From positions 496,001-560,000 of the forward strand of contig NZ_JAGSYC010000024.1 in assembly GCF_025685545.1 (NCBI RefSeq): a stretch of DNA of 64,000 bases, given 5' to 3'. The stretch comes from Granulicella paludicola. GTDB taxonomy: Bacteria > Acidobacteriota > Terriglobia > Terriglobales > Acidobacteriaceae. This document shows, piece by piece, positions 1 through 64,000 of this stretch; the first letter of the stretch is position 1, and each line of letters begins with the position of its first letter. The position numbers were made by a program, and so were the translations under genes. The notes under the pieces are model-generated. The model saw only the letters and a list, made by a program, of their open reading frames with translations, was not told where the DNA came from and did not search any database.

Positions 1-2004
1 CGTACACGCTATGGATTCGATGGAAGCGCTGACTATCGCCTAAGCGACAGCACTGGATTTTATGCGCACGGCTTCTACTCGGATCTGAAGGACTATGGCG
101 ACAAGTGGTACTACGAACCGGTCTCTGCAGCGCTTACCGGCACAGCTTCGAATACGGTCTACCCCACTGCCACTTCGAAGGGTTCCGCGCCAAAGTTCTA
201 CACCTCGAGCAAGCGCCCGAATGCTTCGGTGGGCACGATCATCCTCGGCGGTCGCACTGTACATAAGGACTCTCTCTTCACATACCAAGTCTCAGCTTCG
301 CGCTCTTATGAAAAGGACTCGGCTGGCAATCCCAAGGCTGACTTTTCCTGGGTGGGCGCCACGAATTATTGCAACTATATTCCTGCACAACAGACCGACC
401 TGTATCACCCACACTTTGGGAATTGCGATAACAGCAACACGTCTCCGTTGCTGAATGCATCCAACTGGCAGTTCAAGGACATTACGATCTCGACGGGACA
501 GAATGCGCAACTCAATCTCACAGCGCAGACCTCCTACGCCAAGAACTACAGCTGGTGGGGTCACTTCGGCACCTTCGAGGCTGGACTCAAGTTCTCAAAC
601 GCGCACCAAAGCCAGGATTCGACTGAGACCGTCTATGACGGCTTCCCAACGGCCTCGGCCCCTTTGATGAGTGCGTTGCTGGATACGTTCAACAATACGG
701 ATTACTTCAATGGCACGTACTTCGGCGGCCAGTACGGCAAGGTGTCGAATTTTAGCTCCGCGCAGGCCTATACGTTGAACAACTACACAGGTTACGTCGA
801 TGCGCAGAAGACCGTCGCCGATCGTTACCCGAATCTCTTTCATACGGTAGAGCAGATCACTGCGGGCTATCTTATGAACACCGTTGACCTCGGCAAGCTC
901 CATATCAATACAGGCATCCGCATCGAGAGCACTCGCACGATGACCTTCGGTTATAACCTCACGTTCTACGGAACGAGCGGCAAGGCCGGAGCGCCGTGTG
1001 CTTCCTCTCCCAATGCTCCAGCCGTGGGAACGAGCTGCTACACCGCAGTTGGTACGAACAACAACCCGTCTTACGTCGATGTGCTGCCAAGCGTTGAAGC
1101 GCGCTACTCCCTCACCACGAACTCGGCTTTGCGCGGCGTCGTCTCACGCGGTGTTGCTCGGCCTGATCCGTATCAGCTTGTACCCTATGTCACGGAAGAC
1201 TCGACTGCGAGCCCCATCGCTGTGAGCATCGGTAATCCGAGCCTTCGTCCCGAACATGCCAACAACTACGACGTGTTGTACGAGGACTACCTGCAACCTC
1301 TCGGTCTGGTGCAGGCGGGCTTCTTCTTCAAACAACTCCAGGCGCCGCAGGTGGTGACGACTTTGCCAAGCGGCCTGAACCTCGCAAACTTTCCAGCAAA
1401 CTACTTTCCGACCTCGGTGCAGTCGGTACTCGCGCAGTATCCGGGCGATGCGATCACCCAGTACACAAATGGTCAGAATGCGTATATCTATGGTCTGGAG
1501 CTCAGCTTCCAACAACACTTCAACTACCTGCCGGGTATCCTCAAGGGTCTTGGCCTGCAAGCAAACTACAGCTACACGGCGTCGCGCGAAAAGGGTCTGC
1601 CGTTGCGTAACGACCACCCCACAACGATCGACCAGTCGCCGAATACCTGGAAGATCAATCCAACCTATGACACCAAGCGCTTCTCGGCGCGCGTAGGTTT
1701 GGCATACGACCAGGCGAGTCTTTTTACCTACAACTATGTCTCACCCAGCTACGTAAGCGGAGCAGACCCCAGCGGACTCGGTACGAAGGGGCCGTCGGGC
1801 GATGTGTTCACACTCACGCACTTCCAAGTGGATGCGCAGGCGAGCTATCGCTTCTATAAAGGGTTCACCGCGGTGGTCTCTGGTCTCAACCTCAATAATG
1901 AGGTCTTCGGCTATTACCAGGGCAACGCCAACTTTGTGAATCAGCGTGAGTACTACAAGCCGACCTACACCGGCGGAGTGCGGTACACGCTCGGCACGCA
2001 CTAA
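1..2004 (+). CDS. TonB-dependent receptor, C-terminal part (5' end outside window)
   Basis: The reading frame is open from the first base, so this is the 3' part (668 residues seen) of a longer gene. It consists of beta-barrel-like sequence: alternating aromatic and polar strands, many Tyr/Asn/Gly, and stretches such as GNPSLRPEHANNYDVLYEDY, typical of the barrel of outer-membrane TonB-dependent receptors. It ends in strand-like VRYTLGTH. The plug and TonB box are not in view. An AppA-like phosphatase follows 80 bases downstream on the same strand, so the pair may import or process a phosphorylated substrate such as inositol phosphates (inference). Family call is firm; substrate is unknown. 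Confidence 0.85.
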   Translation, partial: RTRYGFDGSADYRLSDSTGFYAHGFYSDLKDYGDKWYYEPVSAALTGTASNTVYPTATSKGSAPKFYTSSKRPNASVGTIILGGRTVHKDSLFTYQVSASRSYEKDSAGNPKADFSWVGATNYCNYIPAQQTDLYHPHFGNCDNSNTSPLLNASNWQFKDITISTGQNAQLNLTAQTSYAKNYSWWGHFGTFEAGLKFSNAHQSQDSTETVYDGFPTASAPLMSALLDTFNNTDYFNGTYFGGQYGKVSNFSSAQAYTLNNYTGYVDAQKTVADRYPNLFHTVEQITAGYLMNTVDLGKLHINTGIRIESTRTMTFGYNLTFYGTSGKAGAPCASSPNAPAVGTSCYTAVGTNNNPSYVDVLPSVEARYSLTTNSALRGVVSRGVARPDPYQLVPYVTEDSTASPIAVSIGNPSLRPEHANNYDVLYEDYLQPLGLVQAGFFFKQLQAPQVVTTLPSGLNLANFPANYFPTSVQSVLAQYPGDAITQYTNGQNAYIYGLELSFQQHFNYLPGILKGLGLQANYSYTASREKGLPLRNDHPTTIDQSPNTWKINPTYDTKRFSARVGLAYDQASLFTYNYVSPSYVSGADPSGLGTKGPSGDVFTLTHFQVDAQASYRFYKGFTAVVSGLNLNNEVFGYYQGNANFVNQREYYKPTYTGGVRYTLGTH

Positions 2005-2084
2005 GGTTTACCGCGTTTCAATACCGCGCAGACTGGAGTCAACCTTTGGTCTGCGCTCTCCCAACCTCAACATCCGAGATACTC

Positions 2085-3392
2085 ATGACACTCAGGTTCT
2101 TATCGCTTGCTTGCCTGCTGCCTTTTTCGCTGCTTGCCTCTGCACAAGCAGCAACAACAGACCGGCACGTGAAGGCTCAACAGGATTCGGAACTTCGTTA
2201 TGTGCTGGTGCTCAGCCGCCACGGAGTCCGTTCGCCCACCGGGAAAGCTCCGCAGTATGATCGCTACTCGACTGGTGAGTGGCCTAAGTGGCCGGTGGAG
2301 CCGGGCTATCTCACCCCGCACGGCTTCCAGCTCATGCAGATCTTCGGGGCATTCGACCGCGCACAATTTGCCTCGCAAGGGATCTTGAAAGCTGAAGGTT
2401 GCAGCGATGCAGGAAACATCACCATCTATGCGGACTCGGATCAGCGCACTCGTGAAACAGGCAAAGCGCTGGCTGAAGGTCTGATGCCGGGCTGTGGCGT
2501 GCAAGTGATGGCTCTGCCGGAGGGCACCAACGATCCAGTCTTTCATACGCATCCCGAAGGATCGGCGAACTCTGAAGCCTCGCTTGCTGTAGCAGCCATC
2601 GCCGGTCGTATTGGCAATGATCCCGCCAACATTACCGAAGCGTATCGGCAGCAGATCGGCTATCTCGACCACATTCTCGAAACCTGCGGCACTGCATCGC
2701 CTGGGAAACCATCTCGTACTTCGCTGTTCGATATTCCTGCAACCTTGACGACGGGCTCTGGCGATCATCTTGCTGACTTGAGGGGACCGCTGTACACATC
2801 ATCGACGCTCTCCGAAAACCTGCTGCTCGAATATACAGAAGGAATGAATGATTCGGACGTAGGCTGGGGATGCGTTCACAAACCCGAACTCGAATCGCTT
2901 TTGCAGATCCATGCAGCAGCCGTCGACTTTACACAGCGCACTGCCGTGACAGCCCATGCGCAAGCATCGAACCTGCTTGATTTGATTGGTCTATCCCTGG
3001 AGCAAGCGGCCAGTGGCAGGGCGATCCGGGGTGCCAAAGGTAAGCCAACCGACCACGCTTTATTTCTTGTCGGTCATGATACGAACATCGAAAACATAGC
3101 GGGCACCCTCAATCTCACATGGATCATCGACGGTCGACGCGACGACACCCCGCCTGGAGGAGCTCTCGTCTTCGAGCTTTGGCAGGCACGCGCTACGCAT
3201 CGGAGCTACGTGCGACTCTTCTATACAGCACAAACGCTCGACCAGATGCGGAACGGGGAGAGACTGTCGCTGAATAATCCGCCGCAGCGAGTTCCCGTCT
3301 TTATCCCGGGGTGCAGCACGGAGGATATGTCCTGTCCGCTGAGTGGGCTGAAGAAGCTTCTTCTTACTCCGCGAACGTCAAGATTGCGATAG
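2085..3392 (+). CDS. periplasmic histidine acid phosphatase (AppA/phytase-like)
   Basis: 435-residue member of the histidine acid phosphatase branch 2. The N-terminus is a Sec signal (MTLRFLSLACLLPFSLLASAQA). The active-site motif RHGVRSPT follows at about residue 44, with the nucleophilic His. The proton-donor motif GHDTN, then TPPGGALVFELW, near residue 330 closely matches the E. coli AppA pattern. It should release phosphate from phytate or sugar phosphates in the periplasm. I chose the ATG at 2085 because it begins the signal peptide; an upstream in-frame ATG at 2046 would add 13 non-signal residues. It probably works with the TonB receptor just upstream. Confidence 0.85.
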   Translation: MTLRFLSLACLLPFSLLASAQAATTDRHVKAQQDSELRYVLVLSRHGVRSPTGKAPQYDRYSTGEWPKWPVEPGYLTPHGFQLMQIFGAFDRAQFASQGILKAEGCSDAGNITIYADSDQRTRETGKALAEGLMPGCGVQVMALPEGTNDPVFHTHPEGSANSEASLAVAAIAGRIGNDPANITEAYRQQIGYLDHILETCGTASPGKPSRTSLFDIPATLTTGSGDHLADLRGPLYTSSTLSENLLLEYTEGMNDSDVGWGCVHKPELESLLQIHAAAVDFTQRTAVTAHAQASNLLDLIGLSLEQAASGRAIRGAKGKPTDHALFLVGHDTNIENIAGTLNLTWIIDGRRDDTPPGGALVFELWQARATHRSYVRLFYTAQTLDQMRNGERLSLNNPPQRVPVFIPGCSTEDMSCPLSGLKKLLLTPRTSRLR

Positions 3393-3517
3393 CGCGGAAA
3401 GTCTGGGGCATGCGCGGAGCGCAGATACCTGAAGACATCTCAACATCAGCTGAAGCGCCGCCGCTAAGTGAGCAAACCGATACAGTTTTGTCGATTCGTA
3501 GATGACATCCTCAAAGG

Positions 3518-4201
3518 ATGAGTACACATGTTCGCCATGATCTGGACCTGCTCCATGCAAGCCTGCTCAAGGGAAAGCTGCCCCGCAACCTCAGTTGGTC
3601 TGACACCCTTGATCTCATCGGTAGGCTCGGCCAAGTGGAGCCGCACGGTAGTGATGAGTTCGTATTTACCGTGGGAACGCAGCGAGCTTTCTTCAAGCAC
3701 CCGCATACCCACGACCTTGGCGTGGAAGAAGTCGCCCGCCTGAGAAAGTTTCTTCGCGAGGCTGGACCGGAGGTGGCTGCGGAGACGGCGTCGCAGCCCT
3801 GCCGCATGATCGTTGTCATTGATCATCACGTCGCTCGCGTCTACCAGGACCTCAACGAAAAGGTTCCGGAATCAGAACACTCCGTGCATCCCTACGACCC
3901 ATTCGGCTTTCACCATCACCTCATCCATAAAAAAGAAGCTCACTATCAGGGTGAGCGTGTGCCGGAAGAGAAGTCGTTTTACGAAGAGGTTGCACAGGAT
4001 CTGCTTCCGGCAGACGAGATCGTTCTCATAGGACATGGCACTGGCAAGAGCAATGCGGCTGACCACCTGTTTGAGTATTTGAAAAAGAGCCACCACGATA
4101 TTTCGAGCCACGTCATCGCGACGGAAAATGCAGATCTCTCCGCATTGACCGAACCGGAGATTGAAGCGATTGCTAAGCGGCACAGGTCTGCCGTTGTTTA
4201 A
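3518..4201 (+). CDS. unknown protein, HicA-like N-terminus plus baeRF/eRF1-like C-terminus
   Basis: 227 residues, no signal peptide or membrane segment. Residues about 20-85 (LSWSDTLDLIGRLGQVEPHGSDEFVFTVG...) resemble the small dsRBD-like fold of HicA-type proteins. The second half has IVVIDHHVARVY at residue about 92 and ADEIVLIGHGTGKSNAADHLFEYLKKSH near 165, the pattern seen in bacterial archaeo-eukaryotic release-factor-like (baeRF) proteins, followed by a His-rich stretch HPYDPFGFHHHLIHKK. If correct, it may act on ribosomes or stalled peptidyl-tRNA. Both domain calls come from pattern recognition only. No toxin or antitoxin partner is adjacent, and it is preceded by the phosphatase gene 125 bases upstream. 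Confidence 0.5.
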   Translation: MSTHVRHDLDLLHASLLKGKLPRNLSWSDTLDLIGRLGQVEPHGSDEFVFTVGTQRAFFKHPHTHDLGVEEVARLRKFLREAGPEVAAETASQPCRMIVVIDHHVARVYQDLNEKVPESEHSVHPYDPFGFHHHLIHKKEAHYQGERVPEEKSFYEEVAQDLLPADEIVLIGHGTGKSNAADHLFEYLKKSHHDISSHVIATENADLSALTEPEIEAIAKRHRSAVV

Positions 4202-4303
4202 CTAGGTCGATATGCTTGCTCGGGCGGCAGAAAGAGAGTCGGCAGGCCACCGAATTCGCCTTGCCGCCCCGCTGACATCGGACAGGTTGTGTTTCCAAGG
4301 AAA

Positions 4304-5296
4304 CTAGGGCACGATCACGATCGACCCGGATTTGTCCTCGTTCTTTACTGCGAGGAGCGCGTCATGCGCATTGTCCAGAGAGAAGATCGTGACCTCCGGA
4401 CGGAACTGCAATTGCCGAGCAAGCTCTAGAAAGTCTCGAGCATCGTCTCGCGTCATATTCGCCACGCTTCGAATTTGCCGCTCTCCCCAAAGTAATTTGT
4501 CATAGTCGAATGACGGCATCTGGTCCAGGTGAATCGCGTTGACAGCCACAACTCCGCCCTTACGCAAAGAGCTCAGTGCGTTCACCACCACCTTGCCGCT
4601 CGGGGCAAAGGTGATCGCCCTGTCCAGGGCAACGGGAGGAATAGCATCCTCGTCACCAACCCAGCTTGCACCGAGCGATGTAGCCATCTCTCGATGGGCC
4701 TGTCCTCGAGTCACTACATACACCTGACACCTCCAAAACTGGAGGATGCGAATAGCTAGAGCGGCTGAACTCCCGAAGCCGAACAGTCCCACCTTCTCTC
4801 CTGGAAGAACGCCAGCAACACGGAGGCTCCGGAAACCGATAATGCCAGCACATAGCAGAGGAGCGACTTGGGCGTCGTCTAAGTTGCCGGGCAGTGGATA
4901 CACAAAGTCTTCACGAGCAAGTACGTACTCTGCATATCCACCATTCAAGGAGTAGCCCGTGAAGACAGGATGATTGCAGAGATTTTCCATCTTCGCCTGG
5001 CAATACCAGCAGTCGCCGTCGGTCCCTCCCATCCAGGAAACACCAACACGGGTACCCATCGGTATGCGAGCACTCGCTCCTTCAATGACCTCTCCGACGA
5101 TTTGATGCCCCGGAATTACGCTCGGCAAAAGCGGCGGCAGATCGCCCTCTGTAATATGCAGGTCTGTCCGACAAACCCCACAAGCCATCACCCGTAGAAG
5201 TACATGCCCCGGCACCAACTGCGGTCGCGGAACCTCGATGACCTCGACCAGCCGGAAAGGGCTGGAGCGTTTCGGATCGTAGACGGCAGCTTTCAA
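4304..5296 (-). CDS. zinc-dependent alcohol dehydrogenase
   Basis: 330-residue medium-chain dehydrogenase/reductase. Catalytic zinc ligands are visible in GVCRTDLH and PGHQIVGEV, and the structural zinc loop in CWYCQAKMENLC, which has the spacing of the AdhA/AdhP branch. A Rossmann GLFGFGSSAA segment follows near residue 170. It oxidises alcohols or reduces aldehydes with NAD(P). The frame is open far upstream, but the family begins MKAAVY; here a TTG at 5296 gives exactly (M)KAAVYDPKR, preceded by GGAG five bases upstream, so I use it. Residues upstream of it look non-coding. It stands alone in its strand context. Confidence 0.85.
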   Translation of the reverse strand: MKAAVYDPKRSSPFRLVEVIEVPRPQLVPGHVLLRVMACGVCRTDLHITEGDLPPLLPSVIPGHQIVGEVIEGASARIPMGTRVGVSWMGGTDGDCWYCQAKMENLCNHPVFTGYSLNGGYAEYVLAREDFVYPLPGNLDDAQVAPLLCAGIIGFRSLRVAGVLPGEKVGLFGFGSSAALAIRILQFWRCQVYVVTRGQAHREMATSLGASWVGDEDAIPPVALDRAITFAPSGKVVVNALSSLRKGGVVAVNAIHLDQMPSFDYDKLLWGERQIRSVANMTRDDARDFLELARQLQFRPEVTIFSLDNAHDALLAVKNEDKSGSIVIVP

Positions 5297-5518
5297 GATT
5301 GCTCCAATCCCAACTTTGCTGATTCCATTCTTCGACTCGCTCGACGGGATTACTGTCTCGCTTTGCTCGGTCGCGCGGGTGCGGCCATGATTCTTCTGCA
5401 ACAAACTGAGCGTCGATAGGCTGGATCGCATCCGGCTCGGAGATGAGAAAGAGCAAAAGAGAACCCGGTACCCTGTGATGACTATCCCACTGTCTTCACC
5501 CAAAAGGCAGCGGGGGCT

Positions 5519-6151
5519 CTAGCGAATCCCAATCAGCTTATGCGTCTGGAGACTTAGCCGCCAGCGCGGATTATCGCCACAAAACTGAATCGCCGCCTGC
5601 AGCGAGTTTTTCGCATCGGGCCCGTCTTTCGGCTGGATAAAGAAGTTCGCAAACTCCAGCTCCGTGTACACAAGCGGATCGGTCTCCTGCGGATACACGA
5701 CCTTCAGCTCGTTGCCCTTGGTCACCACCAGCGGAGCGCCTGCCTTGGGACTGACGCAGACCCAATCCACGCCCTCCGGCACCGGGAGCGTGCCATTCGT
5801 CTCAATCGCAATCTGAAATCCCAGTTTGTGCAACGCCTGGATCAGTGCCGCGTCAAGTTGAAGCAGCGGCTCACCCCCGGTGCACACCACAAACCGATTT
5901 TCGGAATCGCTCTGCGGCCACTTGGCTGCAATGGCCTCCGCCAATAGCTCTGCATCCGCAAATTTACCGCCGCCATCGCCATCCGTACCTATAAAATCGG
6001 TATCGCAGAACTGGCAGACAGCCTCGGCCCGGTCCGCCTCACGGCCACTCCAAAGATTGCAGCCAGCGAACCGGCAGAACACCGCAGCTCGGCCGGCGTG
6101 TACGCCTTCGCCCTGAAGCGTGTAGAAGATCTCTTTCACTGCGTACGGCAT
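5519..6151 (-). CDS. queE: 7-carboxy-7-deazaguanine synthase
   Basis: Radical-SAM enzyme converting 6-carboxytetrahydropterin to 7-carboxy-7-deazaguanine in queuosine biosynthesis. It starts with MPYAVKEIFYTLQGEGVHAGRAAVFCRFAGCN and carries the QueE-type cluster motif C-x14-C-x2-C (FAGC...VCQFCD) rather than the usual CxxxCxxC. FVVCTGGEPLLQ is the SAM-binding GGEP motif. 210 residues is normal for the family. It follows queC by 12 bases on the same strand and is presumably co-transcribed with it; queD diverges just beyond. Confidence 0.95.
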   Translation of the reverse strand: MPYAVKEIFYTLQGEGVHAGRAAVFCRFAGCNLWSGREADRAEAVCQFCDTDFIGTDGDGGGKFADAELLAEAIAAKWPQSDSENRFVVCTGGEPLLQLDAALIQALHKLGFQIAIETNGTLPVPEGVDWVCVSPKAGAPLVVTKGNELKVVYPQETDPLVYTELEFANFFIQPKDGPDAKNSLQAAIQFCGDNPRWRLSLQTHKLIGIR

Positions 6152-6163
6152 CCGTTGCCTCTC

Positions 6164-6856
6164 TTACCGACGATACTTCGTCGGATCGCTTACACCCGCC
6201 TCGGCAAAACCCTTCAAACGCAGATGGCAGGCATCGCATGCACCACACGCCTCGCCCGTCGCGGAAGGGTCATAGCAGGTAATCGTCATCCCATAATCCA
6301 GGCCAAGCTTCATCCCGGTCTCGACGATCTCTTTCTTGTTCATCGTCATCAGCGGCGTGTGAATCCTAATTCTGTCGCTACCCTCGATGCCGATTTTGGT
6401 GCCCAGGTTCGCCATCGTCTCGAAAGCCTCAATGAACTCCGGCCTGCAATCCGGATACCCGCTATAGTCGAGCGCGTTCACGCCAATAAAGATGTCGGTC
6501 GCCCCCAGCGTCTCCGCCCAGGCAAGAGCCAGCGAAAGAAACACCGTATTGCGCGCCGGAACATAGGTCGATGGAATCCCGTGACCTATCGCCTCATCCG
6601 TCCGGTTCTTCGGCACTGGCTCATCCGTCGTCAACGCTGAGCCGCCAAACGATCGCAGGTCCACCTTCGCGATCACATGCTGCTTCGCTCCCAGCTGCTT
6701 CGCCACGCGGCTCGCTGCCTCCAGCTCCACTTTGTGATTCTGTCCATAGTCGAAGCTCAGCGCATAGGCCGCGTAGCCCTGCGTTCCGGCAATCGCCAGC
6801 ACCGTCGTCGAATCCAGCCCGCCGCTCAGCAACACTACGGCTTTTCTTTCCATCAC
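6164..6856 (-). CDS. queC: 7-cyano-7-deazaguanine (preQ0) synthase
   Basis: ATP-dependent preQ0 synthase of the PP-loop family, 230 residues. The PP-loop SGGLDSTT is at residue about 11. Four cysteines near the C-terminus ([18 protein letters not shown]) form the zinc site. It converts the QueE product to preQ0. It is the first gene of a queC-queE pair on the minus strand. The 103 bases between it and queD hold the divergent promoters; no riboswitch was recognised there. Confidence 0.95.
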
Positions 6857-6959
6857 TTCGTCCTAACCTCAACCTCAAGTTTAGCGTAACGGGCACGCTA
6901 TCCCCTGCCGCACGATCCGCCTGCATCGCCGTCACCAAAAGCCGGTAAACTAGAAGGTG

Positions 6960-7328
6960 ATGGAAATCTTCAAAGAATTCACATTCGAGGCCGCTCATCG
7001 GCTCCCCCACGTGCCGGAAGGGCACAAGTGCGCTCGCCTGCACGGGCACTCCTTCCGGGCCGAAATCCACGTCGCTGGTCACGTCGATCCGCACACCGGC
7101 TGGGTCATGGACTTCGCCGAAATCAAGGCCGCCTTCAAGCCTCTCTACGACGTTCTCGACCACAACTACCTCAACGACATCACCGGTCTCGAAAACCCCA
7201 CCAGCGAAGAAATCGCCCGCTGGATCTGGAATCGTCTGCAGCCCTCGCTGCCCGGCCTTAGTCAAGTCGTCATTCGCGAAACCTGCACCGCAGGGTCCAT
7301 CTATCGCGGGCCCGGCGCGCCAGTCTAA
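6960..7328 (+). CDS. queD: 6-carboxytetrahydropterin synthase
   Basis: QueD/PTPS-type enzyme making 6-carboxy-5,6,7,8-tetrahydropterin from dihydroneopterin triphosphate. [24 protein letters not shown] holds the zinc histidines and the catalytic Cys. Later motifs WVMDFAEIK and LDHNYLND, and the final VVIRET, are typical. 122 residues fits. GTG at 6957 immediately precedes the ATG at 6960; I chose the ATG, which gives [14 protein letters not shown]. With queC and queE it completes the GTP-to-preQ0 route apart from FolE. Confidence 0.93.
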
Positions 7329-7404
7329 TCTCCTTCGTCGCAGTAGTCTGTGTGCTTCGTAACATCTTCACTCCAACTTCTTTTTTCGCCATAATAGGGA
7401 TGCT

Positions 7405-9294
7405 ATGTCTAAGCAACAATTTCAAACTGAAGTCAGCCAGCTCCTCCAGCTCATCGTCCATTCGCTCTACTCACATCCGGAGATCTTCCTCCGCGAACTG
7501 GTTTCGAACTCCTCCGACGCGCTCGATAAGCTGCGTCATCTCTCACTCACCGATGAGCATCTCAAGTCGCTCGTCGGCAGCAGCATCGCTCCGCCGCGGA
7601 TCGACCTCGTGCTCGATGAAGCCGCCAAGATACTCACCCTCTCCGACACCGGTATCGGCATGAACGAAGAAGACCTCATCGCTCATCTCGGCACCATCGC
7701 TCGCTCGGGAACGAAGAACTTCCTCTCGCAACTTTCAGGCGATGCCAAGAAGGACTCCAACCTCATCGGTCAGTTCGGTGTCGGCTTCTACTCCGTCTTC
7801 ATGGTCTCGGATAAGGTCGAAGTCTTTTCGCGCAAGGCCGGGGAAGAGAAGACCTTCAAGTGGACCTCCGATGGCAAGACCGGCTTCGAAATCGCTGAAG
7901 TCACTGGCGACGAAGCCCGCGCCACCGCAGGCACGACCGTCCTCATTCACCTGAACGAAGAGGGCGCGCAGTATGCCAACAGCTGGCGTCTGCAGGAGAT
8001 CGTCAAGAAGTATTCCGACCACATCGCTTTCCCCATCTTCCTCACCTACGACAAGAGCGAGTGGAACGCGGAGAAGAAGGAGTCCGACAAGACTCGCGTC
8101 ACCGAGCAGGTAAACGCCGCCTCCGCCATGTGGCAGCGTTCCAAGTCCGAGCTCTCCGATGAGGACTACAAGGAGTTCTACAAGTCCATCACCGGTGACT
8201 ACGAAGACCCGCTCTTCTGGTTCCATACCCGCGCGGAAGGCACCCTCGAATACACCACCCTCTTCTACATTCCGGCTAAGGCACCCCTTGATCTTTACCA
8301 GGCCGAGTACAAGGGTGGCATCAAGCTCTACGTCAAGCGCGTCTTCATCATGGACGATTCGCGCGAGCTGCTGCCGCAGTATCTCCGCTTCGTTCGCGGC
8401 ATCATCGACTCCGAAGACCTGCCCCTCAACGTCTCGCGCGAGATCCTCCAGCAGAACAAGGTGCTCAACAGCATCAAGACCGCCAGCGTCAAGAAGATCC
8501 TCTCCGAGCTGAAGCACATCGCAGCCAACGACAAGGACAAGTACGCGCTGTTCATCGCCGAGTACAACCGTCCGCTCAAGGAAGGTGTTTACGGGGACTT
8601 TGCGAACCGCGATACGCTGCTCGAACTTGTGCGCTTCAAGTCGACGAAGGTCGATGGCCTCACCTCGCTCGCCGAAGCGAAGGAGCGGATGCAGTCCGAC
8701 CAGAAGGCGCTCTACTACATCACCGGCGGTGCTGAGTCCATGCTCCGCAACTCGCCGCTGCTCGAGATCTATAAGAAGAAGGGCATCGAAGTCCTCATCC
8801 TTGACGACGATATCGACGAGATCGTCTTCTCCTCCGTTCCCAAGTACGGAGAAGTCGACCTCAAGGCCGTCAACAAATCCAACGCCAGCGACGACCTCAA
8901 GGACGAGTCCACGCCCGAGCAGGCCGAAGAGCTGAAGCCGCTTCTCGAAAAGATCAAGGCAGCGCTTGGTGATGCTGTTAAAGACGTTCGCGCCTCTACG
9001 CGTCTCGCCGATAGCCCCTCCGTCATCGTCTCCGACGAAGACGAACCCAGCGCCCGCATGCGGCAAATGATGCAGGCGATGGGTCAAAAGGGCATGCCCG
9101 AACTGCAGCCCACGCTCGAGATCAATCCCGATCACGAGATCGTCAAGAAGCTCCTCGCCCACTCGGACGACGCCAAGGTGGCCGATGCCGCGTGGCTGCT
9201 GTTCGATCAGGCGTTGCTCCTCGAAGGTGTGCCGCTGAAAGATCCAGCTACCTTCGTGCAGCGCCTCAACCGTGTTCTCAATCAGTCCATCTGA
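7405..9294 (+). CDS. htpG: Hsp90-family molecular chaperone HtpG
   Basis: 629-residue cytosolic ATP-dependent chaperone. The GHKL ATPase motifs are in order: ELVSNSSDALDKLR, LSDTGIGM and GQFGVGFYSVFMVSDKV. They are followed by the middle-domain stretch YVKRVFIMDDSRELLPQYLRFVRGIIDSEDLPLNVSREILQ and a C-terminal dimerisation region. Start ATG sits directly before the canonical FQTEVSQLLQLIVHSLYSHPEIFLREL. Spacing to queD is 76 bases, so it may have its own promoter. A strong terminator follows. Confidence 0.97.
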   Translation: MSKQQFQTEVSQLLQLIVHSLYSHPEIFLRELVSNSSDALDKLRHLSLTDEHLKSLVGSSIAPPRIDLVLDEAAKILTLSDTGIGMNEEDLIAHLGTIARSGTKNFLSQLSGDAKKDSNLIGQFGVGFYSVFMVSDKVEVFSRKAGEEKTFKWTSDGKTGFEIAEVTGDEARATAGTTVLIHLNEEGAQYANSWRLQEIVKKYSDHIAFPIFLTYDKSEWNAEKKESDKTRVTEQVNAASAMWQRSKSELSDEDYKEFYKSITGDYEDPLFWFHTRAEGTLEYTTLFYIPAKAPLDLYQAEYKGGIKLYVKRVFIMDDSRELLPQYLRFVRGIIDSEDLPLNVSREILQQNKVLNSIKTASVKKILSELKHIAANDKDKYALFIAEYNRPLKEGVYGDFANRDTLLELVRFKSTKVDGLTSLAEAKERMQSDQKALYYITGGAESMLRNSPLLEIYKKKGIEVLILDDDIDEIVFSSVPKYGEVDLKAVNKSNASDDLKDESTPEQAEELKPLLEKIKAALGDAVKDVRASTRLADSPSVIVSDEDEPSARMRQMMQAMGQKGMPELQPTLEINPDHEIVKKLLAHSDDAKVADAAWLLFDQALLLEGVPLKDPATFVQRLNRVLNQSI

Positions 9295-9318
9295 TTCTTG
9301 CCACCAACTCCGCTAGCG

Positions 9319-9350
9319 AAAAGCGCCTCCTGCAAGGGGGCGCTTTTATT
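9319..9350 (+). terminator. intrinsic terminator after htpG
   Basis: Stem of 12 pairs (AAAAGCGCCTCC against GGGGGCGCTTTT with one G-U pair), loop TGCAA, tail TTTTATTT. It lies 25 bases after the htpG stop codon. Confidence 0.9.
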
Positions 9351-9486
9351 TCACATTGCGATGACTCGCAACAGCCTCCACTCTCCGCGGGCACTACCTC
9401 AACGTGTCCGTCGCGCTATAGGATGGGAGCGTTCTTGAGTGCACTGTTGACTTGTCGATCGGTGCTCAAGCCCCAGGGGGATTTTC

Positions 9487-11721
9487 TTGAACTCGATCAC
9501 TCGAAGCGCATGTTTGCTATTGAATATCGTGCTGCTCTCAGCCTCTGCCCATGCTGCCCAAAAAAACGCAGTCAGCTACGTGAACCCGCTCATCGGCTCG
9601 CAGCGAAGCGCGATCGGCTACGGTGGCACCATGCCGTTTGTGACCACACCCTTCGGCATGACCGACTGGACACCGCAGACCCGCCAGAACAAGATCAGCG
9701 TCACGTCCTATAACTACGACGACACCACCATCTCCGGCTTCATCGGCACTCACCAGCCTGCTATCTGGATGGGCGACTACGGCTACGTCACCTTGATGCC
9801 GCAGGTCGGTGCTCTCAGAACCTCTCCAGAAGATCGCCGTCTGCCCTTCAGCCACGCCAAAGAGTCAGCGTCCCCCGATCTCTACCGGGTCTCGCTCGAC
9901 GCAGGCGAGCACGGCACCATTGGCGTCGAACTCACTGCCAGCGAGCGTTGCGCCATGATGCAGTTTCACTTTCCCAAGTCCGGCACGGCGCGCGTCTTGA
10001 TGGAGGCCTCGCGACCGGGCATCGCTGGCTTCGCTGCCGTGGATAGCCACACCGGCGAGATCTCCGGCTACAACCCCGACCGCATGGACGCTCATCTGGG
10101 CCCGCTGAAGCTCCCTCATTTCAAGGGCTACTTCGTCGTCCAGTTTCAGCACCTCCCGCAGCGCCTCGCTACCTACGGCATGACCGATGCAACCGCGAAG
10201 TCCAGCCGAGGCGCCTACGCCGAATTCACACCAGGCGACACCGTCCTCGTTCGTGTTGGCACCTCATTCCTCAGCATCGACCAGGCGCGCGAAAATCTCA
10301 AGCACGAGATGCCTCTCTGGAACTTCGAGGTTGCGCGCCAGCATCTGCATCGCACCTGGAGCGACAAGCTCGACAGATTGCAGATCGCGGGAGCCACCGA
10401 TCCCGAAAAGACTCGCCTCTACACCGCGCTGTATCACGCGCTGCTCTATCCACGCATCTTCTCGGAGTACGGCCACTACTACAGCGCGTTCGACGATCAG
10501 GTCCACGCAGGCGAGAGCTATACGGCCTACTCCATCTGGGACACCTTCCGCGCAGAAAACAGCCTGCTGACCCTCTTCGCACCCGAACGCGTCGACGGCA
10601 TGATCACGGCCCTCTTACAGAACTACAAAGAAGGCGGCTGGATGCCGAAGTGGCCCAACCCCAGCTACACCAACATCATGATCGCCACCCACGCCGACTC
10701 ACTGGTAGCTGAGGCTGTGCGCAAAGGCTTTCACGGCTTCGACCGCCAGCTCGCATGGCAGGCTATCTACAAAGACGCGATGGTGCCGCCTGACGAAGAT
10801 ACAACGCACCGCTGGCTAGACCGTGAAGAGCACACACCCTACGAGGCACGTGAAGGCCTCACGTACTACAAGCAACTCGGCTATGTCCCGACCGACAAGA
10901 CCGACGAAGCCGCTTCTAACACTCTTGAGGACAGCTATGACGATTGGTGTGTCGCTCAGGTGGCGAAGGCGCTCGGACGTCAGCAGGACTACGAGTTCTT
11001 CCATACGCGCTCGCTCAACGATCGCAAGCTCTATAACCCCGCGCTCGGCCTCATGAACGGCAGAACCTCCGATGGCAAATGGGCCCCGATCGGAGGCAGT
11101 CGTGACAACCCCGGCAACCGCTCCATCTCCGGCTGGACCGAAGGCGATGCCTGGGTCTACACCTGGTCGCCCTTTCACGATCAGGCAGGTCTCCTACAGC
11201 TGATGGGCGGCGCCCAGGCCTACGACGCGAAGCTCGACCTCCACTTCAGCGGCAGACACAACGTGCACAGCAACGAACCCAGCCATCACTATGGCTACCT
11301 ATACGACTTCGGCGGGCAGCCGTGGAAGACACAGGCAAAGGTCCGTGAGATCGCCGCAGCGGAGTACGGCTACGATCAGGGTGGTCTCGATGGCGACGAC
11401 GACTGTGGTCAGATGTCCGCATGGTTGCTCTTCACCGCCATGGGTTTCTACCCCGTCAATCCCGCCAGTGGCGATTACATGATCGGTAGCCCACTCTACA
11501 GCCGCATGTCCATCAAACTCGCGAACGGCAAGACCTTCAGCGTCCTCGCCGACCACAACTCTTCCAGCAACATCTACATCCAGTCGGCCACACTCGATAC
11601 CAAGCCTCTCAATGTCCCCGTCATCACGTGGGAACAGATTCAGTCCGGCGCGACGCTGCACTTCGTCATGGGTCCGAAGCCCTCGAAGTGGGCCAGCGGA
11701 TGGCGCCCTTCCGCTCCTTAG
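9487..11721 (+). CDS. secreted GH92-family alpha-mannosidase
   Basis: 744-residue exo-alpha-mannosidase of glycoside hydrolase family 92, a calcium-dependent inverting family acting on mannan and N-glycan mannose. The N-terminal signal (NSITRSACLLLNIVLLSASAHA) precedes YVNPLIGSQRSAIGYGGTMPFVTTPFGMTDWTPQTR, the family's N-terminal signature. The catalytic region is GWTEGDAWVYTWSPFHDQAGLLQLMGG and later DDDCGQMSAWLLFTAMGFYPVNP. The start is a TTG with AGGGGG about seven bases upstream; no ATG in frame gives a signal peptide. A GH38 mannosidase about 40 kb away suggests mannose-glycan foraging. Confidence 0.92.
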   Translation: MNSITRSACLLLNIVLLSASAHAAQKNAVSYVNPLIGSQRSAIGYGGTMPFVTTPFGMTDWTPQTRQNKISVTSYNYDDTTISGFIGTHQPAIWMGDYGYVTLMPQVGALRTSPEDRRLPFSHAKESASPDLYRVSLDAGEHGTIGVELTASERCAMMQFHFPKSGTARVLMEASRPGIAGFAAVDSHTGEISGYNPDRMDAHLGPLKLPHFKGYFVVQFQHLPQRLATYGMTDATAKSSRGAYAEFTPGDTVLVRVGTSFLSIDQARENLKHEMPLWNFEVARQHLHRTWSDKLDRLQIAGATDPEKTRLYTALYHALLYPRIFSEYGHYYSAFDDQVHAGESYTAYSIWDTFRAENSLLTLFAPERVDGMITALLQNYKEGGWMPKWPNPSYTNIMIATHADSLVAEAVRKGFHGFDRQLAWQAIYKDAMVPPDEDTTHRWLDREEHTPYEAREGLTYYKQLGYVPTDKTDEAASNTLEDSYDDWCVAQVAKALGRQQDYEFFHTRSLNDRKLYNPALGLMNGRTSDGKWAPIGGSRDNPGNRSISGWTEGDAWVYTWSPFHDQAGLLQLMGGAQAYDAKLDLHFSGRHNVHSNEPSHHYGYLYDFGGQPWKTQAKVREIAAAEYGYDQGGLDGDDDCGQMSAWLLFTAMGFYPVNPASGDYMIGSPLYSRMSIKLANGKTFSVLADHNSSSNIYIQSATLDTKPLNVPVITWEQIQSGATLHFVMGPKPSKWASGWRPSAP

Positions 11722-11802
11722 CCTCAAGAACCCTTGCCATCGCCATCCCACGCCGGAAGGCATGAGACTAAACTGATCTCGACCCATCGCTCAGGAGGCT
11801 CC

Positions 11803-13938
11803 ATGCGTCTCTCGCTCCATCGCCATCTTCTCGTCACCGCCGCTCTCGCCCTCGCCCCGCTTGCGCTCCAGGCGCAGCACTCCGATAGCAGCACCGACGA
11901 CAAATACATCTGGCTCGAAGACGTCTCCAGCGCAAAGTCCATGGACTGGGTCAAAGCCGAAAACGCCCGCACCGCCAAGGTCCTTGAAGCTGATCCACGC
12001 TTCGCCACCTATCAGGCGGACGCCCTCAAGATCCTCGAAGACCCCAACCGTCTTGCTTACCCCGGCCTTCGCGGAGACGATGTCTACAACTTCTGGCGCG
12101 ATGCCGCGCATCCGCACGGCATTTATCGCAAGACCACGCTCGCCAGCTATCGCACTGCCTCGCCTGAGTGGCAGACTGTGCTCGATTTCGACGCCCTCGG
12201 CAAAGCCGAAAAGGTCAGCTGGGTCAACCACGGCCTCAACTGCCTGTATCCCGGCGATCAATACTGCATGGTCGCTCTCTCTGCTGGCGGTGAAGACGCC
12301 ACGACCGAGCGCGAGTTTGACCTCAAGACCAACAAGTTCGTCGACGGCGGTTTTACTCTGCCGCATAGCAAGCAGAATATCGGCTGGCTCGATAAGGACA
12401 CCCTGCTCGTTGCGCGCAACTGGGGCCCGGACAGCATGACAGAATCTGGCTATCCCTACATCGTCAAACTCTGGAAGCGCGGCACACCGCTCGACTCCGC
12501 CACCGAAGTCTTCCGTGGCCGCCCCACCGACATCAGCGTCTCTGCTTACACCCTCGACGACGCGCAGGGCCACAAGGTCACCCTCATCCATCGCGGCGTC
12601 ACCTTCTTCGAAAGCGAAGACTACATCTACGCCGATGGCAATATCCAACCCCTCGCCATCCCGAAGAAGGCAGATATCAGCGGCATGATCGACGGCCGCG
12701 TGTTGCTGCAGACCCGCGAAGACTGGACACCCGCGGGCAGTAAGTCTGCTTTCCCGCAAGGCTCGCTCCTGCAGATGGACCTCAAGGATATCGTCGCCGA
12801 CCCCGCACACCTCAAGCCCATGGCGGTCTTCACGCCCACCACGCAGGAGTTCCTCGAAGGCGCATCGACCACGAAGAACCGCCTCATCGTCACCACTCTC
12901 AACCACGTTCGCGGCCGCGCCTACATCTACTCACCCACCAGCAAGGGCTGGTCGAAGAAGCCGCTCTCGCTGCCTGAAAACATCAGCGTCGGCATCGTCA
13001 CCACCAATGACAACAACGACAACTACTTCCTCTCCGTCACCGGCTTCCTCACGCCCTCCTCGCTCTGGTTCGGAGACGCAGTGACCTCTGCCCTGAAGCT
13101 TGAGAAGACCGCGCCCGCACAGTTCGACGCCTCCAAAGACGTCGTCGAGCAGCTGGAGTCCACCTCAAAGGACGGCACCAAGGTCCCGTACTTTGTCGTC
13201 CACCGCAAGGACGTCGTCTACAACGGCACCAACCCCACGCTGCTAAACGCCTACGGTGGCTTCGAAGTCTCCGAGACCCCCAGCTACTCTGGCCTCATCG
13301 GCAAACTCTGGCTTGAGCACGGCGGCGTCTACGTCCTCGCCAACATTCGGGGCGGTGGAGAGTTTGGTCCCGCCTGGCACGAGGCTGGCCTGAAGACCCA
13401 CCGCCAACGCATCTACGACGACTTCGCTTCCGTCGGCGAAGACCTCATCGCTCGTAAGATCACCTCGCCCCAGCACCTCGGCATCATCGGCGGCTCCAAT
13501 GGAGGTCTCCTCATGGGCGTCGAAATGACCCAGCGCCCCGACCTCTGGAACGCCGTCGTCATCCAGGTGCCGCTGCTCGACATGCTGCGCTTCGAGCACA
13601 TCGCCGCCGGTGCCAGCTGGGTCGGCGAGTACGGCTCCGTTAGTGTTCCCGCCGAGCGCGAATTCCTCGCCGGCATCTCGCCCTATAACCAGCTCAAGCC
13701 CAACGTGAAGTACCCCGAGCCCTTCATCTTCACCACCACCAAGGACGATCGCGTAGGCCCGCAGCACGCCCGCAAATTCGCCGCGAAGATGGAAGAGTTC
13801 CATCTGCCCTTTCTCTACGACGAACTCATCGAAGGCGGCCACGGCGCCGGTGCCGATCTCAAAGAAGAAGCCCGTACCTGGTCCGAAACCTACATCTACC
13901 TCACACGCAAACTCATGGACGTGCCAACAGGGAACTAA
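11803..13938 (+). CDS. secreted prolyl oligopeptidase (S9A family)
   Basis: 711-residue serine peptidase cutting short peptides after proline. It has a signal peptide (MRLSLHRHLLVTAALALAPLALQAQ), an N-terminal beta-propeller region beginning YIWLEDVSS, then an alpha/beta-hydrolase domain. The nucleophile is Ser565 in GGSNGG. The acid is in TTKDDRVGPQHARKFAAKM and the His in EGGHGAG. The ATG at 11803 is preceded by a perfect AGGAGG; an upstream in-frame codon at 11734 would put 23 charged residues before the signal and is rejected. Confidence 0.93.
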   Translation: MRLSLHRHLLVTAALALAPLALQAQHSDSSTDDKYIWLEDVSSAKSMDWVKAENARTAKVLEADPRFATYQADALKILEDPNRLAYPGLRGDDVYNFWRDAAHPHGIYRKTTLASYRTASPEWQTVLDFDALGKAEKVSWVNHGLNCLYPGDQYCMVALSAGGEDATTEREFDLKTNKFVDGGFTLPHSKQNIGWLDKDTLLVARNWGPDSMTESGYPYIVKLWKRGTPLDSATEVFRGRPTDISVSAYTLDDAQGHKVTLIHRGVTFFESEDYIYADGNIQPLAIPKKADISGMIDGRVLLQTREDWTPAGSKSAFPQGSLLQMDLKDIVADPAHLKPMAVFTPTTQEFLEGASTTKNRLIVTTLNHVRGRAYIYSPTSKGWSKKPLSLPENISVGIVTTNDNNDNYFLSVTGFLTPSSLWFGDAVTSALKLEKTAPAQFDASKDVVEQLESTSKDGTKVPYFVVHRKDVVYNGTNPTLLNAYGGFEVSETPSYSGLIGKLWLEHGGVYVLANIRGGGEFGPAWHEAGLKTHRQRIYDDFASVGEDLIARKITSPQHLGIIGGSNGGLLMGVEMTQRPDLWNAVVIQVPLLDMLRFEHIAAGASWVGEYGSVSVPAEREFLAGISPYNQLKPNVKYPEPFIFTTTKDDRVGPQHARKFAAKMEEFHLPFLYDELIEGGHGAGADLKEEARTWSETYIYLTRKLMDVPTGN

Positions 13939-13951
13939 CGACACAATGGGG

Positions 13952-13979
13952 CCCCACGTCTCGCTTCTGAGACGTGGGG
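13952..13979. repeat. perfect hairpin after the S9A peptidase (family D-like)
   Basis: Eleven-base perfect inverted repeat, CCCCACGTCTC and GAGACGTGGGG, around GCTTCT, 13 bases after the stop codon. It lacks a U-tract on either strand, so it may act as an mRNA 3' stabiliser or weak terminator. Its CCCCA...TGGGG ends match those of the hairpins at 17774 and 48667. Confidence 0.75.
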
Positions 13980-14022
13980 TCGCAGGATTTCCAATCCACC
14001 ATCACCATAACTTCCTCACCGT

Positions 14023-14063
14023 TGTCATCCTGAGGAGCATGGCGACGAAGGACCTGCTTCTCG
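14023..14063. repeat. dispersed repeat, family A
   Basis: GTCATCCTGAG...GCGACGAAGGACCTGCTTCT. One of about a dozen copies in the window of a unit that reads GTCATCCTGAGCG(G/C)AGCGAAGGACCTGCTTCT. A shorter diverged relative follows at about 14081-14112. Confidence 0.8.
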
Positions 14064-14184
14064 AACTAACCCCCAACTCTGTCATCTCGACCGACGCGGA
14101 GAGATCCCTGCATTTTGACGCTGCGATGGTCTAACACCGAAGGTGCGGCCCGACAAAAGCTCAGGCCAACGGCCGGGGCTAGCC

Positions 14185-15792
14185 CTACCGCAGCTCCGCA
14201 GTCCGCAGAAAATCAAAGCTCCCACCCGCATTCAGCACCACACCATGCAGCCGCGCGGAATGCACCACCACATTGTCCGGATACCACAGCGGAATCACTG
14301 GCAACGCATCCGCCAACCTTTGCTGAACCTGCACATACAGCGCGCGCCGCTCACCCTCATCCGTCGCCACGCTCGCCTGCGTCAGCAACGAATCCATCGC
14401 CGCATCGCTGAACCGTCCACGGTTCGCGCCCTTCGGTGGAAAGCTCGCGGTCGCCAGCGTATACCGAAAGATGTCCGGGTCCTCATTCGATCCGATCCAT
14501 CGCAGCATGTACATCTGGAACGCGCCCTTCGTAATATCCGAGTAGAACGTCCCAAACTCCGCAGGCCGCAACGACAGCGCAATCCCTGCCTCGCGCAGCT
14601 GCGCCTGGATCGCCTGCGCCTCCAGCCGTGTCGTCTCATCGGTCGAAGTCTTCAGCGTGAACCGCAGCCGCACGCCCTCCTTGTCCGGCTTCAACCCCGC
14701 TTCGTCCAGCAATCGCTTCGCACGTTCCAGATCATGCGGATACTGCGGCAGATCACCCTCACTCGCCGCGGCCCAATGCCCACGCGGCAACAGCGTCTGC
14801 GCCTTTTCCGCATGGCCGCGCCACAACGCCGCAATCAACGCATCCTTATCGATCGCGCACGCAATCGCCTGTCGCACCCGCTTGTCGCGCAGCGCAGGAT
14901 CATTCACGTTGAAGTTCGCATAGTCCACCCGCGCGCCCGGCCCGGTCTCGGTCACCAGCCCCGGCACATCGCGTAACGCATGAACCATGTCCTGCGTCAG
15001 GACGTTGCTCTCCACGTCAGCCGAACCCTTCTTCATCTCCAGCGCAACTGTAATGTTGTCCGGCACCACCTCGAACCGAACGCGCTCGATCTTCGGCATA
15101 CCCGCCCAGTACGCAGCGTTCCGCTCCACCACCACTTCCTTGTCCTGCACCTGCGATACAAACTTGAACGGCCCTGTTCCCACCGGATGCTGCCCTTCAT
15201 CCCGCCCCGCCCCGCGCTCCACCACGCCGAACAAACCGTCGCTCAGATTGAACAGCAAACTCTCATCCGGCTTCTTCGTCTTCACCACCAGCGTCAGCGG
15301 ATCACGCACCTCCACCGCCGCCACATTTGCAAACGCCCCACCCTTCGCCGTGACCAGCGCCCCATTCGTCATGCTCTGCAACGACCACGCAACATCGTCC
15401 GCACTAAGCGTCTTGCCATCATGAAACTTCACGCCGTCGCGCAGATGAAACACCCAGGTCAATGCATCAGGCCGCTCCCAACTCGTAGCCAGCCACGGTT
15501 GCAGATTGAAGTGGTCATCCTTCCGCACCAGCGGGTCGTAGATCAGCCCACCTACCCGCTCACTCTGCGAATCCGTCCCTTGCCGCAGATCCAGATTGTT
15601 CGGCGAGCTCTCAATCAAAAACTTCAATGTGTGCATGTCGTTAGAAGGAGGAGAGCAAGCACTTAAGCAAACCAAGGTACAGCAAAAAACCACCGCCACG
15701 AACCGTTTGACTTTGTCATCCTGAGCGCAGCGAAGGACCTGCTTCTTGCCAGCATGGGCGACAAATCTCAACGCATCATCGCTACCCGCCAT
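14185..15792 (-). CDS. peptide/nickel-type ABC transporter substrate-binding lipoprotein (SBP_bac_5)
   Basis: Family-5 extracellular solute-binding protein. A lipobox-like VCLSACS follows a hydrophobic stretch. The body shows GLIYDPLVRKDDHFNLQPWLATSWERPDALTWVFHLRDGVKFHDGK, which is diagnostic, and VDYANFNVNDPALRDKRVRQAIACAIDK. It would bind oligopeptides or similar solutes outside the cytoplasmic membrane; no permease genes are adjacent. The ATG at 15792 overlaps the anmK stop and has GGAAGG upstream. The resulting n-region is partly encoded by a family A repeat (15713-15748). A GTG at 15699 would give a short conventional lipoprotein signal, so the start is uncertain. Confidence 0.82.
   Translation of the reverse strand: MAGSDDALRFVAHAGKKQVLRCAQDDKVKRFVAVVFCCTLVCLSACSPPSNDMHTLKFLIESSPNNLDLRQGTDSQSERVGGLIYDPLVRKDDHFNLQPWLATSWERPDALTWVFHLRDGVKFHDGKTLSADDVAWSLQSMTNGALVTAKGGAFANVAAVEVRDPLTLVVKTKKPDESLLFNLSDGLFGVVERGAGRDEGQHPVGTGPFKFVSQVQDKEVVVERNAAYWAGMPKIERVRFEVVPDNITVALEMKKGSADVESNVLTQDMVHALRDVPGLVTETGPGARVDYANFNVNDPALRDKRVRQAIACAIDKDALIAALWRGHAEKAQTLLPRGHWAAASEGDLPQYPHDLERAKRLLDEAGLKPDKEGVRLRFTLKTSTDETTRLEAQAIQAQLREAGIALSLRPAEFGTFYSDITKGAFQMYMLRWIGSNEDPDIFRYTLATASFPPKGANRGRFSDAAMDSLLTQASVATDEGERRALYVQVQQRLADALPVIPLWYPDNVVVHSARLHGVVLNAGGSFDFLRTAELR
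15713..15748. repeat. dispersed repeat, family A, within the signal region of the binding protein
   Basis: GTCATCCTGAGCGCAGCGAAGGACCTGCTTCTT. Read on the minus strand it encodes KKQVLRCAQDDK just before the hydrophobic core of the signal peptide, if the upstream start is used. Confidence 0.85.
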
Positions 15793-16999
15793 ACGAAACC
15801 TTCCCCAGCACCACAGCCCGCTTCGCACCCGTAGCACTCGGGACATTGCCCGGCAGTCCATGCCACGTCAGCCACCCGAGCAGCGCAAACGCTGCGGCCT
15901 CCTTGGCCTCGACAGCCAGCCCCGCGCTCTCCGTCGTCCCCACCTTCACACCCAGAGCTGCAAACTTTTCCGTCAATCCACGCATTAGCGTCTTGTTCTT
16001 CGCGCCACCTCCCGCGATCAGCATCTCCGTCGCCTTCGCCCCCGGAGCAATCTGCCCCAGGTGCGGCCAGCAGAACTTGCCGTACGCCTCAACGATCGTC
16101 GACACCGTCAGCCCCGTCGCCGTCGCCACAATATCTTCCTTCGTCGCTCCCGCCTTCTCGCACAACGCGATCAGCTTATCGACAAACTCCTTGCCAAACT
16201 CCTCGCGCCCGCAAGACTTCGGCGGCTTTGCCTGCAGATACTTCATCGCCGACATCTTCTTCACCACCTCGGTCAGTGCCATACCCTTCGCCGCCGTGCG
16301 TCCGCTGCTGTCATACTCCTTACCAAACAGCCGCTGCATCACTGCATCGATCACCATGTTCGCCGGGCCTGTGTCGAACGCCATCGCATCCTTCACATCG
16401 CAGTCGGCAGGCAGCGCCGTCACGTTCGCAATGCCGCCCAGATTCAGCAGCAACCGGTTCTTCGTTGCATGGCAGAACAGGTGCCAGTCCAGCATCGGCA
16501 CCAGCGGAGCCCCCTGTCCGCCCGCAGCCATATCCGCCGGTCGAAAGTCACTCACCACCGGCAGCTGCAGCCGCTCGGCAATCACCGCGGACTCACCGAT
16601 CTGCCACGTCATCCCCTCATCCGCATCATGAAAGATCGTCTGCCCATGCACCGCCACCAGCTGCGGGCTTAGCTTGAACTGCTTCGCCGTCTTCTCCACG
16701 CACGCCGCATACTCTTCGCCCAGCTTCCAGCTCAACGTCGCCAGCTTCGCCGCCGTCATCTTCTGTCCACTCGCAGCCGCCAGCACCATCGCGCGCAGCT
16801 TCTTGCCATATGCAAATTTGCTATGCCCCAGCACCTTCACCGGAGCCACACCACTACGCCCCAGCGACACGCGACAGATCGCCACATCCACACCGTCCGC
16901 CGACGTTCCACTCATTACACCGGCGACCACCATCGCCTTTGTTGCTGCACCTGCCGCTTTGCTTGTCATTCCCGCAGGGAATCTGCTGTTGTCTATCAT
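15782..16999 (-). CDS. anmK: anhydro-N-acetylmuramic acid kinase
   Basis: 405-residue peptidoglycan-recycling kinase that phosphorylates and opens 1,6-anhydroMurNAc. MSGTSADGVDVA is the conserved N-terminal phosphate-binding motif. VAVHGQTIFHDADEGMTWQIGE, NLGGIANVT, AFDTGPANMVIDA and the late LIAGGGAKNKTLMRGL are all family signatures. The ATG at 16999 shares ATGA with the mutS stop, implying translational coupling. The first 11 or so residues are encoded by a family B repeat; orthologues begin close to VVAGVMSGTS, so the first 22 residues are extra, and internal ATGs at residues 11 and 23 are alternatives. Confidence 0.93.
   Translation of the reverse strand: MIDNSRFPAGMTSKAAGAATKAMVVAGVMSGTSADGVDVAICRVSLGRSGVAPVKVLGHSKFAYGKKLRAMVLAAASGQKMTAAKLATLSWKLGEEYAACVEKTAKQFKLSPQLVAVHGQTIFHDADEGMTWQIGESAVIAERLQLPVVSDFRPADMAAGGQGAPLVPMLDWHLFCHATKNRLLLNLGGIANVTALPADCDVKDAMAFDTGPANMVIDAVMQRLFGKEYDSSGRTAAKGMALTEVVKKMSAMKYLQAKPPKSCGREEFGKEFVDKLIALCEKAGATKEDIVATATGLTVSTIVEAYGKFCWPHLGQIAPGAKATEMLIAGGGAKNKTLMRGLTEKFAALGVKVGTTESAGLAVEAKEAAAFALLGWLTWHGLPGNVPSATGAKRAVVLGKVSYGG
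16962..16990. repeat. dispersed repeat, family B, at the 5' end of anmK
   Basis: CTTGTCATTCCCGCAGGGAATCTGCTG with the small palindrome TTCCCGCAGGGAA. It lies between the mutS stop and the conserved part of anmK and is read in frame as SRFPAGMTSK. Confidence 0.85.
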
Positions 17000-19767
17000 G
17001 CTGCACCGCCCTTCAACTCTCGCTGCAACTCGGCCAGCAACTGCAAAGCCTCTCGCGGAGTCAGTCCATCCACATCCACTTCTTCAATCCGGTCCACAAT
17101 CCGCTGCGACAGCGGCGTAAACATCGTCATCTGCAAACTCGACTTCTCCGGCACCGCCTCGCGCACCTGCTGCGTCTCCGCCTTCTCATGCACCTTCAGC
17201 ACTGCGCGCGCCCGCTCGATCACCGCCTGCGGCAATCCCGCCAGACGCGCTACCTCGATACCGTAGCTCTTGTTCGCCGCGCCCGCCTCCACCGTATGCA
17301 GAAACACAATCCCGGCCGCGCCTTCCTTCACCGTCACGCGCACATTCTTCAACCGCATCAGCCGATCCGCCAGCAACGTCAGCTCGTGATAATGCGTCGC
17401 AAACAGCGTCCGCGCCCCTACCGCATCGTGCAGATGTTCGACCGTCGCCCACGCCAGACTAAGCCCGTCATACGTAGCTGTGCCGCGCCCCATCTCATCC
17501 AGCAGCACCAGCGACCGCGCCGTGGCTGTATTCAAAATCGCCGCCGTCTCCGTCATCTCCACCATGAACGTCGACCGCCCGCGTGCCACATTGTCACTCG
17601 CTCCGATGCGCGTGTAAATCCTATCTACCAGCCCCAGCCGCATCCGCTCCGCTGGCACAAAACATCCACACTGGGCCATCACGGTCAGCAGCGCAGCCTG
17701 TCGCAGATACGTACTCTTACCACCCATGTTCGGCCCTGTAATCAGCAGCAGGGAAGGCGTCTTTACACATTCGGGTGCCCCATTCATGGCGACAGTTTCA
17801 TCGTCGACATGGGTGGGGTGCGAGTTCTCTCCACTGCACAGACTCAGCGAGTTCGGCACAAACCTTCCGCCGCCTTGCTCTTCCAATCGTCTCTCCACCA
17901 CCGGATGTCGCGCTGCTACAAACTCCAGCACGCCACTCGCATCCACCGTCGGTCGCGTCCATCCTCGCATCGCCGCCATATGCGCAAAGTTCGCCAGCAG
18001 ATCGATCTCCGCCACCTGCCGCGAGCTCTCCCGTACGCGCCCTGCCTGGCTCAGCAACTGTCGCCGCAACTCGAGAAAGATCTTGCGCTCGATCTCACCG
18101 CTGCGCTCCTGCGCCGTCAGGATCTTGGTCTCCAGCTCCTTCAACTCTGGCGTCGTAAATCGTTCCGCATTCACCAGCGTCTGCTTGCGCTCGTAGTCCG
18201 CCGGCACGCTCTTCGCATTCGCCTTCGTCACCTCGAGGTAGTAGCCAAAGACGTTATTGAACCGCACCTTCAACGACGAGATCCCCGTCCGCTCCCGCTC
18301 GCGTTCTTCAATCGCCGCAATGCGCTGCCGCCCGCTCTGCGATAGGTCGCGCAGTTCATCCAGCTCTGCATCGACGCCCGCACGCACCGACCCGCCATCG
18401 CTCAACGACACCGGCGGTTCCTCCACCAGCGTTCGCGCAATCATCTCCTGCAGGTCGTTCAGTGTGTTGAAGCCCGTCGCAATCTCCGCCCACCTGCCAC
18501 CCTCAGCGGCAAACTCCGTCAAAGCTTTGCGTAACCTCGGCAACCGCGCCAGCGTCGCTCCCAGCGAAACCACCTCACGCGGCCCCGCCGTCTCCATCGC
18601 CACGCGCCCCAGCAGCCGCTCCAGGTCCAGCACCCCATCCATCCCGCGCCTTACACCCTCGCGCCGACGAATATCCGCAGCCGCCAGCCCCACCGCCTTC
18701 AGCCGCGCGTTGATCGCATCCAGCGACTGCATCGGCCGCAACAGTTGCGCTCGCAGCGCCCGCTTACCCATCGGCGTGCAGCACGCATCGAGCGTCCAGA
18801 ACAGCGTCGTCTGCGGCCCCTCTGCGTTGAATAGAGGCTCCACCAGCTCCAGGTTGCGAACACTCACCGCATCCAGCTCAAGACAATCGCGCCGCTCGTA
18901 GTACCGCAGCCCATCCAGATGCTCCAGCGCCCCCTGCTTGGTCGCGCGCAGATAATGCACAATCGCGCCCGCCGCCACCGCCGCCGCCGCATGTCCCGCC
19001 AATCCCATGCCATCCAGAGAATGTACCTTCAGCTGTTGCCGCAGCAACGGCAGTGCATAGTCCTCGGTAAATGCCCACTCCTCCACCTCGGTCCGCGCCC
19101 CGCTGATCTCCGCCTGCGAAGCCTCTTCGCGATCAACCTGCTTTTCTTCGCCGGCAGGCAGAACACCCTGCCGAACACTCTGGCTCGTCCCACCAAACCC
19201 CGTGCCCTTTGAAAAGATCACCTCAGCCGGTCGCAGCCGCGCCAGCTCATCCAGCGCAAGCGCCCACGCCGCAGCGCCGCTAAACTCCGTCGCACGAAAC
19301 TCGCCTGTAGACAGATCAATCGCCGCGACTCCCACCGTCGCCGCTCCCACCGCCGCCACGCTCGATAGCCACTGGCTCTCGCTCGCATCGAGCGTCGAAT
19401 CTACCGAGGTTCCCGGTGTCAGTACCCGCGTAACCTCACGCTTCACCACGCCCTTCGCGAGCTTGGGGTCTTCCATCTGCTCGCAGATCGCGACGCGAAA
19501 CCCCTTGCGCAGCAGCCGCTGCAGATACGTCCCCGCCGCGTGGTACGGCACCCCGCACATCGGCACGCTACGGGCCTTATCGCGGGCCGTCAGCGTCAAC
19601 TGCAGCTCCCGCGCAGCGATTACCGCATCGTCATAAAACAACTCATAGAAGTCGCCCATGCGGAAGAAGAGCAGGGCATCGGGGTGCGCATCCTTGGCGG
19701 CACGGTACTGCCGCATCGCCGGTGTCAGCCCGTCTTCACTCCCTGCATCCTTGATTCCGGTCGCCAT
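16996..19767 (-). CDS. mutS: DNA mismatch repair protein MutS
   Basis: 923-residue mismatch-recognition ATPase. The N-terminus has the mismatch-binding domain (LTPAMRQYRAAKDAHPDALLFFRMGDFYELFYDDA with the F-x-E element). Later come the clamp and core, then Walker A GPNMGGKST at residue 678, LLDEMGRGTATYDGLS and ATHYHEL. It is longer than the usual 850-880. Part of the excess is a stretch of about 30 residues (ENSHPTHVDDETVAMNGAPECVKT) between FVPNSL and LLITGPNMGGKST, where relatives have only a short linker; it coincides with a hairpin repeat. It is followed by anmK with an ATGA overlap. Confidence 0.95.
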   Translation of the reverse strand: MATGIKDAGSEDGLTPAMRQYRAAKDAHPDALLFFRMGDFYELFYDDAVIAARELQLTLTARDKARSVPMCGVPYHAAGTYLQRLLRKGFRVAICEQMEDPKLAKGVVKREVTRVLTPGTSVDSTLDASESQWLSSVAAVGAATVGVAAIDLSTGEFRATEFSGAAAWALALDELARLRPAEVIFSKGTGFGGTSQSVRQGVLPAGEEKQVDREEASQAEISGARTEVEEWAFTEDYALPLLRQQLKVHSLDGMGLAGHAAAAVAAGAIVHYLRATKQGALEHLDGLRYYERRDCLELDAVSVRNLELVEPLFNAEGPQTTLFWTLDACCTPMGKRALRAQLLRPMQSLDAINARLKAVGLAAADIRRREGVRRGMDGVLDLERLLGRVAMETAGPREVVSLGATLARLPRLRKALTEFAAEGGRWAEIATGFNTLNDLQEMIARTLVEEPPVSLSDGGSVRAGVDAELDELRDLSQSGRQRIAAIEERERERTGISSLKVRFNNVFGYYLEVTKANAKSVPADYERKQTLVNAERFTTPELKELETKILTAQERSGEIERKIFLELRRQLLSQAGRVRESSRQVAEIDLLANFAHMAAMRGWTRPTVDASGVLEFVAARHPVVERRLEEQGGGRFVPNSLSLCSGENSHPTHVDDETVAMNGAPECVKTPSLLLITGPNMGGKSTYLRQAALLTVMAQCGCFVPAERMRLGLVDRIYTRIGASDNVARGRSTFMVEMTETAAILNTATARSLVLLDEMGRGTATYDGLSLAWATVEHLHDAVGARTLFATHYHELTLLADRLMRLKNVRVTVKEGAAGIVFLHTVEAGAANKSYGIEVARLAGLPQAVIERARAVLKVHEKAETQQVREAVPEKSSLQMTMFTPLSQRIVDRIEEVDVDGLTPREALQLLAELQRELKGGAA
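17774..17821. repeat. family D hairpin repeat inside mutS
   Basis: Long imperfect inverted repeat: CCCCA..CATG.CGAC pairs with GTCG.CATG...TGGGG around GTTTCA. Read in frame on the minus strand, it encodes mutS residues about 650-665, 13 residues or so before Walker A. Related hairpins are at 48667 and, by their ends, 13952. Confidence 0.85.
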
Positions 19768-19855
19768 CGCCCTCGCACTTCGTCACCAACGGCCAGAATA
19801 CCGCCCCAACCTGATGAAATCAGGGCTGAAACCATTCTGAACCACTTCTGTTGCT

Positions 19856-19890
19856 TGTCATCCTGAGCGTAGCGAAGGACCTACTTTTTT
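19856..19890. repeat. dispersed repeat, family A
   Basis: TGTCATCCTGAGCGTAGCGAAGGACCTACTTTTTT between mutS and the small gene at 19956. It keeps that gene's frame open upstream (read as VILSVAKDLL), but no function is implied. Confidence 0.85.
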
Positions 19891-19955
19891 GCCGCAACGC
19901 TGTTCGATGCAACCAGAACCCACGCCACCCACAAACCGCGCTACACTGTCCCTCG

Positions 19956-20213
19956 ATGATCCAGATACCGATGTCCGAAGCCCAGTTCGTCTCCGCCACC
20001 ACCCGTCTCCGCAGCAACGGCATCGAACTCCCCGGCCGCTCCGGCACCCTCACTAAAGACGGCGTCACCGCGAACTACAACTACGCCGACGAAAGGCTCA
20101 CCATCGAGATCACCGACCGACCCTCCTACTACCCGCTCGCCCTCGTCGAAGCCAAGCTTCAGTCCTATCTCGAGCAATCCGTCGCCTACGACGCCTCCCG
20201 TGAAATCAGTTAG
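19956..20213 (+). CDS. small protein of unknown function
   Basis: 85 residues from the ATG at 19956 (MIQIPMSEAQFVSATTRLRSNGIELPGRSGTLTKDGVTANYNYADERLTIEITDRPSYYPLALVEAKLQSYLEQ). It could equally start at 19971 (MSEAQ). There is no signal or membrane segment; it looks like one small alpha/beta domain with several beta strands. The upstream open frame comes from a family A repeat and is unlikely to be coding. I do not recognise the family. It is divergent from mutS. Confidence 0.6.
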   Translation: MIQIPMSEAQFVSATTRLRSNGIELPGRSGTLTKDGVTANYNYADERLTIEITDRPSYYPLALVEAKLQSYLEQSVAYDASREIS

Positions 20214-20409
20214 AACTCGCCACAGTGTGACCAAAGTTCTGACTTTTTGGGAAATAGGCATTACGGAAGATCAAACTAAATGTGCAGTTTGTTCATTTGC
20301 GCCTTTATCCTCTAAATCAACCCCGGGGACTGTGGACCTGCCTCTTTCATCGTAGCGAGGCGGCTTCTCGTGTCCCGAGATCATGCACGGGGCTATTCAG
20401 AGAGGTCGC

Positions 20410-21963
20410 ATGAATCACTTCGCAGAGACTTCCCGCTCTCCCGGCGCGTATAGCGCTGCGGGCTTGCATGCCAGCCCTACGCTCGCGCCCAGCGTGGAAA
20501 GACCTCCTGCCTCCAGCCTTCCCTTAAGACTATTCTTCTTTCTCTGCGCCGGCCTCGTCGCCTCCCACCTGCTCGTGGTCTCCTTCGCTCCACCTGTCGC
20601 CGACGCCCTGATCTATGGTCTGTGGGCGATCGCCATCTTCACCTATGCCGGAGTTGTCTTCGTACAGGTCCGCTCTGCCTCTGGAATGTTGGCCCTCCGC
20701 TGGCTGCTCTTCGCCCTTTCGCTGCTCTTCTATGGCGCGAACGACGTACGAGCCATGGTTAGTCAGCTCACCAGTATCCAAGCCCCCGGATTCGACTCTT
20801 TGTTAATAGCGATCGCCGCAACGCTGGTGCTGCTCGCCCTCACCCTGCCTTCCGGTGAACGCGTCGCCAGATTGCATCTTCTCGACGCTACGGTCGCGAT
20901 CGTCTTCTGCGCGCTTCGCTTCCTTCATCTGGTCATGCTTTCTTCCCCGGCAATGCCCATCTCCTCAGTTCTCGGCCACTACACCTTCGATCCCTTGATC
21001 CGGGTGGCGCTTGCCCTGATCGCGCTCTCTGTCAGTCCATGGGCCAAGAAAAAGTTCTACAGAAACATCGCGTTCTACCTCGCCGCCGACCTCTTCGCTA
21101 GTTTTTGCGTCAATCAGGTCGGCTATCTCTGGCTGCAGCAGCACACTGCAAGTCCATGGACTCTCACGGGGACCCTGATCCCGCTGGCTGGAGGCGTCTT
21201 TCTCCTCGGCACGCTCACCAGCACACAATCGCAGTCGCGCATTCAGGTCACGGAATCCCAGAAACCTCTCTTGCGCAGCCTGCTGCCCTTTGCGATGACC
21301 CTGCTCATCGTCATTCTCTCCGCCACCCTTGTGCAGGCACATCCCTACATCGCCAAACTGGGCATGGTCTTCGCCGCAGCCGCGTTCTTCGTCAGAGTAG
21401 CTCTGCTGGCTCGTCACCAGGACCTCACCGAACGGTCGCTGCGCAACGCCCTTCGCAATCAGAACTGGCAGCAGGGTCCCGATCCACTCGACAAGGTAGA
21501 GCCCGAAGCCAGCTTCGGCCCCTCCGTCTGGCTCGCACGCGCCCATGTCAGCCGCGACACTCCACTCTCGCTACTGCTCCTCAAAGTCGAAGAGGTCGCC
21601 GACGGACTCGTACTCGTCGAAGCCGACTTCGAAACCCAGAACCTCATCCACATCGCTCGACACCTCTCGCAGTGGCGGCCAGCTCACTCCAGCATCTACT
21701 ACTTCGGCGACTCCGCCTTCGCCATGCTGCTCCCGTCTGCCAGTCATCGCAGCACAAAGCAGCTGGCTGAACAGATCCGCACCAGTATCGAAGCGCTCGG
21801 CATGATAGGCGAAAACGGATTCATTCAGCTGGCGATCGGCACCGCCACCGCGGTGACTCCCGCTGAAGCCGATCGACTCATCGTCACTGCCAGCGACGAT
21901 CTTCCGCAATCGCGCCTCCGCCGTCGCAGCCGTACCTCCTGGTTCCGCCTGGCGAACCGCTAA
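20410..21963 (+). CDS. membrane protein with degenerate GGDEF domain
   Basis: 517 residues. Residues about 35-310 hold seven or eight hydrophobic segments in pairs. The C-terminal 160 residues follow the GGDEF fold pattern: DTPLSLLLLKVEEV (where active enzymes have D-x-F), FGDSAFAMLLPSA at the GGDEF loop position, then IQLAIGTATAV and SDDLPQSRLRR in place of the final AD-x-x-LY-x-AK. The signature residues are lost, so it is probably not a diguanylate cyclase but could bind a nucleotide or serve as a scaffold. The ATG at 20410 has GAGAGG upstream. Confidence 0.65.
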   Translation: MNHFAETSRSPGAYSAAGLHASPTLAPSVERPPASSLPLRLFFFLCAGLVASHLLVVSFAPPVADALIYGLWAIAIFTYAGVVFVQVRSASGMLALRWLLFALSLLFYGANDVRAMVSQLTSIQAPGFDSLLIAIAATLVLLALTLPSGERVARLHLLDATVAIVFCALRFLHLVMLSSPAMPISSVLGHYTFDPLIRVALALIALSVSPWAKKKFYRNIAFYLAADLFASFCVNQVGYLWLQQHTASPWTLTGTLIPLAGGVFLLGTLTSTQSQSRIQVTESQKPLLRSLLPFAMTLLIVILSATLVQAHPYIAKLGMVFAAAAFFVRVALLARHQDLTERSLRNALRNQNWQQGPDPLDKVEPEASFGPSVWLARAHVSRDTPLSLLLLKVEEVADGLVLVEADFETQNLIHIARHLSQWRPAHSSIYYFGDSAFAMLLPSASHRSTKQLAEQIRTSIEALGMIGENGFIQLAIGTATAVTPAEADRLIVTASDDLPQSRLRRRSRTSWFRLANR

Positions 21964-22041
21964 CCGTCCAGCCTCAACATTCCTGCAGGCATAGACGATA
22001 TACTGTCCATTCGCGCACTTTCATCGCGTGAACCGGTATCT

Positions 22042-22854
22042 ATGTCTCTGCTTTGGCTCCGAGTCGCGGTCTTCCTCTACGGCATCGCCGCACTTGCGGT
22101 GTTACCCGCTGCGTTGTTCGACCGTCCCCGCTGGCGACATCTCGCCATCCCGGCTGCCCTCGCCGGTGCCTTCTTCCACTTCGTCTCACTCGCCGAAACC
22201 CTCGCCGCTGCCCATCGCGCCCTTCCAGTCGACACCCACGAAACCCTCTCGCTGCTCGGCCTTCTGTTGGCCGCCTCCTTCGTCCTGCTCGCACTGCGTT
22301 ATAAGACCGTCGCCTTCGGCATCTTCCTTCTGCCCATCGCCGTCCTGCTCACCATCGTGCCTGCTTTCCGCCCCGGGCACGAGACCATCGCCTACCCGTT
22401 CATCCGAACCGGTTGGCTGATGCTCCACATCGCGCTGCTCCTCATGGCCTACGCCGCGCTCTTCCTCTCGCTCGTCGCCAGCGTGCTCTACCTCATCCAG
22501 GAGCGCCGCCTCAAGCAGAAGAAATCCCCGCGTTTCACCTGGCTGCCGCCCCTCGCCACCACCGACCAGATCGCCCTCAACGCCCTCCGCTTCGGCCTGC
22601 CCTGCATGACCGCCGGCCTGCTCATCGGCTCGGTACTTGCGCTCCAGACCACCGGCCCCCGCTTCTTCGCCGACCCCAAGGTGCTGCTCTCCATCGCCAT
22701 GTGGGTCGCCTACGTGCTCATGATCTTCATCCGTCGCCACAGCGGTCTTCGCGGACGCCGTGCCGTCTACCTCTCCAGCTTCGTCTTCCTCGTTGTCCTC
22801 GCCGTCTGGGCAGCGAACTCACTCTCCACCGTCCACAGCTTCAAGGTGCCTTGA
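22042..22854 (+). CDS. CcsA/HemX-type cytochrome c assembly membrane protein
   Basis: 270 residues with about eight transmembrane helices. The arrangement and the position immediately upstream of hemA match the HemX/CcsA-like proteins found beside glutamyl-tRNA reductase in many bacteria. LPVDTHETLSLLGLLLAASFVLLALRYKT and the loop LALQTTGPRFFADPKVLLSIAMWVAYVLMIFIR replace the tryptophan-rich WWD signature of true CcsA, supporting HemX-like rather than a heme-handling CcsA. It may tune HemA level or heme delivery (known for HemX, inferred here). Confidence 0.78.
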   Translation: MSLLWLRVAVFLYGIAALAVLPAALFDRPRWRHLAIPAALAGAFFHFVSLAETLAAAHRALPVDTHETLSLLGLLLAASFVLLALRYKTVAFGIFLLPIAVLLTIVPAFRPGHETIAYPFIRTGWLMLHIALLLMAYAALFLSLVASVLYLIQERRLKQKKSPRFTWLPPLATTDQIALNALRFGLPCMTAGLLIGSVLALQTTGPRFFADPKVLLSIAMWVAYVLMIFIRRHSGLRGRRAVYLSSFVFLVVLAVWAANSLSTVHSFKVP

Positions 22855-22891
22855 CCGCAACTCTCAACCTTATTCATTCAGCCTCTTAAAA

Positions 22892-22926
22892 TTGTCATCC
22901 TGACCGCAGCGAAGAACCCGCTTCTC
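22892..22926. repeat. dispersed repeat, family A
   Basis: TTGTCATCCTGACCGCAGCGAAGAACCCGCTTCTC in the 98-base gap between the hemX-like gene and hemA, that is, inside a likely operon. Confidence 0.85.
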
Positions 22927-22952
22927 ACTTCTCACTACTCACTGTCTTTTCC

Positions 22953-24281
22953 ATGTCCGAGACCAGGCCCAACCCGACACAGATGCCAGCCCACTCCAGG
23001 CTGCTGCTCCTTGGTGTGAATCACACCACCGCGCCAATCTCGGTGCGTGAGCGTCTCGCCATCCCCGTCGCCCGTCTCGCCGACGCCACACGCACGCTCG
23101 CGCACCAGCCCGGCATCCGCGAGGCCCTCATCGTCTCCACCTGCAACCGCGTCGAACTCCTTACCGTCGCCGATTCTGCAGGCGATACCACCCCCAGCGC
23201 CATCGAGTTTCTGCACAACTACCTCAACATCCCCGTCACCGACGTGCAGCCGCACCTCTACGAGTTCCGCGAACGCGAGGCCATTCGCCATCTCTTCCGC
23301 GTCGCCAGCTCGCTCGACTCCATGGTCGTCGGCGAAGCCCAGATCCTCGGCCAGGTCAAACAGTCCTGGACGATCGCCCGCGAAGTCGGCGCAATCCGCT
23401 CAACCGAATCCAACGGCTCCACACTCGACCCGCTTCTGCAACGCGCCTTCTCCGTCGCCAAGCGCGTCCGCACCGAGACCCGCATCGGCAGCTCCTCCGT
23501 CTCCATCGCCTCCGTCGCCGCCGAACTCGCGCGCAAGATCTTCGGAGCCCTCGACGGCAAGACCGTCCTGCTCGTCGGTGCAGGGAAGATGTCCGACCTC
23601 ACCGCACGCCATCTCATCCAGCAGGGCTGCACCACGCTGCTCGTCTCCAACCGCACCGAGGCCCGCGCCGAAGCCATCGCCGATTCGCTGCGCACCCCCA
23701 CCATCACCACCGGCGTCATCCCTTTTACGCAACTGCATGAACAGTCCCATCGTGCCGATATCATTATCACCAGCACAGGTGCCGCCTCTATGGGACAAGC
23801 GCATGTCTTTCAACCCGCCCAGGCACGCGCTCTTCTGCAGCGCCGCAAGAACCAGCCCGTCTTCTTCATCGACATCGCCGTTCCCCGCGACGTCGCGCCC
23901 GAGGTCAACGATCTCGAAGGCTGCTTCGTCTATGACATCGACGACCTCCAGCAGACCGCCGTTCAGAATCAGGCCGTTCGCAGCAAAGAGGCCGAGTCTG
24001 CCGAATCCATCGTCACCGAAGAGGTCGCCCGCTACAACGCTCGCCTCTCGCAGGCACCCACAACTGAGGCCATCAAGCAGCTCCTCGCCGACGCTGAGAC
24101 CATCCGTCAGCACGAGGTCGCCCGCGTTCGCCAGCAGCTCGCCGTCTCGGAGAATACCCCCGAGCCGCTGACCTCCGCCCAGCTCGCCGCCATCGACCGC
24201 CTCACCAAATCCATCACCGCCAAGCTGCTCCACTCACAGATCGCCGCCCTCCGTGCCGCCTCAGCCCCCGACGAAGACTAG
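22953..24281 (+). CDS. hemA: glutamyl-tRNA reductase
   Basis: 442-residue NADPH-dependent enzyme making glutamate-1-semialdehyde, the first committed step of tetrapyrrole synthesis. LLLLGVNHTTAPISVRERLAI, the catalytic Cys in IVSTCNRVEL, VVGEAQILGQVK, SSVSIASVAAELARKIFG and the NADPH loop VLLVGAGKMSDLTARHL are all present in order. A C-terminal dimerisation helix is included. It is downstream of the hemX-like gene; hemC and hemD lie separately at 27.5 and 60 kb. Confidence 0.97.
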   Translation: MSETRPNPTQMPAHSRLLLLGVNHTTAPISVRERLAIPVARLADATRTLAHQPGIREALIVSTCNRVELLTVADSAGDTTPSAIEFLHNYLNIPVTDVQPHLYEFREREAIRHLFRVASSLDSMVVGEAQILGQVKQSWTIAREVGAIRSTESNGSTLDPLLQRAFSVAKRVRTETRIGSSSVSIASVAAELARKIFGALDGKTVLLVGAGKMSDLTARHLIQQGCTTLLVSNRTEARAEAIADSLRTPTITTGVIPFTQLHEQSHRADIIITSTGAASMGQAHVFQPAQARALLQRRKNQPVFFIDIAVPRDVAPEVNDLEGCFVYDIDDLQQTAVQNQAVRSKEAESAESIVTEEVARYNARLSQAPTTEAIKQLLADAETIRQHEVARVRQQLAVSENTPEPLTSAQLAAIDRLTKSITAKLLHSQIAALRAASAPDED

Positions 24282-24309
24282 CCGTCACCACGCCACCCCT
24301 GCCGAGATA

Positions 24310-24372
24310 GATTTGTCATCTCGAACCGAAGCAGGACGGCTTCATCGTTCTGCGGAGTGGAGAGACCTGCAG
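24310..24372. repeat. diverged dispersed repeat (GTCATCTCGA subtype)
   Basis: TTTGTCATCTCGAACCGAAGCAG... GCGGAGTGGAGAGACCTGCAG after hemA. The same subtype (GTCATCTCGACCGAAGCGCAGCG...GTGGAGAGACTTCT) occurs at 48750 and 60822. Confidence 0.7.
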
Positions 24373-24417
24373 TCTTCCTGCACATCCTCAATTCCAAGTC
24401 AGCTTCTGCCCACGCCG

Positions 24418-25077
24418 CTACGCCACCCCCGCAGCCTCTTGAATATCCACCACCTCCATCACATGCTTGGCATACCCATGCTCTGCCACCGAGAGCATCG
24501 CCTTGCCGACCTCTTCCGTCGTCAGCACATACCGTCTCGGAATCAACGGCCGCAGCCATCCCAGCACCGTGTAAAGCAAGTTGTACCAGCCCGTCCTCGA
24601 TCGAATCCCATGCAGCGGCTGAATGAATCCCGGCCTGAAGAGAAACGTCTCCTCAAATCCCATCTGCAGCAGCGCATTCTCCGTCTCGCCCTTCACCCGA
24701 GCCCACATCGCGCTGCCACTCGCGTTCGTCCCTGCACCGGAGACATACACAAACGTCTTCACTCCCGCCTCCTGCAAAGCCTCACCTGCAGCCACCGTCA
24801 GCTCATACGTCCCGTGCCGATACGCAGCTTCGCTCATCCCCAGCGCCGACATCCCCAGGCAGAAGAAGCACGCATCGTAGCCAGCGAACATCGCCTCACT
24901 TCCAGCCCACTCGTAGAAGTCCTCCCGCACTACCTGCTTCACCTTTGCTGATTCCACCGCAACGTTCTTGCGCACCACCATCAGCACCTCTTCCACGCGA
25001 GCATCCAGCACGCACTCGTGCAGCACCCCTTGTCCCACCATGCCACTGCCACCAAACAGAATCACCTTCATCGTCAT
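24418..25077 (-). CDS. NAD(P)-binding epimerase-like protein (atypical SDR)
   Basis: 219-residue protein with the Rossmann motif GGSGMVGQGV at residue about 9. The later FCLGMSALGMSEAAYRHGTYELTVAAGEALQEAGVKTFVYVSGAGTNASGSAMWARVKGETENALLQM follows the pattern of the YwnB/HTATIP2-like NmrA group, where YVSG and a Lys in the VKGE helix stand in for the SDR active site. Substrate unknown. I use ATG at 25077 (MTMKVILFGGSG), which has GAGG upstream; the open frame further upstream is not family-like. Confidence 0.8.
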   Translation of the reverse strand: MTMKVILFGGSGMVGQGVLHECVLDARVEEVLMVVRKNVAVESAKVKQVVREDFYEWAGSEAMFAGYDACFFCLGMSALGMSEAAYRHGTYELTVAAGEALQEAGVKTFVYVSGAGTNASGSAMWARVKGETENALLQMGFEETFLFRPGFIQPLHGIRSRTGWYNLLYTVLGWLRPLIPRRYVLTTEEVGKAMLSVAEHGYAKHVMEVVDIQEAAGVA

Positions 25078-25417
25078 TACACCTCGGGTCTCTCGAATCC
25101 GTCTTTCCTTTGAACAAAATCGTGCCGCATCGCAATCCGTGCCCTCGGTCATACGCGACGCAGAACTGCCTTGTGTTGCGTCAAGACTACAGAACGCCTC
25201 TCGTCTCCCAACCGAAATCCGACCCAGCCAAAACGTCTCACCCTCGCCTGCAAGCAGCCTTCTCGTCGCGCAACGATCATCTGCAAGCCAAGACAGTCTT
25301 GTTTATCGCTCCCAAGCTGAATCCTTATGCACCCCTCCCTCGTCAGTCCTATCAGCGGCCAAAAAGCAGGTTGACTAAGTCGCGCTTAGATATAAGTTTA
25401 AGGGGAGACCTATCCGT
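25078..25417. promoter_or_regulatory. 340-base divergent intergenic region
   Basis: Separates the epimerase-like gene from the PAS gene. Near its right end, TTGACT at 25371 is followed after 16 bases by TAAGTT, and CTAAG(TCGCG)CTTAG overlaps the spacer as an inverted repeat; GGGGAG at 25402 is a ribosome site for 25418. I see no gene or RNA in the remainder. Confidence 0.45.
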
Positions 25418-26254
25418 ATGGGCTTCAAAGAATCGCTGCGACACTCGGCTTTGAATCGCCGCACCTTGGCGTATATCCTTGCCCTCCTGTTGCCCATGCT
25501 CGGCACTATCCTTGCTGGTAAGGTCTCGATCTTCCGTCCCTTTCCCTTTGCTCCTTACTTCATCTCCATGGGACTCATCGCCACCATCGGCGGTCTCTGG
25601 CCCACACTTGTCGGTCTGGTCATCACCGTACTCTTTTACAGCGGCATCGTAGGCCAGGGCGTCGAACCCTCGGAGATCGCCAACCCCGATCGCTATCGCT
25701 ACGTATTCCTCACCCTCACCAGCCTCATCGTCGGCATCATCAGCCAGCGCCGCCTCACCTCGGAAAACAAGCTCGCCATCGCCCTCGCCGAGTTGCACGA
25801 GCGCACCGACGCCCTCGTCGATTCGCTCCACACCAGCAAGTGCGCCAGCTGGACCCTCGACTACGCAACTGACCCGTCCGTCCGCTGGTACAGCGGCAGC
25901 TTCCCCATCTTCGGCCGCCACTACTCCGAGGTTCAGGAGCTCTCCTCGCTCATCCCCTTCAGCCACCCCGACGACCAGCCTCGCTTCGAGGCCCTCGAGC
26001 GCGACCTCCACCTCACCTCCGACCCCATCGTCTTCGAGTTCCGCTGTATCTGGCCGAACGGCGAACTGCACTGGCTCGAGATGCGCGCCACCCGGCTCCC
26101 CGGTCGCGCCCCCCGCTGGCGCGGCGTCACCCTCGATGTCACCGAGCGCCACGGCGCCGAGCTGCTCCTCCAGCGCTCTGAAAAAGTCGTCGTCATGAAC
26201 CTCCCCACCGCAGCGCACGAGCAACAGCCCTCCCGCGCCACCGCTTTCAACTAA
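25418..26254 (+). CDS. membrane-anchored PAS-domain protein without an output domain
   Basis: 278 residues. Residues 15-115 form three or four membrane helices of the KdpD/DUF4118-like type (FPFAPYFISMGLIATIGGLWPTLVGLVITVLFY). Then a coiled linker ALAELHERTDALVDSL leads to one PAS_3-type domain (SKCASWTLDYATDPSVRWYSGSFPIFGRHYSE...HPDDQPRFEALERDL...EFRCIWPNGELHWLEMRATRLPGRAPRWRGVTLDVTERHGAE). It stops about 25 residues after the PAS-PAC, exactly where a histidine kinase or GGDEF domain normally begins. It may be a naturally output-less sensor or a truncated kinase; the remnant after the stop shows no kinase sequence. Confidence 0.75.
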   Translation: MGFKESLRHSALNRRTLAYILALLLPMLGTILAGKVSIFRPFPFAPYFISMGLIATIGGLWPTLVGLVITVLFYSGIVGQGVEPSEIANPDRYRYVFLTLTSLIVGIISQRRLTSENKLAIALAELHERTDALVDSLHTSKCASWTLDYATDPSVRWYSGSFPIFGRHYSEVQELSSLIPFSHPDDQPRFEALERDLHLTSDPIVFEFRCIWPNGELHWLEMRATRLPGRAPRWRGVTLDVTERHGAELLLQRSEKVVVMNLPTAAHEQQPSRATAFN

Positions 26255-26280
26255 CTAAGTTCTGCACACGCCCGCTTTGA

Positions 26281-26350
26281 AGGATACGGGCTTCAGCCCG
26301 TGCATAGAATGCTCCATACCATCAATGGCTTTAGCCCCGGAGGCGGCGGA
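26281..26350. repeat. family C hairpins (GGGC-TTCA-GCCC)
   Basis: ATACGGGCTTCAGCCCGTGCAT followed by a decayed GGCTTTAGCCCC copy in the gap between the convergent PAS and SCO genes. The same hairpins sit inside hemC at 28236 and 28275, and upstream of hemD. Confidence 0.75.
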
Positions 26351-26395
26351 TGTTTCGTGCCTGAATAGGTATGATCCGAACTTCCCGAAGTTCGC

Positions 26396-27235
26396 TTACG
26401 CCGTCGTACCCTTCGGCTTCCGCGTCAGCAGCACCAGCATCCCGATCACCACCAGCACGCTCACCATCCCCGCAAGTCCCAGTATCCGCATCACCGACAC
26501 CGAGTACTTGCCCGCCGCCGGACTGTAGTTGCAACAGTAGAGAATCAGCAGGTCCACCGGATTGCTGATCTTCTTCTCGCTCGCGTCCAGCAGCGCCATC
26601 CGCAGGTCCCGCGGTGCATACTCCACCCCCGCCAGGTACTTCGACATCCTCCCATCCGGCGTCGCAAACATCACCACGCTCGAATGTGCGAATTGGTCCA
26701 TCTTCCCGTCCGGCCCCGGCACCATCACAAACTGAAACCCCGTCGCGTCACTCACCGCCTTGATCGACGCCTCATTGCTCGTCAGAAAATGCACGGCATC
26801 GGCAGGGAACTGGTCTCCCACATCCTTCAGAAACATCTGCTTCTGCATCACCGCATCCGCGGGCTTATCCGTCGGATCGATGCTGAACACCAGCACCTCG
26901 TAGTCCTTGCCCGCCTTCAGCGTCGTGTCCTTCAACCCCTGCGCCAGCCCGCGCAGCACCTGCGGACACAGCATCGCGCACTTGTAATACACCTCAGCCA
27001 TCACCCAGGGTCTGCCGTCGAACCAGCTCTGCAGCGGCCCCGTCTTTCCACTCTCATCGGTCATCTGCGCCTGCATCGGCAGCGACTCCCCCAGCCGCTG
27101 CACAATCCCCGCATGTTCCAGATAAGCCGGCCGCTGCTGAGCCGTCGCCCCCAGTGGCTTGTCCGCCGAATACCCCTGCGCCCCCGCCACCTGCACCGCC
27201 ATCGCAAACCCCAGCAAGCACCAACGAAATCTCAT
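26396..27235 (-). CDS. SCO1/SenC-family copper chaperone
   Basis: 279-residue thioredoxin-fold protein used in copper delivery to cytochrome oxidase. It has an N-terminal signal (MRFRWCLLGFAMAVQVAGAQG), the copper ligands CAMLC (CxxxC) at about residue 90, and the distal His in FAHSSVVMFATPDGRMSKY. Unusually, it has a C-terminal transmembrane helix (MRILGLAGMVSVLVVIGMLVLL) followed by RKPKG, so it is tail-anchored in the membrane facing the periplasm. ATG at 27235 has AGGA seven bases upstream. No cytochrome oxidase genes are adjacent. Confidence 0.9.
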   Translation of the reverse strand: MRFRWCLLGFAMAVQVAGAQGYSADKPLGATAQQRPAYLEHAGIVQRLGESLPMQAQMTDESGKTGPLQSWFDGRPWVMAEVYYKCAMLCPQVLRGLAQGLKDTTLKAGKDYEVLVFSIDPTDKPADAVMQKQMFLKDVGDQFPADAVHFLTSNEASIKAVSDATGFQFVMVPGPDGKMDQFAHSSVVMFATPDGRMSKYLAGVEYAPRDLRMALLDASEKKISNPVDLLILYCCNYSPAAGKYSVSVMRILGLAGMVSVLVVIGMLVLLTRKPKGTTA

Positions 27236-27311
27236 ATTCAAATCCTACGCTCGCATCACGACAGACACGCACCCCGAAGTCCGCTCATCGCCCACCCCCA
27301 CCACAACTCCC

Positions 27312-27359
27312 CGTCATTCTGAGCGAAGGCCGCAGGCCGCAGCCGAAGAACCCCGAAGC
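27312..27359. repeat. dispersed repeat, family A (long form)
   Basis: CGTCATTCTGAGCGAAGGCC...GCAGCCGAAGAACCCCGAAG, with an internal GGCCGCAGGCCGC palindrome, between the SCO gene and hemC. A near-identical copy is at 31643-31690 after katG. Confidence 0.85.
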
Positions 27360-27477
27360 TCTCCATTCCACCCAAACCATCCGCACCTTTCCAACCATCA
27401 ACACCCTCACCTCCTCCCGCCACCGCACTCCTCAATTTCCACCCCGTCTCCCATCGCCAGGCCGTATCCTAAGCACT

Positions 27478-28611
27478 GTGAGCACTCAAACCATTCGTAT
27501 CGGCTCGCGCGGCTCTCAGCTCGCGCTCTGGCAGGCCAACCACATCGCCGCGGACCTCCGCGCACTCGGCCACACCGTTGAAATCGAGATCATCCGCACC
27601 GTCGGCGACCGCATGCAGGACCCCAACTTCGTCGTCCCGGCCACCTTCCCCGATGGCTCGCCTCTTGACGCCAAAGGCATCTTCATCAAGGAGATCGAAG
27701 ACGCCCTCCTCGCCGGTCGCATCGACCTCGCCGTGCACTCCCTCAAAGACCTGCCCACGCAACTGGACCCGCGCTTCACCCTCGCCGCCATCCCACCGCG
27801 CGCCGACGCCCGCGACGCCTTCGTCTGCGAAGACCACTGGGGCCTGCACATGCTGCCCTCCGGCTCGCGCGTTGCCACCACCAGCCCACGGCGTCAGGCC
27901 ATGATCTCCGCCCTCCGCCCCGATCTGCAGTTTGTAGAGATGCGCGGCAACATCGACACCCGCCTTCGCAAGTGGGAAGAAGGCCAATGCGACGCTCTCA
28001 TCCTCGCGTCCGCCGGTCTCGACCGCCTCGGCCGCACCGAGCACGTCCATCAGCGCTTCTCCATCGACGAACTCACCCCGGCCCCCGGCCAGGGAGCCCT
28101 CGGCCTCGAGGTCCGATGTCCAGACCCCTCCACAAATGTCCGTCATTCTGAGCAAGCTAAAAATTGTCATCCTGAGCGGAGCGCAGCGGAGTCGAAGGAC
28201 CTGCTTCTTGATGGTGCGGGCAATCCTTTGAAGGGGACGGGCTTCAGCCCGTCCGTTGCATCGCCCCGCAAAGAAGGGGCTTCAGCCCCTGAGGGAAACC
28301 ACGCCCGCGACCGCGCCATCTACGACGCCATCCGCGCCCTCAACTGCGCCACCACGGAATACGCCGTCACCGCCGAACGCACCGTCCTCAACTCCCTCGG
28401 CGGAGGCTGCTCACTCCCTCTCGGAGCCTACTGCCACAACACTGGCGAAGAGTGGCACCTCCACGCGATGGTCGTCTCCCCCGACGGTGAACAGGTAGCC
28501 CACCTCATCCAGAAAGCCCCCTGCGGCATCGCCGCGACCGACCTCGGCGAATCCGTGGCCGAAGCCCTCAAAGCCCGCGGCGCCATGGAACTTCTGCAGC
28601 AAACCGCGTAG
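27478..28611 (+). CDS. hemC: hydroxymethylbilane synthase (porphobilinogen deaminase) with in-frame repeat insertion
   Basis: Polymerises four porphobilinogens to hydroxymethylbilane. IRIGSRGSQLALWQA, RTVGDRMQD, GIFIKEIEDALLAGRIDLAVHSLKDLPT and TSPRRQAM are conserved; the dipyrromethane cofactor Cys is in LGGGCSLPLGAYC. The protein is 377 residues, against about 310 in the family. The excess lies between LEVRCPD and RDRAIYDAIRAL (residues about 221-273), precisely where two family A pieces and two family C hairpins occur. Catalytic segments on both sides are intact, so it is probably functional. The GTG start at 27478 directly precedes STQTIRIGSRGS. Confidence 0.95.
   Translation: MSTQTIRIGSRGSQLALWQANHIAADLRALGHTVEIEIIRTVGDRMQDPNFVVPATFPDGSPLDAKGIFIKEIEDALLAGRIDLAVHSLKDLPTQLDPRFTLAAIPPRADARDAFVCEDHWGLHMLPSGSRVATTSPRRQAMISALRPDLQFVEMRGNIDTRLRKWEEGQCDALILASAGLDRLGRTEHVHQRFSIDELTPAPGQGALGLEVRCPDPSTNVRHSEQAKNCHPERSAAESKDLLLDGAGNPLKGTGFSPSVASPRKEGASAPEGNHARDRAIYDAIRALNCATTEYAVTAERTVLNSLGGGCSLPLGAYCHNTGEEWHLHAMVVSPDGEQVAHLIQKAPCGIAATDLGESVAEALKARGAMELLQQTA
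28140..28210. repeat. two family A repeats inside hemC
   Basis: A partial unit CGTCATTCTGAGCAAGC (28140-28157), then a full one, GTCATCCTGAGCGGAGCG...GAAGGACCTGCTTCTTG (28163-28210). They are translated without a stop as VRHSEQAKNCHPERSAAESKDLLLD. Confidence 0.9.
28236..28294. repeat. two family C hairpins inside hemC
   Basis: GACGGGC-TTCA-GCCCGTC (perfect seven-pair stem, 28236-28253) and AGGGGC-TTCA-GCCCCT (28275-28290). Both have TTCA loops. They are translated as KGTGFSPSVA and KEGASAPEG. Confidence 0.9.
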
Positions 28612-28634
28612 CTCCGCAGAAATTGTTTTTTTTG

Positions 28635-28713
28635 CTTGCCATTCCCGAAGGGAATTAATTCTGCATTTGCCTCGTGCCTTTTGTTTGTCATTCCCGAAGG
28701 GAATCTGCTTCTC
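28635..28713. repeat. two tandem family B repeats after hemC
   Basis: Copies at 28635-28664 (TTGCCATTCCCGAAGGGAATTAATTCTG) and 28684-28713 (TTTGTCATTCCCGAAGGGAATCTGCTTCT), 20 bases apart, in the non-coding gap between hemC and perR. Confidence 0.85.
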
Positions 28714-28819
28714 TGGGTGCCCGACTTTGCACACAGCTTGATCTCCATAAGAACTCTCATTTCGATCGGAGCATCATCGCCTCAACCCATAAATTCATCC
28801 TCTCTTCAACACCCTAGTC

Positions 28820-28850
28820 TTGACTCCCTCTCACCTTAGACATAATCTAA
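28820..28850 (+). promoter_or_regulatory. perR promoter with overlapping PerR/Fur-like box
   Basis: TTGACT (28820-28825), 17 bases, TAATCT (28843-28848). A 15-base palindrome TTAGACATAATCTAA (28836-28850) covers the -10 and resembles the PerR box (TTATAATNATTATAA), consistent with autorepression. The expected transcription start falls within a few bases of the ATG at 28857, so the mRNA may be leaderless. Confidence 0.65.
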
Positions 28851-28856
28851 TCTTCG

Positions 28857-29294
28857 ATGGACGTGCAGGAGATTCGCCAGAAACTCGAAGATAGCGGCCT
28901 GCGTTGCACCACGCAGCGCTACGCCGTCATGTCCTTCCTCATGGACCACCACGAGCACCCCACCGCAGCTGAAATCTACGAAGCCGTCAACCGAGTCGAC
29001 CCTCGCTCCTCCCGCGCTACCACCTACAACAATCTCAACGACCTCGTCGAAGCTGGTCTCGTTCGCCAGGTCGCCTCCGAAGGCCGTGCCGCCCGCTACG
29101 ACGCCAGAGGCGAGCAGCACCACCACTTCATCTGCGATCGCTGCGGTAACGTCGAAGACCTCGACTGGTACGAACTCCCGCAGCCGGCATTGGCCTCCCT
29201 CGGCCGCCGCGTCGTTCGCGACACCGAACTCATCGTCCGTGGCCTATGCACGCAATGCGCTCCGCGCAGACGTTCTCAAGCTCAAAATTCCTGA
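28857..29294 (+). CDS. perR: Fur-family peroxide-responsive repressor (PerR-like)
   Basis: 145-residue winged-helix metalloregulator. The DNA-binding part is LRCTTQRYAVMSFLMDHHEHPTAAEIYEAVNRVDPRSSRATTYNNLNDLVEAGLV; metal ligands are in QHHHFICDRCGNVEDLDW and the C-terminal CTQCAP, forming the two CxxC structural zinc pairs. The position 43 bases upstream of katG on the same strand identifies it as the peroxide regulator rather than the iron regulator. It is expected to repress itself and katG until oxidised by H2O2. Confidence 0.88.
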   Translation: MDVQEIRQKLEDSGLRCTTQRYAVMSFLMDHHEHPTAAEIYEAVNRVDPRSSRATTYNNLNDLVEAGLVRQVASEGRAARYDARGEQHHHFICDRCGNVEDLDWYELPQPALASLGRRVVRDTELIVRGLCTQCAPRRRSQAQNS

Positions 29295-29328
29295 CCACTT
29301 CTCACTTCCCACTAACCGCTATCTTTAG

Positions 29329-31563
<2,235 letters not shown>

Positions 31564-31590
31564 TCACTCACCCAACCCGCACCAACCCTC

Positions 31591-31618
31591 AAGGGCTGCC
31601 GAAAGGCAGCCCTTCTTA
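31591..31618 (+). terminator. intrinsic terminator after katG
   Basis: AAGGGCTGCC-GAAA-GGCAGCCCTT, a ten-pair perfect stem with a GNRA loop, then CTTAT. 27 bases after the katG stop. Confidence 0.88.
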
Positions 31619-31642
31619 TGGTTCCAGACCCACTTCAAAACC

Positions 31643-31690
31643 CGTCATTCTGAGCGAAGGCCCAAAGGGCCGCAGCCGAAGAACCCCGAA
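31643..31690. repeat. dispersed repeat, family A (long form)
   Basis: CGTCATTCTGAGCGAAGGCCCAAAGGGCCGCAGCC..., with a GGCCCAAAGGGCC palindrome. It is nearly the same as the copy at 27312. Confidence 0.85.
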
Positions 31691-31763
31691 AGTCCTTACC
31701 CCACCCAAGCCGCCAACCTCTTTCCAACGCAAGCAGCTCAAGCCGTCTTCCAGCTCCCCTGCC

Positions 31764-31822
31764 GAGGTTTACGCCGCCTCCGACGCCCCGGGAAAATTCG
31801 TCAAGGACTCGTGGCCGCCTGG
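31764..31822 (+). pseudogene. decayed duplicate of the katG 3' end
   Basis: 59 bases matching katG 31462-31521 at about nine positions in ten (GAGGTTTACGCCGCCTCCGA... GCCGCCTGG), with a one-base deletion that breaks the frame. The katG copy encodes [20 protein letters not shown]. Flanking sequence does not match katG. It is a remnant of a second katG or of a local duplication. Confidence 0.8.
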
Positions 31823-31835
31823 AAATTGGCCCCCG

Positions 31836-32234
31836 TCACCCGTCGTACCTCTCTCGCGCCTCCACAAACCGCTTCACATTCGCGCTCGCCCACACCCACA
31901 GCGGATGCACCTGGGCCAGCATCTCCATCCCCAGCTCCGTGATCGCGTACTCCACCCGCGGAGGCACCTCCGCAAACGCCTCCCGCGTCACCAGCCCATC
32001 GCGCTCCAGCTGCCGCAGCGTCTTGGTCAGCGACTTCTGACTCACGCCCTCCACCTGCTCCAGCACCCGCGAAAACCGCATTGGCCCGCCCGCCTCAGCG
32101 AGCACCGCCATCGTCCACAGCGTCCACTTCTCCGCCATCTGCGTCACGATCGTCCGCGCCAGCGAGTCCTCCTCCGGACTCATCGCATCGCACGTCGCAT
32201 TTACTTCTCCCCAGTCGATCCCTGTTTTCTTCAT
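31836..32234 (-). CDS. HxlR-family transcriptional regulator
   Basis: 132-residue winged helix. EKWTLWTMAVLAEAGGPMRFSRVLEQVEGVSQKSLTKTLRQLERDGLVTREAFAEVPPRVEYAITELG is the complete HxlR domain. The segment before it contains a single Cys (NATCDAM, residue about 15) of the kind used for redox sensing in QorR/YodB-type members. Divergent from an SDR oxidoreductase, its likely target. Confidence 0.92.
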   Translation of the reverse strand: MKKTGIDWGEVNATCDAMSPEEDSLARTIVTQMAEKWTLWTMAVLAEAGGPMRFSRVLEQVEGVSQKSLTKTLRQLERDGLVTREAFAEVPPRVEYAITELGMEMLAQVHPLWVWASANVKRFVEARERYDG

Positions 32235-32238
32235 TTGT

Positions 32239-32275
32239 TACCTCGAGGTACCTACAGCACGAAAAGGTGCCTTAT
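32239..32275. promoter_or_regulatory. HxlR operator candidate
   Basis: Perfect 12-base palindrome TACCTCGAGGTA (32239-32250) directly before the regulator start, plus AAGG-TG-CCTT (about 32265-32274) on the SDR side, in the 75-base gap between divergent genes. The placement and symmetry suit an HxlR dimer. Confidence 0.5.
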
Positions 32276-32309
32276 TGCCATTGGATACTAATGGAAGCAT
32301 ACTCCAGGA

Positions 32310-33269
32310 ATGACGAACACAAACACGCACTTCACCGCTAGCAACATCCCCTCGCAGCAGGGCCGCCGCGTTCTCATCACGGGCGCAAACTCCGGCATCG
32401 GTTTCGAAACCGCACTCGAACTCGCTCGCCGCGGAGCCGAGGTCATTCTTCCCGCGCGTTCGCTCGACAAAGCCAACGACGCCATCACCCGCATCCTCCG
32501 CGAAGTCCCTCACGCGAAGCTCACTCCAGCCATGCTCGACCTCGCCTCGCTCGCCAGCATCCACGCCTTCGCCGACTTCATCGACGCCACCTTCCCCGGC
32601 CAGTCGCTCGACCTCCTCATCAACAACGCCGGAGTCATGGCCGTACCTCAGCGCGAACTCACCGTCGACGGCTACGAGCGCCAGTTCGCCACCAACTACC
32701 TCGGCCCCTTCGCGCTTACCGCTCTGCTCTATCCCCATCTCAAACAGCAGCAGGGAACTCGCATCGTCACCGTTTCCAGCGGTGTCAGCAATCAAAGCAA
32801 GATCGAGTTCGACAACCTGCAGAGTGAGAAGAAGTACAACCCCATGTTTGGCGCCTACTCACAATCCAAACTTGCCGACCTCATCTTCCAGCAGGAGCTC
32901 CAACGCCGCCTCACCTCTACAGGCTCACCCATCCTCAGCACAGGCGCTCATCCTGGGTACGCGATCACCAACCTGCAGATCAGCGGTCCACAGGGCAAGA
33001 TGCCGTTCCCGATGCGTCTTGCAACCGCGATCCTCAAACCTCTGGCTTCGCAGGACGCCCACCACGGCGCTCTGCCCACCCTCTTCGCCGCCACCTCACC
33101 CGACGCCACGCCTGGCGGCTACTACGGCCCCAGCGGATTTCAGGAAATCAAAGGGCATCCCGTTCCCGCAAAGATCGCTCCTTCTGCCAAAGACGAAGCT
33201 CTCGCAAAGCGTCTCTGGTCAGAGACAGAAACGCTCACAGGCGTCACCTTCCACCTCCGCTCACGCTAG
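32310..33269 (+). CDS. short-chain dehydrogenase/reductase
   Basis: 319 residues. Cofactor motif TGANSGIGFETA at residue about 24; LLINNAGVMAVP (NNAG) and the active-site Ser (VSSGVSN) followed by YSQSKLADL (Tyr-x-x-x-Lys) define the retinol-dehydrogenase-like SDR subgroup. ARSLDKAND at the end of beta-2 suggests NADP use. Probably induced through the divergent HxlR regulator in response to a reactive carbonyl or quinone (inference from similar pairs). Confidence 0.9.
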   Translation: MTNTNTHFTASNIPSQQGRRVLITGANSGIGFETALELARRGAEVILPARSLDKANDAITRILREVPHAKLTPAMLDLASLASIHAFADFIDATFPGQSLDLLINNAGVMAVPQRELTVDGYERQFATNYLGPFALTALLYPHLKQQQGTRIVTVSSGVSNQSKIEFDNLQSEKKYNPMFGAYSQSKLADLIFQQELQRRLTSTGSPILSTGAHPGYAITNLQISGPQGKMPFPMRLATAILKPLASQDAHHGALPTLFAATSPDATPGGYYGPSGFQEIKGHPVPAKIAPSAKDEALAKRLWSETETLTGVTFHLRSR

Positions 33270-33358
33270 CTACGCGTCTCCCATCTCCGTCCGCGATATG
33301 CCGGAGGACGAGATGGGAGCGACCTGTCGTACTCTGGAAGCGTTCCTCCGGAGTCTCC

Positions 33359-34138
33359 ATGCAACGTCGCGCCTTCGTAAAATCCGCTCTCGCCACCGCT
33401 TCAGCCACAGCCTTCTCCGCAGAATCACAATCCCCATCGCAGCCCGCTCGCGAGTTCTACCAGCTGCGCAAGTACACCCTCCGTAACGGCCCGCAGCTCC
33501 CCCTCACGCAGAACTACTTCGAGCACGCGCTCATCCCCGCGCTCAACCGCCTGCAGATGTCTCCCATCGGAGCCTTCAAGCTCGACATCGGCCCCGAAAC
33601 CCCCACCTACTACGTCCTCATCCCCTCGAACTCAGCCGAGTCGCTTGTCAACCTCGACACCCTCCTCGCCAGCGACGCCGCTTACCTCAAAGCCGCCGCT
33701 GGCTTTCGCGACGCTCCAGCTTCCGCCCCAGCCTACGAACGCTCCGAGCGTTCCATCCTCGCCGCCTTCTCCGGTTGGCCGAAGCTCACCGCGCCCAAAC
33801 CCGGCAAACGCATCTTCCAGCTCCGCACCTACGAAAGCCCCAGCCAGGCCGCGCACCAGCGCAAGATGCAGATGTTCAACGATGCCGAGATCAAAATCTT
33901 CACCCGCAGCGGCCTCACCCCGGTCTTTTTCGCCGACACCCTCATCGGCACCCGCATGCCCGCCCTCACTTATATGCTCACCTTCCCCAGCCTCGCCGAC
34001 CTCACCGAGCACTGGGCAAAGTTTTCCGCCGACCCCGAGTGGAAGGAACTCTCCCACCAGCCCGGCAACACCGACGCCGACATCGTTAGCAACATCTCCA
34101 ACCTCTACCTCAGCCCGCTGGCTTGCTCTCAGATCTGA
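33359..34138 (+). CDS. secreted NIPSNAP-family protein
   Basis: 259 residues with a Tat-like N-terminus (MQRRAFVKSALATASATAFS). Two NIPSNAP ferredoxin-like repeats follow: FYQLRKYTLRNGPQLPLTQNYFEHALIPALNRLQMSPIGAFK and IFQLRTYESPSQAAHQRKMQMFNDAEIKIFTRSGLTPVFFADTLIGTRMPALTYMLTFPSLADLTEHW. The biochemical role of the family is not established; Acidobacteria and Bacteroidetes encode many secreted copies. It follows the SDR on the same strand by 89 bases. Confidence 0.87.
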   Translation: MQRRAFVKSALATASATAFSAESQSPSQPAREFYQLRKYTLRNGPQLPLTQNYFEHALIPALNRLQMSPIGAFKLDIGPETPTYYVLIPSNSAESLVNLDTLLASDAAYLKAAAGFRDAPASAPAYERSERSILAAFSGWPKLTAPKPGKRIFQLRTYESPSQAAHQRKMQMFNDAEIKIFTRSGLTPVFFADTLIGTRMPALTYMLTFPSLADLTEHWAKFSADPEWKELSHQPGNTDADIVSNISNLYLSPLACSQI

Positions 34139-34236
34139 TCGCGCCCCGACACAGTCAAACATTACAAAACCCTTACAATCCACACCCCTCCAAGTCGGCA
34201 TCCCAAACGTCATGTCTAATAAGGGAGCTGTAAACC

Positions 34237-34449
34237 ATGGACCATGACGCCTTAAACCGCAAACTCACCAATCTCGAAGAGGAAATCTCTCTCGCGCAGG
34301 CAGCCTCGCTTCACGGCTCCGCCATGCTGGCGAAGGCGTCCCTCACGCTGGACGATGCCATCCGCGTCGCCGCCAACATCCGCAACCGGCTCTCAGGCGC
34401 GCTCCGCGCCGCAGGTAAGCAGACCAGCAGCTCCTTCTCCACCGAATAG
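34237..34449 (+). CDS. small helical protein of unknown function
   Basis: 70 residues, mostly predicted helix (LNRKLTNLEEEISLAQAASLHGSAMLAKASLTLDDAIRVAANIRNRLSGALRAAG), with no signal or cysteine. AGGGAG lies 11 bases upstream of the ATG. Codon use resembles the neighbours, supporting a real gene. Family not recognised. Confidence 0.6.
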   Translation: MDHDALNRKLTNLEEEISLAQAASLHGSAMLAKASLTLDDAIRVAANIRNRLSGALRAAGKQTSSSFSTE

Positions 34450-34570
34450 CTGCAAATTGCTGTCAACCCCTCCTGACAGAACTTTTCCGGTAACTCTCTG
34501 CATCGAAACACGATAGCGGCGAAAAGTTTTTGCATGTTTACCCTACGCCGTTTGTTAAACTGGATATAGA

Positions 34571-34612
34571 AGAGAAAAGCAGAAGGCTCGGATACCCTCC
34601 GGGCCTTCTGCA
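34571..34612 (-). terminator. intrinsic terminator after zwf
   Basis: Inverted repeat GCAGAAGGCTCGG/CCGGGCCTTCTGC (34579-34611, one G-U pair). On the minus strand it is followed by TTTTCTCTTC, a good U-tract. It lies about 80 bases after the zwf stop. Confidence 0.8.
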
Positions 34613-34693
34613 TCTTGCAAACATATTTGGTCCAGACTTAAGTCTCATTCGTTCAAAACTTTAGCCCCAAAGTATGGGGGAGGGGGAGGGGAT

Positions 34694-36100
34694 CTACTTC
34701 ACCACCCGAAAATCCTCCGCCTGCTCCGGAACCGGAACATCCCAGCCTCCGGGCGGAACAACATCACCTTCCGGCCCCCAGGTATTTGGCTCATAAACCG
34801 TCACCGGCGTCTGCGCCTTCAGCACCGGATCGACAATTCTCCAGGCCTCTTCCACATAATCCTGCCGAGCAAAGTTTGTCGGATCGCCGGCCATCGCATC
34901 GGTCAGCACGCGCTCATAAGCTTCCATCTCCTCCGGCCGCGCATTCCGAGTCGCCACCAGCTCAACCTCTTGCCTCGGTCCAGCTTCGCCAAACGCCGCC
35001 ACAGAAACTGCAATGGCAATCGTCATCTCCGGCGAAATCCGGAACCGCACATAGTTCTGCGGACTGCCAGCTGGAAGAAAGTTCGTCACCGGCGCAGGTT
35101 TCAGCCGAGCAATCACTTCCGTGCAGGTCACCGGCAGATTCTTGCCCGCACGAATGTAGAACGGAACTCCATCCCATCGCCACGAGTTCACCTGCAGCTT
35201 CAGCGCCGCATACGTCTCAGTCGTCGAGTTCGGAGCAACGCCCTTCTCATCCAGATAACCCTTGAATTGTCCGCGCACCAGGTCCTTCGCCTCGATCGGA
35301 GGGATCGCCCGCAGCACCTTCACCTTCTCGTCACGCACAGATTCGCTCTTGTTATCCGCAGGACATTCCATCGCCAGATTACACATCAGCTGGAAGATAT
35401 GGTTCTGCACCACGTCGCGAATCGCGCCAGTCGGATCATAAAACGAGCCGCGCCCTTGGATGCCGAAGTTCTCCGCCATCGTAATCTGCACGCTCTCAAT
35501 GTGATTGCGATTCCAGATCGGCTCCAGCAGCGAGTTCGCGAACCGGAACGACACCATGTTGTGAACAGGCCCCTTCGCAAGGTAATGATCGATACGGAAG
35601 ATCTGCGTCTCAGGAAACGCCGCAAGTAGAATCCGATCCAACTCCTGCGCCGAAGCCAGGTCGTGTCCGAACGGCTTCTCCACAATCATCCGCGCGTCCT
35701 TCGCGCAGCCAGAAGCGACTAGTTGCTCTACAACCTTCTCAAACATCACCGGCGGAATCGCCAGGTAATGCGCGGGCCGCTTACAATCGCCCAACTCCTT
35801 CTTCACGGCCTCGAACGTAGCAATGTCCGCGTAATCGCCATCAACGTAGCGCAGCAGGGAACTCAGCTTTGTCCACGCAGCTTCGTCCACGCCACCATGC
35901 TTCTCCAGGCTGTCATGCGCCCGCTCTTTCAGCTGGTCAAGATTCCATCCAGCCTTTGCCACACCGATCACTGGCACGTTCAGGTTGCCGCGCTTCACCA
36001 TCGCCTGCAGCGAAGGAAAGATCTTCTTGTAGGCCAAATCGCCAGTTGCACCAAAGAAAACCAGAGCGTCTGAGGGTTGCTGATCCATCCGAGTCCCCAA
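34694..36100 (-). CDS. zwf: glucose-6-phosphate 1-dehydrogenase
   Basis: 468 residues; first step of the oxidative pentose phosphate and Entner-Doudoroff routes, giving NADPH. N-terminal [18 protein letters not shown] binds the nucleotide; [14 protein letters not shown] (His-Tyr-Leu-Gly/Ala-Lys) holds the substrate Lys. [23 protein letters not shown] and [17 protein letters not shown] are conserved. An ATG at 36088 ([18 protein letters not shown]) is an equally good start. The product would balance the peroxide-defence genes upstream by supplying NADPH. Confidence 0.95.
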
Positions 36101-36163
36101 TCATGCGCGCAATTGTGCGCCGTTAAAGATCATAGCCTCTCCATCCGATACTTCCCGCAAACG

Positions 36164-36193
36164 AAAGAGCGAGACTCGTAAGCCTCGCTCTTT
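36164..36193 (-). terminator. terminator of the deoC-ALDH operon
   Basis: AAAGAGCGAG-(10 bases)-CTCGCTCTTT, a perfect ten-pair stem, 22 bases after the ALDH stop in its direction of transcription, followed on that strand by CGTTTGC. Confidence 0.75.
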
Positions 36194-36214
36194 GTTGTCT
36201 AGTCAGTCGTTGCG

Positions 36215-38608
36215 TCATTCGCCGTAAGGCACCCAGATGTTCTTCACCTGCGTCGCATGGCGCAGAAAGTATCTACCTTCAGCCTGTGCTGGATCGAACC
36301 AGTCAAACTGACGACCATCGTTCGAGAACACCTGCTTCAGGTTGCCGATCGAAGCCGCCTTCACCATCGTCGACGCAGCCTCATCGCGGAAGCTCCAGAT
36401 CGCATCGACATCGTCGTGCTCCGCGAGCGTCTTGCCCAGCTCTATCGCTTTGCCTGTCACGATGTTCACTACGCCTCCGGGCAGATCGCTCGTATCGAGC
36501 ACTTGGTATATCTCGCCCATCAACGTAGCGCTACGCTCGCTCGGCACGGCGATCACCGCGTTGCCCATCGCAATGGCAGGCAGCACCAGCGACACGAAAC
36601 CCAGCAGCGGAGCATCGTCAGGACACAGCACGCCGATCGTCCCAACGGCTTCGTGCATGGCAAGCGCAACCATCTTCATCGGAGGATTATGAACACTGCC
36701 ATCGTACTTATCGCACCACGCCGCGTACGCAAAGATGCGCTCCACGCTGGCATCGAACTCCACCGCAGCCTGATCTGGCCCTACAAACTCGCCCAGCTTC
36801 GCGATCAACTCAGTCCGGCGCTGCGACAGGTTCTCTGCCATGAAGTACAGCACCTGCGCGCGACCATGCGCCGCCGTCTTCGCCCACTTCGCACTCACAT
36901 TTCGAGCTGCCTCAACCGCATTGCGAATATCCTTGCGGCTGCCTGAAGGAGCCTCGCCAATGAACTTGCCGTTCGCTCCATACACGGAATAGCTGTAGCC
37001 CGAATCCGGCCGAGCCTGCTTGCCACCGATGTACATCTTCACCGTGCGATCGATGCCGAATGCATCTGCACTCTCACCCTTGTCATCCTGAGCGGAGCGA
37101 AGGACCTGCTTCTCTGGAACCACCGCAGGAGCATCCTTCACCCACGTCGGCTCAAGGTACTCGTACATCCCTTCTTTGCCGCCCTCGCGTCCGTAGCCAC
37201 TCTCGCGATATCCGCCAAATCCACACGCGGCATCGAACAGATTCGTTGCATTCACCCACACAACGCCAGCCTTTACCTGCGCAGCCACATCGAGCGCAAC
37301 ATTGATGTTCTCGCTCCAGATGCTCGCGGCCAAACCATAGGTCGTGTTATTTGCCAACTCCACAGCCTCTGCCGGAGTGCGGAAGGTCATCGCTACCAGC
37401 ACCGGCCCGAAGATCTCCTCCTGCGCCACCGTCGCAGCCGGAGATATGCCCGTCAACAGCGTCGGTTTATAGAACAGTCCCTTCTCTGGCATGGTCAGAT
37501 CAGGCTGATAGCACGTCGCGCCCTCGGCAATGCCTTGCTTGACCAACCCAGCGATGCGCTCATACTGCACCTTGTCGACGATTGCCCCGATATCGACAGC
37601 CTTATCCAGCGGCGACCCAACCCGCAGCGTGCTCATGCGCGCGCGAATCTTGTCGTACAGCCGCTCGGCCACGCGCTCCTGCACCAGCAGTCGCGAACCC
37701 GCGCAACACACCTGCCCCTGGTTGAACCAGATGCCATCGACCAGCCCCTCGACAGCCGAGTCCAGATCGGCATCATCGAAGACGATGAACGGCGACTTGC
37801 CGCCAAGCTCCAGCGACAGCTTCTTCGTCGTCCCCGCCGTGGCCTTGCGAATGATGCGTCCCACCTCGGTCGAACCCGTAAACGCGATCTTGTCGATCCC
37901 CGGATGCGCCGTAATCGCAGCGCCCGTCTCACCCGCGCCGTTCACCACGTTCAACACACCCGCAGGCAGACCGATCTCATGCGCAATCTCCGCGAACGCC
38001 AGCGCACTCAGCGGCGCGTACTCGGCAGGCTTGATCACGACGGTGTTCCCAGCAGCCAGCGCAGGCGCAACCTTCCACGCAAACATCAGCAGCGGAAAGT
38101 TCCACGGAATAATCTGCCCCACTACGCCCATCGGCGCATAGCACGGAAACTCTTCATCGCGCAGTTGAGCCCAGCCCGCATGGTGATAAAAGTGCCGCGC
38201 CACCAGCGGAATATCGATGTCCCGCGACTCGCGGATCGACTTGCCGTTATCGAGCGTTTCTAACACCGCCAGCCGCCGTGCATGCTTCTGCACCTGCCGC
38301 GCCAGCGCATATAGATACTTCGCCCGCGCATGACCACTCAATGCCTGCCACGCAGGCAGCGCCGCCCGCGCAGCCTTCACCGCCGCATCAACATCCTCCG
38401 CACTGGCCGTCGCAACCCGAGCTAACACCTCACCCGTAGCCGGATTCTTCGTCTCAAAACTCTCCGCCCCCACCGCGGTCCACTTGCCGTCGACATAGTG
38501 CCCAAACGCACGACGATGCGCGTCGAGCCACTTCGTAACCTCGCTCGCATCCTCCGGCGCCGGTCCATACTCCATCGAATAAAACTTCTCCACTACGCTG
38601 CTTGCCAT
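36215..38608 (-). CDS. ALDH16-type double aldehyde dehydrogenase
   Basis: 797 residues made of two aldehyde dehydrogenase modules. The first (about 1-490) is complete: PWNFPLLMFAWKVAPALAAGNTVVIKPAE, FTGSTEVGR, the catalytic Glu in LSLELGGKSPF, and Cys301 in NQGQVCCAGSR. The second (about 515-797) keeps the cofactor-domain pattern (VGTIGVLCPDDAPLLGFVSLVLPAIAMGNAVIAVPSE) but lacks the GQxC cysteine and is presumably structural, as in ALDH16. The linker (VPEKQVLRSAQDDKGESADA) is partly encoded by a family A repeat. With deoC in the operon, acetaldehyde from deoxyribose phosphate is a plausible substrate. Confidence 0.93.
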   Translation of the reverse strand: MASSVVEKFYSMEYGPAPEDASEVTKWLDAHRRAFGHYVDGKWTAVGAESFETKNPATGEVLARVATASAEDVDAAVKAARAALPAWQALSGHARAKYLYALARQVQKHARRLAVLETLDNGKSIRESRDIDIPLVARHFYHHAGWAQLRDEEFPCYAPMGVVGQIIPWNFPLLMFAWKVAPALAAGNTVVIKPAEYAPLSALAFAEIAHEIGLPAGVLNVVNGAGETGAAITAHPGIDKIAFTGSTEVGRIIRKATAGTTKKLSLELGGKSPFIVFDDADLDSAVEGLVDGIWFNQGQVCCAGSRLLVQERVAERLYDKIRARMSTLRVGSPLDKAVDIGAIVDKVQYERIAGLVKQGIAEGATCYQPDLTMPEKGLFYKPTLLTGISPAATVAQEEIFGPVLVAMTFRTPAEAVELANNTTYGLAASIWSENINVALDVAAQVKAGVVWVNATNLFDAACGFGGYRESGYGREGGKEGMYEYLEPTWVKDAPAVVPEKQVLRSAQDDKGESADAFGIDRTVKMYIGGKQARPDSGYSYSVYGANGKFIGEAPSGSRKDIRNAVEAARNVSAKWAKTAAHGRAQVLYFMAENLSQRRTELIAKLGEFVGPDQAAVEFDASVERIFAYAAWCDKYDGSVHNPPMKMVALAMHEAVGTIGVLCPDDAPLLGFVSLVLPAIAMGNAVIAVPSERSATLMGEIYQVLDTSDLPGGVVNIVTGKAIELGKTLAEHDDVDAIWSFRDEAASTMVKAASIGNLKQVFSNDGRQFDWFDPAQAEGRYFLRHATQVKNIWVPYGE
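37081..37115. repeat. dispersed repeat, family A, inside the ALDH16 linker
   Basis: TGTCATCCTGAGCGGAGCGAAGGACCTGCTTCTCTG; read in frame on the minus strand as KQVLRSAQDDK, residues about 499-510, between the two ALDH modules. Confidence 0.92.
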
Positions 38609-38646
38609 TGTTTGCTCCAGCGGCAGTCTTCACCGCGCTCAATATT

Positions 38647-39279
38647 TCAGTAAAACTCGTTCGCAGGTACATTGATCTTCGCTAGATCAATCGCCAGCAT
38701 TTTGCCTAAGTCGTAGATAGGGCCTTTGGTTGGCGTCCAGCGATCAACGATGTGATATCTGCCGCCGTCAGCAGCCTCGATCACCCATTGGGCACCATCG
38801 TCTCCATAAGATTTCTCAGATGTCGGCAGTGACCAGAACTTCGTTCGCTGGATATTATCGAGAACAGTATCGACATCATCTTTGCTCAAATTGATCGTCT
38901 TGTCGGTAATAAGCTTTCCCGGCGCATAGCCACCTGCCCCGTCAGTGATTTTCGTTGTCAACGCTCCGGCACCGTTAGGACGGATATCGAGTCGAACAGC
39001 AATCGGATGATGGAACGTTCGCAACCACAGAAAGCGGTAGGTGCGCACATTGGATGAGACATGCCATAGAGGTGCTTCTTTCAGAGCGGCTAACTGGCGG
39101 GAATATGAGGAGATCACTAGCTGATCGAGCTGACGGTTTTCGGAAAAAGTCTTCGGCGGAAAGTATGTTGTCTGCGCGTGACTATCCACCGTCCACATGA
39201 CTCCACAAAATATGAAGGCAAACCAGTAGTTCCGCAGGCTGACCGAGTTCAAGCGTTTCCGGACCATTCTCGACCTCAT
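38647..39279 (-). CDS. exported protein of unknown function
   Basis: 210 residues with an N-terminal hydrophobic segment (NYWFAFIFCGVMWTVDSHAQ) that reads as a signal peptide. The mature part has RFLWLRTFHHPIAVRLDI, an LSKDDVDTVLDNIQRTKFWSLP helix, then GDDGAQWVIEAADGGRYHIVDRWTPTKGPIYDLGKMLAIDLA. Family not recognised. Its ATG overlaps the deoC stop as ATGA (an internal ATG at residue 5 is an alternative), so it is translationally coupled between deoC and the ALDH. Confidence 0.7.
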   Translation of the reverse strand: MRSRMVRKRLNSVSLRNYWFAFIFCGVMWTVDSHAQTTYFPPKTFSENRQLDQLVISSYSRQLAALKEAPLWHVSSNVRTYRFLWLRTFHHPIAVRLDIRPNGAGALTTKITDGAGGYAPGKLITDKTINLSKDDVDTVLDNIQRTKFWSLPTSEKSYGDDGAQWVIEAADGGRYHIVDRWTPTKGPIYDLGKMLAIDLAKINVPANEFY

Positions 39280-40298
39280 GCGATCGGATGCCTCGATACC
39301 GCGCTATACCTACCCGTAACAAAGTGCTCCAACTGCCGCTCGATATCCGCCAGCATCGAACTCGCCCCAAACCGAAACAGACTCGGCTCCAGCCAGGGCC
39401 GCCCCAACTCATCCTTCATCAACGCCAGCCAATCCAGACTCTGCTTCGCCGTCTTGATCCCGCCAGCAGGCTTATACCCGACATACATCCCCGTCCGCTC
39501 CGCGTAATCACGAATCGCCCGCACCATCACCAGCGAAACCGGCAGCGTAGCATTCACCGCTTCCTTGCCCGTCGACGTCTTGATGAAGTCACTCCCCGCC
39601 ATCATCGCCACCCAACTCGCCCGCGCCACATTCCGCAGAGTCAGCAGATCGCCCGTCCCAAGAATCGCTTTCATGTGCGCCGCTCCACACGCATCTTTGA
39701 AGGCTGCAACCTCGTCGTACAAAGCGCCCCACTCGCCATTGAAAACATGCGCCCGCGTAATCACGATATCGATCTCGCTCGCCCCCGCCTCAACGCTCCG
39801 CCGAATCTCATTCACACGCTCCGCCAGCGGACTCAAACCAGCAGGGAAGCCGGTCGACACCGCGGCCACCGGAATCCCAGAGCCTTCGAGCGCCTTCACC
39901 GCCGTCTCCACAAACGCGTGGTAGACGCACACCGCGCCGGTCGTCAGATGAAGCTCCTCGATACCTAGAGCCTTCACCAGGTGGTCCTGCAGCGGTCGCC
40001 GTGCCTTCGCGCACAGCCGCTTCACACGCTCGGCCGAGTCATCGCCCGAGAGCGTCGTCAGGTCCATGCACGCGATCGCGCGCAGCAGCCACGCCGCTTG
40101 CCATTCCTTCTTCACCGTGCGCCGCGTACCGATCGTCGCAGCGCGGCGCTCCACCGCGCTCGTATTCACCTGGATCTCATCCACCCAGTCCAGATTCAGA
40201 TCGATGCGCCGGTTCGGCGTCAGCTCGCGACCATACAGCGTCACCGGCGCGGCCTGCTTTATTTCTTCATGTTCACTCTGTTTTACATTCATCGTCAC
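39276..40298 (-). CDS. deoC: deoxyribose-phosphate aldolase
   Basis: 340 residues; cleaves 2-deoxyribose 5-phosphate to glyceraldehyde 3-phosphate and acetaldehyde. The Schiff-base Lys is in GSDFIKTSTGKEAVNATLPVSLVM; MDLTTLSGDDSAERVKRLCAKA, AVSTGFPAG and YVGYKPAGGIKT (second Lys) are typical. It is the longer, eukaryote-like DERA form with an N-terminal segment of about 60 residues. First gene of the deoC-unknown-ALDH16 operon. Confidence 0.94.
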   Translation of the reverse strand: MTMNVKQSEHEEIKQAAPVTLYGRELTPNRRIDLNLDWVDEIQVNTSAVERRAATIGTRRTVKKEWQAAWLLRAIACMDLTTLSGDDSAERVKRLCAKARRPLQDHLVKALGIEELHLTTGAVCVYHAFVETAVKALEGSGIPVAAVSTGFPAGLSPLAERVNEIRRSVEAGASEIDIVITRAHVFNGEWGALYDEVAAFKDACGAAHMKAILGTGDLLTLRNVARASWVAMMAGSDFIKTSTGKEAVNATLPVSLVMVRAIRDYAERTGMYVGYKPAGGIKTAKQSLDWLALMKDELGRPWLEPSLFRFGASSMLADIERQLEHFVTGRYSAVSRHPIA

Positions 40299-40407
40299 AC
40301 CTAAATCCGTTGGCGGCGTCCATCAGATGCCAAAGCAAAAGTGTATACCCGCAGCCCTGTTGCCTGTACGCTTACTAGCGTTGATGTTCAGCACGAGGAG
40401 TTCCGCA

Positions 40408-41724
40408 ATGTCCACGCTCACGCCACCCTTATCGTCCAAAGAACGCGCCGCCCTCGGCCGTGCCGCCCGCAAGCAACTCAGCCGCGGAGCCCACGCCAGC
40501 CTGTCGCTCAAGGCCGTTGCGGACGATCCCATCGCGCTGCTGCGGGCCGCTGAAAAAGACCGCATCAAATCGCTCGTTGTCATCAAGCACGAGCGTATGG
40601 CCGCTTCGGCGTTTGGCTTCTTTCGCGGCGCGGTTCCGATCATGGCGGCAGACCTCGCCGCGCAGCCAAACACCGGTCTCATCACGCAGCTCTGCGGAGA
40701 CGCGCACATCTCCAACCTCGGTGCCTACGCCTCTCCCGATGGCAACCTTATGTTCGACATCAACGACTTCGATGAGACCATCCGCGGGCCCTTCGAGTTC
40801 GACATCAAGCGCCTCGCTACCAGCCTCATCCTCGGCGGTCGCGAAGCAGGCGTGAAGCTCGCAGCCCGTCACGAGGCCGTCGCGCACTTCACCGCGCAAT
40901 ACCGCAAGCTGATGCGTGCGTTTGCCGCCCTACCTATCCTCGAGCTTGCTCGCTACCAGATCCACCGCCTCGCTCACATCGAACCGATGCCCTCCATCTT
41001 CGCGCAGGCGGAACGCTCTACCGCAGCGAAGACGCTGAAATCGCTCACCACCAAAGGCGAAAGCAATCGCGTCTTCAAATCGGAGCCGCCCTTGCTCCGG
41101 CGCATTGGTGGCAAAGAGCACGACCTCGTACTCGCCGCGCTGGGACCCTACTCGCGCACGCTACAGCCGGAGCGTCGCCACTTCCTCGATCAGTACAGCC
41201 CCGTCGATGTCGGCTTCAAAGTGGTCGGCACCGGCTCCGTCGGTCTACGCGATTACGTGGTCTATCTCGAAGGCACACATGCCTGCAAGTCCGATCCTCT
41301 CTTTCTGCAGATCAAGGAAGAGCCTGCCTCGGCCTACGCGCCCTATCTGCCGGAGGGCTCGCAGCACTCGCACCAGGGCCATCGCGTGATGGACGGCCAG
41401 CGCGCCATGCAGCTTACCAGCGATCCCTTCCTGGGCTACACCGCCATCGAGGGCCGTGACTACCTCGTGCGCCAGCTCAACGATCACAAGGCCACGCTCG
41501 ATCTCACCACCCTCACCGCAGACTCACTGCTGGGCTACGCCGATCTCTGCGGGGAGCTCTTAGCCCGGAGCCACGCGCGCGCTGGAGACCCTGTCGCCAT
41601 CGCCGCCTACCTCGGCGACTCCTGCCGGTTCGACGACGCCATCCTCAGCTTCGCGCACAACTACTCCGACCAGACCGAACGCTACTGGGCCACCTTCAAG
41701 AAGTCATTGAAGAAGCCCAAATAG
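40408..41724 (+). CDS. DUF2252-family protein
   Basis: 438 residues. Start from ATG at 40408, with GAGGAG seven bases upstream; the frame is open earlier, but that part is not family-like. SLVVIKHERMAASAFGFFRGAVPIMAADLA, LCGDAHISNLGAYASPDGNLMFDINDFDETIRGPFEFDIKRLATSLILGGREAG and a late GRDYLVRQLNDHKATLDL follow the DUF2252 pattern. The GDAH-x-x-N and D-x-N-D-F-D elements look like a phosphotransferase (kinase-like) catalytic loop and metal site; function is not established. Divergent from deoC. Confidence 0.85.
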   Translation: MSTLTPPLSSKERAALGRAARKQLSRGAHASLSLKAVADDPIALLRAAEKDRIKSLVVIKHERMAASAFGFFRGAVPIMAADLAAQPNTGLITQLCGDAHISNLGAYASPDGNLMFDINDFDETIRGPFEFDIKRLATSLILGGREAGVKLAARHEAVAHFTAQYRKLMRAFAALPILELARYQIHRLAHIEPMPSIFAQAERSTAAKTLKSLTTKGESNRVFKSEPPLLRRIGGKEHDLVLAALGPYSRTLQPERRHFLDQYSPVDVGFKVVGTGSVGLRDYVVYLEGTHACKSDPLFLQIKEEPASAYAPYLPEGSQHSHQGHRVMDGQRAMQLTSDPFLGYTAIEGRDYLVRQLNDHKATLDLTTLTADSLLGYADLCGELLARSHARAGDPVAIAAYLGDSCRFDDAILSFAHNYSDQTERYWATFKKSLKKPK

Positions 41725-41748
41725 CGCTCGGTCTGGTCGCACTTATTC

Positions 41749-41775
41749 TTGTCATTCCCGCAGGGAATCTGCTTT
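41749..41775. repeat. dispersed repeat, family B
   Basis: TTGTCATTCCCGCAGGGAATCTGCTTTC in the gap between the convergent DUF2252 and TonB-receptor genes, ending six bases before the latter's stop. Confidence 0.85.
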
Positions 41776-41780
41776 CTTTC

Positions 41781-44700
41781 TTACCGGCTTAGCTTCAGCG
41801 CAAACTGCACAACGCGCTGCTCCGTTGAAGTCGCCGTGATGCTTCCAAACGCGGCTGCCCCAAAGCTACCATTGGGCTGCGCAAACGCCGGTGTATTCGT
41901 TACATTGAACACCTCGGCGCGGAACTCTGCGTCGGTCTTTTCGCCAAGCTGCGTATGCTTTACCAGCGCAGCGTCGAGATCGCGATACGCAGGCCCGCGC
42001 ACGGGGTTACGAGACGCGTTGCCGAAGGTGAACTGTGGCGCTGTCGCGAAAGCTGCAGTGTTGAAGAACCTCGCAGGCGTACGCAACTCCGGGCTCAGCG
42101 AAGGATTGGCCACGATGTTCGGCCTTTGCAACGCAATGCCCGCGAAGGCATTGTTGTTGGTCGCTTGAGTCACGGTTACCGGCATACCCGACTGCAGCGT
42201 CATGATCGTGTTTAACGCCCAGCCTCCAAGGAGTGCGTTGAGAACACCGTGCGAAGCAAAGTTGTGGCCGCGTCCCGCAGGCAGATCGTAGGTCGCAGCG
42301 AGTGTCGTCACATTCGGCATATCGCCGTTCGAGGAGTCGCGCTCAAGATACGGCCGGAAGGTGTCCGCTGCAATCAGGCTGCTCGAGTTCGGCGAGGAAA
42401 GCACCGTCGACGAGAACACAGACGACGCATCGTCAATCAGCTTCGAATGCGTATATGCGAGCAGGAAGAAGAGTCCACGCGTCACGCGCTGCTCCACCTT
42501 CGCCTCGATCGCGTTGTAGTTGGTCTCGCCGCTATTGTTGCGGTATGTCGCCACATTCTGGAACCGTGGGTACGGCTTCAGCAGCTGCGCTGCTGATATC
42601 GTTTTGCCACCAATGCTGCTCGACGTCGGAATCTGCCCGTAGTACGGATTCGCCACCGCCCCTGTCAGCGAAGTCGGGTTCGTCAGCCCCTGCGCAAGCT
42701 GCGCCGCCGTCAACTGGTTCAGGTTCGAATCTGGAATGCCCACATGCACTATGTGCGTGCCCACGTACGCAACATCGACCGATAGGCCGTTCGTGATCGC
42801 CCGTTGAAACGCCAGGTTCCACTGCTCTGAGTAACCCGAACCAGCGGTGCGATTCGCGGTGTACACGCTCTGCCCCAGGCCCGCATCGGGCGTCAGGGCA
42901 ATGGGAGCGACTGTCGGTCCATTCGACAGTTTGAACGCAGAGTTAATGCTGTCCTGCGTCTTCTGCTGCACGTTCTGGATGAACGGAAACTGCGGCAGCG
43001 TGAACGGCGTCGTGATACCCGACTGGTCGATAAACACGATACCGAAGCCAGAACGAACTACCGTCTTCGGTGTCAGCTGATAGGTGAAGCCAACCCGCGG
43101 CGCGACGTTGTCATAGTGCAGCTCGCGCGCGCTCTTCGGGTTTCCATTCACTCCCGCATAGGCAAGCTGCTGCGTCGTCAGGTTGAACACAGCACCCTGA
43201 TTGTTCTTCTCCGTCGAAGGCGAATGCAGCGACCAGCGGGCACCAATGTTGAGTGTCAATTTGTCGGTAGCGCGCCAATCGTCCTGCACGAAATACTCCT
43301 GGATGTGATCGCGCGGTCGCAACTTCGAGGTCTGCAGGTCGATCGAGAACGTATCGACCTGCCCAAGGAGAAAGCTCGCCAGCGCATTGCCCCCCGTAGT
43401 CGTTGTCGCAGCGGTCGTCTGCGTATCGGTGCCGGTCGTCGTAAACGCAAACGAGCCCGTCGGATTCGGTGGAGACACCGCGTTCAGCTGGTACCAGCGA
43501 ACGTCCGCACCCATTTTGAACGAGTGCCGTCCACGCACATAGGCCAGCGTCTCCTCCATCTGCCACACCGCAGTCTGATACTGAGAGAATGTGCTCGCTG
43601 CAGGTCCTAGCTGCTGGAAGCCGGTGAATGTAAACAGCGGCAGCGCGTTATTGAACGCTGCATTCGTCGGGATCCCTGGGATTCCGAGCGCATTCGAACC
43701 CGTGTTGTTTAGCGTGGGCCCCGTGATCGTGTTGCCGCGCCGCGTGTATCCCACATGGACATCATTCAGAAGTCTCGCCGTAAACGTATGGGTCTCATCG
43801 AACACCGCCTGCTGCCCAAGCACATGGGACAGTCCCGCCACGTTGCCCGTACCGATCACTGCCCCTGCCGTCGGTCCACTGCCATCCGGCAGCGCCGTGA
43901 TCGGCTGCTCCACATCGCTGAAGTACGAATAACGTGCAAACGCTCGGTCCCTGTTGCGCAGCGCACCATCCATGCGGAAGTCGAACTGGTTCTGATGGTC
44001 GGCATCGTTTGCTGTGCGCGTGTAGTTATTTGCGGCCGCCGTCAGGTTCGTCGGGGTAGGGAAGCGTGCCAGCAGTGCAACGGCCGAAGGATCGAACGGC
44101 GTCACTGCCGGATCGATGACATCGTTCGGAAACTCCGATCGAATGTACCTGCCACCCACCAGCGTCGTCGTCGCAGGGTTATAAATCTTCGACACACCCG
44201 TAAAGATGCCCTGCCGCTCCGCCAGCGTCGGGATCGTCGAGATGATCGGCTTGCCAATCAGCGCTTTGATTCCCTGGTAGTCGCCGAAGAAGAACAATTT
44301 GTCCTTCAGCACTGGCCCTCCCAGCGTGCCTCCGTACACATTGCGCCGATACTCCGGCTTCTTACCCACCGCCGCAAAGTAGTTGCAAGCGTTCAGGTCT
44401 TCGTTGCGAAAGAACTCATACAGGCTGCCGTGGAATGCGTTCGAGCCCGAGCGCGTTGCCACGTTCACCACGCCACCATTGAAGCGCCCGAACTCAGCAG
44501 GCACATTGTCCGCCTCGACGGTGAACTCCTGGATGTCATCCACGATAGGGAAGAACGCCACCTGTCCCGGCTCTGGCTGCAGCGCAGAGATGCCGTCATA
44601 CAGATACTCGTTGGTGCGCGGACGTCCACCATTGATGCGCGGCAACAGCGTTCCGGGCGGCAGAGCCACGCCGGGTGCAAGCTGCGTCAGGTTGATGAAG

Positions 44701-45149
44701 TTGCGGCTGTTCAGCGGGATACCCACCACCACCGCACCCGACAAATGCGTCTCGATATCTGCCACACTTGCCTGCAGCAGCGGAGCCGCAGCATCCACAC
44801 TCACCGTCTGCGCATCCGAGCCCACCGTCAGCGTCAGGTCGACGTTCACCGTATCTCCCACCAACGCTGTAAGGCCCGTGCGGCTCAGCCTCTCAAACCC
44901 CGGTGCGACGACCTCCACACGATAAATCCCTGGCACAAGCTGGCCGAAATGGTAGTTGCCTGAGCTCGTGCTCACCGTCTCGCGATGAATATTCTTGGTT
45001 GTCTCCGTCAGTTCAATGCGCGCATTCGGTATGCCTGCACCAGACGAATCGATGACTCGTCCCTGCATCTCCGACGCGATCTGCGCATAGGTTGTGGAAA
45101 CTCCGAGCAGTGAAAACAGGCAGGCGGTCAGTCGCCAGTTCAGTCTCAT
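41781..45149 (-). CDS. TonB-dependent receptor with carboxypeptidase-regulatory domain (Oar-like)
   Basis: 1122-residue outer-membrane protein typical of Acidobacteria. Signal peptide MRLNWRLTACLFSLLGVSTTYA; then a CarboxypepD_reg beta-sandwich (EMQGRVIDSSGAGIPNARIELTETTKNIHRETVSTSSGNYHFGQLVPGIYRVEV); then a plug with NGGRPRTNEYLYDGISALQPEPGQVAFFPIVDDIQEFTVEADNVPAEFGRFNGGVVNVATRSGSNAFHGSLYEFFRNEDLNA; then a long barrel ending VQFALKLSR. GGAGGAG precedes the ATG at 45149; a further 14 codons upstream are rejected. The substrate is probably a complex glycan or peptide, not a siderophore (family inference). Confidence 0.93.
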   Translation of the reverse strand: MRLNWRLTACLFSLLGVSTTYAQIASEMQGRVIDSSGAGIPNARIELTETTKNIHRETVSTSSGNYHFGQLVPGIYRVEVVAPGFERLSRTGLTALVGDTVNVDLTLTVGSDAQTVSVDAAAPLLQASVADIETHLSGAVVVGIPLNSRNFINLTQLAPGVALPPGTLLPRINGGRPRTNEYLYDGISALQPEPGQVAFFPIVDDIQEFTVEADNVPAEFGRFNGGVVNVATRSGSNAFHGSLYEFFRNEDLNACNYFAAVGKKPEYRRNVYGGTLGGPVLKDKLFFFGDYQGIKALIGKPIISTIPTLAERQGIFTGVSKIYNPATTTLVGGRYIRSEFPNDVIDPAVTPFDPSAVALLARFPTPTNLTAAANNYTRTANDADHQNQFDFRMDGALRNRDRAFARYSYFSDVEQPITALPDGSGPTAGAVIGTGNVAGLSHVLGQQAVFDETHTFTARLLNDVHVGYTRRGNTITGPTLNNTGSNALGIPGIPTNAAFNNALPLFTFTGFQQLGPAASTFSQYQTAVWQMEETLAYVRGRHSFKMGADVRWYQLNAVSPPNPTGSFAFTTTGTDTQTTAATTTTGGNALASFLLGQVDTFSIDLQTSKLRPRDHIQEYFVQDDWRATDKLTLNIGARWSLHSPSTEKNNQGAVFNLTTQQLAYAGVNGNPKSARELHYDNVAPRVGFTYQLTPKTVVRSGFGIVFIDQSGITTPFTLPQFPFIQNVQQKTQDSINSAFKLSNGPTVAPIALTPDAGLGQSVYTANRTAGSGYSEQWNLAFQRAITNGLSVDVAYVGTHIVHVGIPDSNLNQLTAAQLAQGLTNPTSLTGAVANPYYGQIPTSSSIGGKTISAAQLLKPYPRFQNVATYRNNSGETNYNAIEAKVEQRVTRGLFFLLAYTHSKLIDDASSVFSSTVLSSPNSSSLIAADTFRPYLERDSSNGDMPNVTTLAATYDLPAGRGHNFASHGVLNALLGGWALNTIMTLQSGMPVTVTQATNNNAFAGIALQRPNIVANPSLSPELRTPARFFNTAAFATAPQFTFGNASRNPVRGPAYRDLDAALVKHTQLGEKTDAEFRAEVFNVTNTPAFAQPNGSFGAAAFGSITATSTEQRVVQFALKLSR

Positions 45150-45346
45150 GGTGTAACTCCTCCAGGCGCGACTTTGCGCGGCGCCGGTCAATGCCTGGGC
45201 ACAGTTCGCTTAGAAAGATGTATTGAGCTGCTTCAATACGCAGAAAGTCCAGCCGTGATGATCTTCACGACTTTATACGTATCGAATCGAATGGGTCAAT
45301 GTGTCGCAGAGACGCCACTGCGATGGAGTAAATGTCTTATTCCGCC

Positions 45347-45754
45347 CTAACTTATGTCGTCCAAACGCTCTACCATCACATCCGTCGACTTGATCAGTGC
45401 AGCCACTGCGTCGCCTTTCTTCAACTGCAACTCCTTCGCAGCAGACGCCGTAATGATCGCCGTAATCTGCGACGACTCACAGGCCATCACCACCTCGGCC
45501 ATCAGCCCTTCGATGCGGATGCTGATCACTTTGCCCGCGATCTGGTTACGACCACTCACCTTGCGGAACCGTGCTCGCGAACTCGCCGCAGGTTTTGTGT
45601 TGTCCTTCGCTAGGAACGGCTTCAGCGAAGCCTCGGAGATGCGATGATGCCCGCCCGGCGTCTGCGCAGTCTTTAGCTTGCCGGAAAGAATCCACTGCTT
45701 GATCGATGGATAGCTAATGCCAAGCATCCGTGCGGCTTCTCGTGGGGTAAGCAT
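45347..45754 (-). CDS. helix-turn-helix plus TOBE (molybdate/tungstate-type) domain protein
   Basis: 135 residues. The N-terminal MerR/excisionase-type helix-turn-helix (LTPREAARMLGISYPSIKQWILSGKLKTAQTPGGHHRISEASLKPFL) is joined by a Lys/Arg-rich linker to a TOBE/Mop domain (SGRNQIAGKVISIRIEGLMAEVVMACESSQITAIITASAAKELQLKKGDAVAALIKSTDVMVERL). Such proteins bind molybdate or tungstate and regulate Mo uptake or cofactor genes; no Mod transporter is nearby. I start at ATG 45754, ten bases after AGGAGG; the ATG at 45763 sits too close to that site. Confidence 0.85.
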   Translation of the reverse strand: MLTPREAARMLGISYPSIKQWILSGKLKTAQTPGGHHRISEASLKPFLAKDNTKPAASSRARFRKVSGRNQIAGKVISIRIEGLMAEVVMACESSQITAIITASAAKELQLKKGDAVAALIKSTDVMVERLDDIS

Positions 45755-45825
45755 CGTTCTCATTCCTCCTGCGCCCTTCATTAGGTGTAGCACCTTCGGT
45801 CCTGCCCGTATCGGAAAATCTCGAC

Positions 45826-45873
45826 ATATCCACAACCTGTGGCCTTGTATCGGCCACCACCACAATCTATAGT
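45826..45873 (+). promoter_or_regulatory. nrdA promoter with DnaA-box-like site
   Basis: TTGTAT (45845-45850), 17 bases, TATAGT (45868-45873); the predicted start at about 45880 coincides with the riboswitch 5' end. ATATCCACA (45826-45834) just upstream matches eight of nine bases of a DnaA box and is part of CCACA-ACC-TGTGG. Confidence 0.6.
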
Positions 45874-45879
45874 CAGGTC

Positions 45880-46040
45880 ATTCCACGGTCTCTCCGTAAG
45901 GAGAGTGAAAAGGGAATCCGGTGAAATCCCGGAACTGTCCCGCAGCGGTAAGCAGGTACGAACGTCGACGATGACACTGGAGCGTTGCTCTGGGAAGTCC
46001 AGACTAATAGGTACGAGCCTGCAGAGTCCGAAGACCTGCC
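45880..46040 (+). ncRNA. cobalamin (AdoCbl) riboswitch upstream of nrdA
   Basis: Shows the conserved core in order: GGGAATCCGGTGAAATCCCGG, ACTGTCCCGCAGCGGTAAGC, a variable arm, and the B12-box element GAGTCCGAAGACCTGCC ending at 46040. It should sense adenosylcobalamin and repress nrdAB when B12 is available. The 120-base leader that follows contains GCGCCTCC/GGAGAGGCG inverted sequence and the AAGGAG ribosome site of nrdA, which could form the expression platform. Confidence 0.95.
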
Positions 46041-46160
46041 ATGGAAATATTCGCACGCGCCTCCGAGGAGAGGCGAGGTGGCAACGTCTCGTCCCCTCGC
46101 GCTCAGCGACGACCTGCCGTTGTTTCTTCGCAAAACCCCAGGGGCCAAGGAGATCCATCC

Positions 46161-48611
46161 ATGGCCGACTCGATCCAAACTCAGACCACTCTTGCCGACA
46201 TCGCGCCCGGTTTCCCTATGCGCGAAGAGACCCCCGTTATGCACGTCCGCAAGCGCAATGGAGCGCTTGAGCCCGTCGACGTCAACAAGATCGTCCGAGC
46301 TGTGCAGCGCTCAGCACACGGGCTCTCGCACGTCGATGCCATCCGCGTCGCTTCGAAGACCATCGGTGGCCTCTACGACGGCGCCACCACGCGCGAACTC
46401 GATACCATCTCCATCGACACCGCCGCCTCGCTCATTGCAGAGGAGCCGCAATACTCCAAGCTCGCGGCCCGCTTGTTGCTGGCCACCATCATCAAGGAAG
46501 TTTCCGCACTCAACCTGCACAGCTTCTCGCAATCCATCGCCTACGGTCACGCCGAAGGCGTCGTCGGTAAGGCTACGGCCGAGTTCGTCGCCACGCACGC
46601 GCGCAAGCTCAACCACGCCATCGACGACGAGTTCTCCGACCGCTTCGAATACTTCGGCCTGCGCACCGTCTACGACCGCTACCTGCTGCGCGACCCCATC
46701 TCCCGCGCCGTCATCGAAACTCCGCAGCACTTCTTCCTGCGAGTCGCCTGCGGACTCGCCGTCGCTCCGCATGAGGCCATCAACTTCTACCGTCTCATCG
46801 CCTCGCTCGACTACATGCCCTCCTCGCCAACACTCTTCAACGCCGGCACCAAGCACCCGCAGATGTCCTCGTGCTATCTGCACGACAGTCCCGGCGACTC
46901 GCTCGACAGCATCTACGACACCTACAAGAACGTCGCGCTGCTTTCGAAGTTCTCTGGCGGCATCGGCCTAGCCTTTCATCGCGTCCGCAGCGAAGGCTCG
47001 CTCATCCGCGCAACGAACGGGCTGAGCAACGGCATCATCCCGTGGCTGCGCACGCTCGATAGCTCCGTTGCAGCCGTGAACCAGGGTGGCAAGCGCAAAG
47101 GTGCGTGCTGCGTTTATCTCGAGCCTTGGCATGCGGATATCGAAGCCTTTCTCGAGCTGCGCGAAAACACCGGCGACGGAGCGCGCCGAACCTACAACCT
47201 CAACCTCGCCAACTGGATTCCCGACCTCTTCATGCAGCGCGTCGAAGCGGACGGCCTGTGGTCGCTCTTCGATCCCAAGGACGTGCCGCAGCTACCCGAC
47301 TTATACGGCCCGGAGTTTACCGCTGCCTACGAAGAGGCCGAGGCCGCGAAGAAGTATCACCGCCAGATCAAGGCGCGCGAGCTCTACCTGCGCATGATGC
47401 GCTCGCTCGCCGAGACCGGCAACGGCTGGATGACCTTCAAAGACGCCACCAACCTCAAGTGCAACCAGACCGGCGCTCCCGGCAACGTGGTGCATCTCTC
47501 CAACCTCTGCACTGAAATCACCGAGGTCACCAGCAAGGACCAGACCGCCGTCTGCAACCTCGGCTCCATCAACCTCGCGCGCCACATCACCACCGACGCA
47601 AACGGCACCGCAGCCTTCGACTTCGAGAAGCTGGCCGCCACCGTGCGCACCGCGATCCCGATGCTCGACCGCGTGATCGACATCAACTTCTACCCCATCA
47701 ACCAGGCAGCCACCAGCAACGCCGCATGGCGACCCGTAGGCCTTGGCCTTATGGGTTTGCAGGATGTTTTCTTCCAGCTCCACTTTCCCTTCGACAGCGT
47801 CGAAGCCCATGCTCTTTCCACCAAGATTCAGGAAGAGATCTACTACTACGCACTCGTTGCCTCCTGCGAACTAGCCGAGGCCAACGGACCGCATGCCACC
47901 TTCGCGGACACGCGCCTCGCCAAGGGGCACTTCCAGTTCGATCTCTGGAACATCACGCCCTCCGACACCACCCGCTGGGACATCCTGCGTGAGCGCATCC
48001 TCAAGTCGGGTGTCCGCAACTCGCTCGTCATCGCCATCGCACCGACGGCCACCATCGCCAGCATCGTTGGCTGCTATGAGTGCATCGAGCCGCAGATCTC
48101 CAACCTCTTCAAACGCGAAACACTCTCCGGCGAGTTTCTGCAGGTCAACCGCTATCTCATTGAAGAGCTGCAGACCCGCGGCCTCTGGCATGAAGAGATG
48201 CGCATGCGCCTCAAGATGTCCGAAGGCTCCGTGCAGAACATCGACGGCCTGCCAGACGATCTCAAACTCCTCTACCGCACCGTATGGGAGATCCCGATGC
48301 GGAGCCTCATCGACATGGCCGCCGCTCGCAACGCCTACATCGACCAGTCGCAGTCGCTGAACCTCTTCGCCGAGTCGCCCAACATCGGCAAGCTCTCCAG
48401 CATGTATATGTACGCGTGGAAGCAGGGCCTCAAGACCACCTACTACCTGCGCTCTCGCCCGGCCACCAAGATCGCGAAGACCACGGTCGCCAACGCCAGC
48501 ACCCGCGTCGGCGCGGCGGCCTCCAACGCCCTCACCACGCCGAAGCCCGACGACACCGCAGCTCTGGCCTGCAGCCTCGAAAATCCCGAATCCTGCGAAG
48601 CCTGCCAGTAG
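46161..48611 (+). CDS. nrdA: ribonucleoside-diphosphate reductase class I, alpha subunit
   Basis: 816-residue catalytic subunit. The N-terminal ATP-cone (MHVRKRNGALEPVDVNKIVRAVQRSAHGL) gives dATP allostery. Active-site elements are SSCYLHDSPGDSLDSIYDTYKNVALLSKFSGGIGLAFHRVRSEGS, NQGGKRKGACCVYLEPWH, NLCTEIT and PTATIASIVGCYECIEP. The C-terminus ends ESCEACQ, the swinging CxxC pair that re-reduces the active site. ATG at 46161 has AAGGAG upstream; an in-frame ATG at 46041 abuts the riboswitch and is not a good start. Works with NrdB, controlled by the B12 riboswitch. Confidence 0.95.
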   Translation: MADSIQTQTTLADIAPGFPMREETPVMHVRKRNGALEPVDVNKIVRAVQRSAHGLSHVDAIRVASKTIGGLYDGATTRELDTISIDTAASLIAEEPQYSKLAARLLLATIIKEVSALNLHSFSQSIAYGHAEGVVGKATAEFVATHARKLNHAIDDEFSDRFEYFGLRTVYDRYLLRDPISRAVIETPQHFFLRVACGLAVAPHEAINFYRLIASLDYMPSSPTLFNAGTKHPQMSSCYLHDSPGDSLDSIYDTYKNVALLSKFSGGIGLAFHRVRSEGSLIRATNGLSNGIIPWLRTLDSSVAAVNQGGKRKGACCVYLEPWHADIEAFLELRENTGDGARRTYNLNLANWIPDLFMQRVEADGLWSLFDPKDVPQLPDLYGPEFTAAYEEAEAAKKYHRQIKARELYLRMMRSLAETGNGWMTFKDATNLKCNQTGAPGNVVHLSNLCTEITEVTSKDQTAVCNLGSINLARHITTDANGTAAFDFEKLAATVRTAIPMLDRVIDINFYPINQAATSNAAWRPVGLGLMGLQDVFFQLHFPFDSVEAHALSTKIQEEIYYYALVASCELAEANGPHATFADTRLAKGHFQFDLWNITPSDTTRWDILRERILKSGVRNSLVIAIAPTATIASIVGCYECIEPQISNLFKRETLSGEFLQVNRYLIEELQTRGLWHEEMRMRLKMSEGSVQNIDGLPDDLKLLYRTVWEIPMRSLIDMAAARNAYIDQSQSLNLFAESPNIGKLSSMYMYAWKQGLKTTYYLRSRPATKIAKTTVANASTRVGAAASNALTTPKPDDTAALACSLENPESCEACQ

Positions 48612-48618
48612 TTTCTTG

Positions 48619-48707
48619 TTTGTCATTCCCGCAGGGAATCTACTTCTCGACTCACTACAACCCGCATGCCCATCTTGGCTACAGCATCATCGTCGCTAAG
48701 GTGGGCA
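48619..48707. repeat. family B repeat and family D hairpin between nrdA and nrdB
   Basis: TTGTCATTCCCGCAGGGAATCTACTTCTC (48619-48648), then a hairpin TGCCCATC.TTGGC...GC.TAAGGTGGGCA (48667-48707) whose sequence resembles the one inside mutS. A diverged GTCATCTCGACCGAAGCGCAGCG unit follows at about 48750-48796. Confidence 0.85.
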
Positions 48708-48840
48708 CCGAGCGAAGCTCTACAGCTTTCCTTCCAGCCCCCTCTTAAATCTGTCATCTCGACCGAAGCGCAGCGTAGTGGAGAGACTTCTGTAGTTGTC
48801 TTCGCTCGTAGCCCCACCGTTCTCCCGAAAGGACCACCCT

Positions 48841-49881
48841 ATGTCCACCACTGAAACCCAGTCCTCCGTCGCCGCCCCCGAGCACATCCTCGACCCCGGC
48901 CTCTGCCTCACGCTCCGTCCCATGAAGTTCCCCGTCTTCTACGACATGTTCCGCGACGGCATTAAGAACACCTGGACCGTTGAAGAGATCGACTTCCAGA
49001 CCGACCTCACCGACCTCAAGGGCAAGCTCTCATCGGCCGAAATTCACGTCGTTCAGCGCCTCGTCGCCTTCTTCGCCACTGGCGACAGCATCGTCTCCAA
49101 CAACCTCGTGCTGAATCTCTACAAGCACATCAACTCCCCTGAGGCACGCCTCTATCTCTCGCGCCAGTTGTTTGAAGAAGCAGTGCATGTGCAGTTCTAT
49201 CTGACGTTGCTCGACAACTACGTGCCCGACCCCGAAGAGCGCAACGCCGCCTTCGCCGCAGTCGAAAACATCCCCTCCATCAGCAAGAAGGCTGACTTCT
49301 GCATGAAGTGGATGGACTCCATCCAGCAGCTGGAGCAACTGGAGACCAAAGAGCATCGCCGCCAGTTTCTGCTCAACCTCATCTGCTTCGCCGCCTGCAT
49401 CGAAGGCCTCTTCTTCTTCGCCGCCTTCGCCTATGTCTATTTCTTCCGCTCGAAGGGCCTGTTGCATGGCCTCGCTGCGGGCACGAACTGGGTCTTCCGC
49501 GATGAGTCCTGCCACCTCGAGTTCGCCTTCGAGGTCGTCAACGTCGTTCGCGCGCAGGAGCCCGATCTCTGGGACGAGCAGCTTGAGAAGGACATTGTCA
49601 CCATGCTGCACGAGGCCGTCGACGCCGAAGCGCAGTTCTCTGAAGACCTTCTCGCCGGTGGAGTCGCCGGCCTCAGCATCCGCGACATGCGCGCCTACCT
49701 CGGCTACGTTGCTGACTCCCGCCTGCAGCGTCTCGGCATCGCTCCCGCCTTCAACACCAAAAACCCTTTCGCCTTCATGGACCTTCAGGACGTTCAGGAA
49801 CTCACCAACTTCTTTGAACGCCGCGTCTCCGCTTACCAGAGCGCGGTACAGGGCGAGGTCGAGTTCACCGAAGACTTCTAA
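48841..49881 (+). CDS. nrdB: ribonucleoside-diphosphate reductase class Ia, beta subunit
   Basis: 346-residue radical-generating subunit. Di-iron ligands are visible: Asp in FATGDSIV, Glu-x-x-His in FEEAVHVQFY, Glu in ACIEGLFFFAAFAY, and Glu-x-x-His in DESCHLEFAFEV. A Tyr lies four residues after the first His (EAVHVQFY), the position of the E. coli radical Tyr122, so this is a tyrosyl-radical enzyme, not the Phe-bearing class Ic. AAAGGA precedes the ATG. It is separated from nrdA by 229 bases of repeats. Its stop overlaps that of the convergent CPBP gene by three bases. Confidence 0.95.
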   Translation: MSTTETQSSVAAPEHILDPGLCLTLRPMKFPVFYDMFRDGIKNTWTVEEIDFQTDLTDLKGKLSSAEIHVVQRLVAFFATGDSIVSNNLVLNLYKHINSPEARLYLSRQLFEEAVHVQFYLTLLDNYVPDPEERNAAFAAVENIPSISKKADFCMKWMDSIQQLEQLETKEHRRQFLLNLICFAACIEGLFFFAAFAYVYFFRSKGLLHGLAAGTNWVFRDESCHLEFAFEVVNVVRAQEPDLWDEQLEKDIVTMLHEAVDAEAQFSEDLLAGGVAGLSIRDMRAYLGYVADSRLQRLGIAPAFNTKNPFAFMDLQDVQELTNFFERRVSAYQSAVQGEVEFTEDF

Positions 49882-50918
49882 CGATCACGGTCGCTGCGTT
49901 CGGAAAGATGGCTGCCAGCCGGTGGCCATCCTCCGGGCCGCTGCGTCCACAGAATCGCCGCGAAGGCTAAAGCTGCGATCGGTAAGGCGTACACGCTGCC
50001 CTCCGGTCCGGTCGGTCCGCCGGAAAGCAGCAGGCTCCCCTGCGGATGCGAATGCAGCAGGTTGAACGCCACCACGTGCCCACTGTCGGCCACGCCGAAC
50101 ACAAACGACTGCGCCCAGTCCCACGCTGCATGCATCCCAATGGCCCACCATAAAGATCCCGTGCGCCAAAGCGAGAGCGTATACGCAAAGCCCATCAGGC
50201 CGGCCAGAAAGAGTCCCACCGGACTTTCGCCGTTGTTTCCGAGATGCCCCAACCCAAACAGAATAGACGTCAGTACAGCCGTTCCCCAGAAGCCGATAGC
50301 CCGAGCGTGCGGTGCAGCGCGCGTATGTAAGAGCGGTCCGGCAATGCCACGCGACAGCGTGAACTGCAGATAGCCACGCGAGACCGCCTCTTCCAGCAAT
50401 CCCACGCACAGAAAACCAAGCGCCCACTCCACGGAGTAACGCAACACATCCAGCCCAGCCATCTGCAGTCCGTCGAATACCAGCAGATGCAGTCGCCACA
50501 GGATCAGCACCAGCAGACTCAGCAGTCCGGCGCCCCAAACCAGTCCTTCAACGAACTGTCGCAGTGACCCCGGCGTCGCGCCGATACCATAGGACGAAAT
50601 CGAGCGGCGCTCCACGCGAGACATCAGCCACAACGCCAGCATCACCACCAGAAACGGGATGCCATCGCTGACGATGACCTCAATCGGATACTTCCTCACA
50701 TGAATTAGTTGGTCGGGATCGAGCTGATGCAGGGCCTTGAAGAGCGCTTTCACCACGAACCGTAAGGCCGCGATACATACATAGAAGAGGATCAGGCTCC
50801 ATCCAGCGCGTAGTCCGTCTGCCCCCACAAAGATGCGCCTCCAGCCGCCGCTGGAGGCTGTTTCATGTCCTGAAACAGGTGTCGGCGCTCCGCCGCTCGC
50901 AAGTGTGGGATCACTCAT
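49878..50918 (-). CDS. CPBP-family intramembrane metalloprotease
   Basis: 346 residues with about eight transmembrane helices. The Abi/CPBP (CAAX protease-like) motifs are EEAVSRGYLQF (EE-x3-R), FGLGHLGNNGESPVGLF (the F-x3-H motif) and HAAWDWAQSFVFG (H-x3-N/D). The family cuts within membranes or processes prenylated or bacteriocin-like peptides; the substrate is unknown. It is convergent with nrdB and flanked on the far side by a decayed duplicate of the nrdB 3' end, suggesting it arrived by insertion. Confidence 0.88.
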   Translation of the reverse strand: MSDPTLASGGAPTPVSGHETASSGGWRRIFVGADGLRAGWSLILFYVCIAALRFVVKALFKALHQLDPDQLIHVRKYPIEVIVSDGIPFLVVMLALWLMSRVERRSISSYGIGATPGSLRQFVEGLVWGAGLLSLLVLILWRLHLLVFDGLQMAGLDVLRYSVEWALGFLCVGLLEEAVSRGYLQFTLSRGIAGPLLHTRAAPHARAIGFWGTAVLTSILFGLGHLGNNGESPVGLFLAGLMGFAYTLSLWRTGSLWWAIGMHAAWDWAQSFVFGVADSGHVVAFNLLHSHPQGSLLLSGGPTGPEGSVYALPIAALAFAAILWTQRPGGWPPAGSHLSERSDRDR

Positions 50919-50986
50919 AGAGTTCGTCTCTCGTGAAATGAAAATGGCCGACCGTCAAGATTGGTAAGAGAGTATCAGCAAGCGTC

Positions 50987-51042
50987 TTCGGGACGTTCAA
51001 TAACTCACCAACTTCTTCGAGCATCGCGTCTCGGCCTCTTAG
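50987..51042 (+). pseudogene. decayed duplicate of the nrdB 3' end
   Basis: 56 bases aligning with nrdB 49784-49839 without gaps (TTCGGGACGTTCAATAACTCACC against TTCAGGACGTTCAGGAACTCACC, and onward). In nrdB frame it reads DVQ-stop-LTNFFEHRVSAS-stop, against DVQELTNFFERRVSAYQ in the intact gene. The surrounding sequence does not match nrdB. Confidence 0.8.
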
Positions 51043-51106
51043 TGTGCGCCGTAACGGAGAGTCTCTGCTGCGCTATCATGGCGCTGTTGACGAAACGAGG
51101 AAGCCG

Positions 51107-51298
51107 ATGCGGTTGGTTCTGAGAGTTTTAGGTGTAGTGATGATGGGTATGGGGACCGTCTGGATCCTTCAGGGTATCAACGTCCTTCCCGGCAGCTTCA
51201 TGACCGGGCAGATGGTCTGGGCCTACCGCGGCGCAGCGACAGCTCTGGTCGGCCTGGTCATCCTCATCTTTGCCCTCCGTCGCGGAAGCAGCCGCTAG
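51107..51298 (+). CDS. small membrane protein of unknown function
   Basis: 63 residues with two transmembrane helices (LVLRVLGVVMMGMGTVWILQGINVLPGSFMTGQMVWAYRGAATALVGLVILIFALRR). The GINVLPGSFMTGQ loop is recurrent in small proteins of many Proteobacteria and Acidobacteria, none with known function. ATG at 51107 follows ACGAGGA by five bases; an earlier in-frame codon at 51044 would run into the nrdB-like remnant. Confidence 0.75.
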   Translation: MRLVLRVLGVVMMGMGTVWILQGINVLPGSFMTGQMVWAYRGAATALVGLVILIFALRRGSSR

Positions 51299-51408
51299 AT
51301 CATTCTTGGGCCAAATCTTGGGCATCAGGGCAAATCTGGACGTTGAATGGATGAGCATTTCATCTCAATTCGTTCCAGCCGTGCCTCAAGTTTGGTAACC
51401 TTTCCACC

Positions 51409-54400
51409 ATGCGTATTCGTAGCCTTTCGCTCGCTCTGCTCCTCAGCTCCTCGCTCGCCTTCGCTCAGTCTTTCGCTCCGGTCCGCGAGCTGAAGAACCT
51501 CTCCCCCGCAGCGATCGAAAAGCTGCACACACTCGAAACTCTGAACACCCTCCCCGGCGGCACCTGGCGCTTCCATGCCGGAGACATCCCGCACGGCGAG
51601 TCCGTCACCCTCGACGACTCCAGCTGGCAATCCATCCCCACGCCCCCTGAGCGCAAGTCCGTAAAGGCTCCAAAGGAAGCTGTCTGGTATCGCCAGACCA
51701 TCGAAGTCCCCAAGACCCTCCACGGCTACGATCTCTCCGGCACCCGCATCTGGTTCCAGTTCCGCGCCGACGCCAACGGCCCCATGCCGCAGATCATCTA
51801 CTTCAACGGCCGCCGCGTCGCCCTCGGTGACGATCTCGAACCCATCATCCTCTTCGAGCCCGCCCACCCCGGCGAAAAGATTCTCGTCGCCGTGAAGCTC
51901 CTTGCCACCGTGGACGACAAGAGCTTCCGCGGCGTCAACATGAAGATTGAGCCAATCGACTCAGCTTCGAAGCAGGGCCGCCCGAATCCCGACGACATCC
52001 GCGTCGAGTGCATCACCGCCGCCAACCTTCTACCCGCGCTGCCCACCCCGCGCAAAGACCTTCTTCCCACGGTAGAAAAAGCCGTTGCCGCCATCGACAC
52101 CAAGGCACTCGAAGCAGGGAACCAGAAGGCCTTCGACGCCTCTCTCGTCAAAGCGCAGTCCATCCTTGCCCCGCTCCACTCTGCCCTCGCCACCGCCAAG
52201 ATCGACCTCACCGGCAACGCCCACATCGACGCCGCCTGGCTCTGGCCGCGTTCCGAAACCATCGACGTCGTCAAGCGCACCTTCACCACTGCGCTGCAGC
52301 TCATGAACGAGTACCCCGACTACACCTACTCGCAGTCCGCCTCGCAGTACTCGCAGTGGATGGCCGACAAATACCCCGAGCTCAACAAGCAGATCGCACA
52401 GCGCGTAAAGGAAGGCCGCTGGGAGATCGTCGGCGGCATGTGGGTCGAGCCTGACCTGAACCTCCCCGGTGGCGAATCGCTCGTGCGCCAGCTCCTCGTC
52501 GGCCAGCGCGCCTTCAAGAGCCTCTACGGCGTTACCGCCCGCATCGGCTGGAACCCTGACAGCTTCGGCTACAACTGGCAGCTTCCGCAGATCTATAAGC
52601 GCAGCGGCATGGACTACTTTGTCACCCAGAAGATGCACTGGAACGACACCAACCAGTTGCCCTTCCGCCTCTTCTGGTGGGAGTCCCCCGACGGCTCCAA
52701 GGTCCTCACGTACTTCCCGACCGACTACACGCACGACAACGTAAACCCCACACGCATCTCGGCTGACTTCGCCGAGTCTGCCGAGCGCAACCCCGGCACC
52801 TTCGAGCACATGGACCTCTACGGTCTCGGCGACCACGGCGGCGGCCCCACGCGCGACATGCTTGACCAGGCCGACCATTGGATCGCCGCCAGCAAAGACC
52901 CGCAGCAGGCCGTGCCCAGCATTCACTACAGCACCGCCCAGCACTTCTTCGACGACGTGCAGACCCACATCAACCCAACCTCGCCCACCTGGGACTACGA
53001 CAAGATCGCCAAGGGCTGGACCGCTCCCGCAGCGGGCGCAGACGGCAGCGTCGGCATCCCTACCTGGGATAGCGAACTCTACTTCGAATACCACCGCGGC
53101 ATCATGACGACGCAGGCCAAGCATAAAGAAGGCATGCGCCGCAGCGAAACCGCAACCCTCGACTCCGAAGAGCTGGCTTCGCTCGCATGGCTCAACGGCG
53201 AGAAGTACCCCAACGACCTCTTCACCGATAACTGGAAAAAGATCACCTTCAACCAGTTCCACGATCTCGCCGCAGGCTCAGGCATCGCCGTCATCTACCG
53301 CGACGCAGCCGATGACTACGCGCAGGTCTTCAACAACGATCACAACATCGACGAAGCCTCGCTCAAGACTATCGGCTCGCAGATCGACACCCGCGTCAAC
53401 AAGAGCGACCTCCGATACAACAATACCCCTATCGTGGTCTTCAACTCGATGGCATGGCCCCGCACGGAAGCCATCCGACTCTCGGTGCAGCTTCCTGAAG
53501 GCACCTCCACCATCCGGCTTGAAGATTCGAAAGACCATGAACTAAACACGCAAGTTATTTCGCACAACTTGGCCGATAATACGTTCGAGGTCCTAGCCCA
53601 GGTTAGGAATGTCCCCGCGCTTGGGTACGAGGTGATCCATGCAATCGGAGCGATTGGTGGGGGCTATATTGAACACGATGATGAGCCCAACCTAGCCAAT
53701 GAGTCCGAAAGCTATATTCTTTCGAACTCGAAGCTGAAGTTCACAATCAATAAGCAAAACGGCTGCATCACCAGCCTTAAGCTCACCGGCAGTGACGAGT
53801 ACATCGCTCCCAACGCCTGCGGCAACCAGCTACAGACCTACGTCGACAAGCCCAAGCAGTACGACGCCTGGAACGTCGACCCCGGCACCTTCGATGTCCC
53901 CTACACGCCCATCGACAAGGTCGACTCCATCAAGGTCCTCGAAGATGGTCCGCTCCGTAAGACCATCCGCATAGAGCGCACCTGGAGCAAGTCGCACTTC
54001 ATTCAGGACATCTCTCTCGACGCCGGGGCCGATGCTGTCCGCGTGTCGAACGATGTCGAATGGCACGAAGAGCACATCCTGCTGAAGGCAGCCTTCTCGC
54101 TCGCAGCGTCTTCGCAGAAGGCCACCTACGAGATCCCCTACGGAGCCATCGAGCGCCCCACCACCCGCAACAACACTTGGGAGAAGGCGCAGTTCGAGGT
54201 CCCCGCCCAACGCTGGGCCGATCTTGGAGACGCCAAGCAGGGTGTCTCCATCCTTAATGACAGCAAATACGGCTACGACGCCGTCGGCAACATGCTGCGC
54301 CTCACCCTGCTGCGTTCGGCCACTTGGCCCGACGACAAGGCCGACCAGGGTCACCAGCACTTCGTCTACGAGATCTACCCGCACACCGGTTCGTGGCAGT

Positions 54401-54768
54401 ATGCGCAGACGGTCCACCGCGGCTACGAACTCAATACGCCTCTCATGGCGCAGCAGACCTTCGCCCACACCGGTTCTCTCCCGGCCACTCACTCTTTCAT
54501 CGCTGTCGATGAGCCGAATGTGATTCTCTCCGCCGTCAAGAAGGCCGAGGACTCGAACTCCCTCATCTTCCGCGTGTACGAGGCCACAGGCAAGGGAACT
54601 GACCTCCACCTCCACATCCCCGCAGGCGCAACCTCAGCCACCGAGGTCAATCTGATGGAGGCACCCATCGCAGGAGCTTCCGCCACTCACCTCAGTGGCG
54701 AAACCATCACCCTCCCCATCAAGCCATGGGAGATCCGCACGATCGAGGTCTCGTACCCCGCAAAGTAA
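51409..54768 (+). CDS. secreted GH38-family alpha-mannosidase
   Basis: 1119 residues. Signal peptide MRIRSLSLALLLSSSLAFAQS; then a jelly-roll-like accessory domain (residues about 30-200: GGTWRFHAGDIPHGESVTLDDSSWQSIPTP...). The catalytic domain begins GNAHIDAAWLWPRSET, where His272 and Asp274 are zinc ligands; the nucleophile is Asp384 in GWNPDSFGYNWQLPQIYKRSGMDYF; GDHGGGPT is a later conserved loop. C-terminal beta domains follow. It hydrolyses alpha-mannosides with retention. A stretch at residues about 710-788 has atypical codon use. Confidence 0.94.
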   Translation: MRIRSLSLALLLSSSLAFAQSFAPVRELKNLSPAAIEKLHTLETLNTLPGGTWRFHAGDIPHGESVTLDDSSWQSIPTPPERKSVKAPKEAVWYRQTIEVPKTLHGYDLSGTRIWFQFRADANGPMPQIIYFNGRRVALGDDLEPIILFEPAHPGEKILVAVKLLATVDDKSFRGVNMKIEPIDSASKQGRPNPDDIRVECITAANLLPALPTPRKDLLPTVEKAVAAIDTKALEAGNQKAFDASLVKAQSILAPLHSALATAKIDLTGNAHIDAAWLWPRSETIDVVKRTFTTALQLMNEYPDYTYSQSASQYSQWMADKYPELNKQIAQRVKEGRWEIVGGMWVEPDLNLPGGESLVRQLLVGQRAFKSLYGVTARIGWNPDSFGYNWQLPQIYKRSGMDYFVTQKMHWNDTNQLPFRLFWWESPDGSKVLTYFPTDYTHDNVNPTRISADFAESAERNPGTFEHMDLYGLGDHGGGPTRDMLDQADHWIAASKDPQQAVPSIHYSTAQHFFDDVQTHINPTSPTWDYDKIAKGWTAPAAGADGSVGIPTWDSELYFEYHRGIMTTQAKHKEGMRRSETATLDSEELASLAWLNGEKYPNDLFTDNWKKITFNQFHDLAAGSGIAVIYRDAADDYAQVFNNDHNIDEASLKTIGSQIDTRVNKSDLRYNNTPIVVFNSMAWPRTEAIRLSVQLPEGTSTIRLEDSKDHELNTQVISHNLADNTFEVLAQVRNVPALGYEVIHAIGAIGGGYIEHDDEPNLANESESYILSNSKLKFTINKQNGCITSLKLTGSDEYIAPNACGNQLQTYVDKPKQYDAWNVDPGTFDVPYTPIDKVDSIKVLEDGPLRKTIRIERTWSKSHFIQDISLDAGADAVRVSNDVEWHEEHILLKAAFSLAASSQKATYEIPYGAIERPTTRNNTWEKAQFEVPAQRWADLGDAKQGVSILNDSKYGYDAVGNMLRLTLLRSATWPDDKADQGHQHFVYEIYPHTGSWQYAQTVHRGYELNTPLMAQQTFAHTGSLPATHSFIAVDEPNVILSAVKKAEDSNSLIFRVYEATGKGTDLHLHIPAGATSATEVNLMEAPIAGASATHLSGETITLPIKPWEIRTIEVSYPAK

Positions 54769-54780
54769 CAGACAGCAAAA

Positions 54781-54814
54781 AAGGGGCCGCTGGCTTTTAC
54801 CCAGCGGCCCCTTT
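54781..54814. terminator. bidirectional terminator between GH38 and TetR genes
   Basis: GGGGCCGCTGG-CTTTTAC-CCAGCGGCCCC flanked by AAAAAA on the left and TTT on the right, so it can work both ways. The last six codons and stop of the TetR gene lie inside it. Confidence 0.88.
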
Positions 54815-55420
54815 GTGTCTACCTAACCGCCCTTTCGGGCATCGCACCCCTTCGATCACCCCGTTCAACATCTCCTGAGCATCTTTCAACGGCCGCGACG
54901 TCCGCCGCAACCGGCTCATCATCTGCGCGCCTTCCAGCGTCGCGATAATCGTATTCGCCAGCGCACGCGGCTTCACGCCACTCCGAATCTCCCCAGCACG
55001 CATTCCCGCCAGCACTACCTTCGTCAGCCGCGTCTGCCATCCGTGCATGGCCTCTTCTGCAATCTTCCGCAACCGCTCGTTGCCATCGTCGGAATCGATC
55101 GCCGCATTCATCAGCGCGCATCCCCCGGGAATAATCGAAGGCGTCTCCACAAAGATCGCCACCGCCTTCAGCAACTTATCTACCGCATTCGGAATGTTCT
55201 CCAGATGCTCAGTCCGCGTTTTCACGCTCTTCGATAGCGCAAACTTCAACGCCTCCGCAGCGAGCTCTTCTTTATTCGTAAAGTGCCGGTAGATCCCGCC
55301 CTTTTCCAGTCCGGTCGCGTCCATCAGCTCCTGAATCGAGCACGCCGCATACCCTCGCCGATTGAAGATCGGCGCAGCGTGCTCCAGAATCATCAGCTTC
55401 GTTGCCTCACCCTTCGTCAT
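54797..55420 (-). CDS. TetR-family transcriptional repressor
   Basis: 207 residues. The helix-turn-helix is ILEHAAPIFNRRGYAACSIQELMDATGLEKGGIYRHFTNKEELAAEAL; the remainder is a helical ligand-binding domain (TetR_C_33/LmrA-like). I start at ATG 55420, which has GAGGG nine bases upstream; a longer frame to 55465 would run into the operator. Divergent from a DHA2-family drug exporter that it very likely represses. Confidence 0.9.
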   Translation of the reverse strand: MTKGEATKLMILEHAAPIFNRRGYAACSIQELMDATGLEKGGIYRHFTNKEELAAEALKFALSKSVKTRTEHLENIPNAVDKLLKAVAIFVETPSIIPGGCALMNAAIDSDDGNERLRKIAEEAMHGWQTRLTKVVLAGMRAGEIRSGVKPRALANTIIATLEGAQMMSRLRRTSRPLKDAQEMLNGVIEGVRCPKGRLGRHKGAAG

Positions 55421-55451
55421 CGCCGCTAACCCTCGCATCCACAGCCTACCG

Positions 55452-55518
55452 AAAAAAAGACGCATCGGTCTCTTTTCTACTTCATCTGATCCAAAAAGAG
55501 ACCGAATGGTTTCTTTTT
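55452..55518. promoter_or_regulatory. twin operators of the TetR/MFS pair
   Basis: Two related palindromes: O2 at 55493-55518, AAAAAGAGACC-GAAT-GGTTTCTTTTT, and O1 at 55452-55476, AAAAAAAGACGCATCGGTCTCTTTT. Their centres are 41 bases apart, close to four helical turns. The core AGACC-N4-GGTCT type is known from LmrA/YxaF-like TetR regulators. Confidence 0.65.
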
Positions 55519-55543
55519 ACTCCACCCCCAGAGGACGACACCC

Positions 55544-57166
55544 ATGGCGACCGCCGTAGCCCCCATGCCCGCACAGACCAACGCGCGTCCGCGCCCCATC
55601 ATCAATCCTTGGGTCGTCGCCCTCACCGTCACGCTGGCCACCTTCATGGAGCTCCTCGATACCTCCATCGCCAACGTCTCTCTGCCGTATATCGCCGGAG
55701 GTCTTGGTCGCTCCTACGACGAGGTCACCTGGATTCTAACCACCTACCTCGTCGCCAACGCCGTCGTTCTGCCCATGTCAGCGTGGCTCTCCCGCGTCTT
55801 TGGCCGCAAGAACTACTACATGGCCTGCGTCGCTCTCTTCACCATCACCTCGCTGATGTGCGGCATCGCTCCTACGCTCGGCATCATGCTCATCGCCCGC
55901 GTCCTGCAGGGCATCGGAGGCGGAGGTCTCGCCCCGGTCGAACAGGCCATCCTCGTCGATACCTTCGAACCCGCCAAGCGTGCCTCGGCCTTTGCGCTCT
56001 ACACCGTCGCCATCGTCACCGCCCCCGCCATCGGCCCCGTCCTCGGCGGCTGGATCACCGACAACTACAACTGGCGTTGGGTCTTCCTCATCAACATCCC
56101 GATCGGGTTCATTTCGCTCTACTTCACCAACAAGTACGTACACGATCCAGACTCCTTCGCCGAAGAGCGCAAGACCGTCCGCAACGCCGCAGGCAAGCTC
56201 AACGTCGACGCCCTCGGCATCGCCCTCATCGCCGTCGGCTCCGGCGCCCTCGAGATCGTCCTCGATCGCGGCCAGATCGACGATTGGTTCGGCTCGCCCA
56301 CCATCTGCTGGCTCTTCGTCATCGCCGTCGGCGCTCTCACCGCCGCCGTCTTCTGGGAGCTTCACGTCAAAGACCCCGTCATCGACTTCCGCCTGCTTAA
56401 GATCCGCAACTTCGCCATTGCCAATGTCTTCTACTTCGTCTTCGGCTTCGGTCTCTTCGGCACCACCACCATGATCCCCCAGCTGCTGCAGTCGCTCTAC
56501 GGCTACCGCGCCATCGACGCCGGCCTCGTCCTCGGACCCGGAGCCTTCGTCATCACCCTGCTCGCCCCCGTCGGAGCGCAACTCGTGCAGCGCGGCATCG
56601 TGCACCCACGTGTACTCCTCTTCGGAGCCGTCATCATCGTCGGCATCTCCATGATCCACTACAGCCATTTCAATCTGCAGACCGACTACAACCACTACGC
56701 CCTCGCCCGCGCCCTGCAGGGACTCGGCTACGCCTTCTTCTTCGTGCCGCTCTCGGTCATCACTTACTCGCAGCTCAAGCCAGATCAGAACAACAAGGCA
56801 TCCTCGCTCACCAACTTCTTCCGTAACTGGGGAGGCAGCTTCGGCATCGCCTTCATCACCACCATGTCCGAACGCCGCCAGGACTTCCATCAGGAGCGCG
56901 TCGGCAGCCACCTCAGCCACACCTCGCTCGGCCTCCAGACGCAGATTCAGCAGACCGCCACCTACCTCACGCAGCACGGCTACTCCGCGGCAGACTCCGT
57001 CGCCGCCGCCACAGCCCGCTACTACGAGCAGCTCCACGCTCAGACGCAGCTCCTCGCTTTCATGGACTGCTTCCACATCATCGGCGTCGTCACCCTCGTA
57101 GCCGCACCTCTGGTTCTTCTCACCAAGCCGTTCAAAGTCGGCGGCAAGGTCCCCGAAGGCCACTGA
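55544..57166 (+). CDS. DHA2-family MFS multidrug exporter (EmrB/QacA type)
   Basis: 540 residues with 14 predicted helices. LATFMELLDTSIANVSLPYIAGGLGRSYDEVTWILTTYLVANAVVLPMSAWLSRVFGRKNYY holds the D1 motif and the A-loop; ARVLQGIGGGGLAPVEQAIL and VTAPAIGPVLGGWI (motif C, antiporter) are typical of proton/drug antiport in this family. An AGAGGA site precedes the ATG. No EmrA-like membrane-fusion gene is adjacent. Likely induced when the divergent TetR repressor binds a drug. Confidence 0.92.
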   Translation: MATAVAPMPAQTNARPRPIINPWVVALTVTLATFMELLDTSIANVSLPYIAGGLGRSYDEVTWILTTYLVANAVVLPMSAWLSRVFGRKNYYMACVALFTITSLMCGIAPTLGIMLIARVLQGIGGGGLAPVEQAILVDTFEPAKRASAFALYTVAIVTAPAIGPVLGGWITDNYNWRWVFLINIPIGFISLYFTNKYVHDPDSFAEERKTVRNAAGKLNVDALGIALIAVGSGALEIVLDRGQIDDWFGSPTICWLFVIAVGALTAAVFWELHVKDPVIDFRLLKIRNFAIANVFYFVFGFGLFGTTTMIPQLLQSLYGYRAIDAGLVLGPGAFVITLLAPVGAQLVQRGIVHPRVLLFGAVIIVGISMIHYSHFNLQTDYNHYALARALQGLGYAFFFVPLSVITYSQLKPDQNNKASSLTNFFRNWGGSFGIAFITTMSERRQDFHQERVGSHLSHTSLGLQTQIQQTATYLTQHGYSAADSVAAATARYYEQLHAQTQLLAFMDCFHIIGVVTLVAAPLVLLTKPFKVGGKVPEGH

Positions 57167-57189
57167 TGTTTACAGGCAATATAAAGTAG

Positions 57190-57366
57190 TGATGTGCAGG
57201 TCAAAGCCTCTCAAGGCTTTGTTAAACGGGAAGCCGGTGTAACTCCGGCGCTGTCCCGCAGCGGTGATGGGAACGAAAGATTGCGCGGCGCAAGCCAACG
57301 CACTGTCTCACAGAGACGGGAAGCGGCAATCCGGTAGGTCGCCCAGAGTCCGAAGACCGGCCTGCC
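57190..57366 (+). ncRNA. cobalamin riboswitch upstream of metE
   Basis: Conserved elements in order: GGGAAGCCGGTGTAACTCCGGC, GCTGTCCCGCAGCGGTGATGGG, a long variable arm, GGGAAGCGGCAATCCGG, and the B12 box GAGTCCGAAGACCGGCCTGCC. TATAAA at 57180 may be the -10. It should switch off metE when cobalamin is present, leaving B12-dependent MetH to make methionine. Confidence 0.95.
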
Positions 57367-57493
57367 GCCACCGCCATGGAAGCGCCCTTTGCGCCGACCG
57401 TGGGTGCGCTTGAAGTCGCCGCTCTCGTGGATTGGAACGGTCACTACTGCATGTCTCCGTGCGCCTGCACGCGTCGCATGCCTGCGCATGGGT

Positions 57494-57519
57494 GGTTCTT
57501 TCGTACCAAGGAGAGAACC
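57494..57519 (+). promoter_or_regulatory. metE ribosome-site hairpin (likely riboswitch output)
   Basis: GGTTCT (57494-57499) pairs with AGAACC (57514-57519), and the AAGGAG ribosome site lies in the loop and stem directly before the GTG start. It fits translational control by sequestration. Confidence 0.5.
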
Positions 57520-59814
57520 GTGTCTAAAGTTTCATCGCCCCTCGCTTCATCGTCTTCCTCTACCCCTGCACAACTCATCACTGCAAACCTCGGATTCCCG
57601 CGTATGGGCCGCCAGCGCGAGCTCAAGTTCGCCCTCGAAGCCTTCTGGTCCGGCAAGGCCACCGAGGAGGATCTTCTGACCGTCGCCCGCACGCTTCGCC
57701 AGCAGCACTGGCAGCTCCAGCACAACGCCGGCATCGACATCGTTCCCTGCAACGACTTCTCCCTCTACGATCAGGTCCTCGACACCCTCGTCCTCGTCGG
57801 CGCCACGCCCGAACGATTCGGCTCAGGCCCCGTCACCCTCGCGCGCTACTTCGCCATGGCCCGCAACAGCGGTGAGCAAACCGCCATGGAGATGACCAAG
57901 TGGTTCGACACCAACTACCACTACCTCGTCCCCGAATGGTCCGCCGGTCTCGCCTTCGCACCGGACACCTCGAAGCTCCTCGCCGAACTTCGCGAAGCCC
58001 GTGCCCTCGGCTTCGAGCCGCGCCCCGTCCTAATCGGTCCGCTCACGCTGCTTCTCCTCGGCAAAGGCGTCGACGACTTCGACCCCTTCACACTCCTGCC
58101 GAAACTCACCGCGGCCTATGTGAAGGTTCTCGAAGCGCTTGCAGCCGAAGGCGTCATCTCCGTCCAGATAGACGAACCCCTGCTCGTCACGCGGATCACC
58201 TCAGAAACCGCCGCCGCCTACCGCAACGTTTACGCCGAGCTGGTAAAAATTCCCGTCAACCTCATGCTCGCCACCTATTTCGGCGCTCTCGGAGAAAACC
58301 TCCCCCTCGCCATCGAGCTCAATACTGCAGGCCTGCACATCGACCTCGTCCGCGCTCCCGAGCAGCTAACGCACGTACTTGCCGACCTACAGCCAGGCCA
58401 GACCCTTAGCCTCGGCGTCGTCGAAGGTCGCAACATCTGGCTCACCGACTTCGCAGAGACGCAAAAACTCATTGACCAGGCCACCTTCTGCCTCGGTCCC
58501 CGCCGCGTCCTCATCGCCCCCTCTTGCTCGCTGCTCCACGTCCCGCACGATCTCCGCAGCGAAACCAAACTCCCCGCCCGCCTCAAATCCTGGCTGCGCT
58601 TCGCGGAAGAGAAGCTCGCCGAGATCGTCGCTCTCGCTCATCACGACCCAGCCGCCGCCCTCGCCAATGCCTCCACCCTCGCCGACCGCAAGGCGGCTGA
58701 CTCCTCCACCAACCCTTTCGTCCGTTCCCAACTCAATGCGCTGGAGCCGAAACACTTCGCCCGCCAGTCCAGCTTCCCCGCGCGCGTCAAGATCCAGAGC
58801 AGGGAACTGAATCTGCCGCCGCTGCCGACCACCACTATCGGCTCGTTCCCCCAGACCGCAGAAGTCCGCCAGCAGCGCGCCGCCCACAAGCACGGCCACT
58901 CCACCGACGCGCAGTATGATGCCTTCCTCCGTGACGCCATCACCGATTGCATCCGTGAGCAGGAGCGCATCGGCCTCGATGTCCTCGTCCACGGCGAGTT
59001 CGAGCGCAACGACATGGTCGAGTACTTCGCCGACTTCCTCGAAGGCTTCGCCTTCACCGAAAACGGCTGGGTCCAGAGCTACGGCTCCCGATGCGTCAAA
59101 CCGCCCGTCATCTTCGGCGACGTCTCCCGTCCCGAACCGATGACTCTCAAGTGGACTAGCTTCGCCCGCTCCCTCACGGCTCGTCCGATGAAGGGCATGC
59201 TCACCGGCCCAATCACTATGCTCCAGTGGTCCTTCGTCCGCAATGACATCCCTCGGCAGCTCACCGCCTGGCAGATCGCCCTTGCCCTCCGCGAAGAGGT
59301 TGCCGACCTAGAACGCTCTGGCATCCGCATCATCCAGGTCGACGAACCCGCCCTGCGCGAAGGCTTGCCGCTCCATCCTGCCGACCGCCCCGCCTACCTC
59401 GATTGGGCCGTCAACGCCTTCAAACTCGCCACCAGCTCCGTCGCCGACGGCACCCAAATCCATACCCACATGTGCTACTGCGAGTTCGACGACATCCTCC
59501 CCTCCATCGCCGCCCTCGACGCCGACGTAATCTCCATGGAGACCGCCCGCTCCCGCATGGAACTCCTCCACGCCTTCCGCACCTTCGGCTACCCCAACCA
59601 GATCGGCCCCGGCGTCTACGACATCCACTCGCCGCGCGTCCCCTCGGTTTCCGAGATGGGCGAACTCCTTACCCTCGCTCTCCAGGTCCTCAAACCCGAA
59701 CAGCTCTGGGTCAATCCCGACTGCGGCCTCAAAACCCGCCGCTGGACCGAAACCGTCGCCGCCCTCGAAAACATGTGTGCCGCCACGCAAACCCTCCGCC
59801 AAACTCTCATCTGA
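57520..59814 (+). CDS. metE: cobalamin-independent methionine synthase
   Basis: 764-residue zinc enzyme transferring methyl from methyltetrahydrofolate-triglutamate to homocysteine. NLGFPRMGRQRELKFALEAFWSGK starts the N-terminal domain; the C-terminal catalytic barrel has TTTIGSFPQTAEVR, HGEFERNDMVEYFADFLEGFAFTENGWVQSYGSRCVKPP, IHTHMCYCEFDDI (zinc His and Cys) and NPDCGLKTR (zinc Cys). GTG at 57520 has AAGGAG upstream and gives the normal family length; 48 further upstream codons belong to the riboswitch leader. Confidence 0.95.
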   Translation: MSKVSSPLASSSSSTPAQLITANLGFPRMGRQRELKFALEAFWSGKATEEDLLTVARTLRQQHWQLQHNAGIDIVPCNDFSLYDQVLDTLVLVGATPERFGSGPVTLARYFAMARNSGEQTAMEMTKWFDTNYHYLVPEWSAGLAFAPDTSKLLAELREARALGFEPRPVLIGPLTLLLLGKGVDDFDPFTLLPKLTAAYVKVLEALAAEGVISVQIDEPLLVTRITSETAAAYRNVYAELVKIPVNLMLATYFGALGENLPLAIELNTAGLHIDLVRAPEQLTHVLADLQPGQTLSLGVVEGRNIWLTDFAETQKLIDQATFCLGPRRVLIAPSCSLLHVPHDLRSETKLPARLKSWLRFAEEKLAEIVALAHHDPAAALANASTLADRKAADSSTNPFVRSQLNALEPKHFARQSSFPARVKIQSRELNLPPLPTTTIGSFPQTAEVRQQRAAHKHGHSTDAQYDAFLRDAITDCIREQERIGLDVLVHGEFERNDMVEYFADFLEGFAFTENGWVQSYGSRCVKPPVIFGDVSRPEPMTLKWTSFARSLTARPMKGMLTGPITMLQWSFVRNDIPRQLTAWQIALALREEVADLERSGIRIIQVDEPALREGLPLHPADRPAYLDWAVNAFKLATSSVADGTQIHTHMCYCEFDDILPSIAALDADVISMETARSRMELLHAFRTFGYPNQIGPGVYDIHSPRVPSVSEMGELLTLALQVLKPEQLWVNPDCGLKTRRWTETVAALENMCAATQTLRQTLI

Positions 59815-59906
59815 TTCTCGAAGCCCCAAGTCTGAAGTCTTCAGCGGAGAAAGTCACGTACCCCGACGCTTCAGCGTTGGGTCTCATAACCTTCCCTCAA
59901 AGGATG

Positions 59907-59930
59907 GGCGGGGCTTTCAGCCCCGCCCGC
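59907..59930. repeat. family C hairpin before hemD
   Basis: GGCGGGGC-TTTCA-GCCCCGCC, an eight-pair stem ending 13 bases before the hemD start. Related to the GGGC-TTCA-GCCC hairpins inside hemC. Confidence 0.85.
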
Positions 59931-59942
59931 TACAATCAATCC

Positions 59943-60803
59943 GTGGCCGCCCCCCGTATCCTCGTCACTCGTTCGCCCCATCAGGCCTCTCCGCTGGCTG
60001 ACGCCCTCCGTGCCCTCGGCCTCGAACCCATCCTCATCCCCACCATCGAACTCGCCCCACCGACCACCTTCGCCCCCCTCGACGAAGCCATCGCCACCCT
60101 CGACACCTTCCATTGGCTCCTCTTCACCAGCGCCAACGCCGTCGAAGCTTTCGCCGAGCGCTATATTCACCTCACCGCTGTCATCCTGAGCGGAGGGAGA
60201 AGCCCGCAGCCGAGGGACCTCGAAGCCGCCGCCCCTACCACAACCGCTGAAACCTTTCTCCCCCTAAACCTCCGTGTCGCCGCTATCGGCCCCGCCACCG
60301 CCCGCGCTCTCGAACCCCTCGGTCTGAACCCCGACCTCATCCCCGAAAAGGCCATCGCCGAATCCCTCGCCGAATCCCTCCTCCCCCACGCGCTCCAGCC
60401 CGACGGCACCCCCACTCGCTTCCTCCTCATCCGCGCGGAGTCCGCCCGCGATCACCTCCCCGACACCCTCCGCGCCGCCGGAGCCGTCGTCACCATCGCC
60501 CCGGCCTACCGCACCATCACCCCTGCCGACTCGATCGCCGCCATCCAACACCTTTTCTCCGATCCCAGCTCCTATCCAGACGCCATCACATTTACCAGCA
60601 GCTCTACAGTGACAAACCTTCTAGCCTTACTTGAAGTATCTAGCCTTAGTCTGCCATTTGGCATACCACGCATCTCTATCGGCCCCATTACCTCTAAAAC
60701 TCTCACCGACCTGAACCTCTCGCCACACACCGAGGCCAGCGAACCCACCATCCCCGCCCTGGCGGACGCTGTTCGCCGAGCCGTCTCTACTATCGGCTCT
60801 TAA
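59943..60803 (+). CDS. hemD: uroporphyrinogen-III synthase with in-frame repeat insertion
   Basis: 286 residues, cyclising hydroxymethylbilane with ring-D inversion. RILVTRSPHQASPLADALRALGLEPILIPTIELAPP is the N-terminal pattern; DTFHWLLFTSANAVEAF, LRVAAIGPATARALEPLGLNPDLIPEKAIAESLAESL, FLLIRAESARDHLPDTLRAAGAVVTIAPAYRT and ITFTSSSTVTNLL complete the two-domain fold. Residues 79-96 (AVILSGGRSPQPRDLEA) come from a family A repeat and are absent from the usual 250-residue form. The GTG start at 59943 is adopted because it directly precedes AAPRILVTRS. Confidence 0.9.
   Translation: MAAPRILVTRSPHQASPLADALRALGLEPILIPTIELAPPTTFAPLDEAIATLDTFHWLLFTSANAVEAFAERYIHLTAVILSGGRSPQPRDLEAAAPTTTAETFLPLNLRVAAIGPATARALEPLGLNPDLIPEKAIAESLAESLLPHALQPDGTPTRFLLIRAESARDHLPDTLRAAGAVVTIAPAYRTITPADSIAAIQHLFSDPSSYPDAITFTSSSTVTNLLALLEVSSLSLPFGIPRISIGPITSKTLTDLNLSPHTEASEPTIPALADAVRRAVSTIGS
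60178..60230. repeat. dispersed repeat, family A, inside hemD
   Basis: GCTGTCATCCTGAGCGGAGGGAGAAGCCCGCAGCCGAGGGACCTCGAAG read in frame as AVILSGGRSPQPRDLEA, between two conserved blocks of HemD. Confidence 0.9.
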
Positions 60804-60821
60804 GCGCAGACCCTTGATCTC

Positions 60822-60931
60822 TGTCATTTCGACCGGAGTATCGCAGCTTCATCGCAGGACGTAGTGGAGAAACCCCTGTATCTGCAGTAGCAACCTGCGC
60901 AGTTCGAGCATAGCCATTCAAAAATGCTCGA
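60822..60931. repeat. diverged family A repeat and a hairpin after hemD
   Basis: CTGTCATTTCGACCGGAGTATCGCAGC...GTAGTGGAGAAACCCC, then a perfect nine-pair hairpin TTCGAGCAT/ATGCTCGAA (60902-60931) between the convergent hemD and nth genes. The hairpin lacks a U-tract. Confidence 0.7.
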
Positions 60932-60997
60932 AAAGCACAATCCATTAGATGCAGAAGATCCCGTAATCAATTGAATACAAGCCGACAAGCCCGAATT

Positions 60998-61807
60998 CTA
61001 ATGCGAGCTCCATGTCTTGTCTTTCGCATTGCAAAGCGTCTCCAGCCCGCAATCCGCACACCGCGGCTTCCGTGCAATACACACTTGCCGCCCGTGATGA
61101 ATCAGTTCATGGCTGAACTGGATCCACCGGTCGCGCGGAATCACCTTCTGCAGGTCTAGCTCCACCTTCACCGGCTCCGTATGCTTCGTCAGCTCCAGCC
61201 GCAAGCTCAGCCGCAGCACATGCGTATCCACCACCACCCCGGACGCAATCCCGTACCAGCTCCCCAGCACCACATTCGCTGTCTTCCGAGCCACCCCCGG
61301 CAGCTCGATCATCTCTTCCACTGTCTCAGGCACTTTGCCCCTAAAACGTTCAACCAACACTTTAGCTGCCGCGATAGTGTTCTTAGCCTTCGCCCGGTAA
61401 AATCCCGTGCCGTGGATGATCCGCTCCACCTCCAGCACCGGCGCGTCAGCTAGGCGCCTCGGCGTCGGAAACATCTTGAATAACTCCGGCGTGCACTTAT
61501 TCACGCCCACGTCGGTCGTCTGCGCCGACAGGATTGTAGCAATCGTCAGCTCAAACGCATTCTTATGCGTCAGCGCGCAGACAACGCCCGGGTACAGTCG
61601 ACGTAACGCATCCAGAATCCCCTGGATACGTTCAGGAGAAAGGGGCTTAGCCGTGCGCCCCCGACGCATTTTGGCAGAAACTGGTTCACTCGCAGCGATC
61701 TTCTTCGCTCGAGCTGAAGGTACGCCCTCGATAGCAAGCTTGCGCTTGGCAGGAGTCAGTTTCTGCGGAGGGGTGAGAGCTTTGGCTGGCTGTTTGGAGA
61801 TCGGCAT
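60998..61807 (-). CDS. nth: endonuclease III
   Basis: 269-residue bifunctional DNA glycosylase/AP lyase for oxidised pyrimidines. The helix-hairpin-helix MIELPGVARKTANVVLGSWYG carries the catalytic Lys; the catalytic Asp is in VVVDTHVLRLSLRL. The iron-sulfur cluster motif C-x6-C-x2-C-x5-C is CIARKPRCADCGLETLC. It has an unusual basic, Ala/Lys-rich N-terminal tail of about 60 residues before LSPERIQGILDALRRLYPG. The ATG at 61807 is used; a TTG 27 bases upstream is possible. Confidence 0.94.
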   Translation of the reverse strand: MPISKQPAKALTPPQKLTPAKRKLAIEGVPSARAKKIAASEPVSAKMRRGRTAKPLSPERIQGILDALRRLYPGVVCALTHKNAFELTIATILSAQTTDVGVNKCTPELFKMFPTPRRLADAPVLEVERIIHGTGFYRAKAKNTIAAAKVLVERFRGKVPETVEEMIELPGVARKTANVVLGSWYGIASGVVVDTHVLRLSLRLELTKHTEPVKVELDLQKVIPRDRWIQFSHELIHHGRQVCIARKPRCADCGLETLCNAKDKTWSSH

Positions 61808-61868
61808 AGCGTGAGCTTGAGGATACCCGATCAAGCTGAGAATGCGTCCGCCTGCCCGGATGGATATC

Positions 61869-61905
61869 GGCGGCGAGGAGCCCGGTCGAACCGGTCCCTC
61901 GCCGC
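61869..61905 (-). terminator. strong two-part hairpin after the SRPBCC gene
   Basis: GCGGCGAGG/CCTCGCCGC closing an inner CCGGT-CGA-ACCGG stem, 16 bases after the SRPBCC stop on the minus strand. No U-tract, so termination is uncertain. Confidence 0.45.
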
Positions 61906-61921
61906 TAACCTCATCTAGCTT

Positions 61922-62431
61922 CTACTTCTCTCGCACCAGCTCCGCAACCACCGCAGCCACCTTGTCGAGGATCTGGTTCCAGCCCTCGACCTGGCCGCTC
62001 TCCTTCGCGCTCTCCATCGGTTCATTGCCAATCTGGGTGAGCCTCGTCTTGCCGTTGCCCAGGTCCTCAAAGAGCGTCACGTCGTACGCGCCCTCGATGG
62101 ACTCATGCTCGATGCCCAGGTCCTCCGGCTCAATCTTGTTCCCCTGCGCGTCCGCAAAGTACATCAACGACACGATCTTCTCCAACGGAACGATCTCGAT
62201 GTACTCCACCGCGTTCCAGAACTCCTGCCCCTCCGGCGACTTCATGCAGAGCAGCGACTTCCCGCCAACGCGAAAATCCATCTTGCATACCGGAGCCGAA
62301 AAGCCAGTCGGCCCCCACCACTGCATCACGTACTTCGGCTCCGTCCACGCCTTCCAAACCAGCTCGCGTGGAGCATCGAACACTCTTGTCACGGTCATCC
62401 GTTCCACTTCATTCGCTATCTTTTCCGTCAT
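61922..62431 (-). CDS. SRPBCC (AHSA1-like) domain protein
   Basis: 169-residue single START/Bet v1-like domain. VTRVFDAPRELVWKAWTEPKYVMQWWGPTGFSAPVCKMDFRVGGK is the typical opening and the C-terminal helix is VEGWNQILDKVAAVVAEL. The ligand is unknown. ATG at 62431 has AGGAGG six bases upstream. It overlaps the end of the ArsR gene by 23 bases, the standard ArsR-SRPBCC pair, whose physiological role is generally unknown. Confidence 0.9.
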   Translation of the reverse strand: MTEKIANEVERMTVTRVFDAPRELVWKAWTEPKYVMQWWGPTGFSAPVCKMDFRVGGKSLLCMKSPEGQEFWNAVEYIEIVPLEKIVSLMYFADAQGNKIEPEDLGIEHESIEGAYDVTLFEDLGNGKTRLTQIGNEPMESAKESGQVEGWNQILDKVAAVVAELVREK

Positions 62432-62765
62432 CACCTGCCTCCTCTTTCTTCATTTGATTTAGAACCACATCCAGCTTGTCGAAATGCTCTTCCCAGAACC
62501 GGCGATACCGGGTCGCCCAGTCGCTGACCGTCTTGATCGCCTCCGGCCGAAGCGTACACACGCTCTCCCGCCCACGCTTCGTCTTCACCACAAGGCGCGC
62601 CCGCACCAGGTAGGCAATATGTTTTGAAATCATCTGCTGCGACAGCGCAAACGGCTCCGTCAATCCACTTACGGACGCCGGCCCCAGGGAGAGCCGCTCG
62701 ATCATCGCCCGCCGTGTCGGATCGGACAGTGCCGAGAAGGTTGTATTCAATCTATCCACAACCAA
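62409..62765 (-). CDS. ArsR-family transcriptional regulator
   Basis: 118-residue winged helix (TTFSALSDPTRRAMIERLSLGPASVSGLTEPFALSQQMISKHIAYLVRARLVVKTKRGRESVCTLRPEAIKTVSDWATRYRRFWEEHFDKLDVVL). No metal-binding CxC motif, so it belongs to the non-metal group found with SRPBCC partners. No ATG start is available; TTG at 62765 or GTG at 62759 must be used. First gene of the pair. Confidence 0.88.
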   Translation of the reverse strand: MVVDRLNTTFSALSDPTRRAMIERLSLGPASVSGLTEPFALSQQMISKHIAYLVRARLVVKTKRGRESVCTLRPEAIKTVSDWATRYRRFWEEHFDKLDVVLNQMKKEEAGDDGKDSE

Positions 62766-63195
62766 ATGGTAGTGGATTTCCGCCAGAAGTCAACCGCTAA
62801 TTGCCAATTCCTGATAATTGTTCGCGGATTCTGTGAACCTGATATCCACGGCGACGAATGCCGGGTCACGTCACTGATCGAACGAAAACAGAGACTTCGT
62901 AGTTTCTGAAACGCCGTTTTCGGGAGTGACTGATACTAACGATATGCCGACATATCAGTAGTAACCGTTCTCGATAACCCACATGGTGGCTTCAGACCAT
63001 TTTCTAAGGATGGCGCTCTGGACCAACTCGAGGCTGATTGATTTGAGGTCATCGACCAACGCCTAGAAGCGGTAGTTGTTCGGTCGTAGGTTCGGCTCTT
63101 GGTTGGATGCCCTGCACCGTCGGCTCGCGAGGGGATTAGACCCGACGGTATTTTGTGTCTGGTTGCATTTGTTCCATGTGTTAGCGTCTTGCTGA
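62766..63195. other. 430-base intergenic region with no recognised gene
   Basis: Less GC-rich than the surroundings. It contains GTCGTAGGTTCGGCTC at about 63082, similar to a tRNA T-arm but with no acceptor stem, and a CGATATGCCGACATATC inverted repeat at about 62940. No coding frame on either strand looks protein-like. Confidence 0.5.
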
Positions 63196-63789
63196 ATGGA
63201 AAATTGGAAGAGAATTGTTTTGAAGGCTGCCGGGTTCGGTGGAGGATTGGCCCTAGTCGGGGCAATCATCCTTGGCGTGTGTGTCTGGTGGTCATCACGA
63301 CCGCCAAAGCCAAAGCCTTGGAATACCGGTGCAATCACTGCTCAGTATGAGGATGTGCGAACTCAAGGGGATAACAATACACTGGCGTTCGACTACACCC
63401 TCGTCAACAACACGGACCATGACTATCACCTGACCGATGCGACCGGGGTTCATATAGCTGCACATCTACGTCGTTCGAATGCTCTGAGCTTCGATGATTC
63501 AGGTCGGCTGAAGACCGATTATCCGATTTACGTTCCGGCGCATAGTCGCGTCCGGTTCCCGATCCTCTTGGAGTATCCAATACCAGTGAAGGACGATTCG
63601 GACGCTCCGGTAGATGTGAGACATGACAACGAAACCAAGCTTGCAAAATACATCGTTGAGAACCTTTCGAACATTGACGGGCTGGTGCTGATGGATGACA
63701 ACGCTCGTTATCAAATTAACTTCCCTGACGGCTGGACGCAACGCGCTAAGGAACCGCTCCGGGTGAAGAGTCCTGATACTTCGAAATGA
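63196..63789 (+). CDS. membrane-anchored protein of unknown function
   Basis: 197 residues. One N-terminal transmembrane helix (AGFGGGLALVGAIILGVCVWW) follows MENWKRIVLK. A Pro-rich spacer RPPKPKPWN leads to a beta-rich extracytoplasmic domain with FDYTLVNNTDHDYHLTDATGVHI, resembling an immunoglobulin-like fold, and YPIYVPAHSRVRFPILLEYPIP. Codon use is less GC-biased than in the central window. The family recurs in Acidobacteria as hypothetical proteins, without known role. Confidence 0.75.
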   Translation: MENWKRIVLKAAGFGGGLALVGAIILGVCVWWSSRPPKPKPWNTGAITAQYEDVRTQGDNNTLAFDYTLVNNTDHDYHLTDATGVHIAAHLRRSNALSFDDSGRLKTDYPIYVPAHSRVRFPILLEYPIPVKDDSDAPVDVRHDNETKLAKYIVENLSNIDGLVLMDDNARYQINFPDGWTQRAKEPLRVKSPDTSK

Positions 63790-63904
63790 TGACCTCAAGG
63801 TTGGGCGCTCGCAGTTTCTCCAAAATCCATGAAAATACTCTCCGCTTTTTCCCCTTGCAGGCGGTCTTCGTTTGGGTTACCCCCAACCGGACTACAATTG
63901 GCGC

Positions 63905-64000
63905 GTGAATCAAAAGTTCGTGAACGAGTGGGTGAAACCGGGGGTTCTCGGCACCATTATCATGCTTGCCGGTATACCCATTACGGCGTGGGCGCTGAAT
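63905..64000 (+). CDS. start of a membrane protein, truncated by the window end
   Basis: 32 codons from GTG 63905 (VNQKFVNEWVKPGVLGTIIMLAGIPITAWALN) with one transmembrane helix. A TACAAT -10-like hexamer (63893-63898) ends six bases before the GTG, so the transcript may be leaderless; no ribosome site is seen. Product unknown; possibly related to the membrane-anchored protein upstream. Confidence 0.45.
   Translation, partial: MNQKFVNEWVKPGVLGTIIMLAGIPITAWALN

Follow-up and report, generated by a model that had tools for sequence, protein, structure and literature searches.

In-frame dispersed repeats within hemC of Granulicella paludicola, very probably tolerated as a passive loop of the encoded enzyme

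The hemC locus and its extra segment

The window, meaning the whole stretch of 64,000 nucleotides analysed, corresponded to C20:496001-560000 of a Granulicella paludicola genome (G000; 4.96 Mb, rated 100% complete). Its plus strand carried hemC at positions 27478 to 28611 (stop codon included), starting with GTG and encoding a hydroxymethylbilane synthase (HMBS) of 377 residues. A preliminary description, made from the letters of the sequence, had named this gene, and the assignment was upheld by profile searches, in which the open reading frame reached 296 bits with NCBIfam TIGR00212 (cut-off 164), 242 bits with Pfam Porphobil_deam (PF01379) and 52 bits with Porphobil_deamC (PF03900), both Pfam scores lying above the cut-off. 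The extra segment separated the two Pfam-matched parts. A single HemC match was found in the G000 genome, the remaining matches to the HemC query being confined to the repeat-encoded stretch. Moreover, the reading frame ran without a stop across 28140-28294, as had been claimed, within an open frame of 574 codons.

Between R213 and L288 of the window HemC, 74 residues were counted, the equivalent spacing being 8-20 residues (median 12) in 42 HemC proteins from outside the genus and 12-23 in members of the genus and family, except for G007 (34). The protein had been described as about 65 residues longer than its family, which fits the wider family (+62), while the excess over most genus members was about 51. 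In the alignment with the genus, the family and the 42 outside-genus proteins, the segment exceeding the relatives extended from about residue 219 to 276 (about 28132 to 28303, plus strand), and in the repeat-free relatives this position was taken up by no more than a short linker; the comparable repeat-free domain that, according to the preliminary description, would have refuted the claim was not seen. More distant HemC proteins from a wider contig scan served as outgroups and as input for structure prediction. The codon of the active-site cysteine C311 (28408 to 28410, plus strand), a residue invariant in alignments of 28 and of 43 sequences, lay 3′ of the insert, as the preliminary description had stated. 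C311 is taken here to be the cofactor-binding cysteine, and the insert presumably occupies the linker ahead of domain 3, the HMBS domain that carries this cysteine. Tryptic peptides predicted to span the segment include GTGFSPSVASPR and EGASAPEGNHAR.

The AlphaFold model of HemC, built with 43 sequences, had a mean pLDDT of 87, with values below 50 in the core of the insert (residues 224-231 and 233-260) and above 90 in most of the remainder, catalytic parts included; a moderate dip at about residues 41-70 corresponded to a loop unrelated to the insert. The best structural matches of the model in Foldseek were two HMBS structures of E. coli, 1ah5 and 1pda. In this prediction, the HMBS domains keep their normal fold, and the insert forms a disordered loop. 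Furthermore, the hemC genes of G000 and G007, which differed by a dS of about 0.4, showed a dN/dS of 0.17 before the insert and 0.34 after it, compared with 0.10 and 0.19, respectively, in the insert-free pair G015-G010. Purifying selection has acted on HemC both before and after the insert, and its action on the latter part implies that this part is translated. The higher post-insert value relative to the insert-free pair would possibly reflect some relaxation or a mild cost of the insert.

Composition of the inserted segment

The segment had been placed at 28140-28294; it proved to be repeat DNA, as claimed, but with other limits, namely an element at 28225 to 28295 inside the larger excess given above. 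The motif GGGCTTCAGCCC occurred 64 times in the G000 genome (0 and 1 for the reversed control), and the consensus of these sites was GCTTTGAAGGG(T/G)ACGGGCTTCAGCCCGTAC - variable linker - GGGGCTTTAGCCCCGGAGGG. Most of the sites represented one composite element, with the two hairpins spaced 36-42 bases apart, and 34 well-preserved two-hairpin copies were found around them. In hemC, this composite REP-like element was 71 bp long, lay on the plus strand and read PLKGTGFSPSVASPRKEGASAPEG in translation. DNA folding placed its hairpin 1, GGACGGGC-TTCA-GCCCGTCC, at 28235 to 28254 and its hairpin 2, AGGGGC-TTCA-GCCCCT, at 28275 to 28290, both on the plus strand. Another copy, detected by the repeat search outside hemC, occupied 26274 to 26344 of the plus strand (genome position C20:522288).

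The rest of the repeat DNA in the segment belonged to a different family, designated A, of which a short piece (GTCATTCTGAGC; 28142 to 28153, plus strand) was recognized by the repeat search of the window and direct reading, and a longer piece (GTCATCCTGAGCGGAGCGCAGCGGAGTCGAAGGACCTGCTTCTT, translated CHPERSAAESKDLL; 28166 to 28209, plus strand) by the repeat search. The exact family A pattern (GTCATCCTGAGCGNAGCGAAGGA) had 29 copies in G000, with 0 for the control, and zero copies in the G007 genome. The repeat search and direct reading also gave a family A-like copy 5′ of hemC (27314 to 27350, plus strand). Family A is a dispersed repeat unrelated to the REP-like element, so the earlier proposal of at least two unrelated repeat families within one essential gene was confirmed, both being far above chance.

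Single-stranded DNA folding compared with shuffled sequences yielded z = -2.2 for the REP-like element, -2.65 for its G007 copy and +1.2 for the family A part of hemC, for which a hairpin was rejected on that value. The preliminary description had counted four hairpins; the two GGGC-TTCA-GCCC hairpins are real but form a single element, whereas the family A pieces are not hairpins. The notion of two separate hairpin insertions in hemC was discarded, as the line-up of the 64 sites revealed one composite element.

Several other repeats were observed in the window. The family A match between 27296-27324 and 28125-28153, with 25 of 29 positions identical, took in some 17 bases of the 5′ flank; this may hint at a copying of the hemC family A piece from the spacer 5′ of hemC, or may be due to chance. 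A third dispersed repeat, TTGTTTGTCATTCCCGAAGGGAATCTGCTTCTC, had two copies directly 3′ of hemC (28632-28664 and 28681-28713) and more at 16959, 41745 and 48616. Besides, the 3′ end of a katG-like gene included a stretch of 48 bp (31460-31507) that recurred 302 bp downstream (31762-31809) with 92% identity, perhaps as a partial duplication of the gene end, and two 45-bp stretches (45905-45949 and 57221-57265), 82% identical, appeared to resemble parts of cobalamin riboswitches.

History of the hemC insertion

The hemC gene of G007 carried the same element at the same site, without family A (LKGTGFSPSVASGQREGALAPEA). Hairpin 1 was identical in the two genes, and the linker had diverged after GTTGCATC. 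In the alignment, the element was missing from the hemC of G015 and of 23 other genus members, G015 being the sister of G007 in the tree of HemC, MetG and ValS (support 1.0). The simplest reading of these sequences would be one gain before the split of G000, G007 and G015, a loss in G015 and, in the lineage of G000, the subsequent arrival of family A; alternatively, the element was possibly gained twice, independently, at one hemC site.

The element in other genes of the genus

The same element was present in frame in ValS, MetG, AlaS, LigD and MoeA of G000, and about 20 more kinds of gene carried it across the genus. In all, in-frame invasion by such repeats was recognized in at least 27 kinds of gene of the genus. 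With a profile of the 24-residue element peptide, the best genus-wide matches fell in long open frames of recognisable proteins. The identities of the host genes came from profile matches and, for a few, from reading. Thus, family searches identified RimO, LeuS, HemD, LysS, GlmS, MnmG, MnmE, TsaD, ProA, QueA, an Lhr-like helicase and a GH57/DUF3536 protein, while MiaB (L214) was named from reading and two Pfam domains. The frames of MurB, RibF, RsmI and an amidohydrolase were set aside, with the element near the gene start and probably 5′ of the true start. In the QueA gene of G007 (L216), at least two separate repeat insertions were observed, overlapping hairpins among them.

A survey of G007 with the DNA motif, unbiased as to frame, returned 25 elements in a well-preserved state, including one overlapping pair; about 11 of the 25 lay in genes, compared with roughly 6 of the 34 well-preserved copies inside recognisable genes in G000, both fractions being derived from the regions around exact-motif seeds. 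In G007, copies in other frames were detected in AsnS and an isoaspartyl peptidase, and antisense copies in MurD, IspE and the CCA-adding enzyme. Strict conservation of the frame, an idea prompted by the reading ALKGTGFSP in every one of the six copies first found in genes, was dropped after this survey. Most copies of the element were open in at least one frame per strand. The frame of the element is not fixed, and the openness of most copies on each strand helps them to reside in genes. In terms of function, 12 of the 27 host families counted, a count that took in mainly recognisable conserved genes, act in tRNA charging or modification, an excess with a binomial p of about 1e-5 to 2e-4 against a baseline that we assumed at 11-15% of core genes.

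Shared landing sites in MetG and ValS

Just 3′ of the KMSKS loop of MetG (ETILDAFG), nine genus members held 36-138 codons of in-frame repeats, and about ten others had a linker of 15 codons at the same site. At least three kinds of repeat were involved, among this element, variant doublets with different stems, the hairpin type present at the second RAYT described below and family A. The carriers were scattered over the tree and, therefore, several gains or many losses took place. As a separate observation, the stem of the variant doublet at this site (L328 compared with L320 and L321) differed on both sides between species, from GTGGGCTTCAGCCCAC to GTGGCCTTCAGGCCAC, with the hairpin kept.

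ValS of G000 was interrupted at two places, once by family A and once by a REP, and neither insert was present in G007 or in about 20 others. In the ValS of G016 (L360), different extra stretches (GAPSSPTGSSSVRVGTGEAGAA and a near copy) were noted at both of these sites, apparently representing another in-frame repeat family.

A transposase gene linked to the element

On C17, a small gene for an HUH/Y1 RAYT-like transposase (L173:8109-8681) sat between two inverted copies of the element, one just 5′ of the start codon and the other, inverted, overlapping the 3′ end. Its protein scored 71 bits with NF047646 (cut-off 80) and 24.1 bits with PF01797 (Y1_Tnp; cut-off 23). A second RAYT, in L062, scored 127 bits with NF047646, above the cut-off, and was flanked by related hairpins. 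Moreover, a Y1_Tnp gene of G027 (C7) was bracketed alike by inverted element copies, and Y1_Tnp genes were present in 26 of the 28 genus genomes. A transposase flanked in this manner is the arrangement expected for a REP-type element and its mobilising enzyme, and the sequences suggest that the 71-bp element is probably mobilised by a RAYT-type (HUH/Y1) transposase.

Two features of REP/RAYT systems were found, namely a short palindrome dispersed in many copies (64 sites, 34 good copies) and a transposase gene flanked by the same repeat (L173:8109-8681; G027 C7). On the other hand, the terminal GTAG/CGTC tetranucleotide was absent from the hairpin foot, the conserved ends being TTTGAAGGG and GGAGGG, and the GGGGWSAS motif of some acidobacterial TIRs was absent from the element consensus. 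The inverted pair that characterises a REPIN was likewise not found, as CTT(C/T)AG stood on the same strand in both hairpins, element after element. No clean boundary for a target-site duplication could be defined because the flanks of the element had diverged. In addition, the element showed long blocks of orientation on C1 of G007 (mostly plus from 0.2 to 1.5 Mb and mostly minus from 2.15 to 2.96 Mb). A preference for one replication strand, of the sort known for IS200-type transposition, might underlie these blocks.

Interpretation of the hemC insert

By far the most probable explanation is that mobile repeats were tolerated in frame in hemC and are presumably translated as a passive loop of HemC. 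According to this, the two-hairpin REP-like element of about 71 bp would first have become established in the linker that follows the cofactor-binding domain, as an insertion common to G007; later, and in the G000 lineage only, pieces of the unrelated family A would have been added beside it. The gene would be translated straight through, the repeats giving rise to some 50 unstructured residues that loop out at the surface, are tolerated by the enzyme and would be nearly neutral.

An alternative is that the hairpins have a selected role in the mRNA, where they would be retained for slowing ribosomes or stabilising the message at domain boundaries. The inserts do sit at linkers, joining domains in HMBS and connecting the ligase part to the polymerase part in LigD, and G000 and G007 have retained an identical hairpin 1 despite the diverged linker. 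However, tolerance alone accounts for the linker positions, many relatives have nothing inserted at these sites and the family A part has no hairpin, which makes such a role improbable. A broader version would regard loops of essential genes in the genus, above all those for tRNA charging and modification, as docking sites for several unrelated repeat families, whose RNA hairpins would be kept to tune translation or folding at domain boundaries, beyond mere tolerance; we consider it similarly unlikely.

Excision of the segment from the RNA, in the manner of an intron, or a ribosomal hop over it, as stable hairpins within an essential gene might suggest, is very unlikely. Removal would not need hemC, along with more than 20 further genes, to keep a stop-free frame, nor every MetG pile-up (36-138 codons) to leave the downstream frame intact; besides, no known RNA family was found in the region of the segment, where one chance match fell far under the gathering score.

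Less credible still is a functional protein module, that is, an adaptive loop of HemC. Both G007 and G000 kept the element over the divergence measured in hemC, as such a module might, but the insert is predicted with low confidence and as disordered, its content differs per species, it is absent in G015, and the same peptide is found in unrelated enzymes. Finally, a decaying pseudogene or an assembly artefact can be given almost no weight since, even if repeats are typical spots for misassembly, G007 is a separate single-contig genome with the same element at the same site, and this is the sole hemC of a complete genome, with both halves under purifying selection.

Comparison with known systems

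Although the name REP stands for extragenic, this element has copies within recognisable genes, many of which are essential. The occurrence of filled and empty sites in close species makes the translation, cost, site choice and exit of RAYT-linked repeats testable. It also carries a warning for annotation, as many housekeeping enzymes of the genus contain repeat-encoded loops. No description of the element family in this genus was found in the literature, of which subscription papers were thinly covered.

REPINs are commonly described as inverted doublets that are extragenic. In contrast, the doublet found here is a direct pair, with many copies in genes. The likeness to Pseudomonas REPIN/RAYT systems lies in dispersed REP doublets and a cognate transposase gene flanked by them (PMC3116915, PMC2817692). 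Passages of another paper describe the TIRYT/TIRtron systems of Acidobacteria, in which tyrosine transposases with inverted repeats on either side, known from Terriglobus, Granulicella, Acidobacterium and Koribacter, make up a group of their own; one of the flanking repeats of Koribacter constitutes a dispersed family (PMC3733652). Compared by motif alone, the present consensus differs in lacking GGGGWSAS, which only some TIRs have, and copies of those repeats within genes are not described in the text of these passages (PMC3733652).

The insertion in frame in conserved genes, absent from orthologues, was observed in the HemC, MetG and ValS alignments. The likeness to Rickettsia palindromic elements (RPE) that the preliminary description had drawn holds for this in-frame behaviour, and genus-wide, with intragenic REPs as the closer precedent (PMC3733652). 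RPE have been known in frame in conserved genes since 2000, and a guanylate kinase bearing one is made and active as a protein (PMC2229807). Set beside them by description, both are mobile palindromes that have joined conserved genes in frame, but RPE are 105-146 bp long, with a long stem-loop, and occur in Rickettsia (PMC2229807), while the element here measures 71 bp, consists of two hairpins and is linked to a RAYT-like gene, and its hosts are acidobacteria with genomes of mostly 4-6 Mb.

Intragenic GTAG/CGTC REPs, including dimers and double insertions, were reported in several bacteria (PMC3733652, BMC Genomics 2013), and no acidobacterial intragenic case is among those given in the passages of that paper referred to here. 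In these passages, the REPs are small palindromes, often dimers, that lie wholly inside ORFs, with tRNA synthetases, a DNA ligase and RNA helicases among the hosts; single inserts add 20-30 aa and clusters 43-82 aa, and one gene may have been entered more than once (PMC3733652). Relative to REPs as described there, the element of Granulicella carries no GTAG or CGTC tag, has both hairpins in the same orientation and was seen to pile up with an unrelated repeat at the same site. It represents a new and unusually abundant family within the known tradition of in-frame intragenic repeats.

Follow-up and report, generated by a model that had tools for sequence, protein, structure and literature searches.

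Which signals decide when a bacterium uses its class I ribonucleotide reductase (RNR), if it also possesses a B12-dependent one? The question is raised by the leader of the nrdAB operon in Granulicella paludicola, which was analysed within a stretch of 64,000 nucleotides (contig NZ_JAGSYC010000024.1; hereafter the window, to which all unprefixed coordinates refer). The host is an acidobacterium of the Terriglobus/Edaphobacter group and owns the B12-dependent enzyme NrdJ. The features of the locus are collected in Table 1.

Table 1. Features of the nrdAB locus, with the evidence on which each is placed
Feature	Position	Strand	Evidence
DnaA-like nonamer ATATCCACA; its CCACA is part of NrdR box 1	45826..45834	+	1 mismatch to TTATCCACA
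NrdR box 1, CCACAACCTGTGGCCT	45830..45845	+	rank 1 with the nrdJ matrix, together with box 2; equivalent place in relatives
-35 element TTGTAT (weak)	45845..45850	+	sequence; TTGAC-type hexamers equally spaced in relatives
NrdR box 2, CCACAATCTATAGTCA, over the -10	45860..45875	+	30 bp after box 1 (14-bp spacer)
-10 element TATAGT	45868..45873	+	sequence; kept in most relatives
Cobalamin riboswitch aptamer (RF00174)	45869..46057	+	cmscan 114.9 bits, positions 1-189 of 189
ATTCGC, which may act as L13 and pair with L5 (GTGAA) of the aptamer	46049..46054	+	5 pairs possible; inferred
Hairpin GCCTC-CGAGGA-GAGGC behind the aptamer, with which the expression platform begins	46059..46074	+	RNR leaders of relatives carry an element like CCTCCGAGGGGAGG
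nrdA, class I RNR R1	46161..48611	+	PF02867, PF00317, PF03477
nrdB, class I RNR R2	48841..49881	+	PF00268; Tyr at the radical position

A cobalamin riboswitch in front of a class I reductase

The B12 riboswitch that a first-pass annotation of this DNA had recognized before nrdAB is real, as the RF00174 aptamer is complete and its score in a cmscan of the window lies far above the gathering score of 31.5, with a gap of 103 nt between the end of the aptamer and the start of nrdA. The reading of the downstream genes as a class Ia RNR likewise stands, since the domains of R1 and R2 are found and the residues make class Ia a reasonable assignment. NrdA is composed of an N-terminal ATP-cone, an all-alpha domain and a barrel, and NrdB aligned to 2ani retains TGDSI, EEAVHVQFY and RDESCH, that is, the radical Tyr and the carboxylate/His ligands, which we take to be the positions that matter. 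The nearest solved R2 to NrdB is that of Chlamydia (class Ic type), and wild-type Chlamydia R2 carries Phe where NrdB has Tyr. By PF02867, two R1-type genes are present in the genome, nrdA and a class II enzyme on another contig. The first-pass annotation had called for a genome search for a B12-dependent nrdJ, taking its absence as refutation, and nrdJ was found (NF005122, 1432 bits against a cut-off of 859; PF08471); nrdR and nrdJ reside on different contigs. Putative control by B12 of the B12-independent class I reductase, as had been proposed, is hence well supported at the level of sequence by the riboswitch together with nrdJ, and by their pairing in relatives described below. We infer that the ligand of the aptamer is adenosylcobalamin and that B12 turns the operon off.

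The expression platform and how the riboswitch may act

Five pairs are possible between GTGAA of aptamer loop L5 and TTCGC (46050-46054) of the candidate L13 element; the longest stem computed for this leader lies elsewhere, and a YTCRC-type L13 partner occupies the equivalent place in many relatives. The hairpin that follows has a core, CCTCCGAGGGGAGG, which is near-invariant in RNR leaders (24 of 25 rows usable, the segment taken for G034 having fallen on another hairpin) and is also encountered before metE in two relatives (L132, L140). No stem with a T-run was found on the + strand between 45700 and 46300, and energy folding did not set the post-aptamer region apart from shuffles (z -1.14 and -0.60). 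The 5' arm of the hairpin can pair with bases just ahead of the ribosome site over 5 bp in the window and over up to 7-8 bp in a few relatives; this pairing, which would mask the ribosome site, is inconsistent among relatives, being off position in some. Inspection of the GGTG region by eye revealed no conserved frame for a leader peptide.

Because no intrinsic terminator was found on the + strand (no U-run after the hairpin), our guess is that the riboswitch would control nrdAB at translation. Action by Rho-dependent or intrinsic termination instead of at translation is a tentative alternative with an appreciable chance of being correct, given that the long leader, with about 100 nt past the aptamer, leaves room for termination and that most nrdAB transcription in P. 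acnes appears to end before the first gene, according to the accessible part of one report (PMC3848588); the lack of a + strand stem with a T-run counts against the intrinsic variant only.

Riboswitch and nrdJ occur together within the family

The sample comprised all 31 of 150 family genomes with NrdA at no less than 45% identity, 24 of them with NrdA of the window type (two partial) and seven with a second, longer type; R1 matches at 38% identity or below (for example in G050, G104, G114 and G125) fall outside this survey. A B12 riboswitch is present at nrdA in 26/26 genomes with nrdJ, one of which (G121) is counted on a fragmentary NrdJ match, and in 0/5 genomes without it. The five lacking it at nrdA (G031, G095, G043, G101, G140) each carry a B12 riboswitch elsewhere, and a search for NrdJ in them returned only apparent NrdA cross-matches, with best E values from 2.2e-20 to 3.2e-26. 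A nominal exact test places this association at 1 in 169,911, the 31 genomes being related and not independent cases. The same contrast recurs within genus g1, where the window genome and G116 are set against G140, and in g32, where G128 and G148 are set against G031 and G095. Outside the 150 genomes, Terriglobus roseus has nrdA without a riboswitch and no NrdJ over the cut-off, and Edaphobacter aggregans has both the nrdA riboswitch and NrdJ. T. roseus displays two equal-scoring class I R1 matches (L006 genome, 2456931 and 2917454), and its nrdA seems duplicated.

The class of aptamer just upstream of nrdA is RF00174 in 24 of the 26 genomes, and in the remaining two, which belong to another genus, it is replaced by AdoCbl-II, RF01689 (L092:4082-4158 in G148 and L093:1265-1341 in G128). 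The AdoCbl-II class precedes nrdA also in Streptomyces orinoci (L084), and in G141 the nrdA riboswitch has a further, divergent B12 riboswitch as its neighbour at a distance of a few hundred bases (L087:4626-4824). A pattern of presence and absence within one family, and even inside single genera, constitutes a clean natural experiment, and together with the swap of aptamer class it supports control according to the choice of isozyme.

In a wider sample of 30 named genomes (30 of 80 loci), T. roseus and E. aggregans included, the nrdA riboswitch was observed in 13/21 genomes with an NF005122-type NrdJ; among the 8/21 without it are Acidimicrobiales and Bdellovibrio-type genomes and one Sulfopaludibacter. 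The riboswitch was also observed in 5/9 genomes without this type of NrdJ, and these five carry further R1-like matches, candidates for class II enzymes of another kind. By these counts, the riboswitch follows nrdJ closely in the family, and beyond it only loosely.

A predicted tandem NrdR operator over the promoter

The promoter TTGTAT-17-TATAGT, with a spacer of 17 nt, contains only 8/12 consensus bases, and for this reason a strict promoter scan at its own threshold reported none in the leader. A well-spaced promoter near the 5' end of the riboswitch had nevertheless been proposed in the first pass, and despite its weak -35 element it is a credible prediction, because leaders of relatives carry a TTGAC-type hexamer, 17 nt and TATAGT at the equivalent position. 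From the placement of the -35 and -10 elements, transcription would be expected to start near 45880, at the base of stem P1. The intergenic region is shared with a divergent gene (45347-45754, - strand), whose product has an HTH and a molybdate-type TOBE domain and is ModE-like.

The same promoter is overlaid by a tandem NrdR operator, which was absent from the earlier reading. The palindrome CCACAACCTGTGG has as its left edge the last five bases of ATATCCACA, and CCACAATCTATAGTCA follows thirty bases further on; both resemble the NrdR box consensus. The tandem score averaged 21.3 of 32 over 27 leaders (that of the window and the nrdA leaders of 26 relatives with the riboswitch) as compared to 15.4 (sd 1.36) in mononucleotide shuffles, which keep base content and do not keep dinucleotide content, and a p value of 0.035 or less was obtained for each of the 27. 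In box 1, positions C1, C3, T10 and G12 are invariant in the anchored columns of all 27 leaders, and C3 and G12, nine apart, are present in both boxes of the window operator. Conserved GC pairs nine apart are what NrdR reads in the Streptomyces structure, in the accessible text of its description (PMC9110341). With a matrix derived only from the nrdJ leaders of 28 relatives, the Granulicella genome's own nrdJ being left out, the pair 45830/45860 ranks first among 255,818 window positions, and the leader site ranks first at the nrdA loci of 26/26 relatives with the riboswitch; L159, whose nrdJ locus is cut short, was excluded from both the anchored columns and this matrix.

The TTGAC hexamer is situated between the boxes in nrdJ promoters and adjoins box 1 in nrdA promoters, and the distance from box to box is 30-31 bp in both. 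Since the hexamers shift relative to the boxes with this distance kept, conservation of the boxes is not simply an echo of the promoter, although part of the conservation of box 2 may be promoter, in the bases common with the -10. The spacer of 14 bp (d=30) in the window operator is within the range of 14-17 bp over which binding is reported for four tested NrdR proteins, as far as the accessible part of that study goes (PMC12051234). In leaders that are free of the riboswitch, the NrdR site is the top match in 6/6 cases (T. roseus, G031, G095, G043, G101, G140), and because they retain it, the NrdR and riboswitch controls are separable. The genome encodes NrdR itself (181.6 bits against a cut-off of 124.65), with a Zn-ribbon and an ATP-cone, and the protein carries D15, R17, R26-29 and R37, the residues named as DNA-reading for S. 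coelicolor NrdR in the accessible text of PMC9110341. The nrdAB promoter is probably occupied by NrdR, as judged from these predicted sites.

The DnaA-like nonamer

Upstream of the -35 element, the first-pass annotation had noted a DnaA-box-like sequence, ATATCCACA, from which a link of nrdAB to replication was drawn, its combination with B12 control being singled out as the notable feature. The letters are confirmed and the signal is not, since six nonamers within one mismatch of TTATCCACA occur in the window against 5.83 expected. Five of the nine bases (CCACA) fall inside the left half of NrdR box 1, so the site is absorbed by the top-ranked NrdR operator, and on these grounds the link to DnaA is not supported and DnaA was rejected as the main reading of the window promoter. 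A promising but poorly supported lead is replaced by a better one, NrdR.

At the level of the family, 22/27 leaders contain a nonamer that departs from TTWTNCACA at one base at most, against 4.8 in shuffles, and 14/27 contain one outside the NrdR boxes against 3.35 (largest value 8 in 100 shuffles), this null being computed on the part upstream of box 1 only. Most matches are confined to two positions relative to box 1: 13 bases ahead of it (the -13 nonamer, 10 leaders, best form ATTTGCACA) and 4 bases ahead of it, where the nonamer is fused to the box (the -4 nonamer, 10 leaders); one leader is counted in both groups. The -4 class, to which the window leader belongs, finds a partial explanation in the NrdR box. 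The -13 element, spanning 13 to 5 bases before box 1 with C at -8 in 26/27 nrdA leaders, is also weakly visible at nrdJ and is degenerate in the window leader; as it is not accounted for by NrdR, a third factor may act through it on the RNR leaders of the family. A broader proposal would have these leaders integrate three inputs: dATP/ATP through NrdR, B12 through a riboswitch that may belong to either class and is retained only in the presence of NrdJ, and a further protein, which might be DnaA. The last would recognize a conserved nonamer, ATTTGCACA at -13 from box 1 or TATCCACA joined to that box. We regard this proposal as unlikely; if it were true, NrdR and the further protein would compete for one site wherever the nonamer is merged with the NrdR box, which is the case in the window leader.

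It is improbable that DnaA binds ATATCCACA and ties nrdAB to replication alongside the riboswitch: binding of the E. coli nrdA promoter by DnaA and H-NS, as given in the accessible part of PMC12176259, and the family-wide excess and fixed placing of the nonamers speak for it, but sites of the ATATCCACA kind are about as frequent in the window as chance predicts, the sole nonamer match of the window leader overlaps NrdR box 1, the -13 element is lost there (AATCTCGAC), its conserved form ATTTGCACA is two bases away from TTATNCACA, and a search just upstream of the genome's dnaA found no cluster of DnaA boxes to define the local box. Less plausible still is that the operon answers to B12 alone and that the NrdR-like boxes are mere promoter sequence, box 2 including the -10 and box 1 touching the -35, since box 1 is conserved at its four invariant positions outside both hexamers, the matrix from nrdJ promoters, in which the hexamers are placed differently with respect to the boxes, still gives this site top rank both in the window and in 26/26 relatives, and riboswitch-free leaders retain it.

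B12 economy and the proposed dual control of nrdAB

The window contains a second cobalamin riboswitch (57181-57379, 103.1 bits), not noted in the first pass, directly before metE, which encodes the B12-independent methionine synthase. The genome encodes MetH besides MetE; metH extends over two frames and has a stop in its first part (L178, L179; G000:C22:134055-137701). MetE, another B12-free enzyme behind a riboswitch with its B12-dependent counterpart MetH present, offers a parallel to NrdAB. The third riboswitch of the genome (L003:1501-1766, 53.9 bits) stands before the gene of a TonB-dependent receptor that has a plug domain, a candidate B12 importer. No member of the CobB/CbiA family, which serves de novo B12 synthesis, turned up in the genome, and the organism therefore probably imports B12. 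The nrdAB switch would then probably read imported B12, which is relevant to soil communities trading the vitamin.

Taken together, it is highly probable that the nrdAB leader is doubly controlled, by NrdR acting on transcription in response to dATP/ATP and by a B12 riboswitch that turns nrdAB off when NrdJ works. The support, all at the level of sequence, consists of the aptamer, the boxes, the shape of the promoter, the genes for NrdR and NrdJ, and the co-occurrence of riboswitch and nrdJ. In the first layer, an NrdR tetramer would sit on both boxes (45830-45845 and 45860-45875), overlapping the -35 and -10, and would block the promoter when dATP is plentiful. In the second layer, the transcript from about 45880 would open with the cobalamin aptamer, and bound adenosylcobalamin would fold it so that nrdAB expression is lowered. 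With B12 available, NrdJ would supply the dNTPs, and with B12 absent, NrdAB would take over.

Comparison with known systems

A B12 riboswitch stands at the class I operon of Streptomyces coelicolor as it does in the window, and we know of none at nrdAB of E. coli. Among the papers matched by searches on cobalamin riboswitches, RNR or NrdR in Acidobacteria, and on RNR in Terriglobus, none treats the nrdAB case in its title or the opening of its abstract. The comparisons that follow hold for the accessible portions of the cited reports. The S. coelicolor nrdAB and nrdRJ operons also combine a class I with a class II reductase and have tandem NrdR boxes separated by roughly three turns of the helix; the phylum is another one and the boxes are spaced by 31 bp as compared to 30 bp in the window (PMC9110341). 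In P. acnes (Propionibacterium/Cutibacterium), a cobalamin riboswitch in the nrdAB 5' UTR, an NrdR box over the promoter and nrdJ are likewise found, but nrdAB has a single NrdR box and nrdR is cotranscribed with nrdJ, whereas Granulicella has two boxes and the two genes on separate contigs (PMC3848588). In E. coli, NrdR boxes and a DnaA-like nonamer are located near the nrdA promoter (PMC12176259), whereas the nonamer of the window leader runs into an NrdR box and, across the window, sites of its kind have chance frequency. In delta-proteobacteria, a B12-free isozyme is predicted to be turned off with B12 when a B12-dependent isozyme exists, the enzyme concerned being class III NrdDG there and class I NrdAB in the window (PMC545781, which credits an earlier paper for the control of isozymes by B12 elements). 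The logic is thus already known from Actinobacteria and delta-proteobacteria, and the window is a further case of a known design.
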